A DNA stretch of 64,000 nt from Streptomyces sp. XD-27. GTDB taxonomy: Bacteria > Actinomycetota > Actinomycetes > Streptomycetales > Streptomycetaceae. The translations under genes were made by a program, and so were the position numbers. Location: contig NZ_CP130713.1 in the NCBI RefSeq assembly GCF_030553055.1, forward strand, positions 7,192,001 through 7,256,000, read 5' to 3'. Positions 1 through 64,000 of this stretch are shown here, in pieces. A model generated the notes under the pieces. That model was not told the origin of the DNA, searched no databases, and saw only the letters and a list, made by a program, of their open reading frames with translations. How positions within the stretch are numbered: position 1 is the stretch's first letter; each line of letters begins with the position of its first letter.

Positions 1-753
1 GAGCAGGGCGAGCTGGGTGGCCATGCGGAACGCCTGCTGGCCGGGGCGCAGCCGACTCGACAGATACAGGACCCGGGCGGCCGGATCGTAGTGGTGCAGC
101 CGGTCGGATGGGTGCGGCGGGTCGGAGCGGTGCGGCCGGTCGGAGTGGTGGGGCGGGTCGGAGTCGGCGGCGAGGCGTACGCCGTGCCGTTCGGCGAGCC
201 GGGTGGTGAGGGCGCGCAGCACCTCGCCGGGCCGGATGCCGAGCTCGCCGGCCAGTTCCTCGGCGCCGAGGTCCGCATCGTGCACGTAGTTCCGCCGCCG
301 GTAGAAGAACTCGCGGATCTCCTCGTGCGGCGAGCGCGGCGCGGCCGTACCGGCGGCGGCCCCGGCACGCCCCTCGGAGACGTGCGCGAGCTGCTCGGTC
401 AGCGCCTGGTTGCGCCGCCCCAGGTCGAGCAGGACCGCGGCGACGGCGGGCAGCCGGGAGGCGAGTTCCGACAGGTCGGAGGGGGAGATCCGGGCGCTCG
501 CGACCTCGTCCGCGAGCGCCTCCCGCAGGTCCGCCAGAACCCGGCCGGTGTCGTGGTCGGAGAAGAAGCCGGGGTCCACCCCGAACGCCTCGGTCAGCCG
601 CAGCAGCACGGGCACGGTCAGCGGCCGGGAGTCGTGCTCCATCTGGTTCAGATAGCTCGGGGAGATGGCCAGCACCCGGGCGAGCTCGGCCTGGCTGAGC
701 CGGCGCTCCTCGCGCAGCCGCCGCAGCCGCGCCCCCGCGTAGGTCTTGCTCAC
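1..753 (-). CDS. ScfR/RamB-type XRE transcriptional regulator (3' end outside window)
   Basis: Reading leftward from a GTG at 753 the frame is open to the window edge, 251 codons. Residues about 5-60 form an XRE helix-turn-helix (RRLREERRLSQAELARVLAIS, then SYLNQMEHDSRPLT). A region resembling the short-chain fatty acyl regulator family follows, with RRRNYVHDADLGAEELA. In this family the regulator controls acetate and glyoxylate genes and the regulator gene often lies beside aceA, as here (divergent). Near residues 200-222 a His/Ser/Asp/Pro-rich stretch built from about 15-bp repeats is inserted, which looks lineage-specific. The C-terminal part is not visible. Confidence 0.85.
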   Translation of the reverse strand, partial: MSKTYAGARLRRLREERRLSQAELARVLAISPSYLNQMEHDSRPLTVPVLLRLTEAFGVDPGFFSDHDTGRVLADLREALADEVASARISPSDLSELASRLPAVAAVLLDLGRRNQALTEQLAHVSEGRAGAAAGTAAPRSPHEEIREFFYRRRNYVHDADLGAEELAGELGIRPGEVLRALTTRLAERHGVRLAADSDPPHHSDRPHRSDPPHPSDRLHHYDPAARVLYLSSRLRPGQQAFRMATQLALL

Positions 754-775
754 TCGGAATCCACCCTTCGCATGA

Positions 776-808
776 TTGGCAAACCACGTGCAGAAGATGC
801 GCAAATCT
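776..808. promoter_or_regulatory. Candidate RamB/ScfR binding region between regulator and aceA
   Basis: The 222-bp divergent spacer 754-975 holds two TTTGC-containing direct repeats on the minus strand, GGTTTGCCAA (776-785) and GATTTGCGCA (799-808). RamB of Corynebacterium binds AAAGTTTGCAAA-like sites, so these are plausible contacts. This rests on similarity of short words only. No clear -35/-10 pair could be fixed. Confidence 0.3.
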
Positions 809-975
809 TGGCACGCGGCCACGGTTGATGGCACCCAGTGCCGCTGACAGAGTCTCAGTACGGCCGGTCAACCCCCGTGGTGCGGCGGCCGCTCAGCAGA
901 AATCGGCACTCAGTGACGTGCCCTTCGCACTGTTCACAACAGCGGTGCGCATCCACGCGACTCCGGGAGACGGTC

Positions 976-2265
<1,290 letters not shown>

Positions 2266-2372
2266 GCACCCCGCCGGCCGGGGCGCCACCCCGCGCCGGG
2301 CAACCCGCAGACAGGTGGGGGCCGGCCACTCCGCTTCACCCGGCCCCCACCGCTCCCCTTGAGGAGACCCGC

Positions 2373-3965
2373 ATGTCCGCTACCCGATTGAGCAGCCGCG
2401 TCCAGGTTCTGGGCGCGCCGGGCGACCGCCACGACGAGATCCTCACCCCCGCGGCGCTGGACTTCATCGCCCGCCTCGACGCGGCCGTCGCCGGCCGGCG
2501 CTTCGAACTGCTTGCCGAGCGGCGCCGCCGCGCCGAACGGCTCGCCTCCGGCGCGCCCCTGGACTTCCCGCTCGCGACCGCCGCCGTCCGCGCCGACCCC
2601 GACTGGCGGGTCGCCCCGCCCGCGCCGGGCCTGACCGACCGCCGGGTGGAGATCACCGGCCCGCCCGAGCGCCGCATGACCGTCAACGCCCTCAACTCCG
2701 GAGCGAAGGTGTGGATGGCCGACTTCGAAGACGCCACCGCCCCCACCTGGGACAACATCGTCACCGGCCAGCTGAACCTGCTCGACGCCATCCAGCGCCG
2801 CATCGACTTCACCACCCCCGAGGGCCGGGAGTACCGGCTCGGCGACGACCTCGCCACCATCATGGTCCGACCCCGCGGCTGGCACCTCACCGAGCAGCAC
2901 CTGCTCATCGAGGGCCGCCCCGTGCCCGCCTCACTCGTCGACTTCGGCCTGTACTTCTTCCACTGCGCCCAGCGGCAGATCGACGCCGGAAGCGGCCCGT
3001 ACTTCTACCTGCCCAAGCTGGAGAACCGCTACGAAGCCCGCCTGTGGAACGACGTCTTCGTCGCCGCCCAGGACCTGCTCGGCATCCCGCGCGGCACCAT
3101 TCGCGCCACCGTCCTCATCGAGACGATCACCGCCGCGGTCGAGATGGAGGAGATCCTCCACGAGCTGCGCGAGCACTCCGCCGGACTGAACGCGGGCCGC
3201 TGGGACTACCTGTTCAGCCTGATCAAGAACTTCGCGCACCGCCCCGACTTCGTCCTCCCGGACCGGGCCAAGGTCACCATGACCGCGCCGTTCCTGCGCG
3301 CCTACACCGAGCTGCTGGTACGCACCTGCCACAAGCGGGGCGCCCACGCGATCGGCGGCATGGCCGCCCACGTCCCCAGCCGCGACGCGCAGGCCAACGA
3401 GGCGGCTCTCGCCACGGTGCGCCTGGACAAGGAACGCGAGGCCGAGGACGGCTTCGACGGCTCCTGGGTCGCCCACCCCGGCCTCGTCCCCGTCTGCCGC
3501 GACGTCTTCGACCACGTGCTGGGCGACCGGCCCCACCAGCTGACACGCACCCGCGACGACGTGGACGTGACCGCCGCCGACCTGCTCGCCGTCCGCCGTA
3601 CCAGCGGCCCGCCGACACCGGACGGCATCCGCGCCGACATCGCCGTCGCGCTGCGCTACTTCGACGCCTGGCTGCGCGGCAGCGGCGCCGTCGCCCTCAA
3701 CGGGCTGATGGAGGACGCCGCGACCGCCGAGATCGCCCGCTGCCAGGTCTGGCAGTGGCTGCGCCACGGCGCCGCCGACCGCGCCACCGTGCTGCGCCTG
3801 CTCGACGCCGAGAGCGCGGCCCTGGAGCGGGAACAACCGGACGCACGCGCCGCGGAGGCCCGCGGTATCTTCGAACGCACGGCTCTGGCGAAGGACCTTC
3901 CGGCGTTCTTCACCCCCGACGCCTACGCCCGCCACCTCGTCCACCGCCCGGCGGTGCGGCCATGA
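2373..3965 (+). CDS. aceB: Malate synthase A
   Basis: A 530-residue malate synthase of the A type, condensing glyoxylate with acetyl-CoA to malate and completing the glyoxylate shunt. Conserved blocks include [44 protein letters not shown] and [11 protein letters not shown]. The ATG at 2373 follows GAGGAG closely. It lies 107 bp after aceA and its stop overlaps the next start by 4 bases (ATGA), so aceB and the dehydrogenase gene are translationally coupled. Length matches the family, about 530-540 residues. Confidence 0.97.
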
Positions 3966-4849
3966 GCAAGCCCGACCAGGTCATGAGCGCACCCATCCAG
4001 CGGGTCGGCGTCGTCGGCGGCGGCCAGATGGGGGCCGGCATCGCGGAGGTCTGCGCCCGCGCCGGGCTCGACACGGTGGTCTGCGAGGCGGACGCCACGG
4101 CGGCCCGCGCCGCCCGGGAACGCGTGGCCGCATCCCTCGAACGCGCAGTCCAGCGCGGCAAACTGGACCGCGTCCACGCCGAGGACGCCCTTGCCCGGCT
4201 CGTCTTCACCGGCAGTCTCGACGACCTCGCCGACCGGCAGCTCGTCGTCGAGGCCGTCGTGGAGGACCCGGACGTGAAGACCGGGATCTTCGCCGCCCTC
4301 GACAAGATCGTCGAGGATCCGGCGGCGGTCCTGGCCACGAACACCTCCGCCATCCCCGTGATGCGCCTCGGCATGGCGACGCGGCGCGCCGACCGCGTGC
4401 TGGGCCTGCACTTCTTCAACCCGGCGCCCGTCATGCCGCTGCTGGAGGTCGTCACCTCGCTGCACACGAGCGCCGAAACGGTCCGCACGGCCGAGGACTT
4501 CGCCACCGCGACGCTCGGCAAGACCGCGATCCGCTCCCAGGACCGGTCCGGATTCGTCGTCAACGCGCTGCTCATCCCCTACCTCCTCGCGGCGGTCCGG
4601 ATGGCCGAGTCCGGCTTCGCCACCGCCGCCGACGTGGACGCGGGCATGGAACTGGGCTGCGCCCACCCGATGGGACCGCTGAAGCTGGCCGACCTGATCG
4701 GCCTGGACACGGTCGCCGCCATCGCCGAGTCGCTGTACGAGGAGTTCAAAGAGCCCCTCTACGCCCCGCCGCCGCTGCTCCAGCGCATGGTCGAGGCGGG
4801 GCTGCTCGGACGGAAGACGGGCCGGGGGTTCCACACGTACGACCGGTGA
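3962..4849 (+). CDS. 3-hydroxybutyryl-CoA dehydrogenase
   Basis: A 295-residue NAD(P)-dependent dehydrogenase interconverting acetoacetyl-CoA and 3-hydroxybutyryl-CoA (FadB2/Hbd family). The N-terminal Rossmann motif [17 protein letters not shown] is at residues 13-29. [16 protein letters not shown] carries the catalytic histidine region, and the C-terminal domain has [15 protein letters not shown] and [16 protein letters not shown]. Coupling to aceB through ATGA fits a unit for growth on C2 or C4 acyl units such as acetate, butyrate or polyhydroxybutyrate. It ends just before the cobalamin riboswitch leader. Confidence 0.93.
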
Positions 4850-4887
4850 CCGATAGGCTGGCGGACGCAGCTGGTTCGCCCTGTCCG

Positions 4888-5060
4888 CCAGGCAGGCGCG
4901 TCGTAAGAGGGAACCCGGTGGGAATCCGGGACTGCCCCGCAGCGGTGAGTGGGAACGACCGCCGTCATACGCACTGGACCCGACCGGGTCCGGGAAGCGA
5001 CGGCCAGTAGGTGTCCGCCCTTCACGGGCGGACGTGCCCGCGAGTCCGAAGACCTGCCCG
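4888..5060 (+). promoter_or_regulatory. Cobalamin (B12) riboswitch
   Basis: The leader of metE contains the diagnostic cobalamin aptamer pieces in order: GGCAGG at 4891 pairing with CCTGCC at 5053-5058 (P1), AAGAGGGAACCCGGTG, GAATCCGGGACTGCCCCGC, and a B12-box variant GACGGCCAGTAGGT near 5000, closing with GAGTCCGAAGACCTGCC. In this arrangement adenosylcobalamin normally turns off the B12-independent methionine synthase below. Assignment is by recognisable conserved sequence; the fold was not computed. Confidence 0.93.
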
Positions 5061-5064
5061 TTGC

Positions 5065-5088
5065 CCGCGCGCGACCGATCGCGCGCGG
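5065..5088 (+). terminator. Perfect 9-bp hairpin in riboswitch expression platform
   Basis: CCGCGCGCG (5065-5073) and CGCGCGCGG (5080-5088) form a perfect 9-bp stem with a 6-base loop immediately after the aptamer. There is no T tract, as is common in Streptomyces. A second hairpin around CCCCGGACGACGTCCGGGG lies near 5117-5135. One of these is probably the switching terminator or anti-terminator partner. Apart from these the leader 5060-5261 has no gene. Confidence 0.5.
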
Positions 5089-5261
5089 AGATCTCGGTGA
5101 CCTCGAGGGCGGGTCGGCGGTGCCCCGGACGACGTCCGGGGGAGTACAGCAGGCGGACGCACACGCAGATGGTGGTGCGGCCCGCCTCGACTCGCCGTCC
5201 CTTCGCGCCCCTCGCCCCGTTCCGGGATCTGTGACGAGAGATGCTCGCGAAGGAGAGTTCT

Positions 5262-7585
5262 GTGACAGCGAAGTCCGCAGCCGCGGCAGCACGGGCCACC
5301 GTGTACGGCTACCCCCGCCAGGGCCCGAACCGGGAACTGAAGAAGGCCATCGAGGGCTACTGGAAGGGCCGCGTCGACGCCGATGCCCTCCGGGAGTGCG
5401 CCGCCGGCCTGCGCCGGGCGAACTGGCGGCAGCTGGTCGACGCCGGCATCGACGAGGTGCCGACCGGTGACTTCTCGTACTACGACCACGTTCTGGACAC
5501 CAGCGTCATGGTCGGCGCCATCCCCGCCCGGCACCGCGCCGCCGTCGCGGCGGACGCCCTGGACGGGTACTTCGCGATGGCGCGCGGCACCCAGGACGCG
5601 GCGCCGCTGGAGATGACCAAGTGGTTCGACACCAACTACCACTACCTGGTGCCCGAACTCGGCCCCGACACCGTCTTCACCGCCGACTCCGCCAAGCAGG
5701 TCGCCGAGCTGAAGGAGGCCCTCGCGCTCGGGGCGGCCGCCCGCCCGGTCCTGGTCGGCCCCGTCACCTACCTCCTGCTGGCCAAGCCGGCGCCCGGCGT
5801 CGCGGCGGACTTCGTCCCCTGACGCTGCTCGACCGGCTGCTTCCCGTGTACGCCGAGGTCCTCGCCGACCTGCGCGCCGCCGGCGCCGAGTGGGTGCAGC
5901 TCGACGAACCCGCCCTGGCCCAGGACCGCACCCCGGCCGAACTGAACGCCGCCGCCCGCGCCTACCGGGATCTGGGAGGTCTCGCCGACCGCCCGAAGCT
6001 GCTCGTCGCCTCCTACTTCGACCGGCTCGGCGAGGCCCTGCCCGTGCTGGCCAAGGCGCCCGTCGACGGACTGGCGCTCGACTTCACCGAGTCCGCCGCC
6101 GCCCACCTCGACGACCTCGCCGCCGTCGGCGGGCTGCCCGGCAAGCGCCTGGTCGCCGGCGTCGTCAACGGCCGCAACATCTGGCTCAACGACTTCGAGA
6201 AGTCCCTGTCCACCCTCGGCACGCTCCTCGGCCTCGCCGACCGGGTCGACGTGTCCGCCTCCTGCTCCCTGCTGCACGTCCCGCTGGACACCGGCGCCGA
6301 ACGCGACCTCGATCCGCAGGTCGCCCGCTGGCTCGCCTTCGCCCGCCAGAAGACCACCGAGATCGTCACCCTCGCCCGCGGCCTGGCACGCGGCACCGAC
6401 ACCATCGCCGCCGAACTCGCCGCCAACCGCGCCAGCCTGGCGTCCCGCGCCGGCTCCGCGCTCACCCGCGACCCGGCGGTGCGCAGGCGCGCCGCGGCGG
6501 TCACCGACGCCGACGGCCGCCGCTCGCAGCCGTACGCCGAACGGGCGGCCGCCCAGCGCGCCCACCTCCGGCTGCCCCTGCTGCCCACGACCACCATCGG
6601 GTCCTTCCCGCAGACCACCGAGCTGCGCGCCGCCCGCGCCGACCTGCGCGCCGGCCGCATCGACACCGCCGCCTACGAGGAGCGCATCAGGGACGAGATC
6701 CGCGACGTCCTGTCCTTCCAGGAGAAGGCCGGGATCGACGTCCTGGTGCACGGCGAGCCCGAACGCAACGACATGGTGCAGTACTTCGCCGAGCGGCTGA
6801 CGGGCTACCTCGCCACGCAGCACGGCTGGGTCCAGTCCTACGGCACCCGCTACGTCCGCCCGCCGATCCTGGCCGGCGACATCTCCCGCCCCGAACCGAT
6901 GACGGTGCGCTGGACGACGTACGCCCAGTCGGTCACCGACCGCCCGGTCAAGGGCATGCTCACCGGCCCCGTCACCATGCTGGCCTGGTCCTTCGTCCGC
7001 GACGACCAGCCGCTGGGCGACACCGCCCGGCAGGTCGCGCTCGCCCTGCGGGACGAGGTGGGCGACCTCGAGGCGGCCGGCACCTCGGTGATCCAGGTCG
7101 ACGAGCCCGCACTGCGGGAGACGCTGCCGCTGCGCGCCGCCGACCGTCCGGCGTACCTGGAGTGGGCCACCGAGGCGTTCCGCCTGACCACCGGCGGGGT
7201 CCGTCCGGACACCCAGATCCACACCCACATGTGCTACGCCGAGTTCGGCGACATCCTCCAGGCGATCGACGACCTCGACGCCGACGTCATCAGCCTGGAG
7301 GCCGCCCGCTCCCACATGCAGGTCGCCCGGGAACTGGCGACGTCCGGCTACCCCCGCGAGGCCGGCCCCGGCGTCTACGACATCCACTCCCCGCGCGTCC
7401 CGACCACGGCCGAGGCCGCGGCCCTGCTGCGCAAGGGGCTTGAGGCCATCCCCGCCGAGCGGCTGTGGGTCAACCCCGACTGCGGGCTGAAGACCCGCGG
7501 CTGGCCCGAGGTGCGGGCCTCGCTGGAGAACATGGTGGCGGCGGCCCGCGACGTCCGCGACGGCCTGCCCGCCGCGCACTCCTGA
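5262..7585 (+). pseudogene. metE: Cobalamin-independent methionine synthase, interrupted by a 1-base frameshift
   Basis: MetE transfers a methyl group from methyltetrahydrofolate-triglutamate to homocysteine. The start GTG at 5262 follows AAGGAGA. Codons run to a TGA at 5820-5822, and the homologous sequence (LTLLDRLLPVYAEV) then continues in the frame starting at 5819. Adding one C to the run at 5816-5819 (GTCCCCTG) restores a 774-residue protein, the normal MetE length. Downstream, the zinc site blocks THMCYAEFGD and [11 protein letters not shown] and the substrate block HGEPERNDMVQYFAE are intact. As written only a 186-residue stub is made. Because every other feature is conserved, a very recent mutation or a sequencing indel are both possible. 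Confidence 0.93.
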
Positions 7586-7675
7586 GGCACCGCCACCCCA
7601 CCCGGTCGCCGCCCCCTTTCACCCGTTCTCCGGTGACAGGGTGCGGTGACCGGCCGGCGGGCATGGAATGCTCGC

Positions 7676-9967
7676 ATGCGCGCGCGACAGCCCCCGCGGG
7701 AGCCGGCCACGGCCGGTTCACCGCCGCCGAAGGGCGGGTTGCGGCGCATCGGCGAGTGGTGCGCCCGCCACTTCGTGACCGTCGTCGTCCTGTGGCTGGC
7801 CGCCCTCGCCGGACTCCAGGTGCTGGACCGAGCACACGGCGGCGAGTACTCGGACGACTTCACGCTGCCCGGCACGCAGTCGCAGGACGGCATCGACGTA
7901 CTCAAGGCGCACGAGCCGGCGGCCGGCGGCTACAGCGCCCAGATCGTCCTGCACGACGCCGACAAGCCGCTCACCGACGCCAGTGCCCAGGTCTCCTCCG
8001 CCGTCGGCGACCTGAAGAAGCTGCCGCACGTCCTCGCCGTCCAGAACCCGCTGCCCGCACCCGGCTCGAAGCCACCGCCGCAGCCCGGCGGCGGCCGGAA
8101 CGTCGGCCCGCTGTCCACCGACGGGAAGACGGCCTACATCACCGTCCGCTTCGACGCGCAGCCCGCGACGCTGGGGGACGACTATCTGGACGGCGTGGAC
8201 GACGCCGTCCGACCGCTGAGGGCGGCGGACGTCCAGGTGGAGTACGGCGGTCCGCTCGGCGAGCTGGATCGGCCGAGGCCGGACGACCGCGCCAGCGAGG
8301 CCATCGGCTTCGGCGTGGCGATCGTGGTGCTGCTGATCGGGTTCGGCAGTGTCCTGGCCGCCGGGCTGCCCCTGCTGACCGCGCTGATCAGCGTGGTCTG
8401 CGGCCTGGCCTGCCTGGGGCTGCTGGCGGCCGCGTTCACCTTCGCCACCGTCTCACCGACGCTGGCCACGATGATCGGTATCGGCGTCGGGATCGACTAC
8501 GCTCTGTTCCTGGTCACCCGGCACCGGCAGAACCTCATGCACGGCGCGGACCCGGTGCGCGCCGCCGGCCTGGCCGCGGCCACCAGCGGCCGGGCGGTGC
8601 TGGTCTCGGGATGCACCGTCATCATCGCGCTGGCGGGCCTGTGGGTCTGCGGGGTCTCCTTCATCGGCAAGCTCGGGCTGGCCGCGGCGGTCACCGTGGT
8701 CTCCGCGGTCCTCGGGGCGATCACCCTGGTCCCCGCGCTGCTGGGGCTCATCGGGCGGCGGATCGACACGTATCGCGTGCGTACGCCCGTCGCCGAGTCG
8801 GACTCCGGGCCCGAGGAGGAGGCCCATGGAGCGTGGCACCGCCACGCGCGGCGCGTGGAGCGCCGCCCCTGGTGGTTCCTGGCCGGCGGCGCCCTCACCC
8901 TGGCCGTCCTCGCGGTCCCGCTCTTCTCCATCCAGCTCGGGCACATCGGCGACGGCGCGGACCCGAAGTCCTTCACGGACCGGCGGGCCTTCGACCTGAT
9001 GTCGTCCGCCTTCGGCCCCGGCTCGAACGGGCCGCTCACCCTCGTCATCGACCAGAGCCGGGTGCCCCAGGCCGACCGGTCCGCGCTGTCCACCCAGGCC
9101 CAGAAGGCTCTCACCGACGTGCCCGACGCCGCCGCGATCACGCCGCTGACGCCCACGTCGGACGGCGACGTGCTGATCGCCACCGCCTACTCCACCGCGG
9201 CTCCGCAGGAGGAGAAGACCGTCGACCTGGTCGACCGCCTCACGGACGACGTGCTGCCCGAGGCGGTGTCGGGGACCGATGCGACGACGTACGTGACCGG
9301 CACGACGGCCGCGCAGGTCGACTTCCTCGACATCGTCTCCAGCCGGCTTCCGCTGATCATCGCGGTGGTCGTCGGCCTGGCGTTCGTCGTCATCGTGATC
9401 GTCTTCCGCGGGCTGCTCGTGGCGGTCAAGGCGGCGGTGCTCAACGTGCTGTCGATCGCGGCCTCCTACGGCGTCGTGGTGGCGGTGTTCCAGTGGGGCT
9501 GGGGCGGCCCGGCACTCGGCGTCTCGGGGGACGTGCCGATCGAGAGCTACGTGCCGATGATGATGTTCGCCATCGTCTTCGGGCTGAGCATGGACTACGA
9601 GATCTTCCTGCTGTCCCGGGTCCAGGAGGCGTGGCTGGCAACCGGCGACCCCAGGGCGAGCGTCGCGCACGCCCTGGAGATCACCGCGCGCGTCATCACC
9701 TGCGCGGCGCTCATCATGGTCAGCGTCTTCGCGGCCTTCATCGTCAGCGACAACGTCGTCGTCAAGATGCTCGGTCTGGGGCTGGCGGCGAGCGTGCTCA
9801 TCGACGCCACGATCGTCCGGCTGCTGCTCGTGCCCGCGGCCATGACGCTGCTCGGCAGGTCCGCCTGGTGGACACCGCGCTGGCTGGACCGGCTGCTGCC
9901 GCACCTGGACGTCGAGGGTGCGGGCGTCAGCGACGCCCCGTCGCCGCGGGGCCGTCGGGCGGTATGA
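7676..9967 (+). CDS. MMPL/RND-superfamily membrane transporter
   Basis: About 763 residues with the duplicated layout of MMPL exporters: one N-terminal membrane segment, an extracytoplasmic loop (about 40-200), five membrane segments with [17 protein letters not shown], then a second loop and a second five-segment set with [17 protein letters not shown]. Those two motifs carry the acidic residues used for proton coupling in this superfamily. Such proteins export lipids, siderophores or drugs; substrate unknown here. The ATG at 7676 begins a typical N-terminus, though a GTG at 7646 is possible. Its end overlaps the convergent monooxygenase gene by 41 bp. Confidence 0.93.
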
Positions 9968-11057
9968 GGTTGGCGAGCCCCTGGGCGCAGGCCGCGGCCG
10001 CCTCGGTCGAGCGCGGCAGCATGACGCTCTCGTACGCGCGGACGGCGTCGTCGACGCCGGGCTCGGCGACGAGGGCGCGGGCGAGCTCGGTGCCGTCGAG
10101 CATGGCCAGGTTGGCGCCCAGGCCGAGCGGGGGCATCAGGTGGGCGGCGTCGCCCAGCAGGGTGACGCCGGGGACGTGCTCCCAGGTGTGCGGGACGGGC
10201 AGCGCGAACAGGGGCCGGTTGACGAACCCGCCGTCGTTGTCCCGCAGGAGATCGCGCAGGCTCTCGTCCCAGCCGTCGAACATCTTGAGCAGATGGGCGC
10301 GGACGGCCGCCGTGTCGCCGAGGTCCAGGCCGGCGGTCTCGTGCCAGTCCACCGGGGCGCGGAAGGCGACGTACACGCGGATGTGGCCGTTGCTGTTGCG
10401 CTGGCCGAACAGGGCCCTGGTGCCGCACTTGGCCAACATGGTGCCGTCGCCGACCAGCCGCGCGATGCCGGTGTGGCGGGTGTCGGCGTCGTCGAAGCCG
10501 GCTTCGACGAAGGTGACGCCGGTGTAGCCGGGTACGGCGTCCGACAGGGCCGGGCGGACCCGCGACCAGGCGCCGTCGGCGCCGACGGCGAGATCGAAGT
10601 CCTCGGCCGTGCCGTCGGCGAAGGTGAGGCGGCACGCGCCGCCGCCGAGCGGGGTGACCGCGCTGAGGGTGCGGCCCCACCGGACGGTGCCCGGGTCGAG
10701 GGACTCCAGGAGCAGCCCGCGCAACTGGCCCCGGTCGATCTCGGGCCTGTCGTCCTCGCCGCCGTCGGGGCGTCCGTGGCGCACGACGTCGGCGGTGGCG
10801 TGGTCGAGCGTGCGCCACTCCTGCCCTTCGGGGCGGGCCAGGGCCCGGAACCGGTCGAGCAGCCCCGCCGCGCGCAGGGCCGCCTGGCCGGTGTCGGCGT
10901 GCATGTCCAAGGTGCCGCCCTGTGGACGGGCGTCGGGCGACGTCTCGCGTTCGAAGACGGTGACGGAGCGGCCGTGCGTCTGCAGGATGCGGGCGCAGGT
11001 GAGGCCGCCGGGGCCGGCGCCGATGACCGCGACACGGGGGGCACGAGCGGATGTCAA
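9927..11057 (-). CDS. FAD-dependent monooxygenase, TetX/PHBH-like
   Basis: A 376-residue aromatic hydroxylase-type flavoprotein. The N-terminal dinucleotide motif [15 protein letters not shown] is at residues 11-25, [10 protein letters not shown] in the middle, and the C-terminal FAD motif [23 protein letters not shown] near 310-330. It resembles TetX-like enzymes that hydroxylate antibiotics or other aromatics; substrate unknown. It is transcribed divergently from a TetR-type regulator across a palindromic operator, so it is probably induced by its substrate. A related but broken copy lies at 62,836-63,620. Confidence 0.92.
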
Positions 11058-11130
11058 GGTGAGGTCCCCTCAGGAGGTGGGCGAATGGGCCGCCGGAGCG
11101 TCCGGCGCACCGCCAGCGAAGCACAACCGA

Positions 11131-11161
11131 CTACGAAAGTGCAATCACTAAACTTTCGTAG
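11131..11161. promoter_or_regulatory. 31-bp palindromic operator for the TetR regulator
   Basis: CTACGAAAGT (11131-11140) and ACTTTCGTAG (11152-11161) are perfect 10-bp inverted arms separated by 11 bp. The site lies in the divergent spacer, 74 bp upstream of the monooxygenase start and 30 bp upstream of the probable regulator start. Size and symmetry are typical of TetR dimer sites, suggesting control of both genes. Confidence 0.75.
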
Positions 11162-11190
11162 TGGGTGTGCTGAGGGGTACGGTGTGCCGT

Positions 11191-11772
11191 GTGACCGAAC
11201 CGACCGGGCGCCGCGAGCGCAAGAAGGCCCAGACCCGCAAGTCCCTGGCGGACGCCGCGCTCCAGCTCTTCCTCGACCGCGGCTACGACCAGGTCGGCGT
11301 CAAGGACGTGGCCGACGCCGCCGACGTGTCGGTGACGACCTTGTTCAAGCACTTCCCCTGCAAGGAAGCGCTGGTCTTCGACGAGGACGACGACGTCGAG
11401 GCGGCGCTCGTCGCCTCCGTGCGGCAACGGCCGCCCGACCAGTCGATTCCGCAGGCCCTGCGCGAGTGCGTCCTGGCGATGGGCGCCCGCGCGGCTGACC
11501 CCCGTGCCGCCGCGTTCGCCCGCATGGTGGAGGACGCCCCGGACCTGCGCGCATACGCCCACCGCATGTGGATGCGCCACGAAGCGGCCGTGGCGCGGGC
11601 CATCGCCGAGGAGGTCGGCGCCCCCGAAGACGACGTCACCTGCGCCGCACTGGCCCGCTACGCGCTGGAGGCCCGCTCCCTGACCCGGGGCCACGCCGAC
11701 CCGCGGCGCGCCGCCGAAGAGGTCTTCGCCCTGCTCGACCGCGGCTGGGCCGCCGTACACCCCGGCCACTGA
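11191..11772 (+). CDS. TetR-family transcriptional regulator
   Basis: A 193-residue regulator. The helix-turn-helix is residues about 10-57 (RKSLADAALQLFLDRGYDQVGVKDVADAADVSVTTLFKHF), followed by an all-alpha ligand-binding part. The GTG at 11191 is preferred because the frame upstream would start inside the operator. It is divergent from the TetX-like monooxygenase and very probably represses it and itself. A strong hairpin terminator follows. Confidence 0.9.
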   Translation: MTEPTGRRERKKAQTRKSLADAALQLFLDRGYDQVGVKDVADAADVSVTTLFKHFPCKEALVFDEDDDVEAALVASVRQRPPDQSIPQALRECVLAMGARAADPRAAAFARMVEDAPDLRAYAHRMWMRHEAAVARAIAEEVGAPEDDVTCAALARYALEARSLTRGHADPRRAAEEVFALLDRGWAAVHPGH

Positions 11773-11818
11773 CGCCGCCCACCCCGGCCCCTGACACGCC
11801 GACAGCCAGGCGGAGTGT

Positions 11819-11850
11819 GTGGGTGGCGGCGCTGATGTGCCGCCACCCAC
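11819..11850. terminator. Strong 12-bp hairpin terminator after tetR
   Basis: GTGGGTGGCGGC (11819-11830) pairs perfectly with GCCGCCACCCAC (11839-11850) around an 8-base loop, 46 bp after the regulator stop. It also suits the convergent DUF2867 gene. The rest of 11,773-12,076 shows no coding sequence or other signal. Confidence 0.7.
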
Positions 11851-12076
11851 AGCCGACCGGGTCCCGGCCGGACCACCCCCCGTGATCCGGCGGGCATCGG
11901 CATTCCCCCGCCCCGCACGGCCGCGCCGTCTCTCGTCACCGCGGCAGCCGGGGCCCGCCCCCTGGCAGGGCAAGCGTCGCCGACGAACCGCTGCTCCCTA
12001 CCGCCCCTTGATGCGGCGCATACGGGAATCCCGGGTTCCTTGACGATGTTCTGACGGGTCCGGCGGCGCGGCCGGG

Positions 12077-12679
12077 TCAGGCCGTGGGCGGCGAGTCCTG
12101 CGGCGTGCCGGCCCGCCACTCCCGTTCGATGCCTCGCATCAGCGGCGGGTACACGATCAGGTGCCGGAACGGCCCGATCGCGGCCATGTACGCCTTCCCG
12201 AATACGCCGTTCGGCTTCACCAGAACGGCCATCTGGCCCCGGTACCCGCCGGCGCCGTCCGGGACCCAGCTGAGGTGCATCACCCCGTGACAGGTCCGGT
12301 TGCCCATTTCCGACGCCCACTCGTTGTCCGTCAGGTAGACCGAGGTGAAGGGGAGTCGGTCGAACTCCGGTCCTGACGGGCCGTCGCGCAGATCGGCCGG
12401 CAGCCGGTCGCGCAGCGTCGGCACCCGGGAGCCGACGCCGGAGTCCGGGTTGTCCCAGCCGAGCAGCTTTCCGAGCTTCCAGCGGATCGCGAAGAGCGTG
12501 CGGGCGACCCAGGACGGGTTGTTCGCCGTGTCGCCCCCGGTGGTCTGCCGTATCAGTCGCGGGAAGTCGTCGGGGCCTCCCGGCGTGGGCAGCGCCCACA
12601 CGTCATAGAGGCGGAAGTCGGGCGTGATCTCGTGGATCCGCCACGGCCGGGAGGTGTGCGCGGTGTTCGGGAGCTTCAT
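12077..12679 (-). CDS. DUF2867 domain protein
   Basis: A 200-residue soluble protein of the DUF2867 family, recognised from DVWALPTPGGPDDFPRL near the N-terminus and the block YLTDNEWASEMGNRTCHGVMHLSWV in the middle, ending with FRHLIVYPPLMRGIEREW. The biochemical role of the family is not known to me. It starts 24 bp after the stop of a TetR regulator on the same strand, so the two are probably one transcript. Confidence 0.8.
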   Translation of the reverse strand: MKLPNTAHTSRPWRIHEITPDFRLYDVWALPTPGGPDDFPRLIRQTTGGDTANNPSWVARTLFAIRWKLGKLLGWDNPDSGVGSRVPTLRDRLPADLRDGPSGPEFDRLPFTSVYLTDNEWASEMGNRTCHGVMHLSWVPDGAGGYRGQMAVLVKPNGVFGKAYMAAIGPFRHLIVYPPLMRGIEREWRAGTPQDSPPTA

Positions 12680-12703
12680 TCGTCGACCTCCATGTGTTCA
12701 CTT

Positions 12704-13372
12704 TCAGTGATGTGTCACGGCGACGGAGTCGAGTCCGAGTACGCCGGCGGCGGCGCGGGCCGCGAGGAGTTCGTCATCGGGGGCCCGGCCGGCCAGGGCG
12801 ATCACGGTTCCCTCCAGTACGCCGACGAAGGCGAGCGCGAGGGTCTCCGTCGGCGGGCCGGGCGGGATCGCTCCCGCCTCGCGGCCGACGTCGATGAGGC
12901 GACGGCAGCGCCTGAGGAGCATGTCGTAGTTCCGCTCGACCTCGCGCCCGACGGGATGGTCCGGTTGCCCGCTGAACTCCAGCCGCAGCGCGATCGGCAC
13001 GCGCGCCACGTCCCGCCGGCAGTAGACGGCGTGCCCGCGCGCGATCGTGAGCAGCGCCGCGACGGGGTCCGGCTCCTGGTCGACGAGGCGACCGATCTCC
13101 TGACCCCAGCTCGCGCACCACCACTCGACCACGGCCAGCGTCAGGTCCTGCTTGTCCTTGAACTGGTGATAGAGCGCGCCGCGCGTGTACCCGGCCTCCC
13201 GCGCCACCTGTTCGAGCTTGAGGTGGCCGTAGCCGTAGCGGGACAGGCCCCGCGCGGCCGACTCCAGCAGCGCGTTGCGCGTGCGCGCGCTGCGATCGGC
13301 CTGGGTGGCACGGCGGGGGCTCGCGGCGCCCCGGCCGGTCGGTCGGTCCGCCTCCCGATCTCGTACATGCAT
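12704..13372 (-). CDS. TetR-family transcriptional regulator
   Basis: A 222-residue regulator with the helix-turn-helix at about residues 33-80 (LLESAARGLSRYGYGHLKLEQVAREAGYTRGALYHQFKDK). The only in-frame start found is the ATG at 13372, which lies inside a TACATGCATGTA palindrome and has no ribosome site, so the mRNA may be leaderless and autorepressed. It precedes the DUF2867 gene in a two-gene unit. Confidence 0.88.
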   Translation of the reverse strand: MHVRDREADRPTGRGAASPRRATQADRSARTRNALLESAARGLSRYGYGHLKLEQVAREAGYTRGALYHQFKDKQDLTLAVVEWWCASWGQEIGRLVDQEPDPVAALLTIARGHAVYCRRDVARVPIALRLEFSGQPDHPVGREVERNYDMLLRRCRRLIDVGREAGAIPPGPPTETLALAFVGVLEGTVIALAGRAPDDELLAARAAAGVLGLDSVAVTHH

Positions 13373-13384
13373 GTATGTATGTTA
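13364..13384. promoter_or_regulatory. Palindromic operator overlapping tetR start
   Basis: TACATGCATGTA at 13364-13375 is a perfect 12-bp palindrome extended by a further ATGTA half-copy to 13381. It covers the start codon of the TetR gene. Alternating TACAT/ATGTA words are common in TetR operators; autoregulation is inferred. Confidence 0.55.
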
Positions 13385-13428
13385 CTGGACGGGGTGGGAG
13401 CGGCGGGCGGCGGGTGGGGCGACAGCGG

Positions 13429-13746
13429 TCAGCTCCCCGCGCCCGCGTCGGCCAGCTCCGCGATCACCTCGGCGTGACAGCGCTCCGGCACGCACCAGCA
13501 GCCCAGCCTGCGCCCTCGCAGCGAGGGGAGGAGGGCGAGCAGCTCCGGCCGCTCCAGCAGATAGGCGCGGTACCGCTCGACCACCTCCTCCCGGGTGCCG
13601 TCGGGGCCCGGCCGGAACGGGCAGGCCAGCGGTGAGGCGTCGAGGTCCCAGCCGCCCCGGCGCATGGTCCTGCCGACGTACACCACGTCCGCGTACTCGG
13701 GGTCGTCGCGGTGGCCCTTGAGGTTGACCACGGTCGTTCTGCCCAT
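13429..13746 (-). CDS. DUF4326 domain protein
   Basis: A 105-residue protein of the DUF4326 family. It has the typical order VVNLKGHRDDPEYADVVYVGR, a PLACPF-like block, RYRAYLLERPELLALLPSLRGRRLGCWCVPERCHAEV and a short tail. The conserved GCWCxPxxCHAE segment with two cysteines and a histidine suggests a metal or nucleic-acid binding site, but the function is not established. The ATG at 13746 gives the expected family length. Confidence 0.82.
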   Translation of the reverse strand: MGRTTVVNLKGHRDDPEYADVVYVGRTMRRGGWDLDASPLACPFRPGPDGTREEVVERYRAYLLERPELLALLPSLRGRRLGCWCVPERCHAEVIAELADAGAGS

Positions 13747-13865
13747 GCCTGGATCCTCCGGGCCCACGCCGCACCGGGCAACGCGAACCCGGTGCGCGCA
13801 GAATTGAAGGAGCCGCTCCGCTCGCGGAGGGCGGACGGGCCACCGTGCGCGGCGGGTGGAAGGGA

Positions 13866-15935
13866 ATGCCGGTGCCAGCAGATCGGCCGAGCGACGAAAG
13901 GGCCAGCGGCCCGCTCTGGTCCGAGCCCGGGTCGCTGCTGGAGCACGTGCCCGTCGCCGTGTTCGGCATCGACGACGACAACCGGATCTGCTACTGGGGC
14001 CCAGGCGCACGGGAGCTCTTCGGCTACCGCGCCGCGGACGCGCTGTCGCGGCCCGGCGCCCTGATCCTCCCCGGGCCCCCGGGTGGCCCCGACGCATGCT
14101 CCCGCATGGCCGAGCGGGGCCGGACCCTGGGGTACTGGCGCGGTCGGCTGCGCGCCACGCACCAGGACGGCACGGCCTTCGACTGCGGATTCCGCGTCTT
14201 CCCCGTGGCCGGCGCCGAGGGAACCTCGGTGGTCATGACCCTGGCGAGCCGCAGCGACGAGCTGGATCGGGTGAAGACCAATCTCGCCTTCCTCGACGCC
14301 CTCTTCGAGACCTGCCCCATAGGCCTGGTCATGCTCGACGAGGAACTGCGCTACCTCCACCTGAACCAGGCGCTCGCGGACATCGACGGGCTGCCCATCG
14401 AGGCGCACCTCGGGCGGCGCCTCCCCGAGATCATGATCACCTCGGACGGCGGCGAGTACGAGCGCATGCTGCGCGCCGTCAGCGCCGGGGGCGAGCCCGT
14501 CACCGGGGTGCTGGTGGGCCTGCGCACCCGGGGCCATCCGGATCGCGACAGGGTCCTGTCGGTGAGCTTCTTCCCGCTCACCCAGGCGGTCGGCACCCGC
14601 CCGGGGCTGGGCGGGCTGCTGGTGGACGTGACCGACCGGGAGCAGGCGATCGCGGAGGCCACCGCCGGCCGGCGGCGGCTGGCCCTGCTGGACCGGGCCT
14701 CCGCCCGCATCGGCACCACCCTGGACGTGCGGACCACGGCCCAGGAACTGGTCGAAGCCGCGGTTCCGGACTTCGCCGACGGAGCCGTCGTGGAGCTCGT
14801 GGAATGGCAGGACGAGCACGAGCCGTTCGACCCCGCCCTGCCGGTGGCCGCCCGCCGCATCGCCTCCGGCACCGTCCTGCCCCCTCCCGCGCCGGAACTG
14901 GTGGGCTCGGTGGAAGCCGTGCGCTACCCACCGGGCTCCGCCATCCACCAGATGCTGCGCACCGGCCGTCCGATCTCCGTGCCGGTCGACCAGGAGTTCA
15001 TGGTCCGTACCGTGCTGGACGCGTCGCGTGCCCGGCTGTTGGCCGACAGTGGTCTGACCTGCCTCCTCCTCGCCCCGCTCATCGCCCGCGGTACGGTCCA
15101 GGGAATCGCGATCTTCGGCCGGTCCGCGGCCAGACCGGCCTTCACCGAGCAGGACCTCAGCCTGGCCGGGGAACTCGCCTCCCGCGCCGCCCTGTGCCTG
15201 GACAACGCGCGCCTGTACAGCCGGGAGCGGGACATCGCCCTCACCCTCCAACGGGCGCTGCTCCCCAGCTCCCTGGCGACCAGCCCCTACCTGCGCATCG
15301 CCCACCGCTACCTGCCCGGCGGCCGGGTCACCGAGGTCGGCGGCGACTGGTACGACGTGGTCGCCCTGCCCGACCACCGGGTCGCCCTGGTCGTCGGCGA
15401 CGTCATGGGGCACGGCGTGTCGGCCGCCGCGGCGATGGGCCGGCTGCGGATCACCGCCAAGACGCTGGCCCGCCACGACCAGGAACCGGACCGGCTGCTC
15501 ACCGAACTCGACCACTGCGCCGACGAGGCGGGCATCGAGCTCGCGACCTGCCTCTACATCCGCTACGACCCCGCCACCGGGCGCACCCGGATGGCCAGCG
15601 CCGGCCACCCTCCGCCGCTCGTGCGCCACCCGGACGGCCGGATCGAGCTGATCGGCGAGGTCCTGGGGGTCCCCCTCGGCGTCGGCGGCCACCCCTTCCG
15701 GACGACGGAGGTCGAGCTGCCCGACGGCGCCACCCTCGCCCTGTACACCGACGGCCTCATCGAGGCGCGGGGCCACGACATCGACGAGGGCCTGGACGCA
15801 CTCCGTACCGAACTGGGCCAGGCCTTCGACTCGTTGGAGGCCGCGGCGGACCGCATCCTCGCCCGCCTCGCGCCGAGCGCCCCGACCGACGACACCGTGC
15901 TGCTCCTCGCCCGCGTCCACCGCATGGAGCCGTGA
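13866..15935 (+). CDS. PAS-PAS-GAF-SpoIIE serine phosphatase
   Basis: A 689-residue sensor phosphatase. Two PAS domains (about 20-130 and 135-260) are followed by a GAF domain (about 265-440) and a C-terminal PP2C/SpoIIE domain (about 450-685). The metal-binding blocks GGDWYDVVALPDHRVALVVGDVMGHG and APTDDTVLLL are intact. In Streptomyces such proteins dephosphorylate anti-anti-sigma factors in response to signals. No membrane segment or RsbW-type kinase domain is seen. The ATG at 13866 follows GAAGGGA. It stands alone between DUF4326 and the lipase-like gene. Confidence 0.92.
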   Translation: MPVPADRPSDERASGPLWSEPGSLLEHVPVAVFGIDDDNRICYWGPGARELFGYRAADALSRPGALILPGPPGGPDACSRMAERGRTLGYWRGRLRATHQDGTAFDCGFRVFPVAGAEGTSVVMTLASRSDELDRVKTNLAFLDALFETCPIGLVMLDEELRYLHLNQALADIDGLPIEAHLGRRLPEIMITSDGGEYERMLRAVSAGGEPVTGVLVGLRTRGHPDRDRVLSVSFFPLTQAVGTRPGLGGLLVDVTDREQAIAEATAGRRRLALLDRASARIGTTLDVRTTAQELVEAAVPDFADGAVVELVEWQDEHEPFDPALPVAARRIASGTVLPPPAPELVGSVEAVRYPPGSAIHQMLRTGRPISVPVDQEFMVRTVLDASRARLLADSGLTCLLLAPLIARGTVQGIAIFGRSAARPAFTEQDLSLAGELASRAALCLDNARLYSRERDIALTLQRALLPSSLATSPYLRIAHRYLPGGRVTEVGGDWYDVVALPDHRVALVVGDVMGHGVSAAAAMGRLRITAKTLARHDQEPDRLLTELDHCADEAGIELATCLYIRYDPATGRTRMASAGHPPPLVRHPDGRIELIGEVLGVPLGVGGHPFRTTEVELPDGATLALYTDGLIEARGHDIDEGLDALRTELGQAFDSLEAAADRILARLAPSAPTDDTVLLLARVHRMEP

Positions 15936-16011
15936 CCGCCCCGGTCGCCCGCCGGGACGGGCGCGCCTATAGTGAAGAAGATCCGGATGCGCCCCGTCTT
16001 ATGGAGAAGCC

Positions 16012-17529
16012 ATGCCGGAAAAGGCAAAACTCCCGATCGTCTACGTGAGGGGATTCGCCGGCGACACCTCGGGGATCAACAGCGTCGTCAAGGATCCGTT
16101 CTACGGTTTCAACGAGGGGTCCACGCACATCCGCGTCGGACCGGACAACCAGCCCAGCTTCTACCAGTTCGAGAGCCCGCTGCTGCGTCTGCACCTGGAC
16201 GAGGACTACAGGATCCTCGTCGAGGGCGGCCAGGAGGCCTATCTCGACGCGCACGACGACATCCCCTCCCACAGCATCTGGGTCCACCGCTTCTACGACG
16301 TGTCCGCGAGCACCTGGGGCGCGGAGTCACGGGAGTTCCGGCTGGAGGACGCCGCGCTCGACCTGCTGCGCCTGATCGAGAAACTGCGCGACAAGACCGG
16401 GGCGCCCAGGGTCCACCTCGTGGCCCACTCCATGGGCGGACTCGTCTGCCGCTGCCTGCTGCAGAAGATCCTCCCCGACCTGGGCCGCCGGCCGGCGGAC
16501 TACGTCGAGAAGCTGTTCACGTACGGAACCCCGCACGGCGGGATCACCTTCGACATGGGGTTCGGCCTGCTGGAGAAGCTGCGCGACGCGATCGGCATCA
16601 ACGGAGCCGAGATCTTCGGCCCGCGGCGCATGTACGAGTACCTCACGCCCAAGGCCGACCTGGACCCCGACGGCCCGCCCCCGTCCTGGAGCGCACGCGA
16701 GATGCCCGAGCGCGACGGGGCCTTCCCCCGGCACCGGGTCTTCTGCCTGGTGGGGACCGACCCGGCGGACTACGAGGTCGCGCTCGGCCTGTCCTCGGCA
16801 GCCGTCGGCGCCCGCAGCGACGGGCTCGTGCAGATCGACAACGCGTACGTGCCAGGAGCCCACGGCGCGTACGTGCACCGCAGCCACAGCGGCCGGTACG
16901 GACTGGTGAACTCGGAGGAGGGCTACCAGAACCTGCGGCGCTTCCTCTTCGGCGACACACAGGTCGCGGCCGCCCTCGTCGACTACGAACTGCCCTCCGA
17001 CGACGGCCGCGTCACCTGGCAGGGCGAGGTGAGGCTGTCCGTGCGCGGGCTGCCGATCGTGATGCACGAACGCCTGGCCTCCCACTGGTGCCCGGTCGCG
17101 TTGCCGGCCCGGCACGCCGACGGCACGCCGGGCGCGCCCGTTCCGCTGACCACCACGTTCCTGCGCAGCGACCTGTCGCGGCCGGGCGAGAGCCCCACCA
17201 TGCGCTACGCGCTGCACGTGCGGGTCCTCTCCCTGCGGGAGCGCCACGGGGTCCTGCACTTCTTCGACCACCTCGAAGAGGCCGCCGACTTCGACGACAT
17301 CCTGGTCGTCGATGTCGGGACGGGCCGGACCGGTCAGCCCGGAGTCTGGGCGGCCTGGAACTCGGCCATCCCCGGCGCGATCAGGGACCACGAACCCGGC
17401 GGCACCGCGCTGGGCGACGAGGACCCGGCGAGCGGGGTGTGGCGCGCGCACATCCCGCTGCCCGACACCGCGAGGCCCATCCTCGGTGATCAGGCGAGGA
17501 TCCGGCTCGTCGTCACGCCGCGGGACTGA
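16012..17529 (+). CDS. Lipase/PGAP1-like alpha/beta hydrolase
   Basis: A 505-residue protein with an N-terminal alpha/beta hydrolase (IVYVRGFAGDT near residue 10; nucleophile elbow VHLVAHSMGGLVCR near 140; FTYGTPHGG near 180) and a C-terminal beta-rich extension of about 180 residues. The AHSMGG elbow is the form found in PGAP1- and LCAT-like acyl hydrolases. No signal peptide is evident, so it probably acts in the cytoplasm. The ATG at 16012 follows GGAGAAG. Its end overlaps the convergent AraC gene by 40 bp. Confidence 0.83.
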   Translation: MPEKAKLPIVYVRGFAGDTSGINSVVKDPFYGFNEGSTHIRVGPDNQPSFYQFESPLLRLHLDEDYRILVEGGQEAYLDAHDDIPSHSIWVHRFYDVSASTWGAESREFRLEDAALDLLRLIEKLRDKTGAPRVHLVAHSMGGLVCRCLLQKILPDLGRRPADYVEKLFTYGTPHGGITFDMGFGLLEKLRDAIGINGAEIFGPRRMYEYLTPKADLDPDGPPPSWSAREMPERDGAFPRHRVFCLVGTDPADYEVALGLSSAAVGARSDGLVQIDNAYVPGAHGAYVHRSHSGRYGLVNSEEGYQNLRRFLFGDTQVAAALVDYELPSDDGRVTWQGEVRLSVRGLPIVMHERLASHWCPVALPARHADGTPGAPVPLTTTFLRSDLSRPGESPTMRYALHVRVLSLRERHGVLHFFDHLEEAADFDDILVVDVGTGRTGQPGVWAAWNSAIPGAIRDHEPGGTALGDEDPASGVWRAHIPLPDTARPILGDQARIRLVVTPRD

Positions 17530-18446
17530 CGGTAGCGGCCGGGCGCCACGCCGTACTCCCGTTTGAAGGCCTTGGCGAAGGCGAACTCCGAGCTGTAGCC
17601 GCACTCCGCCGCCACCGCCCGCAGTGGCGTGTCGGTCTCGCGCAGCCGATGGCCCGCCGTCGTCATGCGCAGCCAGGTCAGATACGCCAGCGGGGGGCGG
17701 CCGACCAGGGAGGTGAAGCGGCGGGCGAAGGCGGCTCGGGACAGGCCGCCGCGGCTGGCCAACTCCTCGACCGTCCAGGATCGGGCCGGGTCGCTGTGCA
17801 TGGCGTGCAGGGCGGCGGTGACGGCCCGGTCCCGCAGCGCGGCCGACCAGCCGCCCGTCTCCTCCGGACGCTCGCGAAGCCACCAGGTGCGCATCAGGTA
17901 CACCAGCAGGGTGTCCAGGAGTCCGGACACGATCGCGTGGGAGCCGGGGTGGGGCTCGGCCAGTTCGGCGCCGAGGAGGTCGATGGCGGCGCGCAGCCGG
18001 GTGTGGCAGCCGACGCGGGCCGGGATGTGGATGACCGGCGGCAGTTCGGTGAGCAGCGGGTGCGCCCGCGCCCGGTTCAGCCGGTAGGCGCCGCAGAGCA
18101 GGAGCGTCTCGTCGGTGGGGACCGCGCCCGGGTCGGGCAGCGTGGGCCAGGACCCGTCGGGCTCCAGCTCGACGTCCTCCAAGGCGCTCTCGGGGTGGTC
18201 GGCGAGACCGTGGCCGTATCCGTGGGCCAGGAAGACGACGTCGCCCGGCCCCAGCCGCAGGGGGTCGGCGCCCCCGGGACCCAGCAGCCAGGCCGAGCCC
18301 TGGAGCACCACATGGAATCCGGCGCCGTCGGATTCGGGGAACCGCACGCCCCACGGCGCGCGCTTGGCCGTACGGGAGGAGTGGGGCCGGCCGGTGCGCA
18401 TGGCCGCGATCGCATCGCTGAGGACGTCGCTGTTCCGTTCGGGCAC
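17490..18446 (-). CDS. AraC-family regulator with cupin-type sensing domain
   Basis: A 318-residue AraC regulator. The N-terminal cupin-like part (about 20-190) includes GVRFPESDGAGFHVVLQGSAWL. The C-terminal double helix-turn-helix (about 215-310) ends with AAECGYSSEFAFAKAFKREYGVAPGRYR. Family members of this shape usually control an adjacent oxidoreductase. The GTG used as start (18446) lies inside sequence derived from the neighbouring quinone oxidoreductase gene, so the native start and promoter appear to have been deleted; family similarity begins around the DVLSDAIAAMRTG block near residue 7. Confidence 0.88.
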   Translation of the reverse strand: MPERNSDVLSDAIAAMRTGRPHSSRTAKRAPWGVRFPESDGAGFHVVLQGSAWLLGPGGADPLRLGPGDVVFLAHGYGHGLADHPESALEDVELEPDGSWPTLPDPGAVPTDETLLLCGAYRLNRARAHPLLTELPPVIHIPARVGCHTRLRAAIDLLGAELAEPHPGSHAIVSGLLDTLLVYLMRTWWLRERPEETGGWSAALRDRAVTAALHAMHSDPARSWTVEELASRGGLSRAAFARRFTSLVGRPPLAYLTWLRMTTAGHRLRETDTPLRAVAAECGYSSEFAFAKAFKREYGVAPGRYRQSRGVTTSRILA

Positions 18447-19281
18447 GTACTACTACCAGCCGACGCTGCCCGGCTCGCGGCTCGGCTATGAGGCGGCGGG
18501 CGTGGTCGAGGCGGTCGGCGAGGGCGTGACGGCGTATCAGCCCGGCGACCCGGTGATGGCCGCGGCCAACTTCGACTTCGGCGTCCACGGCGTCTACGCC
18601 GAACGCGTCCTGCTGCCCGAGGAGTCGGTCATCCGCAGGCCCGCGGGCGTGGACGCGGTGACCTCGGCGGCGGCCTGGCTGTCGTACTCGACCGCGTACG
18701 GCGGCATGGTGGAGACCGCCGGACTCGCCCCCGGCGACCATGTGGTGATCACCGGCGCGTCCAGCGGGGTCGGCACCGCCGCGCTCCAGACGGCCCTGCG
18801 GGTGGGCGCGATCCCGATCGCCACCACGCGCGGCGAGGCCAAGCGGCAGCGGCTGCTGGAGCTGGGGGCGGCGCATGTGATCACGACGGACTCCGAGGAC
18901 CTGGCGAAGGAGGTCAGGCGGTTCACCGGCGGCAAGGGCGCCGAGGTGGCCTTCGACGCCATCGGCGGCCCCGGGTTCGCGGCCCTGGGCGACGCGCTGG
19001 CGCCCGGCGGCGCGGCGGTCCTGTACGGCTGGCTGGACCCGCGCCCCGCCCAGCTGTCCATGAACTGGCCGCAGACCGTCCACATGTACGCGAACGGCGT
19101 GCCGGCCAGTACCGAGAGCTACCGCCGACGCGCGTCCGCCTTCATCGGTTCGGGCCTGGCCGACGGCACACTGGCGCCGGTCATCGCCGAGACCTTCGAC
19201 GGGCTGGAGGCGATGGCCGACGCGCACCGCCTGATGGAGTCGAACGCACACACGGGGAAGATCGTGGTGGCCCTCGGCTGA
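18400..19281 (+). pseudogene. Zinc-binding/quinone oxidoreductase lacking its N-terminus
   Basis: From LFRSGTYYYQPTLPG (codon at 18430) to the stop this is a clear MDR-type NADPH:quinone oxidoreductase: GYEAAGVVEAVGEGV, the nucleotide motif ITGASSGVGTAALQ, and a normal C-terminus. The first roughly 50 residues expected upstream (the start of the GroES-like domain) are absent; the DNA changes at about 18429 into the 5' end of the divergent AraC gene. An ATG at 18400 could still give a 293-residue truncated protein. This looks like a deletion that removed the intergenic region and both 5' ends. Confidence 0.8.
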
Positions 19282-19362
19282 GGCCCCACGCGTTCCCGGC
19301 GGGGCGAGTGCCGGCGGGCCCGATACCGATCATGTGCCCACGATGTGCCCTGACGGTGGGGA

Positions 19363-19986
19363 TCACGCCCCTGCCACCAGCAGTCCGCCCATCGTCACCA
19401 TGGTGGCGGCGACCAGTCCGTCCAGCACCCGCCACGCGGTGGGGCGCGCCAGTACGCCGCTGAGGAGCCGGGCCCCGTAGCCGAGGGCGGCGAACCAGAA
19501 CAGGCTGGCCAGTGCGGCGCCGAGCCCGAACGCCCAGCGCAGGGAGCCGTGGTCGGAGGCGACGGAGCCGAGCAGCAGCACGGTGTCCAGGTACACGTGC
19601 GGGTTGAGCCAGGTCATCGCCAGGCAGGTCAGGACCGCACGCCGGGCGGAGCCGGCCGCGGCGCCCTGCGCGGTGAGGGCCGCGTCGTGCGCGGGCCGCA
19701 GCGTCCGGCGGGCGGCCAGGGCGCCGTAGCAGAGCAGAAAGCCGCCGCCGGCCAGCCCGACCGCGGTCAACGCGGCCGGCCATGCGGTGACCACGGCCCC
19801 GACCCCCGCCACGCCGAGTGCGATGAGGACCGCGTCGGACACGGCGCAGATGGCGACCACCGCGAGGACGGCATGCCGGCGCACCCCCTGGCGCAGGACG
19901 AAGGCGTTCTGCGCGCCGATGGCGACGATGAGGGAGAGTCCGGTGCCGAATCCGGCGAGTGCCGCCGTGAGGATGCCGTGCGTCAT
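19363..19986 (-). CDS. LysE/ArgO-type amino-acid exporter
   Basis: A 207-residue membrane protein with about six hydrophobic segments. Family marks are GLSLIVAIGAQNAFVLRQGVRR near the N-terminus and LTCLAMTWLNPHVYLDTVLLLGS in the middle. LysE/ArgO proteins export lysine or arginine. It diverges from a LysR regulator of the LysG/ArgP type, the usual pairing, so export is probably induced by the amino acid. The ATG at 19986 is used. Confidence 0.93.
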   Translation of the reverse strand: MTHGILTAALAGFGTGLSLIVAIGAQNAFVLRQGVRRHAVLAVVAICAVSDAVLIALGVAGVGAVVTAWPAALTAVGLAGGGFLLCYGALAARRTLRPAHDAALTAQGAAAGSARRAVLTCLAMTWLNPHVYLDTVLLLGSVASDHGSLRWAFGLGAALASLFWFAALGYGARLLSGVLARPTAWRVLDGLVAATMVTMGGLLVAGA

Positions 19987-20020
19987 GCGGCCGACGTTAT
20001 GGAGCACGTCGCCATCAGTA

Positions 20021-20049
20021 AAGCTAAACTTTCTTACGTATCCTTAGCT
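20021..20049. promoter_or_regulatory. Inverted repeat in lysE-lysG spacer
   Basis: AGCTAA (20022-20027) and TTAGCT (20044-20049) flank AT-rich sequence with AACTTTCTTACG in the 69-bp divergent spacer. The position and the T...A spacing are consistent with a LysG-type activator site. No other signal was seen in the spacer. Confidence 0.5.
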
Positions 20050-20055
20050 CTCGTG

Positions 20056-20958
20056 ATGGATGAGCTTCCCCTCGACCAGGTGCGTACGCTGCTCGCCGTG
20101 GTGGACGAGGGCACCTTTGACGCGGCCGCGGCAGCCCTGCACGTGACGCCGTCGGCGGTCAGCCAGCGCGTCAAGGCGCTGGAGCAGCGCATCGGACGGG
20201 TGCTGCTGCTGCGGACGAAGCCGGTGCGGCCGACGGAGTCCGGTCAGGTCGTGGTGCGGTTCGCGCGCCAGCTCGCCCGCCTGGAACGAGACGCGCGGGC
20301 GGACCTCGGGATCGCCGGCGAGCAGGGCCCGGCACGGCTGCCCATCGCGGTGAACGCCGACTCCCTGGCCACGTGGTTCCTGCCGGCGCTGACCCGGGTG
20401 CCGCAGGACCCACCGGTCTGCTTCGAACTGCACCGCGAGGACGAGGCCCACACCACCGCGCTCCTGCGCGAGGGCCAGGTCATGGCGGCGGTCACCTCGT
20501 CGCCCGACCCGGTGGCGGGCTGCACCGTCCGCCTCCTGGGCCTGGTCCGGTATCTGCCGGTGGCCAGTCCCGGGTTCGCGGCACGCCACCTGACCGGGCC
20601 GCTCGCGCGCGACCTGCGCGACGCGCCGGCCATCGTCTTCGACCGCCGCGACGACCTCCAGGACGCCTTCGTACGGAGGCTCTCGGGCGAGGGGACGGGC
20701 GCGAGCCCGGTGCGCCACCACGTGCCCACGTCCGAGGGGTTCTGCGACGCGGTGGCCGCCGGGCTCGGCTGGGGCATGCTGCCGGAAGCGCAGGCGGCGC
20801 CGGGGCTGCGGTCGGGCGAGCTCATCACGCTCGCGCCCGACCACCCGATGGACATCCCGCTCTTCTGGCAGCAGTGGCGGCTCGACTCGCCCGCCCTGGC
20901 CGCCGCGGCGGGCGCGATCGCCTCGGTGGCGGCCGAGGCACTGCGCGCCCCCGCATAG
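20056..20958 (+). CDS. LysR-family regulator, LysG/ArgP type
   Basis: A 300-residue LysR regulator. The helix-turn-helix is at about 5-60 (LLAVVDEGTFDAAAAALHVTPSAVSQRVKALEQRIGRVLLLR), and the effector domain spans about 90-290. QRIGRVLLLRTKPVRPTESG is characteristic of the ArgP/LysG branch, which senses Lys/Arg and activates the divergent exporter. A GTG three bases upstream (20053) is an equally possible start. Confidence 0.92.
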   Translation: MDELPLDQVRTLLAVVDEGTFDAAAAALHVTPSAVSQRVKALEQRIGRVLLLRTKPVRPTESGQVVVRFARQLARLERDARADLGIAGEQGPARLPIAVNADSLATWFLPALTRVPQDPPVCFELHREDEAHTTALLREGQVMAAVTSSPDPVAGCTVRLLGLVRYLPVASPGFAARHLTGPLARDLRDAPAIVFDRRDDLQDAFVRRLSGEGTGASPVRHHVPTSEGFCDAVAAGLGWGMLPEAQAAPGLRSGELITLAPDHPMDIPLFWQQWRLDSPALAAAAGAIASVAAEALRAPA

Positions 20959-21435
20959 CTACGCCCCGTCCGCGGCCGCCTGGAGCGCGGCGAGGTCGAT
21001 CTTCTTCTGGCCGAGCATGGCCCGCATGGCGCGGGTCGAGCGCTCCTTGTCGGGGTCACCCAGGAGAGCGTCGGCCTGGGTGGGCCAGACCTGCCAGGCC
21101 AGGCCGAACCTGTCCCTGAGCCAGCCGCACTGGACCTCCCGGCCGCCGTCCGCGGTGAGCTTCTCCCAGTAGTAGTCGACCTCCTGCTGCCCGTCGCAGT
21201 TGATCAGGAACGAGACCGCCTCGTCGAACGTGAACTCGGGGCCGCCGTCGATGGCGGTGAACGCCTGCCCGTCCAGCTCGAAGTCGACGGTCATCACCGT
21301 GCCCGCCTCGCGCGGCCCGGCTTCCCCGTAGTACGTGACGTTGGTGATCCTCGAGTTCGGAAACACCGAACAGTAGAACTCGGCGGCCTCCTTGCTCTGC
21401 GTGTCGAACCAGAGATTCGGGGTGATCCGGGGCAT
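20959..21435 (-). CDS. VOC-superfamily protein, PhnB/YjdN-like
   Basis: A 158-residue protein of the PhnB/3-demethylubiquinone methyltransferase-like VOC group. It opens with PNLWFDTQSKEAAEFYCSVFPNSRI and contains the ends QCGWLRDRFGLAWQVWP. These small beta-alpha-beta folds bind metals or small molecules; the physiological role is not established. It begins 10 bp after the stop of the adenylation gene, so it is probably co-translated with it. Confidence 0.88.
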   Translation of the reverse strand: MPRITPNLWFDTQSKEAAEFYCSVFPNSRITNVTYYGEAGPREAGTVMTVDFELDGQAFTAIDGGPEFTFDEAVSFLINCDGQQEVDYYWEKLTADGGREVQCGWLRDRFGLAWQVWPTQADALLGDPDKERSTRAMRAMLGQKKIDLAALQAAADGA

Positions 21436-21445
21436 CGTCCTCTCC

Positions 21446-23110
21446 TCACGTCGCCGGGTGTCGGTGCTGCGGACAGGCCGCCCGCTCGTCCAGCCAGCGG
21501 CGCAGCGCGTGGCGGTCCACCTTGCCGTTCGCGTTGACCGGCATGGTCTCCACGGCGTGCACCGACGTGGGCACCATGTAGGGCGGCAGGTTGTCCGCGG
21601 ACGCGGCGGCCACGCCGGTCGGATCCGCCGCACCGGACATCACCGCGGTGATCGTCCCCGGGTCCGGCCACGTCAGGCACACCGCCTCCACCGCTCCGGA
21701 CCGGCGCAGCACCGCTTCGATCTCGCCCAGTTCGATCCGGTATCCGTCGATCTTGACCTGCTGGTCGTTGCGGCCGATGCAGACCAGCTCGCCGTGATGC
21801 GTACGCACCAGGTCGCCTGTGCGGTAGTACGTCCTGCCATCGCGTGCGAAGAAGCGCTCAGCGGTCAGGTCGGGCGCCCGCCAGTAGCCGGGCGTGGTCT
21901 GGGGGCCGGCCACGCACAGTTCTCCCGTCGCCCCGTCCGCGACCGGAGCCAGGTCCTCGTCCACGATCAGCGTGTGCAGGCCGGGGTACGGCTGCCCGAT
22001 CGGCACGTTGTCGTGCACGCACCGCGCCGGACTCGTCCGCGGGTCCCAGCGGTGGACCGTGCAGGCGATGGTCAGCTCGGTCGGCCCGTACAGGTTCTCC
22101 ACGACCGATCCGGGCGCGGCGGCCTGCCAGGCCTCGGCGGTGGCCCGGGGCAGCGCCTCGCCGCAGAACAGGCTCCAGCGCAGGGTGGGCATCGATCCGG
22201 GCGTGAGGACGCCCAGCCTGCGTAGGCCCGCGGCCACCGACGGCACCGAGAACCAGACCGTGATCCCGTTGCGCTCCAGGTAGGAAAAGGGCTCCAACAG
22301 CTCCACGGGGTCCAGCGCGCAGACCCGCGCCCCGTTCTCCCAGGCCATGAAGAGGTCGAAGACCGACAGGTCGAAGGTCTGGTCGCCGATCTGAGTGAGG
22401 CTGTCGTCGGGCGTCAGCCGGTAGCGGTCCTGGTTCGTGTCGAGGAAGAACCGGACGTTGGCGTGGGTGACGGGGACTCCCTTGGGCTCACCGGTGCTGC
22501 CCGAGGTGAACAGCAGATACGCCAGGTCGTCGTGGCCGACCTCGGGCAGTTCCTCCAGCGGCGCGGCGGCCGCGAGATCGGCCGCGTCCAGGACCGGGCC
22601 GTCACCGAGCGCCGGGCTGTCACCGAGCCCGGGGCCGTCACCGAGCCCCGCGCCCTCGCCGAGATCCTGGCCGTCACCGAGATCCGGGACGTCGATGCGC
22701 AGGCTGTCGGGCAGCAGCACAGCCGGCCGCCGCGGCAGGCCGCGCAGCAGGTCAGGCAGTTGGGGCAGCGACGCCTCGTCGACGATCAGCGCGTCGACGC
22801 GGGACTGCTCCAGCATGGTCCGGGTCCGCCGTACGGGGAGATTCCGGTTCAGCGGGACGAACGCCGCTCCGGCGAACAGCGCGGCCGCCACCCCCACGTA
22901 CGCGGCCTCACTGCGAGAGGCCAGCACACCGACCCGCCGCGGCCGGGGTCCGGCTGCCTCGACGATCGAGGCAGCCCAGCGCCGGGCGGTGTGCGCGACC
23001 TCCTGGTAGGTGTACTCGCGCCGGCCGATGGTCAGCGCGATGCGGTCGGGAAGCGTCTCCGCATGGTGCAGGAGCCCGGCGCCCAAGCGGGGTCGGCGTG
23101 AGTCGCTCAT
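21446..23110 (-). CDS. Stand-alone amino-acid adenylation enzyme (NRPS A domain)
   Basis: A 554-residue AMP-forming ligase with all core motifs: A3 YLLFTSGSTGEPKGVP, A4 TFDLSVFDLFMAWENG, A5 NLYGPTELTIACT, A7 YRTGDL and A10 NGKVD. It has no carrier or condensation domain, so it would load an amino acid on a separate carrier protein, none of which is in this window. The A4 residues (FDLSVFD) resemble prolyl-carrier-protein ligases, but the substrate cannot be read with confidence. Residues about 144-180 are a Gly/Asp/Leu repeat linker inserted before motif A3. The ATG at 23110 follows GGAGG. Confidence 0.9.
   Translation of the reverse strand: MSDSRRPRLGAGLLHHAETLPDRIALTIGRREYTYQEVAHTARRWAASIVEAAGPRPRRVGVLASRSEAAYVGVAAALFAGAAFVPLNRNLPVRRTRTMLEQSRVDALIVDEASLPQLPDLLRGLPRRPAVLLPDSLRIDVPDLGDGQDLGEGAGLGDGPGLGDSPALGDGPVLDAADLAAAAPLEELPEVGHDDLAYLLFTSGSTGEPKGVPVTHANVRFFLDTNQDRYRLTPDDSLTQIGDQTFDLSVFDLFMAWENGARVCALDPVELLEPFSYLERNGITVWFSVPSVAAGLRRLGVLTPGSMPTLRWSLFCGEALPRATAEAWQAAAPGSVVENLYGPTELTIACTVHRWDPRTSPARCVHDNVPIGQPYPGLHTLIVDEDLAPVADGATGELCVAGPQTTPGYWRAPDLTAERFFARDGRTYYRTGDLVRTHHGELVCIGRNDQQVKIDGYRIELGEIEAVLRRSGAVEAVCLTWPDPGTITAVMSGAADPTGVAAASADNLPPYMVPTSVHAVETMPVNANGKVDRHALRRWLDERAACPQHRHPAT
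22590..22692. repeat. 18-bp minisatellite inside the adenylation gene
   Basis: About five to six imperfect 18-bp units of the type GGGCCGTCACCGAGCCC encode a run of LGDGP/DLGEG-like hexapeptides in the adenylation protein. The unit is a multiple of three, so copy number changes would not break the frame. It lies in a loop before the conserved A3 motif. Confidence 0.8.
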
Positions 23111-23237
23111 GCCTCCACCCTGCCGACCGAGGGCGCTCGGCGCCTGTTGGCGAGCGCGGTCAGGGGACGCCCCGAGCCGCGCGGCTCTCACGCGGTGCGA
23201 AAAGGAAGATGCCTGATCGAGAGGTGGAGCTGACGCG

Positions 23238-25550
23238 CTACAGCTGGTCGAGCCGCCAGTGCTGGCTGATGTCACCGGTGTCGTCCTGCTGGGTGATCTT
23301 CGCCCCGTCCGCGGTGGAGCCGCCCTCGACCCCGATGACCTTGCCGCTGTGGACGCTGACGAGCTTCACGTAGCCGCCACCGGCGTCGGTGGCGCGCCAC
23401 TGCTGGTTCACGCCGCGGGTGGCGGGCCATTGGACGATGGGGGCGCCGTCGGACGTGGACTCGCCTTGCACGTCGACGAGGTGTCCCGAATGGGCGTTGG
23501 CCAGGGTGGTGATCTCATGGCCCAGGGAGGCGAGGATCCACTGCTGGTTGCTGTCGCCGTGGCGGGACCACTGGATCAGCTGGACGCCTTGGCCGGTCGA
23601 GGCGTCGGGGACGTCGAGGGCCTTGCCGCTGCGCCGGTTGGTGAGCACGTGGCGGCTCTGCAGGGCGGTGGCGAAGCCGATGGCCCTCGCCGTGGTCTGG
23701 TGCAGGTCGAGGACGGTGATCTGGTTGCGGCCGACGCGCAGCCAGGGCGCGGGGCAGTACAGGCGCTGCTGCGGGCCCATGGACCAGTACCGGCCGAGAT
23801 TGCGGCCGTTGACCCAGACCACGCCCTTGGTCCAGCCGGACATGTCCAGGTAGGTGTCGCCGATCTTGTCGAGGGTGAGCGTGGCGCGGAAGAAGATGCC
23901 GCCCTTGTCGGGATCGCTGATCGTCGGGCGCAGGGCGGCCACGAACTTCTCGTCGACGGGCAGTGAGTAGGTCTGCCACCGCGTGAGGGGGCCATTGAGC
24001 GGACCGGCGCCGGACAGCGACACCTGCCCGGTGATGCCCTTGCGGTCGACGATGGCGTGCCCGAAGTTCACCCGGCCCAGCCCCTCGACCAGGATGTCGA
24101 GCGTCGGGTCGGCGGTGGCAGCGCCGAGGTTCAGGGTGCTGCCGTCGGTCACCTTCAACGGCGCGGCGTACGACGGGGACACGGCAGGTCGGCTGAGGCC
24201 GCCCTGGTAGGCGCCGTCGAGGAAGACGGTGGCGTAGTCGTGCACGCCCGAGACCGTGAGCGTTCCGCCGCTGTATCCGGAGAGCACGCGGCGGTAGAGG
24301 ATGAAGCCGGAGTTCTGGCCGTAGCTCTCCATCGGCTGGGCCTCGACCGTCCGGGACGGGGGCAGCGGAGCGGGAAGGTTGTCCCACAGCGAGGCGTACG
24401 CGGCGGGGGTCACCGGGGCGGGGGAGATGGTGGGCACGGGCGCCGGGACCGAAGGCAGCGCACCGCCCAGGGAGTCGGCGATGAGGTCGCGGTACGCGGT
24501 GTAACGCGCGGTCGGGCGCCCCTGCTCGGTGATCGCCGCACTGTAGTCGTAGCTGGTGATGTCGGGTGTGTAGCTGCGGCCGTCGTTGTCGGCGTTGGCT
24601 CCGGCCCAGTAGCCGAAGCTGGTGCCGCCGTGGATCATGTAGATGTTGAACGACAGCCTGGCTGCCATGAGCCCGCGCAGGACGGCGGACTTGTCCTTGC
24701 CGATGCCGCCGAAGGTGCTGTCCCCCCACGCGGTGAACCAGCCGGCCCACGACTCGCCGACGAACGCGGGTACCGCCGGGAAGGCGCGGCGGCAGTCGGC
24801 GATGGCCGCGGCGTCGCCGTCGGACAGGCCGATGGCCCCGCCGGGCACGTTGGTGTGGTTGGTCCTGACCTGGTCCAGCCCGTCCTGGGTGTAGAACGGG
24901 CTGTCGATTCCGGCGTCGATCCATGCCTGGCGGATCTCGGCAAGGTACGTGGAGTCGTCGCCGAACGATCCGTACTCGTTCTCGATCTGCACCATGAGGA
25001 CGGGGCCGCCGTTGCCGACCAGGAGCGGCTTGACGACCGGTGCGATCGTGCGGATGTAGCGGCGGACCGCGGGCATGTAGGCCGGGTCGGCCGCAGCCCG
25101 GACCCGCAGCTTGGCCGAGCGGTCGGCGAGCAGCCAGGCGGGAAGGCCACCGAGGTCCCACTCGGCGCACACGTAGGGTCCCGGGCGCAACAGCACCCAC
25201 ATGCCCTCGGCTTGGCACAGTCTGATGAACGCGGCGAAGTCGCGCCGGTCGGTGGTCAGGTCGAACACACCGGGGCGTTCCTCGAGGTAGTTCCACATGA
25301 GGTACACGCCGATGGTGTTCAAACCCATGGCCTTGGCCATCTGGATGCGGTGGCGCCAGTACTGCACGGGAATGCGGCACGGGTGCAGTTCACCGCTGCG
25401 GATCTGGAAGGGCTTCCCGTCGAGCAGGAACTGGCTGCCGTCCGCCGAGAAGCCGAAGGTGTGGTCGGCGGCGGCCGCGCGGCCCTCGCCGGCCAGGGTG
25501 GCCGCCAGCGGGGTGAGGGCGCTGACGATCAGGAAATCGCGTCGATCCAT
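23238..25550 (-). CDS. Secreted GH35 beta-galactosidase with C-terminal ricin-type lectin domain
   Basis: 770 residues. The N-terminus MDRRDFLIVSALTPLAATLAGEGRAAA is a twin-arginine-like export signal. The GH35 catalytic domain (about 30-360) holds the acid/base block MVQIENEYGSFG and the nucleophile region FVGESWAGWF. Beta-sandwich domains follow, and residues about 640-770 form a ricin B trefoil with three QQW/QHW repeats that would bind polysaccharide. It removes terminal beta-galactose outside the cell. It lies 52 bp downstream of the GH27 gene on the same strand, so both probably serve galactan or plant-polymer breakdown. Confidence 0.93.
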   Translation of the reverse strand: MDRRDFLIVSALTPLAATLAGEGRAAAADHTFGFSADGSQFLLDGKPFQIRSGELHPCRIPVQYWRHRIQMAKAMGLNTIGVYLMWNYLEERPGVFDLTTDRRDFAAFIRLCQAEGMWVLLRPGPYVCAEWDLGGLPAWLLADRSAKLRVRAAADPAYMPAVRRYIRTIAPVVKPLLVGNGGPVLMVQIENEYGSFGDDSTYLAEIRQAWIDAGIDSPFYTQDGLDQVRTNHTNVPGGAIGLSDGDAAAIADCRRAFPAVPAFVGESWAGWFTAWGDSTFGGIGKDKSAVLRGLMAARLSFNIYMIHGGTSFGYWAGANADNDGRSYTPDITSYDYSAAITEQGRPTARYTAYRDLIADSLGGALPSVPAPVPTISPAPVTPAAYASLWDNLPAPLPPSRTVEAQPMESYGQNSGFILYRRVLSGYSGGTLTVSGVHDYATVFLDGAYQGGLSRPAVSPSYAAPLKVTDGSTLNLGAATADPTLDILVEGLGRVNFGHAIVDRKGITGQVSLSGAGPLNGPLTRWQTYSLPVDEKFVAALRPTISDPDKGGIFFRATLTLDKIGDTYLDMSGWTKGVVWVNGRNLGRYWSMGPQQRLYCPAPWLRVGRNQITVLDLHQTTARAIGFATALQSRHVLTNRRSGKALDVPDASTGQGVQLIQWSRHGDSNQQWILASLGHEITTLANAHSGHLVDVQGESTSDGAPIVQWPATRGVNQQWRATDAGGGYVKLVSVHSGKVIGVEGGSTADGAKITQQDDTGDISQHWRLDQL

Positions 25551-25602
25551 GGGGCGGCTCCGGGGTCGGGGGGAGGAGGTGGTGGGTCGGCGCGGCGCCG
25601 CA

Positions 25603-26927
25603 CTACTCGACGGAGCGCTTCGAGCGTGGAGCCGCCGCGCTCGGCTGGGAGGCTCCCGCCGGTGGTGCCGTGGCAGGTTCGACACGCAGCAGGACGGTCC
25701 CGTGGGCGGGGACGGTCGCGGCCAGGGTGCCCCTCGTGCTGGAGGTCTCGTGCTGCCACAGGTCGCGCACCGAGTAGGCGTCGGCGGCGGGCAGGCCGAC
25801 GGCCCGCGCGGTGGTGGTGATGCGCTGAGCGCCGGAGTCCTCGTTGAACAGGGCGACCGTGCGGCTGCCGTCCTTCATCTCCTTGACCACGACCCAGCGC
25901 CCGCCCCGGGAGGACAGCACCCGGCCCTGCCTGCCGAGCGGGTCCTGGTCGACGGCGATGACCTCCTTGTTGGCGAGGATCTCGAGCGTCTGGGGGTGGC
26001 CTTGCGCAGGTCGGAGCCGATGAGCAGCGGCGCCGCCATGATCGACCACAGCGAGAAGTGGGTGCGGTACTCGGTGTCGGTCATGCCGCCGTTGCCCACT
26101 TCGAGCATGTCCGGGTCGTTCCAGTGTCCGGGGCCGGCGGAGGAGGCAAGCGGCAGGTTCTGCTTCAGAATGGAGAGCATCGAGTCCCAGCGGTCGCTGA
26201 TGTCACCCGTGGTGCGCCACAGGTGTCCGACGCCCTCGGCCCACTCCCAGGGCCTGTTCTCGCCCCACTCGCAGATGCTGTAGACCATGGGGCGGCCGGT
26301 CTTCTTCAGCGCGTCGCGCATCGTGGCGTAGCGCTGTTTGGCGTCCACGCCCTGGTTGTTGCAGTTGTCGTACTTCAGGTAGTCCACGCCCCAGTCGGCG
26401 AACTGCCGTGCGTCGGACTCCTCGTGCCCCAGCGCGCCCGGAAAGCCCAGCGCGTCGCAGGTCTTGGTGCCGGCGGAGGTGTAGATGCCGAACTTCAGGC
26501 CCTTGGAGTGGACGTAGTCGGCGAGCGCCTTGATCCCGCCGGGGAAGCGGACCGGGTCGGGCACCAGCTTGCCGTCGCCGTCGCGCTGCGGCAGCGCCCA
26601 GCAGTCGTCGAGGTTGACGTACTCGTACCCGGCCTCCTTGAGGCCCTTCTCGACGAAGAGGTCGGCGATGCCCTTGACCATGGACTCGTTGAACTCGGCC
26701 CGGCAGTGGGTGGAGTTCCAGTTGTTGAACCCCATCGGCGGGGTCAGGGCAAGCCCGTCGTCGAGCAGCGGATCCGTGTACGGGTCCGTGTGCAGGCTCG
26801 TGTGCCGTGCGGGGCTGTCGGCCTCGCGGGCCGCGGCAGGCACCGCGAGGGAGGACGCGCAGAGCAGGCCGAACAGCAGTGCTCCGGCCGTCTTTCGCCG
26901 AGGTGTGCGGGTGGGGACGCGGGACAT
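25603..26927 (-). pseudogene. Secreted GH27 alpha-galactosidase with 1-base frameshift
   Basis: The first part (start 26927 after GGAAGG) has a signal peptide, LTPPMGFNNWNSTHC, the nucleophile block DYLKYDNCNNQG and the acid/base region GHWNDPDMLEVGNGG. After GSDLRKATP the frame is lost; the homologous continuation TLEILANKEVIAVDQDPLG through the C-terminal beta domain is in another frame to the TAG at 25603. Restoring one base next to the G run at 25992-25996 gives about 442 residues, normal for GH27. As written, a 350-residue catalytic domain with a foreign tail would be made. A sequencing indel is possible. Confidence 0.9.
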
Positions 26928-27310
26928 CGTGACCTTCCTCCGTACTCCACGAGAGGTGGGTGACGCCGTGTGCACGTCAGCAGCGTGCGCTTACGGTAGG
27001 GCTTGGTGGAGTCTGTTGGAAGAGGTGTGTCCGTGATTGCTTGATGGGGGTGTTCCCGTCGATGGGGCGCGATGGCTGACGGGAAGACACGTCGCGCGTT
27101 CGGTTGTGTCGGATTTCGGCCCAGTCGGCGTCCTCGCCCACACTCCCGACCCCACCGCGGCGTCGGGCCGGGATCGCCCGGCTCCTGGCCCACCGGCTGC
27201 CGGGAGACGTCCTGGGCGATCGCGTCGCGCCCAGCAGGAGAGAACGGCGCGGACGCCCGATACTGGGAAGGATCGTGCTCACGGTGGAGAGATCCCGAGG
27301 AGCTGTAGCC
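26928..27310. other. Gene-free spacer upstream of GH27
   Basis: No convincing coding sequence, operator palindrome or RNA was found here. It must contain the promoter of the leftward galactosidase unit, but no -35/-10 pair could be chosen with confidence. Confidence 0.5.
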
Positions 27311-27508
27311 ATGGGCAACCAGGACGTACACGAGCCCGACCCCGACCGTCGTCGGCCACCCACGATCCGCACGGGCAGCGAGCAGCCGATCGATCCGGAG
27401 GACCTGGTCCGGGTCTCCGGTCGGGACCCGACGCCTGAGCGGATCGAGTGGGCCAGGAGGCGCTTGCAGGAAGAGGGAGCGGCGGCCATCGAGCGTTACC
27501 TGCCCTGA
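27311..27508 (+). CDS. Small hydrophilic protein of unknown function
   Basis: 65 residues, rich in Arg, Pro, Asp and Glu, starting MGNQDVHEPDPDRRRPP and ending PTPERIEWARRRLQEEGAAAIERYLP. The C-terminal amphipathic helix has the look of a conserved small actinobacterial protein, but I cannot name a family. The ribosome site is weak (GGAGCTGTAGCC upstream). No membrane segment or signal peptide. Confidence 0.5.
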   Translation: MGNQDVHEPDPDRRRPPTIRTGSEQPIDPEDLVRVSGRDPTPERIEWARRRLQEEGAAAIERYLP

Positions 27509-27664
27509 CAGGGCGGGCCGGGGTCGTCCTCGACGCAACGCCGGGGAGGGGAACGGGCCGGCCGGCCATCCACGTCGGGTGCCCGACGGAGACATCACCC
27601 GGATGGCCGACACCCCGACGTGCGATGGTGAAAAGTCGCTCGACCGGATGCGGCGCTGCCGTCC

Positions 27665-27976
27665 TCACCGTCGCGGCAGCAGTGCCGCCGCGCCCAGCGC
27701 CGTGGCCACCAGCAGGCAGGCGGCGAGCAGCAGACTCTCCCGCATCCCCGGCGCGGAATCCCCCGCGAGGAGCGCACCGAAGACGGCGATGCTGACCGCC
27801 CCGCCCGTCTGGCGGCTGGTGTTGGGCAGCGCGGCTGCCGTTCCGGCCCGCTCGGCGGCGACGCTGTCGAGCATCAGCGAGGTCAGCGCCGGCATGGCGA
27901 GGGCGCCGCCGACGCCCAGCGGGACCATCAGCAGGGCTGTCACCCACGCGGGCGTGCCACTGTCGACGGCGAGCAG
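27665..27976 (-). pseudogene. C-terminal fragment of an MFS (DHA2-type) exporter
   Basis: About 100 residues matching the last three membrane segments of drug:H+ antiporters: PLGVGGALAMPALTSLMLDSV, AGTAAALPNTSRQTGGAVSIAVFGALLAG and a final hydrophobic helix. An in-frame TGA stands just upstream of WLLAVDSG (near 27976), and no N-terminus precedes it. A fragment of the N-terminal half of such a protein lies in the same orientation at about 30,270-30,510, so the two are probably halves of one gene. Confidence 0.8.
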
Positions 27977-28149
27977 CCATCACACAGGCGGAGCCTCCCT
28001 CACCCTCCGGACCTCGCCCATGAACTCGTGTAGCCGATCCTGCATGCGGTCTCGGCCCCCCTGATGGCTAGTTGGCCATCAGGTCGCCGAGAGCACCAAC
28101 GCTCGCATCGGTTCTTCGGGGTCAAGCGTCTCCAGAGCGGGCAACCAGG

Positions 28150-28551
28150 TCATCGCTTCCAGTCATGCCGTTTCAAGATCCGCACATTGCTGAACCACGC
28201 GCCCAGACCAACGAGGCCGAACAGAAGGGCGAACACGTCCCCAAGGGCACTCGTCGACACGATGGCCGCAAACAGACTTGCCAACATCACCACCATGGAC
28301 ACCCACTTGCGCAAGTGGGTCGCCCGCAGAAATCTCTCCTGTCTGCGTGCCGCTGCCTCACGCTCAGCGTCCTCTGCGTCCAGAATCCTTCTGGCTCGCG
28401 CATCCAGGCGCCTTCGCAGCTCTGCCTGCTCAGGACTGATGGGCGGCGCTGTCGCAGGCATGACCACGTCGCCGTGGATGTGTCCTGCCTGGACCACAGG
28501 CCCTCCGACGTCGCCGCTCAACTCGTTGTGCAGATACGGCTGTTCATCCAT
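28150..28551 (-). CDS. Small membrane protein of unknown function
   Basis: 133 residues. The N-terminus MDEQPYLHNELSGDVGGPVVQAGHIHGDVVMP is of a type I recognise at the start of several Streptomyces proteins. A charged coiled region (about 40-75) follows, then two membrane segments (about 84-104 and 106-124). It may anchor a cytoplasmic or surface N-terminal domain. It lies between the two MFS fragments. Function unknown. Confidence 0.7.
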   Translation of the reverse strand: MDEQPYLHNELSGDVGGPVVQAGHIHGDVVMPATAPPISPEQAELRRRLDARARRILDAEDAEREAAARRQERFLRATHLRKWVSMVVMLASLFAAIVSTSALGDVFALLFGLVGLGAWFSNVRILKRHDWKR

Positions 28552-28599
28552 ACCTCGGAAGATACGCCGGGGCCTTGAAAGATCACCATTGGAGGGCGT

Positions 28600-30091
28600 A
28601 TGGCCCTGCCTGAGGCCGACTACCGTGGCCGCCGCCCCGGTTCGCTGCCGAGTACCGCGAGATGCACGTCGACGACGCGTGGTACTCCGGTGACCGCGAC
28701 CGCCTCGCCGCCGTCAACGCCCGCCAGGAGCGCCGCCCGGACGGGCGCCGCCGTTTGTGGAGCCGCCGGCCCGAGGCACCGCTGCGCCCCGAGACCCGGA
28801 TGCACATCCCGCTCGCCGCGGACATCGCGAGCACCTCGGCCTCTCTGCTGTTCTCCGAACCGCCCACGCTCACCGGGACCGATCCCGGGGCGCAGCAGCG
28901 GCTCGACCACTTCGCCGGGGCCGGCGGCATCGCCAACACCCTGATCGAGGCCGCCGAGGTCGCCGCCGCGCTCGGCGGGGTGTACCTGCGCATCACGTGG
29001 GATCGCGAGCTCGTCGACCGGCCGCTGCTGACCATCGTGCACGCCGACTGTGCACTGCCCGAGTTCCGGTTCGGACTGCTGCGTGCCGTGACGTTCTGGC
29101 ACGAGCTGCCGAGCGACTCGGCAACCGTATGGCGCCACCTGGAGCGGCACGAGCCCGGCGCGATCACGCACGCCCTGTACCAGGGCACCGCCGACCGCCT
29201 CGGCGTCCGTGTGCCGCTCACCGACCACCCCGACGTCGCCGACCTCGCCGACTCACTCGGCGAGACCGGCGACACCATCGAGACCGGACTGCCCGACGCG
29301 CTCACCGCCGCCTACGTGCCCAACATCAAGCCCAACCGCCGACACCGCGGCAGCCCACTCGGCCGCTCGGACTTCCAAGACCCGATACACGACCTGTGTC
29401 GACGCGCTCGACACCGTGTGGTCGAGCTGGATGCGCGACATACGGCTCGCCCGCGGGCGCCTGATCGTGCCTGCCGGGTACCTGCGCGACAACGGCCCCG
29501 GCACCCGGCGCCACGTTCGACGCCGACCGGGAAATCTGGACGCCGCTGGCGATCCCGCCCGCCGAAACCGGGAACGGGATCACGCTGTCTCAGTTCGCCA
29601 TCCGGGTGGCCGAGCACCAGCAGACCGCCGAGGCCATCGTGCGGCACGCTGTCGAGTCCGCGAGCTACAGCGCGCAAACCTTCGGCCTCGGCGACGGCCC
29701 GGCCGTGACTGCAACCGAGGTCACCGCCCGCGAACGCCGCAGCATGATCACACGCGACGTCAAGGCCCGGTACTGGGCGCCGGCCATCCTCGACATGCTG
29801 CACGTCATGCTCAGGCTCGACCGCCTGCTCGGCTTCTCCACCGTGAGCGCCGAGCAGCGCCAGCGGCTCCAGTTCGGCGACGCCGTCAGCGAGGACCCGC
29901 AGACCACCGCGCAGATACTCGCCCTGCTCGCGCAGGCCGAGGCCGCATCGACCGACACCAAGGTCCGCAAGCTGCACACGGATTGGTCCGACGAACAGGT
30001 GCAGGCCGAGGTCGATGCCATCCGCGACGAGAACGGCATCGCGCTGCCGACAGACCTGTTGCAGGCTGGGCCGTTGTCTGGCTCGGCTTGA
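28600..30091 (+). pseudogene. Phage portal protein with three frameshifts
   Basis: Pieces in three frames join into one portal-like protein. MALPEAD begins at 28600; the frame shifts near 28622 to FAAEYREMHVDDAWYSGDRDRL and continues to SDFQDPIHDL; it shifts near 29398 to DALDTVWSSWMRDIRLARGRLIVPAGYL; and it shifts near 29510 to ATFDADREIWTPLAIP through the end at 30091. The blocks are characteristic of SPP1 gp6-like portals of actinophages. No terminase, capsid or tail gene is beside it, so it is an isolated, inactive prophage fragment. Residual reading near 30,150-30,290 (ALFKLNPATA, KGAADAAGHALYDNAA) may be the next head gene. Confidence 0.75.
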
Positions 30092-30269
30092 TCCCACGAT
30101 CAGGTGCCAAGCGCAACGCCGTTGCGGTCGCCCTGTTCGGCACCAAGGCCGAGGACTTGCAGGCGCGTTGTTCAAACTGAATCCCGCGACCGCGGTCGCG
30201 CCCTCGGCCAGGTCAAGGGCGCCGCGGACGCCGCGGGGCACGCGCTGTACGACAACGCCGCGACCAGGG

Positions 30270-30512
30270 TGGAGGCGCGACACGGTGGCGCGGGGAGCGC
30301 GCTGCCCACAGCAGAGCCAGGAAACCGGCAGTCCCGGCGGGCACGTTGAGGCAGAACACGGCGCGCCAGCTCCACGCTGTGGTGAGCAGCCCGCCCAGGA
30401 CGGGCCCCGCGGCGATGGCCACGGCGCCACCGACCGTCCACAGCGCGATGCCACGCGCGGCCGGATCGGGGAACGCCTGCCGGATCAGCGCCAGCGAGGC
30501 GGGGCACCGGGT
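30270..30512 (-). pseudogene. Internal N-terminal-half fragment of an MFS exporter
   Basis: About 80 residues: SLALIRQAFPDPAARGIALWTVGGAVAIAAGPVLGGLLTTAWSWRAVFCLNVPAGTAGFLALLWAA. This is the motif C region (segments 4-6) of DHA2 exporters. Upstream the frame runs into a tandem repeat instead of the expected N-terminus; downstream similarity stops. It is divergent from the MmyB-like regulator remnant, an arrangement commonly seen for such regulator/exporter pairs. Confidence 0.75.
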
Positions 30513-30585
30513 ACATGAGGGGCACCCGGTACACGGGGCACTGGGTACACGCGGGGCACCGAGTACGCGCGCGGCACCCGGCCCG
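30500..30585. repeat. 16-18-bp minisatellite at the 5' side of the MFS fragment
   Basis: On the minus strand, units GCGTGTACCCAGTGCCCC, GTGTACCGGGTGCCCC and TCATGTACCCGGTGCCCC follow each other with further degenerate copies. The array sits where the first membrane segments of the MFS protein should be encoded, so it appears to have grown or landed in dying coding sequence. Confidence 0.75.
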
Positions 30586-30794
30586 CCCGGTACGCCCGGC
30601 GTATCCGCCCTCGCCTCGACCACCGCGCCTGCCCCGCATCGCGTCGCGCTCATCGTGCGCATCGCTCCTCGCTCGTGCCGTCCTGTCGGATACGGAGAGC
30701 AGCGTGCTCGGCGCGTGCGGCCCTCGGCAGACCGAGCTGTGCGGGGGAGCGCGGTGCCTGGCCCTGGTACGGCCCCTCTGCCCACGTAACCCCT

Positions 30795-31538
30795 TGCGAT
30801 ACGGAACTGGGCCGCTTCCTGCGCGCTCGCCGTGAGCAGATCCGCCCGCAGGCACAGGCATCCGCCGCACTCCGGGGCTGCGCCGCGAGGAGCTGGCGAC
30901 GCCGGCCGGGGTCAGCGTCGACTACTACACGCGGCTCGAACGCGGCCGCGAGACCCGGCCCTCGCCCGCGGTCGTCGCCGCGCTCGGAAAGGCGCTCCAA
31001 CTCCCCTCCGATGCGCTGCACCGGCTGCACGAGCTGGTGGCCCTCGCCGCGGGCCAGGCGCCCGCGCCGCCCCCGGCCCGCGCCGTCCGCGAGTCGGTCC
31101 GCGCCATGTTGGAGACGCTGCGCCCCTCACCGGCGTACGTCGTCAGCCGCACCAACGACCTGCTGGCCGCCAACCGACCCGGCCTGCGCCCACCTGCGCG
31201 CGATGGCGGGCGCCGACCCGGACCTGCCGGAGCTGGCCCAGGTCGTCGGCGAACTGATGGTGAAGAGCCCGGAGTTCGCCCGGCTGTGGGAGCGGTACGA
31301 CGTACGGGCGCGCGGCGGTGACCGGAAGCACTTCCAGCGCCCGGAGGTCGGCTCGATGTGCCTCACCTTCGAGGTGATGGAGATCTTCCGCACGGACGGC
31401 CAGCGCCTCGTCACCTACCAGGCGCCGCCCGGCACCCCGGACCACGACGCGCTGCTGCCGGACATGGCCGGCCCCGAGGACGCAGCGTTCCCCGAGGGGG
31501 CCGGGCGGCAGCCGTATGGGCGTCAGCCCTCCCCGTAG
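30795..31538 (+). pseudogene. MmyB-like XRE regulator, frameshifted and internally deleted
   Basis: ELGRFLRARREQIRP (frame 1) shifts near 30,845 to AGTGIRRTPGLRREELATPAGVSVDYYTRLERGRETRPSPAVVAALGKAL (helix-turn-helix) and continues to AYVVSRTNDLLAANR. Near 31,175-31,190 it returns to the first frame at HLRAMAGADPDLPELAQVVGELMVKSPEFARLWERYDVRARGG. About 40 residues normally present between AANR and the ALAG-like block (the LFADW...ARELF part of the ligand domain) are missing. It therefore cannot make a functional regulator. Its divergent target was probably the broken MFS gene. Confidence 0.85.
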
Positions 31539-31866
31539 GGGGACCGGCCCGCCGGTCACGCAAACCTGTTCGATGCCCCGCCGCCCCCAGAGAACCCACC
31601 CGATTCCCCTCAGGGTCCTTCCGGTACGTGAACAGGAGCCCTGCCCCCGTTGCCTGTCGCGCGACACGCAGAACCTGCCCCGACGACAGGATGACGCGGG
31701 CAGCGCCGGCGACGCCTGACTGTCGGTCTACGGGCGGACCTGCCAAGGTGTGTACGGATGAACGTGCTCATGGGCGATGTGCTGCCTCTGGGCCATGTCG
31801 CGGTGGACGACGCTGTGACTGACCGGCCGTGGCCGGGCTCGGCACGGCCCCGGGAGGTTGTGGCGC
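31539..31866. other. Gene-free spacer before the cyclodeaminase gene
   Basis: No coding sequence, repeat or strong hairpin was recognised. It must include the promoter of the ornithine cyclodeaminase-like gene; none could be assigned with confidence. Confidence 0.5.
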
Positions 31867-32856
31867 ATGCTTGTTCTCGGGCACTCGCAGGTCGAGGCCC
31901 TCATCGATATGGACGAGCTGATCGACGCCCTGGCTCCGGCCATGGCGGACCTCAGCGCGGGGCGCGCCTCGGCCCCGGACCGGATCGCCGCGCTGGTGCC
32001 CGAACAGAAGGGGTTCCTGGCCGCAATGCCGGGTCACGTGCCGTCGGCGGATGTCCTCATGGCCAAGCTCGTCACGGCCTTCCCGGGCAATGCCGGGACG
32101 TCCCTGCCGACCCATCAGGCGGTCATCGCGGTGTTCGATCCGGCCACCGGCGCGCCCGTCGCGCTGCTGGACGGTACGGCCATCACCGCGGCGCGGACCG
32201 CTGCTTGCTCGGCGCTGTCGGCGCGGCTGCTGGCACGCGAGGATGCCACGGTGCTGGCGATCCTGGGCACAGGGGTACAGGCCCGGTCCCACGCTCACGC
32301 GATGTGCCGGGTCCGCCCGATCCGTGAGATCCGGGTCGCCGGCCGGGACCCGGCACGAGCCGGTCTCCTCGCCGCTGAACTGTCGTCCGTCCTGGACACC
32401 GATGTATGGGCGGTCCCCACCTACGCCGAGGCGCTCGGCGGGGCGCACATCGCCGCCGCGGCCACCCATGCCCTCGAACCGGTGGTCCGCCGCCCCTGGC
32501 TTTCGCCCGGGGTACACGTCACCTCGGTGGGCTACAACCCGGCCGGCCGCGAGATCGATGACGCGACCATCGCGGACGCACTGGTCTGCGTCGAATCACG
32601 GGATGCCGCTCTGGCCCCCTTCCCGGCAGGGAGCAACGATCTGCTGATGCCGATCCGCGACCGCGTCATCACGGACGAGCATGTGCACGCCGAGCTCGGC
32701 CAACTCGTCTCGGGCACCAAACCGGGCCGCACGTCACCGGACCAGATCACCCTCTACAAGTCGGTCGGCGTGGCCGTCCAGGATGCCGCGGCCGCCGCAC
32801 TGGTGCTCGCAGCAGCCCGCGAGCAATCGGTCGGCGAGGAGATCACCCTGCGGTAA
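31867..32856 (+). CDS. Ornithine cyclodeaminase/mu-crystallin-family enzyme
   Basis: 329 residues with the family's split architecture: an N-terminal substrate domain (VMAKLVTAFPGN, LPTHQAVIAVFDPATGAPVALLDGTAITAARTAA) and a Rossmann domain with AILGTGVQARSHAHAM near 130-145. Family members are NAD(P)-dependent: ornithine cyclodeaminase (Orn to Pro), ketimine reductases, or alanine and related amino-acid dehydrogenases. The exact substrate cannot be read here. It faces the cyclodipeptide synthase unit from downstream but on the other strand, so co-regulation is not implied. ATG 31867 preferred. Confidence 0.88.
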   Translation: MLVLGHSQVEALIDMDELIDALAPAMADLSAGRASAPDRIAALVPEQKGFLAAMPGHVPSADVLMAKLVTAFPGNAGTSLPTHQAVIAVFDPATGAPVALLDGTAITAARTAACSALSARLLAREDATVLAILGTGVQARSHAHAMCRVRPIREIRVAGRDPARAGLLAAELSSVLDTDVWAVPTYAEALGGAHIAAAATHALEPVVRRPWLSPGVHVTSVGYNPAGREIDDATIADALVCVESRDAALAPFPAGSNDLLMPIRDRVITDEHVHAELGQLVSGTKPGRTSPDQITLYKSVGVAVQDAAAAALVLAAAREQSVGEEITLR

Positions 32857-33236
32857 TGCCAACGCCGAAGCGCCCGGTGGCAAGCGCCGGGCCCACGGCA
32901 CGGACGAGGGAACCAAGGGGCGGTGGCCGCTCCGGTGGGCCCCGCCGGGGCAGCGCCCCGACCACCCGCGGTGACCCGAGGCGGAGTTCTTCCGGCACTC
33001 TGCGGCGACCCGCCCCCGTACGTGTGCTGCCGCCTGTACGCGTACGCGGCCCGAGTTACGTACCGTTCCGCTCACGCGTCACACGCAGCATCCCCACCGT
33101 CGGGTACGAGGCGTCCGGAACTCGGCGTCGATCCCGAGCGCTCCTCACTCCCGGCAAGGACACGGTCTGACGGCCGCGGTGCCGGTCGGTGGTCATGCTG
33201 CCCGCTCAAGATCATGTACGCACTGCCGGTCCGGCG
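32857..33236. other. Convergent spacer without genes
   Basis: Between the convergent cyclodeaminase and thioredoxin reductase genes. A GCGCCCGG...CCGGGC hairpin near 32,869-32,892 may end the cyclodeaminase transcript. Nothing else was recognised. Confidence 0.45.
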
Positions 33237-34232
33237 TCAGCCGACGACCGGTACCGGGGCGGAGCGGCGGGCGCGGTCGGCGAGGGCGGCGAGGTACCGC
33301 TCCGCGTCCAGGGCCGCCGCGCATCCGCTGCCCGCCGCGGTGACGGCCTGCCGGTAGGTGCGGTCCACGACGTCACCGGCCGCGAACACCCCCGGCAACC
33401 TGGTCCGGGTGGAGGGTGCCGCGACCCGCAGGTACCCGTCTCCGTCGGTGTCCAGTTGGCCTGCGAACAGCCGGCTGCGCGGGTCGTGGCCGATCGCGAT
33501 GAACAGCCCGGTGACCGCAAGCTCAGAGGTGGCCCCGGTGCGGGTGTTGCGCAGCGTCACCCCGTTCAGCCGCTCCTCGCCCCTGAGCTCGGTGACCTCG
33601 CTGTCGAAGGCGTAGGAGATCTTCGGATCGGCGAAGGCGCGGGCCTGCATGGCCTTGGAGGCGCGCAGGGTGTCACGGCGGTGGACAAGGGTGACCGACT
33701 CGGCGTAGCGGGTGAGGAACGTGGCCTCCTCCAGCGCGGTGTCCCCGCCGCCGACCACCGCCAGATGCTGCCCCTTGAAGAAGAACCCGTCGCAGGTGGC
33801 GCACCAGGACACCCCGCGGCCGGACAGCTCCTCCTCGCGCGGCAGACCCAGCTTGCGATAGCCGGACCCGGTGGCCACGATCACGGTCCGCGCCCGGTGG
33901 GTGCGGCCGCGGGCGTCGGTGAGGTGCTTGGTGACACCTGCCAGATCGACCGCGACGATGTCGTCGTCGACCATCCGGGCGCCGAAGCGGACGGCCTGGT
34001 CCCGCATCGCGTCCATCAGGTCCGGGCCCTGGACACCGTCCCGGAAGCCGGGGTAGTTCTCCACCTCGGTGGTCGTGGCCAGCGAGCCGCCGACGAAGAC
34101 GCTGCCGCAGAAGACCAGGGGGCGCAGTCCGGCGCGGGCGGTGTAGAGGGCCGCGGTGTATCCGGCGGGGCCCGAGCCGATGACGACGACGTCCCGGACG
34201 GCGGACCCGCCGCCCCCGGCCGGGGCGCTCAC
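33237..34232 (-). CDS. trxB: Thioredoxin-disulfide reductase
   Basis: A 331-residue FAD/NADPH reductase. [20 protein letters not shown] (about 16-35) binds FAD, the redox pair is in [28 protein letters not shown] binds NADPH, and [10 protein letters not shown] is near the C-terminus. CATC is the canonical pair of thioredoxin reductase rather than the CPxC form of dithiol oxidases such as GliT. Its GTG overlaps the stop of the subtilisin-like protease gene (GTGA), so it is the last gene of the leftward unit starting at the cyclodipeptide synthase. This may be an additional copy besides a housekeeping trxB, judging by its context. Confidence 0.93.
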
Positions 34233-35539
34233 CGGGGGTCCCGGTCAGCGGACGCGGGGCCGACGTACAGCAGGCGGTTCTTGGACCCGGCGCCCGGATC
34301 CTGCACGTGGTCCTTGGTGGATGCCTCGATCAGCGCCTTGTCGACGTCGGCCGGGGCGGCGTCCGGGTGGTCGGACAGGTACATCGCCACGGCACCGGTG
34401 GCCGCGGCGGTCGCGGCGGAGGTCCCGGACAGGCCGCCGAAGGCGTCGTCGCTCGCGGCCCCGGCGGTGGGGATGTCCTCGCCCGGCGCGAACAGGTGCA
34501 CACACGCCCCGTAGCCGGACCAGGCGGGGCGGCTGTCCCGCTGGCCGGTGGCGGCGACGGTGACCCCGGTGGTCTGCCTGCCGGGGGTCTTCATGCAGGC
34601 GTCGCCGCCGGTGTCGCCGGTGCTGCCACCGGCCGCCGCGGTGTAGGGGATGCCCAGGCGCGTCATGTTGTACAGCTGGCGGTCGATCACCGTGCCGGGG
34701 TCGCCGGAGAAGCCGAGGCTGACCACCGCGGGCCGCTCGGCATGGGCGGCGATCCAGTCCACCGCGGACATGATGTGCTCCATCGATCCGGTGCCGTCGC
34801 AGCCGAGCGCCCGGACCGACTCGATCTCGGCCTCCTTGGCGGCACCCGACCGGTCTCCGGCCGCGATCGCGGCGGAGGCGGTGCCGTGCCCGTGGCAGTC
34901 GCCCTCCTCGCCGGTGCTCTGGGCGATGGCGTCGTACGCGGTGCGGGCCCGCACGCCGAACTCCTCGTGGGTCGTGCGGACTCCGGTGTCCACGACGTAG
35001 ACGCGCACGCCGGAGGCGGTGTTGGGTGCGGAGTAACCGCCGTCCAGCGGCAGCTCCCGCTGGTCGATACGGTCCAGCCCCCAGCCCGGTGCCGACGGCC
35101 CTTCGCCGGCGCGGTCGGGAGCGGCTCCCAGCTTCCCGGCGACCCGGTAGGTGCGGTCCTTCGTCACCGAGTCCACCCGGCTGTCGTTGAGGTACTTCGT
35201 CACCTGCTCGTCGGTCAGCGTCGCGGAGAAGCCCTGCGAGGCCGAGTAGTAGATCCGCCGCAGCTCGCCGCCGTTTCGGGCCGTCATCTCCTCGGCCGCT
35301 TTCCGCACTTCGTCGGCCGACGCGCCCACGCCCCGTATCTGGACGATGTGCACGGCGCCGGAGGCGTGCGGCTCGGCTGCCCTCGCCGACGGACCGGAGA
35401 ACAGGAGGGGCGTGGCCAACGCGGCCGCGGCGGCCACGGCCGCCGCGACGGTCTGCGCACGGCGGGACGTCACAAGGCGCGGAGTCGCACGGCGTGGCGT
35501 CGCACGGGGCGGAGTCGCACGGGGCGGGGTCTGCTTCAT
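34229..35539 (-). CDS. Secreted subtilisin-like (S8) protease with I9 propeptide; oxyanion Asn replaced by Gly
   Basis: 436 residues: a long basic N-terminal region with RATP repeats, a hydrophobic signal segment (about 29-54), an I9-like propeptide (about 62-130) and a peptidase S8 domain. Catalytic Asp184 (VVDTGV), His218 (GHGTA) and Ser374 (SGTSAA) are present. At residue 305 the usual AAGN, whose Asn stabilises the oxyanion, reads AAGG (AAAGGSTGD). It may have reduced activity, or process one special substrate. It lies 130 bp downstream of the secreted thioredoxin gene and overlaps trxB by 4 bp. Confidence 0.9.
35480..35537. repeat. 15-bp repeats at the 5' end of the S8 protease gene
   Basis: Three to four imperfect copies of GCGACTCCGCCCCGT-like 15-mers encode [10 protein letters not shown] repeats directly after the start codon. 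The unit preserves the frame. This makes the N-terminal part of the signal region unusually long and positively charged. Confidence 0.75.
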
Positions 35540-35669
35540 GGTGTGGGGGGTGCCTTTCGCGTCGGGGAGCCGGGTGGGCGCGGTGACCTCGGGGCAGGGC
35601 AGGCGGCCCTGCCCTGCCCCGAGGTGTGGGGGATGGAGAGAAGAGTCGTGGCTGGCCCGCGGGCGGCTG

Positions 35670-36116
35670 CTACAGCTTGTTCAGCCAGGCGCGCAGCGAC
35701 TCGGGGTCGTCGAAACCGACCTGGCGGCTGCCCACTTCCTCACCGTTCTTGATGTCGATCAGGGTGGGGATGTACTCGATGTTGTACCGGTCGGAGATTT
35801 CCTTATTGGTGTCGACGTCCACCCGCGCCCAGACCCACTTGCCGTTGTCTTCCTTGTTGTACTTCTCCAGATAGGGCTTCTGCGCCTGGCAGGCGCCGCA
35901 CCACTCGGCGGTGAAGTCCAGGACCACCGGCTTGGTCTTCGACCACTCCATGACCTGGTCGAAGTTGGCCGAGGTCACGTCGACCGCGTCGGGGATCTCG
36001 GCCGCGGTGGCGGCGTGGGGGGTGGCCGCGGGGAGCGGGGCGGCGACCGCGGGTACGGCCGCGCCGCAGGTCAGGATGGTCACAGCGGCCGCCGCGGCGG
36101 AGAGTTTGCGGAGCAT
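35670..36116 (-). CDS. Secreted thioredoxin-like protein
   Basis: 148 residues. A Sec signal peptide (about 1-26, cleavage near AVA-APL) precedes a thioredoxin fold (about 45-148) with active site Trp72-Cys-Gly-Ala-Cys76 (FTAEWCGACQ) and the cis-proline region YIPTLIDIKNG. CGAC differs from the CGPC of cytosolic thioredoxin and is often seen in exported redox proteins. The ATG at 36116 follows GAAAGGA. It lies 58 bp below the rhodanese gene. A role in reducing or forming disulfides outside the membrane is inferred. Confidence 0.92.
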   Translation of the reverse strand: MLRKLSAAAAAVTILTCGAAVPAVAAPLPAATPHAATAAEIPDAVDVTSANFDQVMEWSKTKPVVLDFTAEWCGACQAQKPYLEKYNKEDNGKWVWARVDVDTNKEISDRYNIEYIPTLIDIKNGEEVGSRQVGFDDPESLRAWLNKL

Positions 36117-36174
36117 GGACGTGTCCTTTCGTTGGGGAATCCGGATGTGCTGAGTGGGTCGGTCCGTCGGTCGG

Positions 36175-36540
36175 TCAGTCGGCCTGGGACACCTGGGACT
36201 TCTCGGTCGGCAGGCCGCCGCTGACCCAGTCCTCGATGCCTTCGCGGTATTTGCGGACGTTGGTGTATCCGAGTTCCACGAGCCGGGCACCGACGAGTTC
36301 GCTGTTGCGGCAGGGCACATTGGCGCAGTACACGACGATGGGGGCGGAGGGATCGGGAAGTACGGTGGGGGCGAGTTCGTCGGTGAAGCGGGATGCCTCC
36401 TCGTACGGGAATCCCGGAATGTTCACCGCGTGCGGCAGGTGCTCGCGCTCGTAGTAGTCCACCGGCATGGTGTCGACCACGGTCACCGATCCGGCCTCGA
36501 TCTCGGCTTTGAGCTCTTCTCTCTTCACCAGCGGTAGCAC
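36175..36540 (-). CDS. Single-domain rhodanese (sulfurtransferase)
   Basis: 121 residues, one rhodanese domain. The active-site loop YCANVPCRNS carries the presumed persulfide cysteine at residue 72, with a second cysteine at 77; HLPHAVNIPGFPYEE is the other conserved block. Rhodaneses carry sulfane sulfur from thiosulfate or cysteine-derived persulfide. It begins 1 bp after the permease stop, so it is tightly coupled in the cyclodipeptide synthase unit. That placement suggests sulfur handling in the pathway rather than general cyanide detoxification. Confidence 0.93.
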   Translation of the reverse strand: MLPLVKREELKAEIEAGSVTVVDTMPVDYYEREHLPHAVNIPGFPYEEASRFTDELAPTVLPDPSAPIVVYCANVPCRNSELVGARLVELGYTNVRKYREGIEDWVSGGLPTEKSQVSQAD

Positions 36541-36541
36541 G

Positions 36542-37900
36542 TCAGCCTCCGGATTGCGTCAGGTCGGTTTCGGGCAGCGCGGTTCGGCCGGGGCGGAGCG
36601 CGGCACCCGCGGGAGCGATCCGGCCGATGGCCGCGTAGAGCAGGAATGCGACGAGCACCGCGTTGATGGACGGGATCCCGTGGTCCAGGTACTTGCCGAC
36701 CGCGGCGCCGGCCGCCCAGCACACCAGCGACAGCGGCATCCAGTCGGCGCTCTCGCCGGGCATCACACCGCTGAGCCGGGCCCGGTCGAGTTCGGCGCGG
36801 AACCGCCGGACCACGAAGTACTCGGCGATGATGATTCCGGCTACCGGTGGCGCCAGAATGCCGATCGTCTCCAGGAAATCGGTGAAGTCGTCCACGATTC
36901 CCATGGCGGACAGGGCGGTTCCGGCGGTGCCGATCAGCAGGGTGACCGGCCGTCTGCCGACGCGTCGGCCGAGGAGCACGTCGACGGAGTTCACCAGGCC
37001 CAGTGAGGACGAGTAGAGATTCCAGTCATTGATCTTCAGGATGGCCGTCGCCAGGATCAGGGTGCCGAGGAATCCCGAGGAGGAGGTGATGATCCCGACG
37101 ATGTCCGAGGTGCGGGCGGCGTGCGCGAGCAGCACCGCGGTGAGCCCGATCAGATACTCCCCGAGCGTCACGCTGATCACGGTCTGCTTGACGACGTCGG
37201 AGGGGCGGCGATTGAACCGCGTCATGTCCGGCGTCATGATCGCGCCGAGAATGAACGCGCCGGAGACCAGGGTCGTGCCCTCCGCCAGCGACATCGCCGG
37301 TCCCGGTGGGGCGGAGCTGATCAGGTCGGCCAGTGAATGGTCCGCGAGGGCGTCCGTTATCGAGAACGCGGCGAGCAACAGAAAGGCCGGCACGGTCAGA
37401 TAGGCCGTCCACGCCATCATCCGGAAGCCCAGCACGGTGATCGCGGTGATGACGCCGCCGCCGACCAGCGCCCAGATCCACTCCGGTGCCCAGCCCGCGA
37501 GATCGTGCATGCCCTGCGCGAAGACGCCGTTCTGTACGCCGAACCAGCCGGCCAGGCTCAGTGCGATGAGCAGGCCCACCAGCGCCGAGCCCTTGCGGCC
37601 GAAGCCGGACCAGCGGGCCAGCACCGAGGTGGACAGCCCCTCCCGGACCCCGGCGATGCCGAGCAGGATCGTGATGACCTCCAGCATCACCGATCCGATG
37701 GTGATCGCCAGGACCGCGTCGGTGAAGTCCATGCCGAAACCGAGCACGGCCCCGACCATGAACTGCTGGAACGACGACACCTGTCCGAAACGCTGGACGG
37801 CGACAGAGACCCAGGAATGCCGGGATTCCTCCGGCACCCGGGTGAGCGAGTAGTCGTCGAGCCGCTCGTCCGGTTGGCCGGGCTGCGCCGCGGCGGCCAT
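36542..37900 (-). CDS. NCS1-family permease (cytosine/purine type)
   Basis: 452 residues with about twelve membrane segments. NCS1 marks are FQQFMVGAVLGFGMDFTDAVLA near the N-terminus, SLAGWFGVQNGVFAQG, and AIMTPDMTRFNRRPSDVV. Family members import nucleobases, hydantoins or thiamine-like compounds with Na+ or H+. Its ATG overlaps the stop of the cyclodipeptide synthase gene (ATGA), so the two are translationally coupled. It might export or import the diketopiperazine product or bring in a base to be attached; the substrate is unknown. Confidence 0.92.
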   Translation of the reverse strand: MAAAAQPGQPDERLDDYSLTRVPEESRHSWVSVAVQRFGQVSSFQQFMVGAVLGFGMDFTDAVLAITIGSVMLEVITILLGIAGVREGLSTSVLARWSGFGRKGSALVGLLIALSLAGWFGVQNGVFAQGMHDLAGWAPEWIWALVGGGVITAITVLGFRMMAWTAYLTVPAFLLLAAFSITDALADHSLADLISSAPPGPAMSLAEGTTLVSGAFILGAIMTPDMTRFNRRPSDVVKQTVISVTLGEYLIGLTAVLLAHAARTSDIVGIITSSSGFLGTLILATAILKINDWNLYSSSLGLVNSVDVLLGRRVGRRPVTLLIGTAGTALSAMGIVDDFTDFLETIGILAPPVAGIIIAEYFVVRRFRAELDRARLSGVMPGESADWMPLSLVCWAAGAAVGKYLDHGIPSINAVLVAFLLYAAIGRIAPAGAALRPGRTALPETDLTQSGG

Positions 37901-38619
37901 CAGAGGGCCGTTTCGCCGGTCAGGGGCCCGCCGTCCTGCGGGATCGCGCATTCCCGTTCCCGTACGACGAGGAAACCCTGACCCGGGACCGGTGACCAGG
38001 TCAGCTCATTCCGGTAGAAGCGCTCCAGAAAGTCCACGGGGTGGTGATAGACGAACATCGAGGGGCCGCTCTGCGTGATTCCGCCTGAATCGGCGAAAAG
38101 CGGTAGCTCGGCAAGGAAATAGCGGACCGCGTGGCGGAGCTGCTCGGGGCTCGGTGGCGTATCCGGCGGCAGTTTGCGGTCGAGTACCCAGTGCGAGGCG
38201 TCCAGGCATGCCCGCCGGAAAATCGGGTCGTCGGCGTAGAGCGCATGCGCGTGGTCCAGTAGTTCGCGGTAGCGGGGGTTCTCGTCCAGTCGGGCCATGC
38301 CGAGGATCAGTTCGGCGGGGCTGTCGACCGACAGCGCGCGCAGGGCCGTGGTGATCTTGTTGTGCACGTACTGCCCCTGGCGCTGCGCCTTGTGCCGGGC
38401 GCGGGCCGGCGGATAGCCGAGCGCTTCCAGCGTGTAGGCCGCGACCGCGTCGGGGACGAAGAAGTGGCAGCTGTCGAATTCCGACAGGGCCCACTCCGCC
38501 AATGCGATCAGTCGCCGGGTGCTGAAGTAGCTGTTGAACGGGCTGACGCCGATGCAGGCGTGTGACGCCTTTTGTTGTGCCGCACAGCAATTCTCGGTGA
38601 GGGGTTGGGTATCGAACAT
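37900..38619 (-). CDS. tRNA-dependent cyclodipeptide synthase (AlbC-like)
   Basis: 239 residues, the same length as AlbC. CDPSs take two aminoacyl-tRNAs and make a cyclic dipeptide by a ping-pong mechanism. The catalytic serine is Ser26 in IGVSPFNSYFS, aligned with AlbC Ser37, and Asn29 aligns with Asn40 of the NYQ subfamily. Tyr167 and Glu171 (RYFLAELPLFADS) match AlbC Tyr178/Glu182, and Tyr191-His192 (VYHH) matches AlbC Tyr202-His203. The basic patch that holds tRNA is visible in ARARHKAQRQGQYVHNK. ATG 38619 follows GAGGAC. Amino-acid specificity cannot be read. First gene of a six-gene leftward unit; divergent from a LysR gene. Confidence 0.95.
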   Translation of the reverse strand: MFDTQPLTENCCAAQQKASHACIGVSPFNSYFSTRRLIALAEWALSEFDSCHFFVPDAVAAYTLEALGYPPARARHKAQRQGQYVHNKITTALRALSVDSPAELILGMARLDENPRYRELLDHAHALYADDPIFRRACLDASHWVLDRKLPPDTPPSPEQLRHAVRYFLAELPLFADSGGITQSGPSMFVYHHPVDFLERFYRNELTWSPVPGQGFLVVRERECAIPQDGGPLTGETAL

Positions 38620-38902
38620 GGCTTCGTCCTCGCATATTGGTCTGGACCAATAAGGTGGGGGGAGAGGAATCGCCGGCCGGATCACTCAGATCGTCGCTCG
38701 ATGCCGGAGGTCCTGGGTAGTGTCAGACCGTTATGCCGTGAACGCATACCCTCGCGGGTCAGGGGACCGGCCGCCTATGGAAGGCACTGCGTTACGACGA
38801 GAACCCTGCCGTCACGCTGTGCGCAGGGCGCCGCTGATAAATCCGTTGGATTCCCTGTCCGGGCCTGGTCGCGGCCGCTAAAGCGCGGTTAATCTCTGGC
38901 TT
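38620..38902. promoter_or_regulatory. Divergent spacer between CDPS and LysR genes
   Basis: A TTAATCT -10-like element at about 38888-38894 lies 8 bases before the lysR ATG, so the lysR transcript is probably leaderless. AT-rich stretches near 38,636-38,655 (TTGGTCTGGACCAATAAGG, containing the dyad TTGGTC-TG-GACCAA at 38,638-38,651) precede the CDPS gene and are the best candidate regulator site. Otherwise featureless. Confidence 0.5.
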
Positions 38903-39925
38903 ATGGACTTACAGCTCCGGCACCTACGTCATCTGTGCGCTATTGCCGACGCGGGAAGCCTCAACCGCGCCGCGATAGCACTCGGCCTTCCCCAGCCGGC
39001 GCTGAGCCGTCAGGTCCGGCGGCTGGAGCAACTGCTCGGCGGCCCGCTCTTCGAACGGGACTGCAACGGGGTACGGCCCACCGCCCTCGGCCTGGAGGTG
39101 ATCCACCATGCCGAGTCCATCATCCAGGTTTCCGACCGCCTCGGTGAGCAGCTCCGCGCCCACCGCCTCAAGCGGCGCAGCGGTGTACGGGTGTGCTGGG
39201 CGACCAGCGCGCTGCACGAACCGCTGCTGCACTGCCTGCGCCAACTCCCCGGCGGCGCACGGCCGCGCATCGTCGTCGCCGACTCCTCCCGCAGCCTGAC
39301 CGGCATGCTGCGCGCCGGGGACGTCGACGTGGCGCTGCGCGACCGCTGCACCAGCGAGGAGCTGGCCGACACGCGGTGCGTCTCCACCGAGTCGGGCGGT
39401 GACCTGGTATCCGAGATCGTCTGGGCCGAGAGCCCGGTGCTCCTCGCCCTGGCCGCCGACCACCCACTGGCCACGGCCCCGGCCATCACCATGGCCGATC
39501 TCGCCGAGGAGGATTGGATATCCGTGTACGGACCGGACAGATGCCACGAGGAACTGCGCCGCATCTGCGGGAAGTTCGGCTTCACGCCCCGCATCGGTCA
39601 CGACGTCCCGGTCAGCGGCCCCCGCAGTGACGTGATCCGCCACCAGCGCTGTGTGGCGCTCGTTCAGGCCATGCGGCCGATGGGCCCGGGAGTCGTCCGC
39701 CGCGAGATCGCCGACCTGCCGATGCGGGTCCGGCACGCGGTCGCCTTCCGCCGCGACAGCCACTTCGCCGCGCAGATTCCGCTGCTGGTCGAACTCCTGG
39801 GCCAGGCGTACGAAGAGCTGGCGAGCGGGAGCGGGACACCGGGCGGACTGACCGGCCGGCCCGCCGCCACGGACACGCGGGCGGCCGGAGGCCCACGGCC
39901 CCACCCCTCCTGGCCCCACCGATGA
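38903..39925 (+). CDS. LysR-family regulator, probable regulator of the CDPS unit
   Basis: 340 residues. The helix-turn-helix (about 5-62) is LCAIADAGSLNRAAIALGLPQPALSRQVRRLEQLLGGPLFER. The effector domain spans about 90-305, followed by a Pro/Thr/Gly-rich tail. It is divergent from the cyclodipeptide synthase, the usual position for a pathway activator. The ATG at 38903 lacks a ribosome site but has a -10-like TTAATCT just upstream, suggesting a leaderless message. The next HTH gene starts 13 bp after its stop. Confidence 0.92.
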   Translation: MDLQLRHLRHLCAIADAGSLNRAAIALGLPQPALSRQVRRLEQLLGGPLFERDCNGVRPTALGLEVIHHAESIIQVSDRLGEQLRAHRLKRRSGVRVCWATSALHEPLLHCLRQLPGGARPRIVVADSSRSLTGMLRAGDVDVALRDRCTSEELADTRCVSTESGGDLVSEIVWAESPVLLALAADHPLATAPAITMADLAEEDWISVYGPDRCHEELRRICGKFGFTPRIGHDVPVSGPRSDVIRHQRCVALVQAMRPMGPGVVRREIADLPMRVRHAVAFRRDSHFAAQIPLLVELLGQAYEELASGSGTPGGLTGRPAATDTRAAGGPRPHPSWPHR

Positions 39926-39938
39926 ACACCTGACCGCC

Positions 39939-40592
39939 ATGGACATCGAGATATCCGACCTGCGCCTCCTGCGGGCCATCGCCGAGACCGGGAGCCTGGC
40001 CGGAGCCGCCCGGGAACTCGGCACCCACCAGGGCAATCTGAGCCGCCGACTGCAACGGATCGAACGGGCCACCGGCCTGGTCGTCTTCCGCCGGAACCAC
40101 CACGGCGTCACGCCGACCGCGGCGGGGCGGCTCCTGCTTCACGGAGCCGACGCGCTGATCCCGCTGGTCGATCAGCTGCTCGCGGCCACCGGCCGAACCC
40201 CCCACCCCGACCCTCGCCCCTCTCCCCCACCTCGCACGAGGCATAGGCCGTACGCTCGTCGGTCCGGCTACGCGAGCCGGTCCGACTATGCGAGCCGGTC
40301 CGACTACGCGAGCCGGTGCACCGTGCGCGAGGCGGAGGCCATCTCCTGCCGGAGGTCGCGCAGCATCGGTTCCGCTTCGCGGGCGGCCCGCAGCTGTTCC
40401 GGATGCAGCGTTGCCGCGACCAGCTCCGGCTTGTCCGGGCCGGCTTCGGCGACGGTGCGGCCGTCCGGACCCCAGATGGCGCTCGACCCGCAGGTGTTCC
40501 ACCCGCCGGGGGTGCCGATGTGGTTGGCCAGGACGGCGTACAGGGTGTTGTCGAAGGCCCGGGCGGGGAACCAGACGCGGGACTCGTGGTAG
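39939..40592 (+). CDS. LysR-type helix-turn-helix protein without effector domain
   Basis: The first about 85 residues are a complete LysR winged helix-turn-helix (LLRAIAETGSLAGAARELGTHQGNLSRRLQRIERATGLVVFRRNHHG) plus linker helix. After a Pro/Arg-rich stretch the frame runs through an 18-bp tandem repeat (YASRSD units) and then antisense to the nitrilase gene for 289 bp, ending at 40592, with no effector domain. Either this is a DNA-binding-only partner of the preceding LysR protein, or the remnant of a truncated LysR gene. The real C-terminus is doubtful. Confidence 0.55.
   Translation: MDIEISDLRLLRAIAETGSLAGAARELGTHQGNLSRRLQRIERATGLVVFRRNHHGVTPTAAGRLLLHGADALIPLVDQLLAATGRTPHPDPRPSPPPRTRHRPYARRSGYASRSDYASRSDYASRCTVREAEAISCRRSRSIGSASRAARSCSGCSVAATSSGLSGPASATVRPSGPQMALDPQVFHPPGVPMWLARTAYRVLSKARAGNQTRDSW
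40262..40318. repeat. Three 18-bp tandem repeats at the nitrilase 3' end
   Basis: GGTCCGACTATGCGAGCC-like 18-mers occur three times, with one or two differences, directly beyond and across the stop codon of the leftward nitrilase gene. Each unit carries a TAG in the nitrilase frame, so the repeat duplicates the stop. In the rightward frame it encodes YASRSD repeats. Confidence 0.8.
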
Positions 40593-41182
40593 CCGTTGCC
40601 CACGCTGAACAGCGCGCCCACCAGGTACGCGTGGCACCCGTCGAGTGCGGCGGAGCGGGCGTGCTCCGGGAAGCCGGAGTCGTAGCAGATGCCCAGCCCG
40701 AGCCGCCAGTCGTCGACGACGAGCGTGCACCCGCTCGCACCCTCCCGGTACACCTCGCGCTCCGTCTTGAACAGCGTCTGCTTGTCGTAGCGGGCCGCGA
40801 GAGCGCCGTCGGGGCCGAACGCCAGCGCCGACACGTACAGGTCCCCAGCCCTGTGCACGGCGGCCCCCGCCACGGCCACCGTGCCGGTGTCGCGGCAGGC
40901 CTCCGCCACGGGGTCCAGCCGCGCGTCCCGGCCGCCGTCCGCGGGCACCGCGTACCGGGCGGGGTCGGCGCGGATGAGCTCCGGCTCGTACCCGGTGAGG
41001 AACTTCTCGGGAAAGACGACGACCCGCACCCCGTCGTCGGCGGCCTCCCGCACCATCCGGGCCACCGTCGCGGCGTTGGCGGGAATGTCCCCGGCGGCGG
41101 CCTGGGCCTGCGCGGCGGCGACGCGAAGCGGGCGGGAGGGCAACGGCAGGGAATCATCCAGGCGTTCGATCACGGCCCTCAC
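40304..41182 (-). CDS. Carbon-nitrogen hydrolase (nitrilase superfamily)
   Basis: 292 residues with the Glu-Lys-Cys triad of the superfamily: Glu in VVVFPEKFLTGYEP, Lys in RYDKQTLFKTE, Cys in GLGICYDSGFPE. Members hydrolyse amides, carbamoyl groups or nitriles in the cytosol; the branch cannot be fixed from sequence alone. GTG 41182 is the start. The Tn7-like left end begins only 32 bp upstream of this start, so the insertion may have separated it from its promoter. Confidence 0.9.
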   Translation of the reverse strand: MRAVIERLDDSLPLPSRPLRVAAAQAQAAAGDIPANAATVARMVREAADDGVRVVVFPEKFLTGYEPELIRADPARYAVPADGGRDARLDPVAEACRDTGTVAVAGAAVHRAGDLYVSALAFGPDGALAARYDKQTLFKTEREVYREGASGCTLVVDDWRLGLGICYDSGFPEHARSAALDGCHAYLVGALFSVGNGYHESRVWFPARAFDNTLYAVLANHIGTPGGWNTCGSSAIWGPDGRTVAEAGPDKPELVAATLHPEQLRAAREAEPMLRDLRQEMASASRTVHRLA

Positions 41183-41213
41183 TCTAGCCAGACCGGGCTT
41201 CGACGGAGGCTGT

Positions 41214-41280
41214 TGTGACTGAGCGCTTCAGGTGGCGGGTGAGCGGCCGAGTTGGCGGGGCTGAGCGTATGAGTTGGCGG
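41214..41280 (+). repeat. Left end, block 1: three tandem TnsB-site-like repeats
   Basis: After TGTGAC come three about 20-22-bp direct repeats beginning at 41220, 41241 and 41262: TGAGCGCTTCAGGTGGCGGG, TGAGCGGCCGAGTTGGCGG(GGC) and TGAGCGTATGAGTTGGCGGG. Tandem about 22-bp sites at the left end are the signature of TnsB-bound Tn7-like termini. Confidence 0.8.
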
Positions 41281-41364
41281 GCAGGGTAGCGGGCAGCTCG
41301 CTCACCTGCGGCGCTTCATGGAAGGTGGCACGCAGACCCGTACGGTCCGGCTGTCCTGAAGGGT

Positions 41365-42132
41365 ATGGAGATCTCGGTCCGTACACCGGCCGTCGAGCCC
41401 CGGGCGATGTGGTCGCATAGCTGCACCCTGGATGATCTCGTCACGCCGTACGCCGTCGACCCGACGGTGGTCGCACGGCTGGAGGCGGGGCCGGGATGGG
41501 CTCGTCGGTGGACGGCGGTGTGGAGGGCGTCCCGGGCGCGGGTGGTCTGCCCGGTCCCGGACCTGGCTGACTTCCCCACGCTCGCCTCGGCACCGGTGCG
41601 GAGCTTCACCTGGCAGGCTCGACAGCGGCACCGCCCGGGGCTGCAGTTTGTGCTGGCAACGAGCCGGATGCACGGCTTCGAGAGCTTGGAAGAGCGCCGC
41701 CTGCTGCTGGCCTTGGACTTCACGGGCGGTATTGAGGAGGTGCTGTCCCAGCCGTTCAAGCTCAGGTTCACCGCCATCGGCGGAGGCGAGGACCACACCC
41801 CGGACTTCCTGGTGCTGCTGAACGGGACGGCGGTGCTGATCGATGTCCGCCCCGGTCATCGGGTCAAGGACAAGGACTTGGTGAAGTTCGCCGCGGCTGA
41901 GCGGGCGGCTGCCTCGGCCGGGTGGCGCTACCTGGTGGTGACCGGCTGGCGCCGACATGTGGCAGCAGGGCTGGACGCGCTGTCGGCCCGGCGCCGACCG
42001 ATGGCCGACCGCCTGGGGCTGCACGATGAGCTGTTGGAGATGGTTGCCGAGCGTCCCCGGCGGTTCGGCGACCTGGTCGAGGCTACGTCGCTGCCCGCCG
42101 TCGCCCGCGCCCATGCCGTCCATCTGCTCTGA
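41365..42132 (+). CDS. TnsA-like transposase endonuclease
   Basis: 255 residues. The TnsA nuclease domain (about 100-185) shows FESLEERRLLLALDF (metal-binding Glu), EDHTPDFLVLL (Asp) and AVLIDVRPG, where the last catalytic Lys of classic TnsA (ExK) reads Arg; a DVRP motif is, to my knowledge, common in actinobacterial relatives. TnsA cuts the 5' ends of the transposon, giving cut-and-paste movement together with TnsB. ATG 41365 follows GAAGGG. It ends 75 bp before tnsB. It appears intact, unlike tnsB. Confidence 0.88.
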   Translation: MEISVRTPAVEPRAMWSHSCTLDDLVTPYAVDPTVVARLEAGPGWARRWTAVWRASRARVVCPVPDLADFPTLASAPVRSFTWQARQRHRPGLQFVLATSRMHGFESLEERRLLLALDFTGGIEEVLSQPFKLRFTAIGGGEDHTPDFLVLLNGTAVLIDVRPGHRVKDKDLVKFAAAERAAASAGWRYLVVTGWRRHVAAGLDALSARRRPMADRLGLHDELLEMVAERPRRFGDLVEATSLPAVARAHAVHLL

Positions 42133-42206
42133 CACCGGCGCATGGCGGTGGACCTGGCCCAGCCCCTGGGCGATGCCTCATGGATCTACCCGGTGGGGAG
42201 ACGGTG

Positions 42207-43840
42207 ATGGCCGAGGGGCGGCAGCGCTTGCGGAGCGAGGATCTGCCCGAACACGACCTGGTCCGGGCACGGATCCGGGCGGCACATCTGCTTGAGGTCC
42301 AGACCGGATTCCGCAGCGGCAGTCGGCACTGGGCCCAGCCGGGAGAGCCGCGGGGTGAGTACGACCCGGCACGCACCACGCTGGCCGAGCGGCGCCGGGC
42401 GAAGGTGGCTGAGCTGAAAGGGATGGACCGGCAGGGGGCCAAGCAGCTGGGACTGGAGTGGATCAGCGAGCGCACGCTGGAGCGGATGGCCGCCCAGTAC
42501 GCCGAGCACGGCCTGATGGGGCTAGCAGACGGGCGGTGGACGCCGCCGCTGCGGGGCCGACGAGCGGTTACCGAGGAGATCACCGAGGCGATCCGGGCCG
42601 TTCACGCCGAGTGCCTGCACCGCTCGAAGGTCAGCATGAAGACCAAAGAGCGGATGATCCACCAGTATGTGGCTGAGAAGTTCGGCACCGAGGTACACGT
42701 CCCGCATTACACGACGCCGGCGAAGATCTGGAAGGAGTGGTTCGGCCCCGAGGGCTCCCGGCAGCGCTACCTGCGCTCGGCCGCGGCGGTGGAGACGGGC
42801 AAGGCGAAAGTTGTGATCACCCGCCCCGGGCAGGTCGTCGCGCTGGATACCACCCCGCTGCCAGTGAAAGTCCTCGACGATGTGTTCGGCAGTCCGATGA
42901 CCGCCCACCTCACCCTGGCTCTCGATGCCTACTCACATTCCCTGGTCGCCTTCCGGCTCACGTCGGTGTCGGAGTCGTCGGTGGAGGTGGCGATGCTGCT
43001 GCGGGACGTGCTGCGGCCGTTGCCGATGCGCCCGGACTGAGGAGAGGAGATGGCCTGGACCTATCCCGGAGTGCCGGCCGCGCTGGTGGCGGAGTTCGCC
43101 GGACGCCCTGTGGCGGATCTGCCGTTTTTCGCCCCGGAAATGGTGACCAGCGACCACGGCAGCGTCTACAAGAACCACCACATCGTTGCCTCCGCTCGCC
43201 GACTCGGCATCGATCTACTGCCGGCCCGCGCCATGCGGCCAACCGACAAGGCCGCGGTCGAGCGCGCATTCGCCGGAATCCAGTCGCTGCTGCTGGAACT
43301 CCTGCTCGGCTACCGGGGCACCGACGTTGCCGACCGTGGCGCCGACCCGGAGGGCGATGCGGTCTGGACGGTTTCGCAAATGGAGCACCTGCTGGCCAGC
43401 TGGATCGTGACGGTGTGGCAAAACCGCAGGCTGGACCAGTACGCCCCAGCCTGGGACGCGGGCGGGCGACATAGCCCGAACACGCTGTTCGCTGCGGCGG
43501 CCGCCCGCGACGGGATCAGTTGGAGATCCCTGATCCGGAGTCGTACTTCGAGCTGCTGCCCGCTCACTTTGTGAAGATCGACGCCCGGCGCGGGGTGAAG
43601 ATCGGCGGACTTTGGTACGGCGGCACCGATCCCGTGCTCGATCCCTACCGGGGCCGGCGTTCGGGCCGCGGAGGACGGCACGCGGGCAAGTGGGCGATCC
43701 ACCGCGATCCGCGTGACTGCCGCCAGGTCTTCTTCGAAGACCCCGAGCAGCCGGGCTCCTGGCAGGCACTGGACTGGAATGGCCTGCCGCCCGGCGACGA
43801 TGTCCCGGCCGCCAGGAGGAACTGCAAGGCCAAGAGGTAG
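42207..43840 (+). pseudogene. TnsB-like DDE transposase: in-frame stop, frameshift and 3' truncation
   Basis: HTH and linker regions (about residues 1-190) precede an rve-type catalytic core: first Asp in VVALDTTPLPVKV, second Asp in VTSDHGSVYKN, Glu in TDKAAVERAFAGIQ. A TGA at 43038-43040 interrupts MRPD-GEEMAWTYPG in the same frame, a Trp codon being likely originally. A 1-base loss near 43,515 shifts the frame before LEIPDP-like sequence (PDPESYFELLPAHFVKIDARRGVKIGGLWY). The Mu-C-like domain stops being recognisable at about 43,815, where it abuts a gene on the other strand. The 3' end and any tnsC are lost. Start ATG 42207 follows GGGGAG. Confidence 0.87.
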
Positions 43841-44196
43841 GCGTTCCCGTCTGCATCTCCGCCGTAACGAGTGTGCAAGCGCTCCTTGTGGATGCTGGCG
43901 TGGGACACGTCGATGTCGAGATCGTTGATGACCGCGATCGCGTCCTCGTACACGGCGAAAAGCCCGGCGGGCAGCAGGGAGTCCCAGGGGCCTGTGCCAT
44001 TCCAGATCTCGTTTCCGTGAAGCTCGAAGTCGGCTGGCACCCTTTGCAGGTGCTTCCTCGCTACCTGGCAGAACTTCTCCGCGAGGGGCTGCACCTTGTC
44101 CTCATGCACGAGCACAGCGGCCAGCGTCAGCAGCTTCTGCTTGTTGGCACCCTTCCCGACGGAGCCCGTCTCGTCGATGTAAACCAGGTGTGCCAT
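43820..44196 (-). pseudogene. DUF3800 protein, 3' end truncated
   Basis: The frame from ATG 44196 gives MAHLVYIDETGSVGKGANKQKLLTLAAVLVHEDK, the DUF3800 signature (YIDESG-like acid site near residue 7), and continues to YEDAIAVINDLDIDVSHASIHKERLHTRYGGDADGNAYLLALQFLLAA. Near 43,820 it runs into antisense tnsB sequence and stops only at 43645. DUF3800 proteins are RNase H-like and common on mobile islands. Both this gene and tnsB lost their 3' ends at the same junction, so a deletion joined them tail to tail. Confidence 0.8.
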
Positions 44197-44265
44197 GCGT
44201 CGAGTAAAGCGGACCGAGGCTCCTGGTGGGTGGAGGCAAGTCCCCAAACAATGAAAACGGGCGGA

Positions 44266-44291
44266 CCCGCCACCTGAGGCGCTCAGTCACG
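44266..44291 (-). repeat. Outgoing end of block 1
   Basis: The reverse complement reads GTGACTGAGCGCCTCAG then GTGGCGGG, matching the left-end repeat with one change; the outermost T of TGTGAC is altered. The next five bases, GCGGT (44292-44296), differ by one base from the GCTGT at the left outer flank. Confidence 0.75.
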
Positions 44292-44298
44292 GCGGTGC

Positions 44299-44362
44299 TG
44301 TGACTGAGCGCTCTAGTTGGCCAGTGAGCATTGCACTGGGCCGTTGAGCGCGGAACTGTCCA
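44299..44362 (+). repeat. Inward end of block 2 with three diverged repeats
   Basis: TGTGACTGAGCGCTCTAG starts at 44299 and is followed by three about 19-20-bp units starting TGAGCGCTCTAG, TGAGCATTGCAC and TGAGCGCGGAAC, each ending in TGG/TGT-CC sequences. They are clearly more diverged than those of blocks 1 and 3. Confidence 0.7.
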
Positions 44363-44395
44363 GCGCAACTCGTGCTGCGTACCGGACGTGGCTGA

Positions 44396-44557
44396 CTCGG
44401 CGCGCTCGTCGCGATCGTCGTCTACTGGCTGGCACTCGTGCACGTCGCCGTCCGGCTGCGCGCGGTGCTCGGCCGACCGGCCTGGCGCCGACGCTGGGAG
44501 CGGATCGGCGGCTGGATGCTCATCGCCCTCGTGGGGGGAGTGGCCGCCACCGGGTGA
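44396..44557 (+). pseudogene. C-terminal fragment of a LysE-type exporter
   Basis: The last 53 codons of a membrane protein: LVAIVVYWLALVHVAVRLRAVLGRPAWRRRWERIGGWMLIALVGGVAATG and a TGA at 44555. The pattern of a hydrophobic segment, a basic RPxxRRRWERIGG loop and a terminal hydrophobic segment resembles LysE/RhtB exporters. Codons before 44396 are stopped and merge into the transposon end, so the gene was cut by insertion or deletion at that end. Confidence 0.55.
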
Positions 44558-44563
44558 CGCGCG

Positions 44564-45649
44564 CTAGGACCGTGTCGCCCTCGCGCACTCGTCCCCAGTG
44601 GACTCGCCCCGCCCGACCGGCGCGCTGCGGTCGTACGGGTCGACCTCCGTGCCGGCCTCGTCCGCCCGGCGGTCCGTGCCGAAGGGCGGGACGAAGTAGC
44701 CCGTGGGGGCGCCGCAGCCGCCGTTGGTCATGTCGTACTTGTACGAGACGATCGAGAACGTGCCCGGCTCGGTGATCACCTTGTCGGGGTCGTCCCAGCT
44801 CAGGACCAGCTCGCGCCGGACGATCGTGCGCACGATTTCGTCGTCGCCGCCCGCGTCCGCGCGGGTGACCGGGTAGACGAAGGTGACGTCGGCGGTCACC
44901 TGGAGCGCGCCGCGCTCGCCCTCCCGGTAGGCGAGCCGGCCCCGGGTCTTCACGACGTCGCCGACCAAGTGGGTGCGGGAGGGCTGGAAGCGGCTGAAGA
45001 GGAGGAGGGGGTCGTTCTTCTCGCTCGGAGATCGGAAAGCGGTTTTCAGAAGGTCTTGGACGTCCTTCTGGTGCGGGTTGATCAGTGCAATCGCCTTCTC
45101 GGGGCGCTCGCCCCGCAGCACGCCACGGTCCAGGCTGGACGCGACGAGGAAGTCCCGGCTGCTGGCCAGGGCCCGCTCGACCTCGGCCGCGCTCATCCAG
45201 CCGATCGCCCCGGCCTTCGGCACCGTGATCCCCGCCGCTCCGCTCGCCCAGCTCGCCGCTGGCGAGCCGCGGAACGGCTCGTCCATGGTGGGGCGCTGGG
45301 CCGCCTCCGCCGGGGGGACCTGGGTCGGGCGGGCCGCCGGCGGCGGGGAGTCAGCGTCGGCGAACAGGTCCACTATCCGCCCCGGCGCGAGCGCCACTAC
45401 CAGCAGCACCAGCGAGGCCAGCAGCCCGACCACGTACCAGCCCGTGCGCCGCTTGGGCCGCGCGGGCGTGTAGCTGCGCCAGCCCTCCAGGCCGTGACCG
45501 GGCTCCGCGCGCAGCCGCTTTGCCACCTCGCGGGCCCGCGCCGACGGCTCCTTGGGCGCGTCGGCGGCACCCGCCACCGACTCGCGAAGAAACCGCTCCC
45601 ACTCCTCGTCGGACCTGGACGAGCCGTCCGGCTCCGTACCCGCACCCAT
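44564..45649 (-). CDS. Membrane-anchored protein of unknown function
   Basis: 361 residues. A cytoplasmic N-terminal region (about 1-68, charged, SDEEWERFLRESV) is followed by one membrane segment (about 69-90, GWYVVGLLASLVLLVVALAPG) and an extracytoplasmic domain of about 270 residues, with FLVASSLDRGVL, SRFQPSRTHLVGDVVKTRGRL, TADVTFVYPVTR and a C-terminal GCGAPTGYFVPPF block. This resembles conserved Streptomyces lipid- or wall-facing proteins, but I cannot name a family. It is the only intact gene in block 2. Confidence 0.75.
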   Translation of the reverse strand: MGAGTEPDGSSRSDEEWERFLRESVAGAADAPKEPSARAREVAKRLRAEPGHGLEGWRSYTPARPKRRTGWYVVGLLASLVLLVVALAPGRIVDLFADADSPPPAARPTQVPPAEAAQRPTMDEPFRGSPAASWASGAAGITVPKAGAIGWMSAAEVERALASSRDFLVASSLDRGVLRGERPEKAIALINPHQKDVQDLLKTAFRSPSEKNDPLLLFSRFQPSRTHLVGDVVKTRGRLAYREGERGALQVTADVTFVYPVTRADAGGDDEIVRTIVRRELVLSWDDPDKVITEPGTFSIVSYKYDMTNGGCGAPTGYFVPPFGTDRRADEAGTEVDPYDRSAPVGRGESTGDECARATRS

Positions 45650-45773
45650 CCCCAACCCCTGGCAATCAGTAGTCCGCGGCCCATTCCCCTGGGACGCGTC
45701 CGCATGATGTTACAGAGCGCTGACAGTGAGGCCGGCTGGGCGGACGGTGTGGGCGCGCCGCCTTTTCTCAACC

Positions 45774-45797
45774 GGCCGACTGAAGCGCTCAGTCACA
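45774..45797 (-). repeat. Outgoing end of block 2
   Basis: The reverse complement is TGTGACTGAGCGCTTCAG followed by TCGGCC, identical to the block 1 left end over the first 17 bases. It is separated from the next inward end (45803) by exactly 5 bp, ACTGA. Confidence 0.8.
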
Positions 45798-45802
45798 ACT
45801 GA

Positions 45803-45868
45803 TGTGACTGAGCGCTTCACCTGGCGGCTGAGCGGCCGAGTCGGCGGATTGAGTACCAGCCAGTCTTC
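45803..45868 (+). repeat. Inward end of block 3 with tandem repeats
   Basis: TGTGACTGAGCGCTTCAC at 45803, then units TGAGCGCTTCACCTGGCGGC, TGAGCGGCCGAGTCGGCGGA and TGAGTACCAGCCAGTC. The first two are nearly identical to those of the block 1 left end, showing the same end type. Confidence 0.8.
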
Positions 45869-46099
45869 GCAGGTCAGGAGCGGAAAACAGCGATAGCCGC
45901 AGATGCGTACTGCGCCACCGGGCGGGCCTCCCTCGCCTCCGTGGGGATCCAGCAACAGCCCCGCCACTGTTCTCGGCCGCACCACTCCCTCCGCGTCCGT
46001 GGTGACACCGCCGTAGGTGAAGTCACCGTTGTGACAGACTCAAGATCACTTTTGACCACACGCCCAGCAGGGTGTTCTGACCAACAGAGTGGGGAACTC

Positions 46100-46600
46100 A
46101 TGACCAGGGTCCGGCTCAGCACCAGCCTTGGCGACATCGTGCTGGAACTCAACAGCGAGAAGGCGCCGAAGACCGTCGAGAACTTCCTGAACTATGTCGA
46201 CCGCGGCCACTACAACGGCACGATCTTCCACCGGGTGATCCCGGGCTTCATGATCCAGGGTGGCGGCTTCACCGCCGACATGGCGCAGAAGCCGGTCGAC
46301 GCCCCGATCGACAACGAGGCGAACAACGGCCTGGAGAACATCTGCGGCGCCGTGACCATGGCGCGGACGAACGACCCGCACTCGGCGACCGCGCAGTTCT
46401 TCATCAACACCGTCGACAACGATTTCCTGGACCACACGTCGCCGACGCCGCAGGGCTGGGGCTACGCGGTGTTCGGCCAGGTCATCGAGGGCATGAACGT
46501 CGTCGATGCAATCAGGGGTGTCGAGACGACTTCCAAGGGCTACCATCAGGACGTTCCGGTTGAGCCCGTGATCATCGAGCGCGCGGAGCGCGCGTCGTAA
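46100..46600 (+). CDS. Peptidyl-prolyl cis-trans isomerase, PpiB-type cyclophilin
   Basis: 166 residues. Cyclophilin catalytic blocks are present: [42 protein letters not shown] and [20 protein letters not shown]. Sequence and length are much closer to PpiB of proteobacteria (short, no insert) than to the usual longer actinobacterial cyclophilins. It catalyses proline isomerisation in the cytoplasm. ATG 46100 follows GGGGA. It is the only gene in block 3 of the Tn7-like array, so it is either cargo or captured host DNA. Confidence 0.93.
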
Positions 46601-46616
46601 GCCTTGAGTAGGTGAC

Positions 46617-46651
46617 ACGGCTCCCAGGTCCGAGAAGGTCCTGGGAGCCGT
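46617..46651 (+). terminator. Terminator of the cyclophilin gene
   Basis: ACGGCTCCCAGG (46617-46628) pairs perfectly with CCTGGGAGCCGT (46640-46651) around an 11-base loop, 17 bp after the stop, followed by TCGTCTGTG. A strong intrinsic-type hairpin. Confidence 0.8.
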
Positions 46652-46921
46652 TCGTCTGTGCCGCCGTCACTTATTGCTATGAGACCGTCCTACGCGCGCC
46701 GCGCGTCTCCCACGGAATCGGGCCACCGCTGGTGAGCTGGCCCGGCGCCGCAGGGCCGGCCGTCGGACCGCAGCGGTCGTACGGTCCGCTCATGGGCGTT
46801 GGAGGGCCACCGGTGCGCCTGATGTGGACGGTCGCTGGGCGAGGGATCGCCGCGGCGGAGGGCCTTCCGTCACACCGCCGCAGGTCAGAGGCGCGCAGAT
46901 TGAGCGCTTCAGTTGGCGAGC

Positions 46922-46947
46922 CCCGCCAGGTGCAGCGCTCAGTCACA
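46922..46947 (-). repeat. Outer right end of the Tn7-like array
   Basis: The reverse complement reads TGTGACTGAGCGCTGCAC then CTGGCGGGG. It is followed on the chromosome side by GCTGT (46948-46952). Just inside, an additional inverted copy TTGAGCGCTTCAGTTGGCGA lies at 46900-46919. Confidence 0.8.
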
Positions 46948-46971
46948 GCTGTGTGCCGGGCGCCTGGCTCA

Positions 46972-47412
46972 TCAGGCCATGACGCGGCCCGCGGCGGCGA
47001 CCAGGTCGTCGGTCGCCGCGATGGCGGCCTCGCGGCGGGCGGCCAGGACGGTGCGGTCGGCGACGTCGCGTATCTCCAATGCGGCCAGGGCGGCCTTGCG
47101 CGCCGGTTCGGCGAGGGACGGTTCGAGGACGGAGACCGAGACCAAGGGGGCGGTCACGGCCGAGCGGGTGACGTGGGACGCTGCACGGGCTGCCTGGAGG
47201 GCTTCCTGGCTCGCCCCGTTCAGGCGAAGGTCTTCGCGGTGCCACATGGCCCGCCGATGGTCACCCAAGGCGGCCACGAGTTCGCCCAGCGCCAAGCGCA
47301 GCGCTTCCGCCCTCCGCTCAGCGCGGGCGGCTCGCTCACCCCTGAACTGAAGCAGTCCGGTGAGCGCGCCGCCGAGCAGCGTGCCCGCCACGGCGATGAC
47401 GGTGGACCACAT
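46972..47412 (-). CDS. KilB-like small membrane-anchored protein
   Basis: 146 residues: one N-terminal membrane segment (WSTVIAVAGTLLGGALTGLLQ), then a long alanine/arginine-rich helical region (ARAERRAEALRLALGELVAALGDHRRAMWHREDLRLNG). The layout and the DHRRAMW block resemble proteins named KilB from Streptomyces conjugative plasmids and their chromosomal relatives. The role in chromosomal copies is unknown. It abuts the right end of the Tn7-like element by 25 bp, with its 3' end facing the element. Confidence 0.7.
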   Translation of the reverse strand: MWSTVIAVAGTLLGGALTGLLQFRGERAARAERRAEALRLALGELVAALGDHRRAMWHREDLRLNGASQEALQAARAASHVTRSAVTAPLVSVSVLEPSLAEPARKAALAALEIRDVADRTVLAARREAAIAATDDLVAAAGRVMA

Positions 47413-47593
47413 GGAAACGACCTCCTGTCGGAGCGGTGATGATGCCGGCCGCCGCAAGCGCCCTCCGGCATCAGGTCTGGTACATCGTGCGGAAGGCGGT
47501 GGCCGGTTCCGCTGTCCGGCGGCCGGCTCCTCGGCACAGCGGCGCCCGTCACGAGCAGCGGATCGACGTGACCCGCCGGGGCGGGCGTCGCGG

Positions 47594-48592
47594 TCAGAGT
47601 GTCCGTGGCTGTCTCACGAGGGCCGCGGCATCGGCGGCGATGTCCGCCACGATGCGGCCCGCCGGGGCGACGTAGTGGACCAGCCCGACGCTCTGGCCCG
47701 CGTAGAGGGCCAGGGCCCCCAGGTCGCCGGACATGCCGGGCACGGGGACCATGTCCTCGTAACGCGGCCAGGCCCGTCCGTCGGCGCTTCGGGCCACGAC
47801 ATCGCCTTCGCCGGGGCGGTTCGGCGCAGCGGGGCGGCCGGCGGCCTCCCAGGCGCTGAGCGTGGAGTTGCGCAGGGCGCGGTGCGGGGCGTTGGGCCAG
47901 CCGCCGTCGAAGCACCGCGTATGCACCGCCTCCTGCGAGGCGGCCCGGATCACGGCGTCGCGGTAGACCTCGTGCGTGGCCGCCTCCCGTGCCGTCAGGA
48001 AGCGGGTGCCCAGCCATCCGGCCTGGGCCCCGAGCGCCAGTGCCGCCGCGAGCCCGCGCCCGTCGGCGATGCCGCCGGCCGCGATGACCGGCACCGGACG
48101 CACGGCGTCCACGACGGCGGGCACCAGCGCCATCGTGGTGACCTCCCCGCGCACGTGACCGCCGGCTTCCCAGCCCTGGGCGACGACGACGTCCACGCCC
48201 GCGGCGACGGCGCGTTCGGCCTCGGTGACGGAACCGACCGTGTGGAGGTGAACCGCGCCGGCCGAGCGCACGCGTCCGGCGACAGTGGACGGATCACCCC
48301 AGAACGTCGAGATGATCGGCACGCCCTCCGCCAGACAGGCGTCGAGCAACTCGTCCACCGGGAAGTCCAGCACCAAGTTCACCGCGAACGGCCTCGGCGT
48401 CAATCGCCGGACCTCCCGGATCCGGCGTACCGCCTCTTCCGGGGTGACCCACGTCAGAGCGAGGGTGCCGAGCCCGCCCGCGTCCGCCACCGCAGCCACC
48501 AGCTCCGTGGTGACCGCGGACCCGATGGGCGCCTGCGCCACGGGCACCTCGATGCCCAGTCGTCCGCACAGGGGTGTGGTGAACGCCGCCAT
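47594..48592 (-). CDS. Nitronate monooxygenase family (2-nitropropane dioxygenase-like)
   Basis: 332 residues, an FMN-binding TIM barrel: VPVAQAPIGSAVTTELVAAVADAGGLGTLA at the N-terminus, VVAQGWEAGGHVRG in the middle with the catalytic-region His, and IAAGGIADGRGLAAALALGAQAGWLGTRF. It oxidises nitronates or related compounds such as propionate 3-nitronate. The ATG at 48592 follows GGGGAGGA. It is divergent from an HxlR regulator over a 36-bp inverted repeat. Confidence 0.92.
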   Translation of the reverse strand: MAAFTTPLCGRLGIEVPVAQAPIGSAVTTELVAAVADAGGLGTLALTWVTPEEAVRRIREVRRLTPRPFAVNLVLDFPVDELLDACLAEGVPIISTFWGDPSTVAGRVRSAGAVHLHTVGSVTEAERAVAAGVDVVVAQGWEAGGHVRGEVTTMALVPAVVDAVRPVPVIAAGGIADGRGLAAALALGAQAGWLGTRFLTAREAATHEVYRDAVIRAASQEAVHTRCFDGGWPNAPHRALRNSTLSAWEAAGRPAAPNRPGEGDVVARSADGRAWPRYEDMVPVPGMSGDLGALALYAGQSVGLVHYVAPAGRIVADIAADAAALVRQPRTL

Positions 48593-48620
48593 GCTGTCCT
48601 CCCCGCGAAGAGTGATTCTC

Positions 48621-48656
48621 TTTCCGAATCACCGGACGATGCTAGTGTTTCGGAAA
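48621..48656. promoter_or_regulatory. Inverted-repeat operator between nitronate monooxygenase and HxlR genes
   Basis: TTTCCGAATCAC (48621-48632) and GTGTTTCGGAAA (48645-48656) are inverted arms matching at 11 of 12 positions with a 12-bp spacer. This is the right size and place for an HxlR dimer pair controlling both genes. Confidence 0.7.
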
Positions 48657-48700
48657 CCGAAGCGCTAGGCGCTGTGGATCCGCAGCGCGGGAGGGCGGCG

Positions 48701-49054
48701 ATGGCCACACCGACGCCGGGACGGCCGGTACGCGGCTCGACCACCGGACGCCCCCTGATGGCCGCGCTCGATCTCTTCGGTCGGCGGTGGACCCTGCGAG
48801 TGGTGTGGGAACTGCACGAAGGCGCGCTGGGCTTCCGCGCCCTCCGCGAGCGCTGCGAGAACATGTCCTCCAGCGTGCTGCGCCAACGACTCGTCGAGTT
48901 GATCGAGGCCCGTCTGGTGCACCAAACCCCGGACGGCCGCTACGCCCTCACCGAGCTCGGACGGGAGGCCCGCACGGCGCTCAACCCCCTCGTCGGCTGG
49001 TCGGCCACCTGGGCCGCCGCACTGACCGAGCAGCCCGACGACGAACACCGCTGA
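48701..49054 (+). CDS. HxlR-family winged-helix regulator
   Basis: 117 residues with the HxlR fold: LDLFGRRWTLRVVWELHEGALGFRALRERCENMSSSVLRQRLVELIEARLV and PDGRYALTELGREA. It lacks an obvious redox cysteine pair. HxlR proteins repress adjacent detoxification genes; divergent placement suggests control of the nitronate monooxygenase. ATG 48701 follows GGGAGGG. Confidence 0.92.
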   Translation: MATPTPGRPVRGSTTGRPLMAALDLFGRRWTLRVVWELHEGALGFRALRERCENMSSSVLRQRLVELIEARLVHQTPDGRYALTELGREARTALNPLVGWSATWAAALTEQPDDEHR

Positions 49055-49180
49055 ATGCGCGCGACCGCGCCCGACGCACATGCTCGATGCGACGCGACAT
49101 GCAGCAGCGCTGTTCAAGCGCGCAGAGGCTCCCGGCCCAGTCGTTGGGCAGGTGTCGGGCCGGCGCAGTACGGTGTGGTC

Positions 49181-49432
49181 GTGAGCGAAAAGGCCCGCAA
49201 GCTGTTCGAAGCGCTGGACCTCGACGACGACGGCACTCTGACCCGGGTGGAGGTCATCCTCGCCCTGCGCGCCAAGGGCCCGACCCTTGCCGCCCAAGGC
49301 GACCTGCCGTTCTGGGGCGTGGGGGACGTCGACGCCTCCTCGGCCCTGTTCGACGCCGCCGACCAGAACGGCGACAGCGTGCTGACGTATGAGGAGTTCG
49401 CCCGGGAGGTCGACCGCCGCTTCGGCTGGTAG
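49181..49432 (+). CDS. Small EF-hand calcium-binding protein
   Basis: 83 residues with two EF-hand loops: DLDDDGTLTRVE near 12-23 and DQNGDSVLTYEE near 61-72, each with acidic residues at 1, 3, 5 and 12. It is a calmodulin-like CalD-type protein of Streptomyces; its target is unknown. GTG 49181 is chosen because family homology begins there. Confidence 0.87.
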   Translation: MSEKARKLFEALDLDDDGTLTRVEVILALRAKGPTLAAQGDLPFWGVGDVDASSALFDAADQNGDSVLTYEEFAREVDRRFGW

Positions 49433-49509
49433 TCGGCTGGCAGGAGGACACCCCACTCTCGGCTCCGGGGATGTCCCCGGCCGACGAGCGGCCGACAGGG
49501 ACATCGGGC

Positions 49510-52591
<3,082 letters not shown>

Positions 52592-52890
52592 CGCAACCTC
52601 CGAGCATGTGTTCATGGCGCCCCCCGATCCTCGCGCAGCGCGAGTCCGCAGGAGCGGCGACCGGTGCTGGTTCGGTGCCGACATCCAGGCAGTCAAGGAG
52701 GCGAAACCGCAGCTCCCAGCCGTGACCGGATGAGTTGTCATACCACTCGATGGCCGGCGGCTGCGGCGAACGCGCCGGGCGTGGGCGAGGATGACCGCTG
52801 TGCGGTCTCGCGTTGCATCGCACGGTGCGGGGCGAGGCGCCCCGGCCCGGAGAGCACAATCCGACCAGTGGACCAGGACGGTGGTAATCC

Positions 52891-53724
52891 ATGGCCGATC
52901 ACGATCTGAACGGGTTCGACCGCGACACCTTCACCCATGACGGCACCACCCGCCGGATCCTCCGGCGTGGCACGGGGCCCGCGGTGATCGTGATGGCGGA
53001 GATCCCGGGGATCACGCCCAAGGTGCTGGAGTTCGCGGAACGGGTGGCCGCGATCGGCTGCACCGCCGTGCTCCCGGTGCTCTTCGGCACGCCCGGACGT
53101 AGTGCCGACCCCGTGGCCGACGGCCGGCTGAAGTCCGGGCGCTACATGGCCTCGTCGATATGGCGGGTGTGCGTGAGCCGTGAGTTCACCCTACTGGCCA
53201 CGGGGAAGACCTCAGCGGTGGTGACCTGGCTGCGTGCCCTGTCCGCGCACGAGCACCAGCGCTGCCAGGGCCCCGGGGTCGGGGCCGTCGGCATGTGTCT
53301 CACCGGAGGCTTCGCGCTGGCCATGGCCGCCGATGAGCGTCTTCTCGCCCCCGTTCTGTCCCAGCCGTCCCTGCCGCTGGCCCTCACCAGGAGCCGGGCC
53401 GCGGGCATCGACATCTCCGCCGAGGACCTCGCCGCGGTACGGGGCCGCTGCGAACGCGACGGTCTTCGCGTCATGGGGCTGCGGTTCCGCGGGGACCGGT
53501 TGGTACCGGGCGACCGCTTCGCCTTCCTGCGGCGCGAACTCGGCGACGCGTTCACCGCCGTCGAACTGGACGATTCCGTCGCCAACCCCGGCGCGGCCAT
53601 GCCGCCGCACTCGGTGCTGACCGAGCACCTGATCGACGAACCCGGCCAGCCGACCCGCGCGGCGCTGGACCAGGTACTCGACCTCTTCCGCACCCGCCTG
53701 CTCGAAGCGCAGCGCGGATCGTGA
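52891..53724 (+). CDS. Dienelactone hydrolase-family protein
   Basis: 277 residues, alpha/beta hydrolase with a cysteine nucleophile elbow (GAVGMCLTGGFALAMA, family GxCxGG/TG) near residue 136, and VMAEIPGITPKVLEFAERVAAIGCTAVLPVLFG at the N-terminus. The catalytic His region is AMPPHSVL. Dienelactone hydrolases open lactone rings in chlorocatechol breakdown, but many members act elsewhere. ATG 52891 lies after TGGTAATCC; ribosome site weak. Confidence 0.9.
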   Translation: MADHDLNGFDRDTFTHDGTTRRILRRGTGPAVIVMAEIPGITPKVLEFAERVAAIGCTAVLPVLFGTPGRSADPVADGRLKSGRYMASSIWRVCVSREFTLLATGKTSAVVTWLRALSAHEHQRCQGPGVGAVGMCLTGGFALAMAADERLLAPVLSQPSLPLALTRSRAAGIDISAEDLAAVRGRCERDGLRVMGLRFRGDRLVPGDRFAFLRRELGDAFTAVELDDSVANPGAAMPPHSVLTEHLIDEPGQPTRAALDQVLDLFRTRLLEAQRGS

Positions 53725-53974
53725 CCCACGGCCGACCGGGACGGCGCGTGGGCCCGCCGGCCCGCCCCCGGGCCGGGGGCCGTACGACGACCGCCGGCAC
53801 CCGCGACCTGGAGGCGACCGGGCCGTGGGCACGTGCCGATCCGGTGCGACCTGGTGCGCTGGGCGCGCGGCGCTGCACGGGTCCGTGGGCTCGTGGCCTG
53901 GCGCACGTCGGTGACCGGCACGGAGCCCACCTCAAGGGGTCATTCCGTAGGCGTTGCTCTCTTTACGCCGCTCT

Positions 53975-54427
53975 TTACGCCGCGCAGAACTCGTTGCCTT
54001 CCGGGTCCTGCATGATCCACCAGTGCCCAGCGGGCCCCTGGTCGACTTCGCGGACGCGGGTTGCCCCCAGGTCTTCCAGCCGGGCCACCAGCTCGTCGAG
54101 GCCGCCGGGTTCGCTGTGGATGTCGATGTGCAGGCGGTTCTTGCCCACCTTGCCCTCGGGTACGTCCTGGAAGAGCAGCCTCCGCCCGCGGCCGACGCCG
54201 CTGGCCTCGTCGAACGGGTCCTCGGGGTGGCGGATCGCGGCGTAGCCGCGGAAGTTCCTGCGGCCGTGATGCTCGATGACCGCCTCCTCGCCGATGCGGC
54301 CGGTGGCCAGCAGCTGCTCGATGAGAGCGCTGGGGTCTTCCACCTCGTACTCCAGGGCAGCGGCCCAGAAGTCCGCGAGGGCAGGTGCGTTCGTGCTGTC
54401 GATGACCAGCTTCCAACTCATTGCCAT
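53975..54427 (-). CDS. Glyoxalase/VOC-family protein
   Basis: 150 residues, two betaalphabetabetabeta halves: WKLVIDSTNAPALADFWAAALEYEVED at the N-terminus, LLFQDVPEGKVGKNRLHIDIHSEP in the middle and HWWIMQDPEGNEFCA at the end. Typical of VOC proteins near antibiotic or small-molecule responses. The ATG at 54427 is inside the palindrome shared with the divergent CGNR gene and has no leader, so translation is probably leaderless; ATG 54421 is an alternative. Related to the VOC gene at 55728. Confidence 0.9.
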   Translation of the reverse strand: MAMSWKLVIDSTNAPALADFWAAALEYEVEDPSALIEQLLATGRIGEEAVIEHHGRRNFRGYAAIRHPEDPFDEASGVGRGRRLLFQDVPEGKVGKNRLHIDIHSEPGGLDELVARLEDLGATRVREVDQGPAGHWWIMQDPEGNEFCAA

Positions 54428-54451
54428 GTAACCAGTTATATTGGTTACATG
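54425..54451. promoter_or_regulatory. 27-bp palindrome containing both start codons of divergent genes
   Basis: CATGTAACCA (54425-54434) and TGGTTACATG (54442-54451) are perfect inverted arms around GTTATAT. The outer ends are the start codons of the VOC and CGNR genes. The central TTATAT/ATATAA is placed 7-8 bases before each ATG, so one central element could serve as the -10 box for leaderless transcripts in both directions, with a repressor covering it. Confidence 0.75.
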
Positions 54452-55051
54452 GACTCCACTGCAACCAAGGGGCTGACGCTGCACTCCCATACCGGCGTCG
54501 CCTACCGGTTCGACCCTGGCGCGCTGTGCCTGGAACTGCTGGTCACCGGCGGCCCAGGCCCATACCGCCGGTACGAGGTCCTGCACGAGCCCGCCGACCT
54601 GGCCGCCTGGGCGGACCGATCGCGGCTGACCCCGACGCCCGCACTGGAGATCTCCGAAGCCGAGGTGGCCGACATACGAAGGCTGCGCGACGCACTGTTC
54701 CGAGTGGTCATCGCCCACACACGCGGCGAGCCGCACCCGCCCGGTGACCTGGAGACCATCAACGAGGCGGCCGCCCGTCCCGCCCTGGCACCCGCTATCA
54801 CGCCGACCGGGAAGCGGCAGTGGGCCGGCACCCCCAGCGGCACGCACCTGGCGGCCACCGTCGCCCGGGACGCGGTCGAGTTGCTGACCGGCCCCTTCGC
54901 ACACCGCATCCGCACCTGCGCCGCCGAAGACTGCCACCTCGTCTACGTCGACACCTCACGCCCCGGCCGCCGCCGCTGGTGCTCCATGGAGCACTGCGGC
55001 AACCGGCACAAGGTCAGGGCGCTGCGCGCCCGCCACTCCGAGGAAGGATGA
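54449..55051 (+). CDS. CGNR zinc-finger/ABATE-domain regulator
   Basis: 200 residues: an N-terminal ABATE domain (about 20-130; LHEPADLAAWADRSRL, LRRDALFRVV-like helix) and a C-terminal zinc finger CAAEDCHLVYVDTSRPGRRRWCSMEHCGNRHKVRALRAR, the CGNR signature. Such proteins are stress-responsive transcription factors. The start codon lies in the divergent palindrome, which is therefore its probable own operator. Its stop overlaps the next start by 4 bases (ATGA). Confidence 0.92.
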   Translation: MDSTATKGLTLHSHTGVAYRFDPGALCLELLVTGGPGPYRRYEVLHEPADLAAWADRSRLTPTPALEISEAEVADIRRLRDALFRVVIAHTRGEPHPPGDLETINEAAARPALAPAITPTGKRQWAGTPSGTHLAATVARDAVELLTGPFAHRIRTCAAEDCHLVYVDTSRPGRRRWCSMEHCGNRHKVRALRARHSEEG

Positions 55052-55452
55052 CCCCGATGCCCACCGGACTCACCAAAGACGCAGGCTGGCAGATCGGCGT
55101 GTCCCGCACGCTGCCCCACCCCGCGCCCGTCGTCTGGGACTTCATCAGCAGCCCCGAAGGGCTCGCCCTCTGGCTCGGCCCCGGCGCGGTCCTCACCCCG
55201 GAACGCGGCGCACCCTACCGGACGGCCGCAGGAGTGACGGGCGAGGTGCGCGGCTACCGCCCGGCAGACCGCATCCGCGTCACCCACGGCACCACCACGG
55301 TCCAGGCCGCGCTCGCCCCCACTGCCGACGGGGCCCGGACGATGCTCCGCTTCCACCAGGAGCACCTGGCGAGCGCCGAAGAGCGCGAACAGCAGCGGGC
55401 GCACTGGCAGCGCATCCTGGACCAGGTCGCTGACGCCCTCGACCGGCAGTGA
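55048..55452 (+). CDS. SRPBCC/AHSA1-type ligand-binding protein
   Basis: 134 residues, a START-like fold: SRTLPHPAPVVWDFISSPEGLALWLG at the N-terminus and LRFHQEHLASAEEREQQRAHWQRILDQVADAL as the long C-terminal helix. It would bind a hydrophobic small molecule or act as an Aha1-like cofactor. It is translationally coupled to the CGNR gene by ATGA, so the two and the divergent VOC gene form one regulated locus. Confidence 0.9.
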   Translation: MTPMPTGLTKDAGWQIGVSRTLPHPAPVVWDFISSPEGLALWLGPGAVLTPERGAPYRTAAGVTGEVRGYRPADRIRVTHGTTTVQAALAPTADGARTMLRFHQEHLASAEEREQQRAHWQRILDQVADALDRQ

Positions 55453-55544
55453 CGGCGGCGTGCAATACCGGGGCAGAGCCTGGCGCCTCAAGCCGGACCC
55501 CCGGACCCCCGGTGCCCATCGACCCGGACACCCCGACCGCGGTG

Positions 55545-55690
55545 CTTGGTGGACTGCGGCGCGTCTCTCCGAGCGGAGGCGGATGCGGAGGCGCTTGAAG
55601 CCGTGGAGCCAGGCGAAGATGTCGTGGTCGTAGCCCCGGTCCGCGAAGACCGAGTCCGGCCTGCGGCGGGGACGCTGACCCCCACGCCAC
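55545..55690 (-). pseudogene. IS5-family transposase remnant with internal deletion
   Basis: On the minus strand DSVFADRGYDHDIF is joined directly to AWLHGFKRLRIRLRSERR. In intact IS5-type transposases these two C-terminal blocks (second Asp of the DDE triad; last helix after the Glu) are separated by about 40 residues that include the catalytic Glu. So about 120 bp was deleted and the remainder is dead. No terminal repeats were recognised. The rest of 55,453-55,727 has no gene. Confidence 0.75.
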
Positions 55691-55727
55691 CGCCCGGCCG
55701 GCCGCCGTGTGCGTGCCCGCTCGCGGC

Positions 55728-56123
55728 CTAGTTCTGCGGTGCCAGGGTGCGAAGGACGCAGAACTCGTTGCCCTCGGGGTCTGCCATGACCACCCAGTTT
55801 CGGCCTGAGCCTTGGCCCACATCCGTCCTGGCGGCGCCCAGGCCGAGCAATCTGGTCACCTCGTCCTCGGTGCTGCCGTCGATCGGGCTGACGTCGAGGT
55901 GAAGCCGGTTCTTCACGATCTTGCCCTCGGGCACCTGGATGAACAGCAGAGTGGGCGACATCTGGCGGGCCCGAACATCCTCAACGGTCGGTACCCAGGA
56001 ACCGATCTCGACCTTGCCCTCGCTCCGGTCGATCACCTTGAAGTCCAGGACCTCGCACCAGAAGGCCGCGAGCCTCTCCGGATCGTGGCAGTCAACAGCC
56101 AACTCGGTGAACCTACTTGTCAT
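55728..56123 (-). CDS. Glyoxalase/VOC-family protein
   Basis: 131 residues, VOC fold: MTSRFTELAVDCHDPERLAAFWCEVLDF, FIQVPEGKIVKNRLHLDVSP and NWVVMADPEGNEFCVLRTL. It is a paralogue of the VOC protein at 53,975. Its substrate is unknown. The IS5 remnant is directly downstream. Confidence 0.9.
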   Translation of the reverse strand: MTSRFTELAVDCHDPERLAAFWCEVLDFKVIDRSEGKVEIGSWVPTVEDVRARQMSPTLLFIQVPEGKIVKNRLHLDVSPIDGSTEDEVTRLLGLGAARTDVGQGSGRNWVVMADPEGNEFCVLRTLAPQN

Positions 56124-56332
56124 GACTCTCCCAGATAGTGCGGACGGGACTCAGAGTATGGGCCCGTGCCGCCCGTCCGACAGGTCCGGGATCTTCCTGA
56201 CCAGGGACATCAGTCGGGCTTGACCCGACATCAGATACGTGTGTCAAGCCCCTGGGAGCCGCAATGCTCAGCTCGCCAACCAGGGCCTGCCCGGTGGATC
56301 GGATACCGGACAGGCCCCGGGCCAGGAAGGAC

Positions 56333-56910
56333 TCAGCGCTTGAGCGTGAAGGATAAGTCGCCCGAGAGCCTGCCGCTCAGGCGGACTGTCGACACGAGGT
56401 TCCCCTCGGCGAGCAGTCTGTCGACCTCCGCTCGCGAGAAGCCGAAGCCTTCGGCGATCAGTCGCACCGGCCGCATAGGTATCGGCGCCGCACAGCGGAC
56501 CGAGACCTGGCCAACACCGGCACAGGCGCCCACCGGCCGCGGTGCGCCCGGTGCGGCGGCGGACCGTACGGCGACCGCCAGGCCGGCCGGTCGGTTCGAC
56601 CCGAGCCGCCCACGTCGCGGCGCCGTACGAGCGGGTCCTGGAGCAGTTCGGCTGCCAGGCCGGGGTCGTTGTCGTGCAGCAGGTTCAGGAGCTCGGGTTG
56701 TACGGAACGCATGTTCATCCGCTCCAGGACAGCGAGCTTGGTGGTGTCCCCGCACTCGGTGCACAGTGCGAGGAGCCAGGCGTCGAGGAGCTTGTGGTTC
56801 GCATTGACGCGGAATTTGCCGCTCGCCCGGAAGTGCCCGGAGGCGCACCTATGGCAATGGCGGAGAACGATCGGCAGGCAGGTGGGCACGCCCACCCAGT
56901 TCTTGGACAC
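56333..56910 (-). pseudogene. DUF1062 protein, frameshifted in the middle
   Basis: GTG 56910 opens the DUF1062 N-terminus: NWVGVPTCLPIVLRHCHRCASGHFRASGKFRVNANHKLLDAWLLALCTECGDTTKLAVLERMN, with cysteine pairs typical of a zinc ribbon, up to LAAELLQDPLVRRRDV near 56,640. The characteristic C-terminus PVRLIAEGFGFSRAEVDRLLAEGNLVSTVRLSGRLSGDLSFTLKR is in another frame, ending at 56333. The central part between is shorter than in intact relatives and not recognisable. So at least one frameshift and a deletion occurred. Confidence 0.85.
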
Positions 56911-57167
56911 AGAGATACACCGGATTCCAGTGAGATGACCGCAGCGAAGGGAGCGCGGCGCACATGTGCGACACGCGACGGATCAGCGCTTGGGGGGTCT
57001 CACTTGGTGTACAACGGCACGTCCTTGACAGGGTGACTGCGGGCGGGAGGATGGTAACGGCACACGGGAGTGCGGATCCACTGATTTTCGGGTGGGTAGC
57101 GATGGCTCGCGGCGGGCTCCCGCACCGCTCTCGGTCCACCGGACATGCCCCAAGGACTGTCCGGCGG

Positions 57168-57310
57168 GTTATGGGCGGAGCCAGAGCCGGATCGCGGCAA
57201 CGGTGACGGTGCCGTGAAAGACGTAAGCACGCTTGTCGAAGCGAGTCGCTACCGCGCGGAACATCTTGAGCCGGTTGATCGACCGTTCGACTTCGTTCCT
57301 GCGGGCCTAC
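57168..57310 (-). pseudogene. C-terminal remnant of an IS5-family transposase
   Basis: On the minus strand [44 protein letters not shown] ends in a stop near 57,172. This is the end of an IS5-type transposase, including the catalytic Glu in [12 protein letters not shown]. Nothing upstream continues it. It is separate from the fragment at 55.6 kb and belongs to a different IS. Confidence 0.8.
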
Positions 57311-57358
57311 CGCAGCCGGTCGAAACCTGCGGGTCGGCCACCGTGGCTAACCCCACTT

Positions 57359-57393
57359 GGCACGGCGGCGCACCTGGCGTGCGCCGCCGTGCC
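57359..57393. terminator. Perfect 15-bp hairpin
   Basis: GGCACGGCGGCGCAC (57359-57373) and GTGCGCCGCCGTGCC (57379-57393) form a perfect 15-bp stem with a 5-base loop. It lies in the 145 bp between the IS remnant and a small rightward reading frame. It probably blocks transcription in both directions. Confidence 0.7.
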
Positions 57394-57455
57394 GCTTTGC
57401 GGCGTGCTCCGCAGTCCCGCCCGCGCCCCAAGAGCCCCAACTCGCAGGAGCAGTA

Positions 57456-57707
57456 ATGTTGATCACCCGACGCACACTCACCCGCGGGCTCACCGCGGGA
57501 CTGCGGCCTGATCGCAGGCCGGTCACTCCTCGGCTCGTGGTGGAGGAGCGCTGCCGAGTTCAAGCGGAATGTGCTTCCGGAAGGGTGGGGGACGTGATGC
57601 GCTTGGTCGTTTGCAGCGAGGGCGTGGTGTTCACCGTGACGAACTCGGGAAGTGCGGGAGAGGGGGTGTGGAGGCTGTCCCGCGGACGGTTAGCGGCGCC
57701 GGAGTGA
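57456..57707 (+). CDS. Small reading frame of unknown function (uncertain)
   Basis: 83 codons from ATG 57456, after a fair GGAGCAGTA ribosome site: Arg/Thr-rich N-terminus, then RVGDVMRLVVCSEGVVFTVTNSGSAGEGVWRLSRGRL. No family recognised. It overlaps the aldo-keto reductase 3' end by 18 bp. It could be a chance frame. Confidence 0.3.
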   Translation: MLITRRTLTRGLTAGLRPDRRPVTPRLVVEERCRVQAECASGRVGDVMRLVVCSEGVVFTVTNSGSAGEGVWRLSRGRLAAPE

Positions 57708-58709
57708 TGGGTCGAGTAGTGCGGGCGGGGTGTCGTACTTCTCGTGCGGGGCCAGGTCGGTGCCGGGGGTGACGATGGTGTCGATCGCGTCGAGGACGTC
57801 GGCGGGGAGCACGGTGTCTGCGGCGGCGAGTTGTGAGTGCAGGTGGTCCAGGGTGCGGGGGCCGATGAGCGCGCTGGTTACGGCGGGGTGCGCGGTCACG
57901 AATCCGAGCGCGAGCTGGATCATGGTCAGGCCGGCTTCGTCGGCGACTTTGGCCAGCTGCTCGACGGCGTCGAGCCTGGCTCGGTTGGAGGGGATGGTGG
58001 TGTCGAAGCGTTGTGGCATGAACGTGGAGCGGTTGGTGGTGATGTCCTGGCCCTCGCGGATCGCGCCTGACAGCCAGCCCGAGGCCAGCGGGCTCCACAC
58101 CAGCACCCCGAGCCCGTACTCCTCGGTCACGGGCAGGACATGGGTCTCGATCCCGCGCTGCAGGATCGAGTAGCTGGGCTGTTCGGTGACGTAGCGGCTC
58201 AGGTGATGCTCGCGGGCGGCCCACTGTGCTTGCACGATGCGGTACGCCGGGAAGGTCGAGGAGCCGAAGTAGCGGATCTTTCCCGCGCGTTGCAGGTCGG
58301 TCAACGCCGACAGGGTCTCCTCGTCGCTGGTGCTGGGGTCCCATCGGTGGATCTGGTAGAGGTCGACGTGGTCGACGCCGAGACGGCGCAGGCTGTTGTC
58401 CAGTTCGGTGACCAGCCAGCGGCGCGAGGTGCCCTGGTGGTTGCGCTCGTCACCCATCGGCATGCTCGCCTTCGTGGCCAGCACGATGTCGTCGCGGCGG
58501 CCGGCGATGGCCTTGCCGACCATCTCTTCCGATTCGCCGTCGCTGTACATGTCGGCGGTGTCGATGACGTTGATGCCGCCCTCAAGGGCGGCGTCGACGA
58601 TGGCGGTGGCCTCGTCCTGGGTGGTGCGCCCGATCGTGCCGAAGTTCATCGCGCCGAGTGCGAGGGAGCTGACCTGCACTCCGGTGCGGCCCAAGGTGCG
58701 GTACTGCAT
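57690..58709 (-). CDS. Aldo/keto reductase
   Basis: 339 residues, a (beta/alpha)8 NADPH-dependent reductase. The tetrad is visible: Asp in NVIDTADMYSDGESEEMVG (with Tyr), Lys in IVLATKASM, His in LYQIHRWDP. The C-terminal NADPH site is SALIGPRTLDHLHSQLAA. It belongs to the AKR branch close to YajO/AKR11-13; the substrate is unknown. It diverges from a TetR regulator with two identical operators between them. Confidence 0.94.
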   Translation of the reverse strand: MQYRTLGRTGVQVSSLALGAMNFGTIGRTTQDEATAIVDAALEGGINVIDTADMYSDGESEEMVGKAIAGRRDDIVLATKASMPMGDERNHQGTSRRWLVTELDNSLRRLGVDHVDLYQIHRWDPSTSDEETLSALTDLQRAGKIRYFGSSTFPAYRIVQAQWAAREHHLSRYVTEQPSYSILQRGIETHVLPVTEEYGLGVLVWSPLASGWLSGAIREGQDITTNRSTFMPQRFDTTIPSNRARLDAVEQLAKVADEAGLTMIQLALGFVTAHPAVTSALIGPRTLDHLHSQLAAADTVLPADVLDAIDTIVTPGTDLAPHEKYDTPPALLDPSLRRR

Positions 58710-58793
58710 GACCGTGTTCCTCCATTGCGGGTGAAGCGTGGTGGCAATGCATGGCTTGGTTGCCGGGCCCTTGCCCTGGCATCATGAGTGAAG

Positions 58794-58832
58794 CGGAACC
58801 TTGTTCCGGTAACGATACGGAACGCTGTTCCG
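58794..58832. promoter_or_regulatory. Two identical TetR operators
   Basis: CGGAACCTTGTTCCG (58794-58808) and CGGAACGCTGTTCCG (58818-58832) are two copies of CGGAACnnTGTTCCG, each palindromic, 24 bp centre to centre. They lie in the spacer between the aldo-keto reductase and tetR genes and are very probably the regulator's sites. Confidence 0.75.
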
Positions 58833-58866
58833 TTTTGGCAAGAGTGGTAGCGGAGGAGGCGGCGCG

Positions 58867-59457
58867 GTGAACGACAGCGACGAGGGCGCGGGGCACGCAG
58901 CCCAGTCCAAGCGGAAGGACGCCCGGCGCAACAAGGAAACGCTGCTCGACGCGGCCGCCGCGGTCTTCGTCACGTCAGGTGTGGAAGCGCCGGTACGCGA
59001 CATCGCGGCCCAGGCCGGCGTCGGGCTGGGCACGATCTACCGCCACTTCCCGACGCGAGCGGATCTGATCATCGCCGTCTACCGGCACCAGGTCGACGCC
59101 TGCGCCAAGGCCGGTCCAGCCCTGCTGGAGACCAGCGCGACTCCTCACGCCGCACTGGGGCGATGGATCGACCTCTTCGTCGACTTCCTGGTCACCAAGC
59201 ACGGACTCGCCGCCGTGCTGCAGTCCGACGACGCCGGCTTCGATGCGCTGCACGCCTACTTCCTCGACCGGCTCGTGCCCGTGTGCGCCCAGCTGCTCGA
59301 AGCCGCAGCCGCCGCAGGCGAGATCCGCTCCGACATGGACGCCTACGTACTCATGCGCGGCGTCGGGAACCTCTGCATCGGCGCGGACAGCGATCCCCGC
59401 TACGACGCACGTCGACTGGTCGAACTCCTCATCGCCGGACTAGGCCGACCGCACTGA
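58867..59457 (+). CDS. TetR-family transcriptional regulator
   Basis: 196 residues. The helix-turn-helix (about 20-67) is NKETLLDAAAAVFVTSGVEAPVRDIAAQAGVGLGTIYRHFPTRADLI. The C-terminal domain resembles the SbtR-like group (RGVGNLCIGADSDPRYDARRLVELLIAGL). GTG 58867 follows GGAGGAGG. It controls the divergent aldo-keto reductase through the CGGAACnnTGTTCCG sites, by inference. Confidence 0.93.
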   Translation: MNDSDEGAGHAAQSKRKDARRNKETLLDAAAAVFVTSGVEAPVRDIAAQAGVGLGTIYRHFPTRADLIIAVYRHQVDACAKAGPALLETSATPHAALGRWIDLFVDFLVTKHGLAAVLQSDDAGFDALHAYFLDRLVPVCAQLLEAAAAAGEIRSDMDAYVLMRGVGNLCIGADSDPRYDARRLVELLIAGLGRPH

Positions 59458-59770
59458 CTACCGGCTAGGCAGGGCGGCGGCGGTCCAGGTCGTCTTCGAG
59501 CTGCCGGTCGACGCCGACCTCCAGGCCGAAGCGGTCGGAAGAGACGCGCAGGCCGGTCGTCACAGGTTGAGGGTGACCCGGCCGCGTCGGGCCTGGGGGG
59601 GCGAGGGGGGAAGTCGTCGCAGGTGGGGATGTCGACAGTCGCAGGTGGGGGTGTCGACAGAGGGATGCTGCTCCGGTAGTCGATGTCTACCGCAGCTCCT
59701 GCTCCGAGTCGTACAACAACCCGCCGCAGAGCCCCCCGAGAACGAGCCCCAAGGGCTCAATGAACCTCCA
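59458..59770. other. Gene-poor stretch with a tandem duplication
   Basis: No coding sequence recognised. It contains two adjacent 22-bp copies differing by one base, GTCGCAGGTGGGGATGTCGA-type, at 59616-59637 and 59638-59659, in a purine-rich G tract. It probably is decayed mobile DNA like the next kilobase. Confidence 0.5.
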
Positions 59771-60130
59771 TCACCCCACGTCACACCACACCCAGCCCAC
59801 CCCCAGAGAACGGGCCGTCGGGACTGAATGGGGGGACGGCGAGTACGTGGTCACCGCGTGGGCTCCGGCCTGCTCAGCCGCCCGCGGGCCGGGAACCTCG
59901 CTGGCCTGGAGGGCAGCGAAGTCGGCGTGTGCCTGCCCGACGGCTTCGGGGTACGCCTCGCGCTTGGCGTGCTCGGCCAGCGCCCGGTAGATGCTCGCGA
60001 CGGACGGGTTCTGGCCCTTGCGCTTGCCGGTGGGGATGATCAGGTCGGGCTGGATCTGTTCGACGGACTCACCGCCTGCGCGGCGCCGGAGCACGGCGTG
60101 CAGCATGTCGTCGGTGATGACCGCGGCCGG
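59771..60130 (-). pseudogene. Fragment of a DNA-binding or recombinase-like protein
   Basis: A leftward open stretch encodes ITDDMLHAVLRRRAGGESVEQIQPDLIIPTGKRKGQNPSVASIYRALAEHAKREAYPEAVGQAHADFAALQ. The first part looks like a helix-turn-helix of the resolvase-tail type. No plausible start exists and the frame upstream is antisense to integrase sequence. I cannot name the family with confidence. Confidence 0.45.
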
Positions 60131-60179
60131 CCGCAGGGACCAGCGATGCCGAGGAGGAACATCGCCCTCGGGCCTGCAG

Positions 60180-60485
60180 ATGAAACCGTCTCGCGTGCGG
60201 ACCAGCGAACTCGGCCGCGCGCTCGGCAAGGAGCGGTTCGACGCCGAGTTCGCCAAGGCGATCAAGGGCACCGGCATCGAGCCGCGCGCGACGGGTGGAC
60301 ACTGCACCGGATCCGCCACAGCTCCCTGACACACGACGCCGAGGGGGGCACCACCACCCCGATGCTGCTGGCCCGCTCCCGCCACGACTCCGTCCGCTCC
60401 CTGGAGCGGTACGCACGCCCGAGCGTCGACGCGGTCGCCCGGCACGTCGCCGAACGCGACCCGCCGCCCGACGGATGCGCTGACG
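60180..60485 (+). pseudogene. C-terminal fragment of a tyrosine recombinase
   Basis: LGRALGKERFDAEFAKAIKGTGIEPRAT is followed, after a 1-base shift near 60,293, by GWTLHRIRHSSLTHDAEGGTTTPMLLARSRHDSVRSLERYARPSVDAVARHVAERDP. This is the catalytic end of a phage-type integrase: HxxR (HRIRH), the RH box (ARSRHDS) and the nucleophile Tyr (ERYARPS). The N-terminal part with the first Arg is missing. A dead remnant of an integrated element. Confidence 0.75.
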
Positions 60486-60649
60486 CCTCAAGATCAACAA
60501 CTGGTGGCTTCTGGGCTCACCTCGGCGACACCCCGGAAAGGGAAGGCGTCCCGCCACGGAGCTTGGTACGTCCACGACGCCAGCGTATGGGCGCCTGGCC
60601 AACTCCTGTTGCGGGTTGGACGCAAACCGGCGCGCCGGCCAGCTGGGAA

Positions 60650-60692
60650 ACTCAGATCATGCGTCGTAGCAACTCAGATCATGCGTCGTAGC
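60650..60692. repeat. 22-bp tandem duplication at the lysR 3' end
   Basis: ACTCAGATCATGCGTCGTAG occurs at 60650 and again at 60672. It duplicates the last codons and the stop of the leftward LysR gene, so the copy lies outside the gene. Confidence 0.85.
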
Positions 60693-61516
60693 GCGGTCTC
60701 AACGGCATCGATCAGCGGATCACCTTCGGATCGTGGGTGCCGTGCGAGGCCGAGTTCGACGTCCGGCAGGGTGGGCAGGGCGTCCGCGTCGTGGCAGGCC
60801 ATGGCCGGTTCAAGGTTCGTGGGCATGAGCGCCGCGACGCCGAGCCCTGCCCGTACCGCGGCGAGCACACCGACCAGGCTGTTGCTTTCGAAGGCCAACC
60901 GCCAGGGCCTATCGGCACGTTCCAGGGTTTCCAGTACCGACGTACGCCAGGAGCACGTGTTCGAGAACAGCACCACCGGCAGCGGATCGGCAGCCACGTC
61001 CACACCCTGGCCGATCGCCCAGACCAGCGGGCGGCGTACCGTCCAGCGCGGTGGCCCGGGAACGGCCGGCACCTCGTTGAGCACGAGTTGGACGCGGCCC
61101 GTGTCGTATGCCTCGCGCATCGCGGCGTTGGACATGCTGAGCACCTCCAGCGTTGCGCCGGGGTGCAGCCGGGCGAGGTCGGCGAGGGCCTGCGGAAGCT
61201 GGGACGCGGCGAGGTCTTCGAGCAACCCGACGCCGCAGCGGCCGGTAAGCGTGCGCCCGGTTTCGGTGAGTGCCTGTGCGGAGAGCGAGAGAATGCGTTC
61301 GGCGTACGGCAGGAGCTCCTCGCCCGCCCGGGTCAGCGAGACACCGGACGGTGATCGGTGAAGCAGCGGACGGCCGATGGCCCTCTCGAGCTTGCGCACC
61401 TGCTGGCTGAGCGCGGGCTGGGTATGTCCGAGCGTGGTCGCGGCGCGGCTGATGCTGCCCACCTGCACGATGGTGACGAAGGACCGCAGCAATGCGGTTT
61501 CAAGATCCCTGGCCAT
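60674..61516 (-). CDS. LysR-family regulator
   Basis: 280 residues. The helix-turn-helix (about 10-67) is LLRSFVTIVQVGSISRAATTLGHTQPALSQQVRKLERAIGRPLLHR; the effector domain follows to the end. Divergent from an MFS transporter across a 72-bp spacer with an inverted repeat, so it likely controls that gene. ATG 61516. Confidence 0.92.
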   Translation of the reverse strand: MARDLETALLRSFVTIVQVGSISRAATTLGHTQPALSQQVRKLERAIGRPLLHRSPSGVSLTRAGEELLPYAERILSLSAQALTETGRTLTGRCGVGLLEDLAASQLPQALADLARLHPGATLEVLSMSNAAMREAYDTGRVQLVLNEVPAVPGPPRWTVRRPLVWAIGQGVDVAADPLPVVLFSNTCSWRTSVLETLERADRPWRLAFESNSLVGVLAAVRAGLGVAALMPTNLEPAMACHDADALPTLPDVELGLARHPRSEGDPLIDAVETALRRMI

Positions 61517-61519
61517 AAC

Positions 61520-61550
61520 GATTCATTATGTCAGCCACAGCAAATGAATC
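61520..61550. promoter_or_regulatory. Inverted repeat between lysR and MFS genes
   Basis: GATTCATT (61520-61527) and AATGAATC (61543-61550) are perfect 8-bp inverted arms with a 15-bp spacer. It is the only dyad in the divergent spacer and fits a LysR site. Confidence 0.6.
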
Positions 61551-61588
61551 ACTACCTATGACCTGGCGGGGGATCTAGCGTCACGTCA

Positions 61589-62755
61589 GTGACCGGATAC
61601 CGACAGATACTCGCCGTGCCGGGGATGGCATCGCTGTTGGGCGTTTCCTTTCTCGCCCGTACCGCGATCACGGCTGTCGTGATGGCACTGACGATGTATG
61701 TCGTGCTGGGCCTGAATATGAGCTACGTGGCAGCCGGCGGTGTCGCGGCGGCTCTGACCACCGGGCTGGCGCTGGGCGGGCCGCTGCTTGGCCGCATGAT
61801 CGATCGGCGGGGCCTGCGTACGGTGCTGCTGGTAACTGTCGTAGTGCAGGTCGTCTTCTGGCTGAGCGTGCCGACCCTGCCGTACAGGGCCCTCTTGGGT
61901 GCCGCCTTTGCGGCGGGTCTGCTGATGGTGCCGGCCCAGCCGGTGACCAGGCAGGCGATCGCCGCGATGACGACGGCGGAACAGCGCCGGGCCGCGTTCG
62001 CGCTGGAGTCGGTGCAGGGCGAGCTGTCGTACATGGTGGGCCCGGCGGTCGTGATCCTGTGCGCCGCGAAGGTGTCCCCCGGTGTGGTGGCGTGGGGGCT
62101 CGGCGCCGCGATCGTGGCCGGCGGAACCGGGATCGCCTTGCTCAACCCGCCGCTGCGTGCCGCGGACGAGGCGGATGCCGGCGCGGCCGGACGACCCCCG
62201 CGACGGGAGTGGCTGGGCGTCGGCATGATTGCCGTACTGACGATGGCGTTCGGTACGACGACGCTGCTCAGCGGCGTCGACCTCGCCATCGTCGCCACGC
62301 TCGAAGAAGCAGGTCAGGTGTCCTGGGCCGCCGTGGTCGTGGCCGTGCTCGGCGTGACCTCTGTCGCCGGCGGGCTGATCTACGGTGCGCTGTCCCGGTC
62401 GCTGCCCACGTGGTTGCTGCTCGGCTTGCTCGGGCTCGTGACGATTCCCGCAGGGCTTGCCCACGACTGGCCCTGGTTGTGCGTGGCCGTTGTCGGCACC
62501 GGGTTTCTCACCGCGCCGACCCTTTCCGCGGTGGCCGACGCGGTGAGCCGACTGGCGCCGGCCAGCGTGCGGGGTGAGGCGACAGGTCTGCAATCCTCGG
62601 CGCAGAGTGCGGGTTTCGCGCTCGGATCCCCGATCGTCGGCGTGGCAATCGACGTCTCCGGTCCAGCGGGCGGCTTCGCGGCGGCAGGGCTGGCCGGCCT
62701 CGCGGCCGCGCTGACTGGATGCCTGCTGGCCTTGGTGCCATCGGTACAGCGGTAG
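61589..62755 (+). CDS. MFS transporter
   Basis: 388 residues with about twelve membrane segments. The motif A equivalent is GPLLGRMIDRRGLRTVLL between segments 2 and 3. The second half starts with REWLGVGMIAVLTMAFGTTTLL, and PASVRGEATGLQSSAQSAGFALGSPIVG is typical of segments 10-11. It belongs with drug or sugar exporters of the YbfB/SetA-like type; the substrate is unknown. GTG 61589 is the likely start. Divergent from lysR. Confidence 0.92.
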   Translation: MTGYRQILAVPGMASLLGVSFLARTAITAVVMALTMYVVLGLNMSYVAAGGVAAALTTGLALGGPLLGRMIDRRGLRTVLLVTVVVQVVFWLSVPTLPYRALLGAAFAAGLLMVPAQPVTRQAIAAMTTAEQRRAAFALESVQGELSYMVGPAVVILCAAKVSPGVVAWGLGAAIVAGGTGIALLNPPLRAADEADAGAAGRPPRREWLGVGMIAVLTMAFGTTTLLSGVDLAIVATLEEAGQVSWAAVVVAVLGVTSVAGGLIYGALSRSLPTWLLLGLLGLVTIPAGLAHDWPWLCVAVVGTGFLTAPTLSAVADAVSRLAPASVRGEATGLQSSAQSAGFALGSPIVGVAIDVSGPAGGFAAAGLAGLAAALTGCLLALVPSVQR

Positions 62756-62835
62756 TGCCCCTGTCTCTGAACCCTCAGCAGGGTGAGGCGCCTGAGCAAG
62801 AGGTGCCAGTTACCGGGGTGCCCTCGGCCGGCGTC

Positions 62836-63620
62836 TCACGGGGTCTGCTCGTGGCCGGTGAACATGTTGATCAGGCTGTGGGGTGCGCCTGCTCCGTAGA
62901 ACATCTCGTGGACCTGGGTGCCTTCGGTGGCGGCCGCGGCGCTGCGGGGGAACATGGCTTGCTCGTACTCGGTGAGCGCGGCCTCGACGTCCTCGGGGTG
63001 CGCGGCGAGAGCCTTGCCCAGTTCGGCGCCGTCGTACATGGCCAGGTTGGCGCCCTCGCCGTTCGGGAGCGAGAGGTGGGCGGCGTCGCCGAGCAGGGTC
63101 ACCCCCGGCACCCGCTCCCACCGGTGCTCGATGGGCGGGGCGTGGGACCACGCGCCGTCCGCGCCGACCAGCAGGCCGGTGGTGACGGTGGTGCCGTCGG
63201 CGAAGGTCACCTCGTGGCGGCCCTCGCCGAGGGCACGGGTACCGCTGACCTTGTGGCCCCACCGGACGGTGCCGGCCGGGAGGAGTCGAGGAGCATCTGC
63301 CGCAGCTCGCCGCGCAGCACCTCGGGGTTGCCACCCGTACCGTCGTCGGCATGATCGAACAGGACGGTCCCGTCCCGGTCGAGAACTCGTATCGCCTGGC
63401 GGCCCTCCAGGATGAGGCTACGGAACTCGTTCATCAGGCCGGCCGCCTGCAGAGCAGGCTGTCCGCTGTCCTCGTGGATGTCGAGCAACCCGCCCTGCGC
63501 ACGCGCCGTCGGAGAGACCTCCGCCTCGTAGACCGTGGCCGGGATGCCGTGGACGTGCAGGACGCGGGCGAGCGTCAGGCCGCCGAGTCCGGCACCGATG
63601 ATCGTGACGTCAGTGGTCAT
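62836..63620 (-). pseudogene. TetX-like FAD monooxygenase with frameshift and large internal deletion
   Basis: ATG 63620 starts [30 protein letters not shown], continuing to [12 protein letters not shown] missing C near 63,286 (CTCGACTCCTCCC) shifts the frame; homology continues as [23 protein letters not shown] and then jumps to [41 protein letters not shown] and the normal C-terminus. About 150 residues (most of the substrate-binding domain) between GAWS and HRWERVPG are absent, an in-frame deletion. It cannot form a working hydroxylase. It is a paralogue of the gene at 9,927. Confidence 0.87.
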
Positions 63621-64000
63621 GGTGGTTCCTTGCTGTCGCACGCTTGCCGGATGGGCACCCGGCAGGATCTCTTGAAAGGTTCCAGACCCCACCGGCACGC
63701 CGTCTACAACGGACCGACCGACACCGACATGCGACCGACACCGTCCGCATCGCCGCGACTCTCGCTCGACGACTGGCGGAACGCCTCGAACACTCCGCTT
63801 GCCGAGCACCTGGAGCACAACTGTTGTGCGGGGGGGGTGAGCATCGGCATGAAAACCGGTGCTAAGGATCTGTCGGTCCTGGTGGGCGGCTGACGGGGCG
63901 TCGGTCGCGCTGGGAACATTCCGGCAGGCCGCCTTGTTGGTCATTACACCGTGGAGCTGCCCGACGTCTCCTTCTCCCTCGTCACCGACCTCGATCGTGG
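63621..64000. other. Right edge without recognised gene
   Basis: No coding sequence could be supported. Some rightward reading near 63,950-64,000 ([16 protein letters not shown]) may be the beginning of a gene that continues outside the window. Confidence 0.4.

Follow-up and report, generated by a model that had tools for sequence, protein, structure and literature searches.

A 5.7-kb array in Streptomyces sp. XD-27 is probably a composite, in which transposable elements were joined at resident ends and the resulting chain was then moved once by its outermost ends. The array lies in the 64,000-nucleotide stretch analysed here (the window, to which all coordinates refer) and would represent three short elements, non-autonomous and identically oriented, from a single Tn7-like family of Streptomyces. 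Across the whole window, a 17-bp end sequence has exactly six matches at up to three mismatches, confirming the six alternating ends (in-out-in-out-in-out) of the original prediction; 100 shuffled windows gave a mean of 0.17 matches, a maximum of 2, and never six (0/100). Together with scored ends, these matches delimit block 1 (41214–44291, plus strand, 3078 bp), a decayed Tn7-like element, block 2 (44299–45797, plus strand, 1499 bp) and block 3 (45803–46947, plus strand, 1145 bp). All ends are well preserved (scores 28–39). Nested insertion was rejected because it expects the order in-in-out-out, and the ends in the window alternate in-out three times.

Direct reading and flank comparison identified a target site duplication (TSD), GCTGT, at 41209–41213 and 46948–46952. 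When all six possible in/out end pairs of the window were compared, only the outermost pair had identical 5-bp flanks, as had been claimed. The spacer between blocks 2 and 3 is indeed the 5-bp ACTGA (45798–45802). The one between blocks 1 and 2, also read directly, is GCGGTGC (44292–44298), thus 7 bp rather than 5, and needs an offset target under the composite model.

The predicted tandem repeats of about 20 bp are present at the left ends as direct repeats (motif family D2). The sequence and a motif search place about three in the left end of block 1 (41214–41279, plus strand), where a second copy is visible in the sequence, and a second copy was scored at +26 in the left ends of blocks 2 and 3. 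The right ends, all on the minus strand and found as 17-mer matches, lie at 44275–44291 (block 1; CGTGACTGAGCGCCTCA), 45781–45797 (block 2) and 46931–46947 (block 3). Just inside the last, the motif search found an inverted motif copy; for blocks 1 and 2, scoring of the right end gave no second copy. By this second-copy criterion, all three blocks appear to share one orientation.

Block 1 encodes a TnsA-like protein of 255 aa (41365–42132, plus strand; NF033179, 114 bits against a cut-off of 110; PF08722). The adjacent tnsB remnant (42180–43840, plus strand) is in pieces (42180–43040, 43050–43574 and 43520–43840), with one in-frame TGA, one frame change and its last part missing, and aligns to residues 1–543 of the 686 in the TnsB of a Streptomyces hyaluromycini element (L057, described below). 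A minus-strand ORF at 43645–44247 might be taken for a DUF3800 piece, but matches no family in Pfam or NCBIfam. The cargo gene of block 2 (44564–45655, minus strand, 363 aa) is a relative of the SCO2583 membrane-protein family, with 102 bits to the family model, below that model's cut-off of 205. Block 3 carries a cyclophilin-type peptidyl-prolyl isomerase gene (46100–46600, plus strand, 166 aa; PF00160). A link between the D end and the tnsA side was considered and dropped; tnsA adjoins the D end in the window and is far off in L076.

Of the Tn7-like gene set, tnsA alone is whole between the window's ends, and none of the scanned ORFs of the array matches TnsC or TniQ. As judged from these genes, the blocks look non-autonomous. 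As one option, the original prediction had a single TnsA/TnsB mobilising each block separately. For a resident pair that option found no support: with TnsB both broken and truncated, and no further copy of its type found in the same genome at E <= 1e-10, no resident TnsA/TnsB was shown to move the blocks today.

A genome search with the 17-mer, as the original prediction had proposed, found it at up to one mismatch in 95 of 295 same-genus genomes. So wide a distribution, together with relatives of the block 2 and block 3 genes that carry no ends, could be taken to mean that the blocks consist of host DNA and that the 17-mer is an unrelated repeat dispersed in these genomes. We rejected this reading on the TSDs and the linkage to tns genes, and regard it as extremely improbable. 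Of the 63 single-block pairs at the loci fetched, 22 have exact 5-bp TSDs, which supports the identification of these sequences as transposon ends; the other 41 reflect decay or mis-paired ends. End repeats are present on both sides, and ends lie at a fixed distance from one gene, tpg (see below). Moreover, a full tns-bearing copy exists. In S. hyaluromycini L057 (5267–13191; TSD GCCAC, additional to the 22), the same end type as in the window bounds genes for TnsA (NF033179, 140 bits), TnsB (a weak rve match), a TnsC-type AAA regulator (PF05621/PF13401) and TniQ (PF06527, 64.7 bits), and another copy follows in tandem at a distance of 5 bp. Since the same end type bounds this element, the assignment of the window's ends to transposon ends of Tn7-like type is supported, as had been predicted. 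In L188, TnsA and TnsB lie within one 903-aa frame. The family thus includes TnsA, TnsB, TnsC, TniQ, a 5-bp TSD and repeated TnsB-type end sites, and is Tn7-like.

A contig scan for back-to-back junctions returned 34 stretches, 33 of them named Streptomyces; L149, from a metagenome-assembled genome with the label Candidatus Taylorbacteria, fitted the junction pattern without a scored end. With scored ends, 41 back-to-back junctions were collected at 34 of the 91 loci examined, a proportion that is not a prevalence because the loci were picked for having ends or junctions. Their spacers have a mode of 5 bp (14 junctions), with 4 bp in 9 and 2–7 bp in 35. With junctions at 34 loci, the window's array is less exceptional than the original prediction had supposed.

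At seven of these loci (L171, L172, L175, L176, L187, L188 and L191), one member of the chain has its own TSD. In L175 the TSD of the newcomer, TGTGA, is the terminal five bases of the resident; in L171 and L172 it combines ACA, taken from the end of the resident, with GC, and the newcomer sits between two residents. Elements of the family therefore do insert at or near resident ends in these relatives. The newcomer in L188 joined in D|I order, the reverse of what the remaining readable cases show, and a D end abuts a D end in L191, so the orientation of joining is not strict. The idea that each block is separately mobile fared unevenly. For block 2 it found support: in three other genomes (G241, G058 and G294), relatives located elsewhere share its right-end boundary, with another neighbour 5 bp away in G241. 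For block 3, the proposed search for a single cyclophilin block gave no copy with ends in the loci inspected (those of 19 of the 27 other matching genomes), leaving its separate mobility without support.

From these relatives, we infer a first step for the window in which elements inserted at a resident end or a few bases from it, building a head-to-tail chain whose spacers are target duplications, usually of 5 bp. In a second step, to which the flanks point, TnsA/TnsB supplied from elsewhere would have acted on the left end of block 1 together with the right end of block 3, treating all between them as a single transposon and moving the 5.7-kb chain to its present place. This move would have created the GCTGT duplication, with ACTGA and GCGGTGC carried along as fossil spacers. 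The tns genes, whose decay is evident in block 1, may have decayed after or before the move, leaving that block with tnsA and a partial tnsB, and blocks 2 and 3 as single-gene cargo modules.

The flanks of chains bear on the second step. In the window, one duplication surrounds the whole and none surrounds a member; with GCTGT on the outermost ends alone, the predicted single transposition accounts for the outer TSD, and the three blocks seem to have transposed jointly. Outer flanks are unmatched in 10 of 13 multi-block spans, which speaks against this step; identical outer 5-bp flanks occur in the other 3, or 3 of 9 loci with such spans: the window, L051 and L180, the latter two in other species and all three with member blocks devoid of any TSD. 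Flanks of different loci were identical in 14 of 3753 comparisons (0.4%), giving a binomial value of 1.4e-5, which overstates independence because the tested spans are nested within loci. Judged by their flanks, no fewer than three chains appear to have been moved whole. Three independent side-by-side insertions, whose own duplications eroded and whose outer match arose by chance, would be in keeping with the loss of exact TSDs at 41 of the family's pairs; the chance rate of flank identity set against three matching chains, and the good preservation of the window's ends, make this very unlikely.

Some members of the family have preferred sites. At 21 selected sites, ends lie 29–35 bp (median 32) past the stop codon of tpg, the telomere terminal-protein gene; this set leaves out L059 (598 bp), L101 (159 bp), the far side of L067, three loci with tpg kilobases away (L085, L098 and L182) and repeat fetches of the same place (L023, L024, L041 and L274). 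Starting from tpg instead, an end was found beside it at 4 of 30 loci. Family ends adjoin argC in three genomes, and tpg and argC clusters emerged when 158 outer flanks were clustered. This pattern suggests that the end family homes to a fixed spot beside tpg. A logo of 26 TSD-bounded sites revealed no strong target motif (top column, 0.18 bits).

Repeated homing at a fixed distance is known for attTn7-type sites, and the window's chain could have grown in place at one such attachment site, given no mutual target immunity. The tpg and argC sites favour this explanation, as does L175, an argC site, where the block nearer to argC is the newcomer and was targeted to the resident's terminal TGTGA. 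However, it expects GCTGT-type spacers or member TSDs, and the window has neither. Of the 34 junction loci, just two lie at a shared-flank site (L051 at tpg and L175 at argC), whereas the window's flank joins no cluster among the 158 and thus gives no sign of a conserved attachment site; in L171 and L172 the newcomer came between two residents. As a last step, it also fits poorly with the window, L051 and L180, in which the outer flanks are duplicated and the inner spacers differ. We consider it improbable, and favour the composite origin.

The predicted empty site, joining 41213 to 46953 with one GCTGT, was not found in the genomes searched with the left flank (286) and the right flank (392), which yielded related genes only. 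Close matches to the left flank were confined to G181 and G102 (75–76%); the right flank matched 8 others at E <= 1e-40 and none of the left-flank loci. These searches found no donor site for the array.

In composite transposons, mobile insertion cassettes and transporter ISs, passengers are moved by ends without a transposase of their own, the cargo being enclosed by a pair of IS copies or by a single pair of ends. The window's passenger genes resemble these in having probably been moved in that way, and differ in forming a chain of three complete end-bounded blocks. With Tn7 and Tn7-like elements the family shares TnsA-like, TnsB-like, AAA/TniB-type TnsC and TniQ proteins, TGT...ACA ends with repeated sites, the 5-bp duplication and insertion sites some 30 bp beyond a conserved gene; unlike them, most of the copies encountered here are short tns-less blocks chained head to tail. 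The available sections of Benler et al. 2021 (PMC8649781) term an Actinobacteria-dominated TnsB clade, the Tn7-like group to which this family comes closest, experimentally uncharacterised and mention elements that insert inside or beside those already present, and one CAST homes 30–33 nt past a tRNA gene according to excerpts of PMC10293859. The open-access literature searched gave, in the portions accessible, no account of attachment beside tpg or argC for Tn7-like elements. IS30, described in part of PMC9333248 as targeting the neighbourhood of its own inverted repeats as well as hot spots, is similar in that new copies arise at resident ends and form IR-IR junctions. In contrast to the Streptomyces family, IS30 moves by a copy-out route with a single transposase and makes 2-bp duplications; its protein families and ends are unrelated, and the likeness is one of behaviour only.

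A bolder reading, possible though doubtful, is a gene-collecting system, in which the resident's multi-repeat end would be an attachment site, single-gene blocks would be added next to one another in fixed orientation and the growing chain could then leave as a new, larger transposon. If true, cassette arrays would arise from Tn7-type ends rather than by site-specific recombination. Under the composite origin, insertion next to ends would explain how non-autonomous modules, each with a single host-like gene, gather and move. Tn7 avoids insertion beside itself (target immunity; excerpted text of PMC11406308), and a family whose ends attract or tolerate new insertions would be its opposite. The tpg attachment site, if confirmed, would connect a family of transposons with the machinery that replicates linear chromosomes and plasmids, besides providing a defined integration site for Streptomyces.

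The window array at 41214..46947 is built of alternating Tn7-like ends, as the original prediction had proposed. A motif search allowing up to three mismatches returned exactly six matches within the window (41214 in, 44291 out, 44299 in, 45797 out, 45803 in and 46947 out), a result reached by no shuffled sequence, and reading of the sequence confirmed GCTGT as the flank on either outer side. Six pairings of an inward with an outward end are possible in the window, and identical 5-bp flanks are confined to the outermost one. The spacer between blocks 1 and 2 is GCGGTGC and that between blocks 2 and 3 is ACTGA. Direct repeats (a D end) occur at the left ends of the blocks, and the right ends carry an inverted copy of the motif (an I end) or a single site; thus, the three blocks lie head to tail in one orientation.

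Block 1 encodes a TnsA-like protein (NF033179, 114 bits) and a decayed TnsB remnant with one in-frame TGA and one frame change. The L057 locus of S. hyaluromycini encodes a TnsB of 686 residues; the remnant aligns to its residues 1-446 and 446-543 and has no counterpart to those past 543. No further match to this TnsB was found in the window genome at E <= 1e-10. By itself, the window copy is probably no longer mobile. The block 2 gene is related to the SCO2583 membrane-protein family with a score under that family's cut-off, and block 3 encodes a cyclophilin.

The ends belong to a Tn7-like family. At L057, the same ends and a target duplication (GCCAC) enclose a 7.9-kb element encoding TnsA, TnsB, a TniB/AAA protein and TniQ, and a second, defective copy lies 5 bp away. 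At another locus, a single 903-aa open frame (L188:5529-8240) holds both the TnsA and TnsB regions. Within the genus, 95 of the 295 genomes carry the 17-bp terminal motif with at most one mismatch; the backwards 17-mer, used as a control, gave zero matches. Most of the delimited copies are short and without TnsA, TnsB, TniB and TniQ genes. Cargo of other blocks includes an S1-domain protein (L172:10533-12191), a SpoIIE-type phosphatase (L103:9347-10558), a pentapeptide-repeat protein (L180:7929-9665), a DUF4241 protein (L188:8511-9836) and a helicase resembling the PADLOC candidate PDC-S28 (L184:7626-10238). Elsewhere in the window genome there are solitary family ends (L104:9611, L104:10522 and L105:10564) whose partners were not detected.

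At E <= 1e-40, 85 of the 295 genomes, the window genome included, have a relative of block 2. In three genomes (G241, G058 and G294) the match extends to the right-end boundary and the DNA past it is different; in G241 the left boundary is also kept, 5 bp from the end of another element. Block 2 thus appears to have been mobilised alongside varied partners. No end was scored in the 16 other fetched block 2 loci. At the block 2 locus L231, a degenerate end is visible by eye. Block 3 matches 27 other genomes of the 295, and none of the 19 loci inspected has ends. The modular reading of the array holds for the most part.

Such an array had been thought unusual, and this was not borne out. Scored ends form 41 junctions in 34 of 91 loci examined, a proportion that is not a frequency because loci were picked for ends or junctions. 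Contigs were also scanned for two ends that face away from each other with 0-14 bp between them; of the 34 stretches returned, 33 are from records named Streptomyces. Junction spacers are 5 bp in 14 of the 41, 4 bp in nine and 2-7 bp in 35, and L171, L172, L181 and L182 hold chains of at least three blocks. Arrays are thus a recurrent trait of the family. Excerpts of PMC8649781 describe an uncharacterised clade in Actinobacteria and note elements internal or adjacent to others. Searches of an open-access library turned up no prior description of this family, of such arrays or of tpg as a site of attachment.

At seven loci (L171, L172, L175, L176, L187, L188 and L191) one chain member has its own exact target duplication and is therefore the newcomer. 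The duplicated target at L175 (TGTGA) is the resident end's first five bases, and that at L171 and L172 (ACAGC) is the resident end's last three bases plus two. The newcomer's I end lies against a resident D end in four of the seven (L172, L175, L176 and L187); L188 has D against an I end, L191 has D against D, and the resident end at the L171 junction is unclassified. Resident ends may attract new insertions. IS30 likewise inserts in an end-directed manner (PMC9333248, excerpts), yet it is unrelated to the Tn7-like family; Tn7 target immunity is treated in excerpts of PMC11406308.

One-by-one addition in place would make spacers or member flanks repeat the local target. In the window neither does so, and the outer flanks repeat. 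Two further chains have matching outer flanks and a different spacer: L051 (CCTCA; spacer GAACCGC) and L180 from S. inhibens (CGCCC; spacer TACGG). We therefore infer, as we do the order of events, that these three chains moved as units. Outer flanks match in 3 of 13 multi-block spans, in three of nine loci, compared with 14 identical among 3753 comparisons of flanks from different loci; the binomial value (1.4e-5) is a guide only, because ten spans fail to match and spans are nested.

When the proteins encoded in 158 outer flanks (a count that includes duplicates) were clustered, a large group of 26 flanks and a small one of four emerged. The small group is argC (TIGR01850), a second shared insertion site comprising three genomes once one duplicate is removed (L076:10110, L050:1708 and L175:8359), with the D end proximal, upstream of argC, 28-31 bp from the conserved TGCATAAA. 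Flanks of the large group carry the telomere protein genes tap-tpg (NF047541, 262 bits; NF047542, 491 bits). At 21 selected sites, including L051, L052, L056, L065, L067, L071, L082 and L091, an end lies 29-35 bp past the tpg stop (median 32), and the tpg-proximal end is D in 18, unclassified in two and scored I in one. For tRNA homing, excerpts of PMC10293859 give a distance of 30-33 nt. A tpg gene above cut-off is present in 60 of 91 genomes. Of 30 loci fetched by starting from tpg, four have an end, in every case 33-37 bp away from the last codon; those loci show no end elsewhere, and one of the four (L065) was already in the set. The window genome has no tpg-family match, so the usual attachment site seems to be absent there. 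The window array lies 31 bp upstream of a carbon-nitrogen hydrolase gene, at a site common to no other flank seen; the unit-moved chain L051 sits at tpg. Homing at tpg was unexpected, and the 3' side of this telomere terminal-protein gene is a candidate attTn7-like site for the family.
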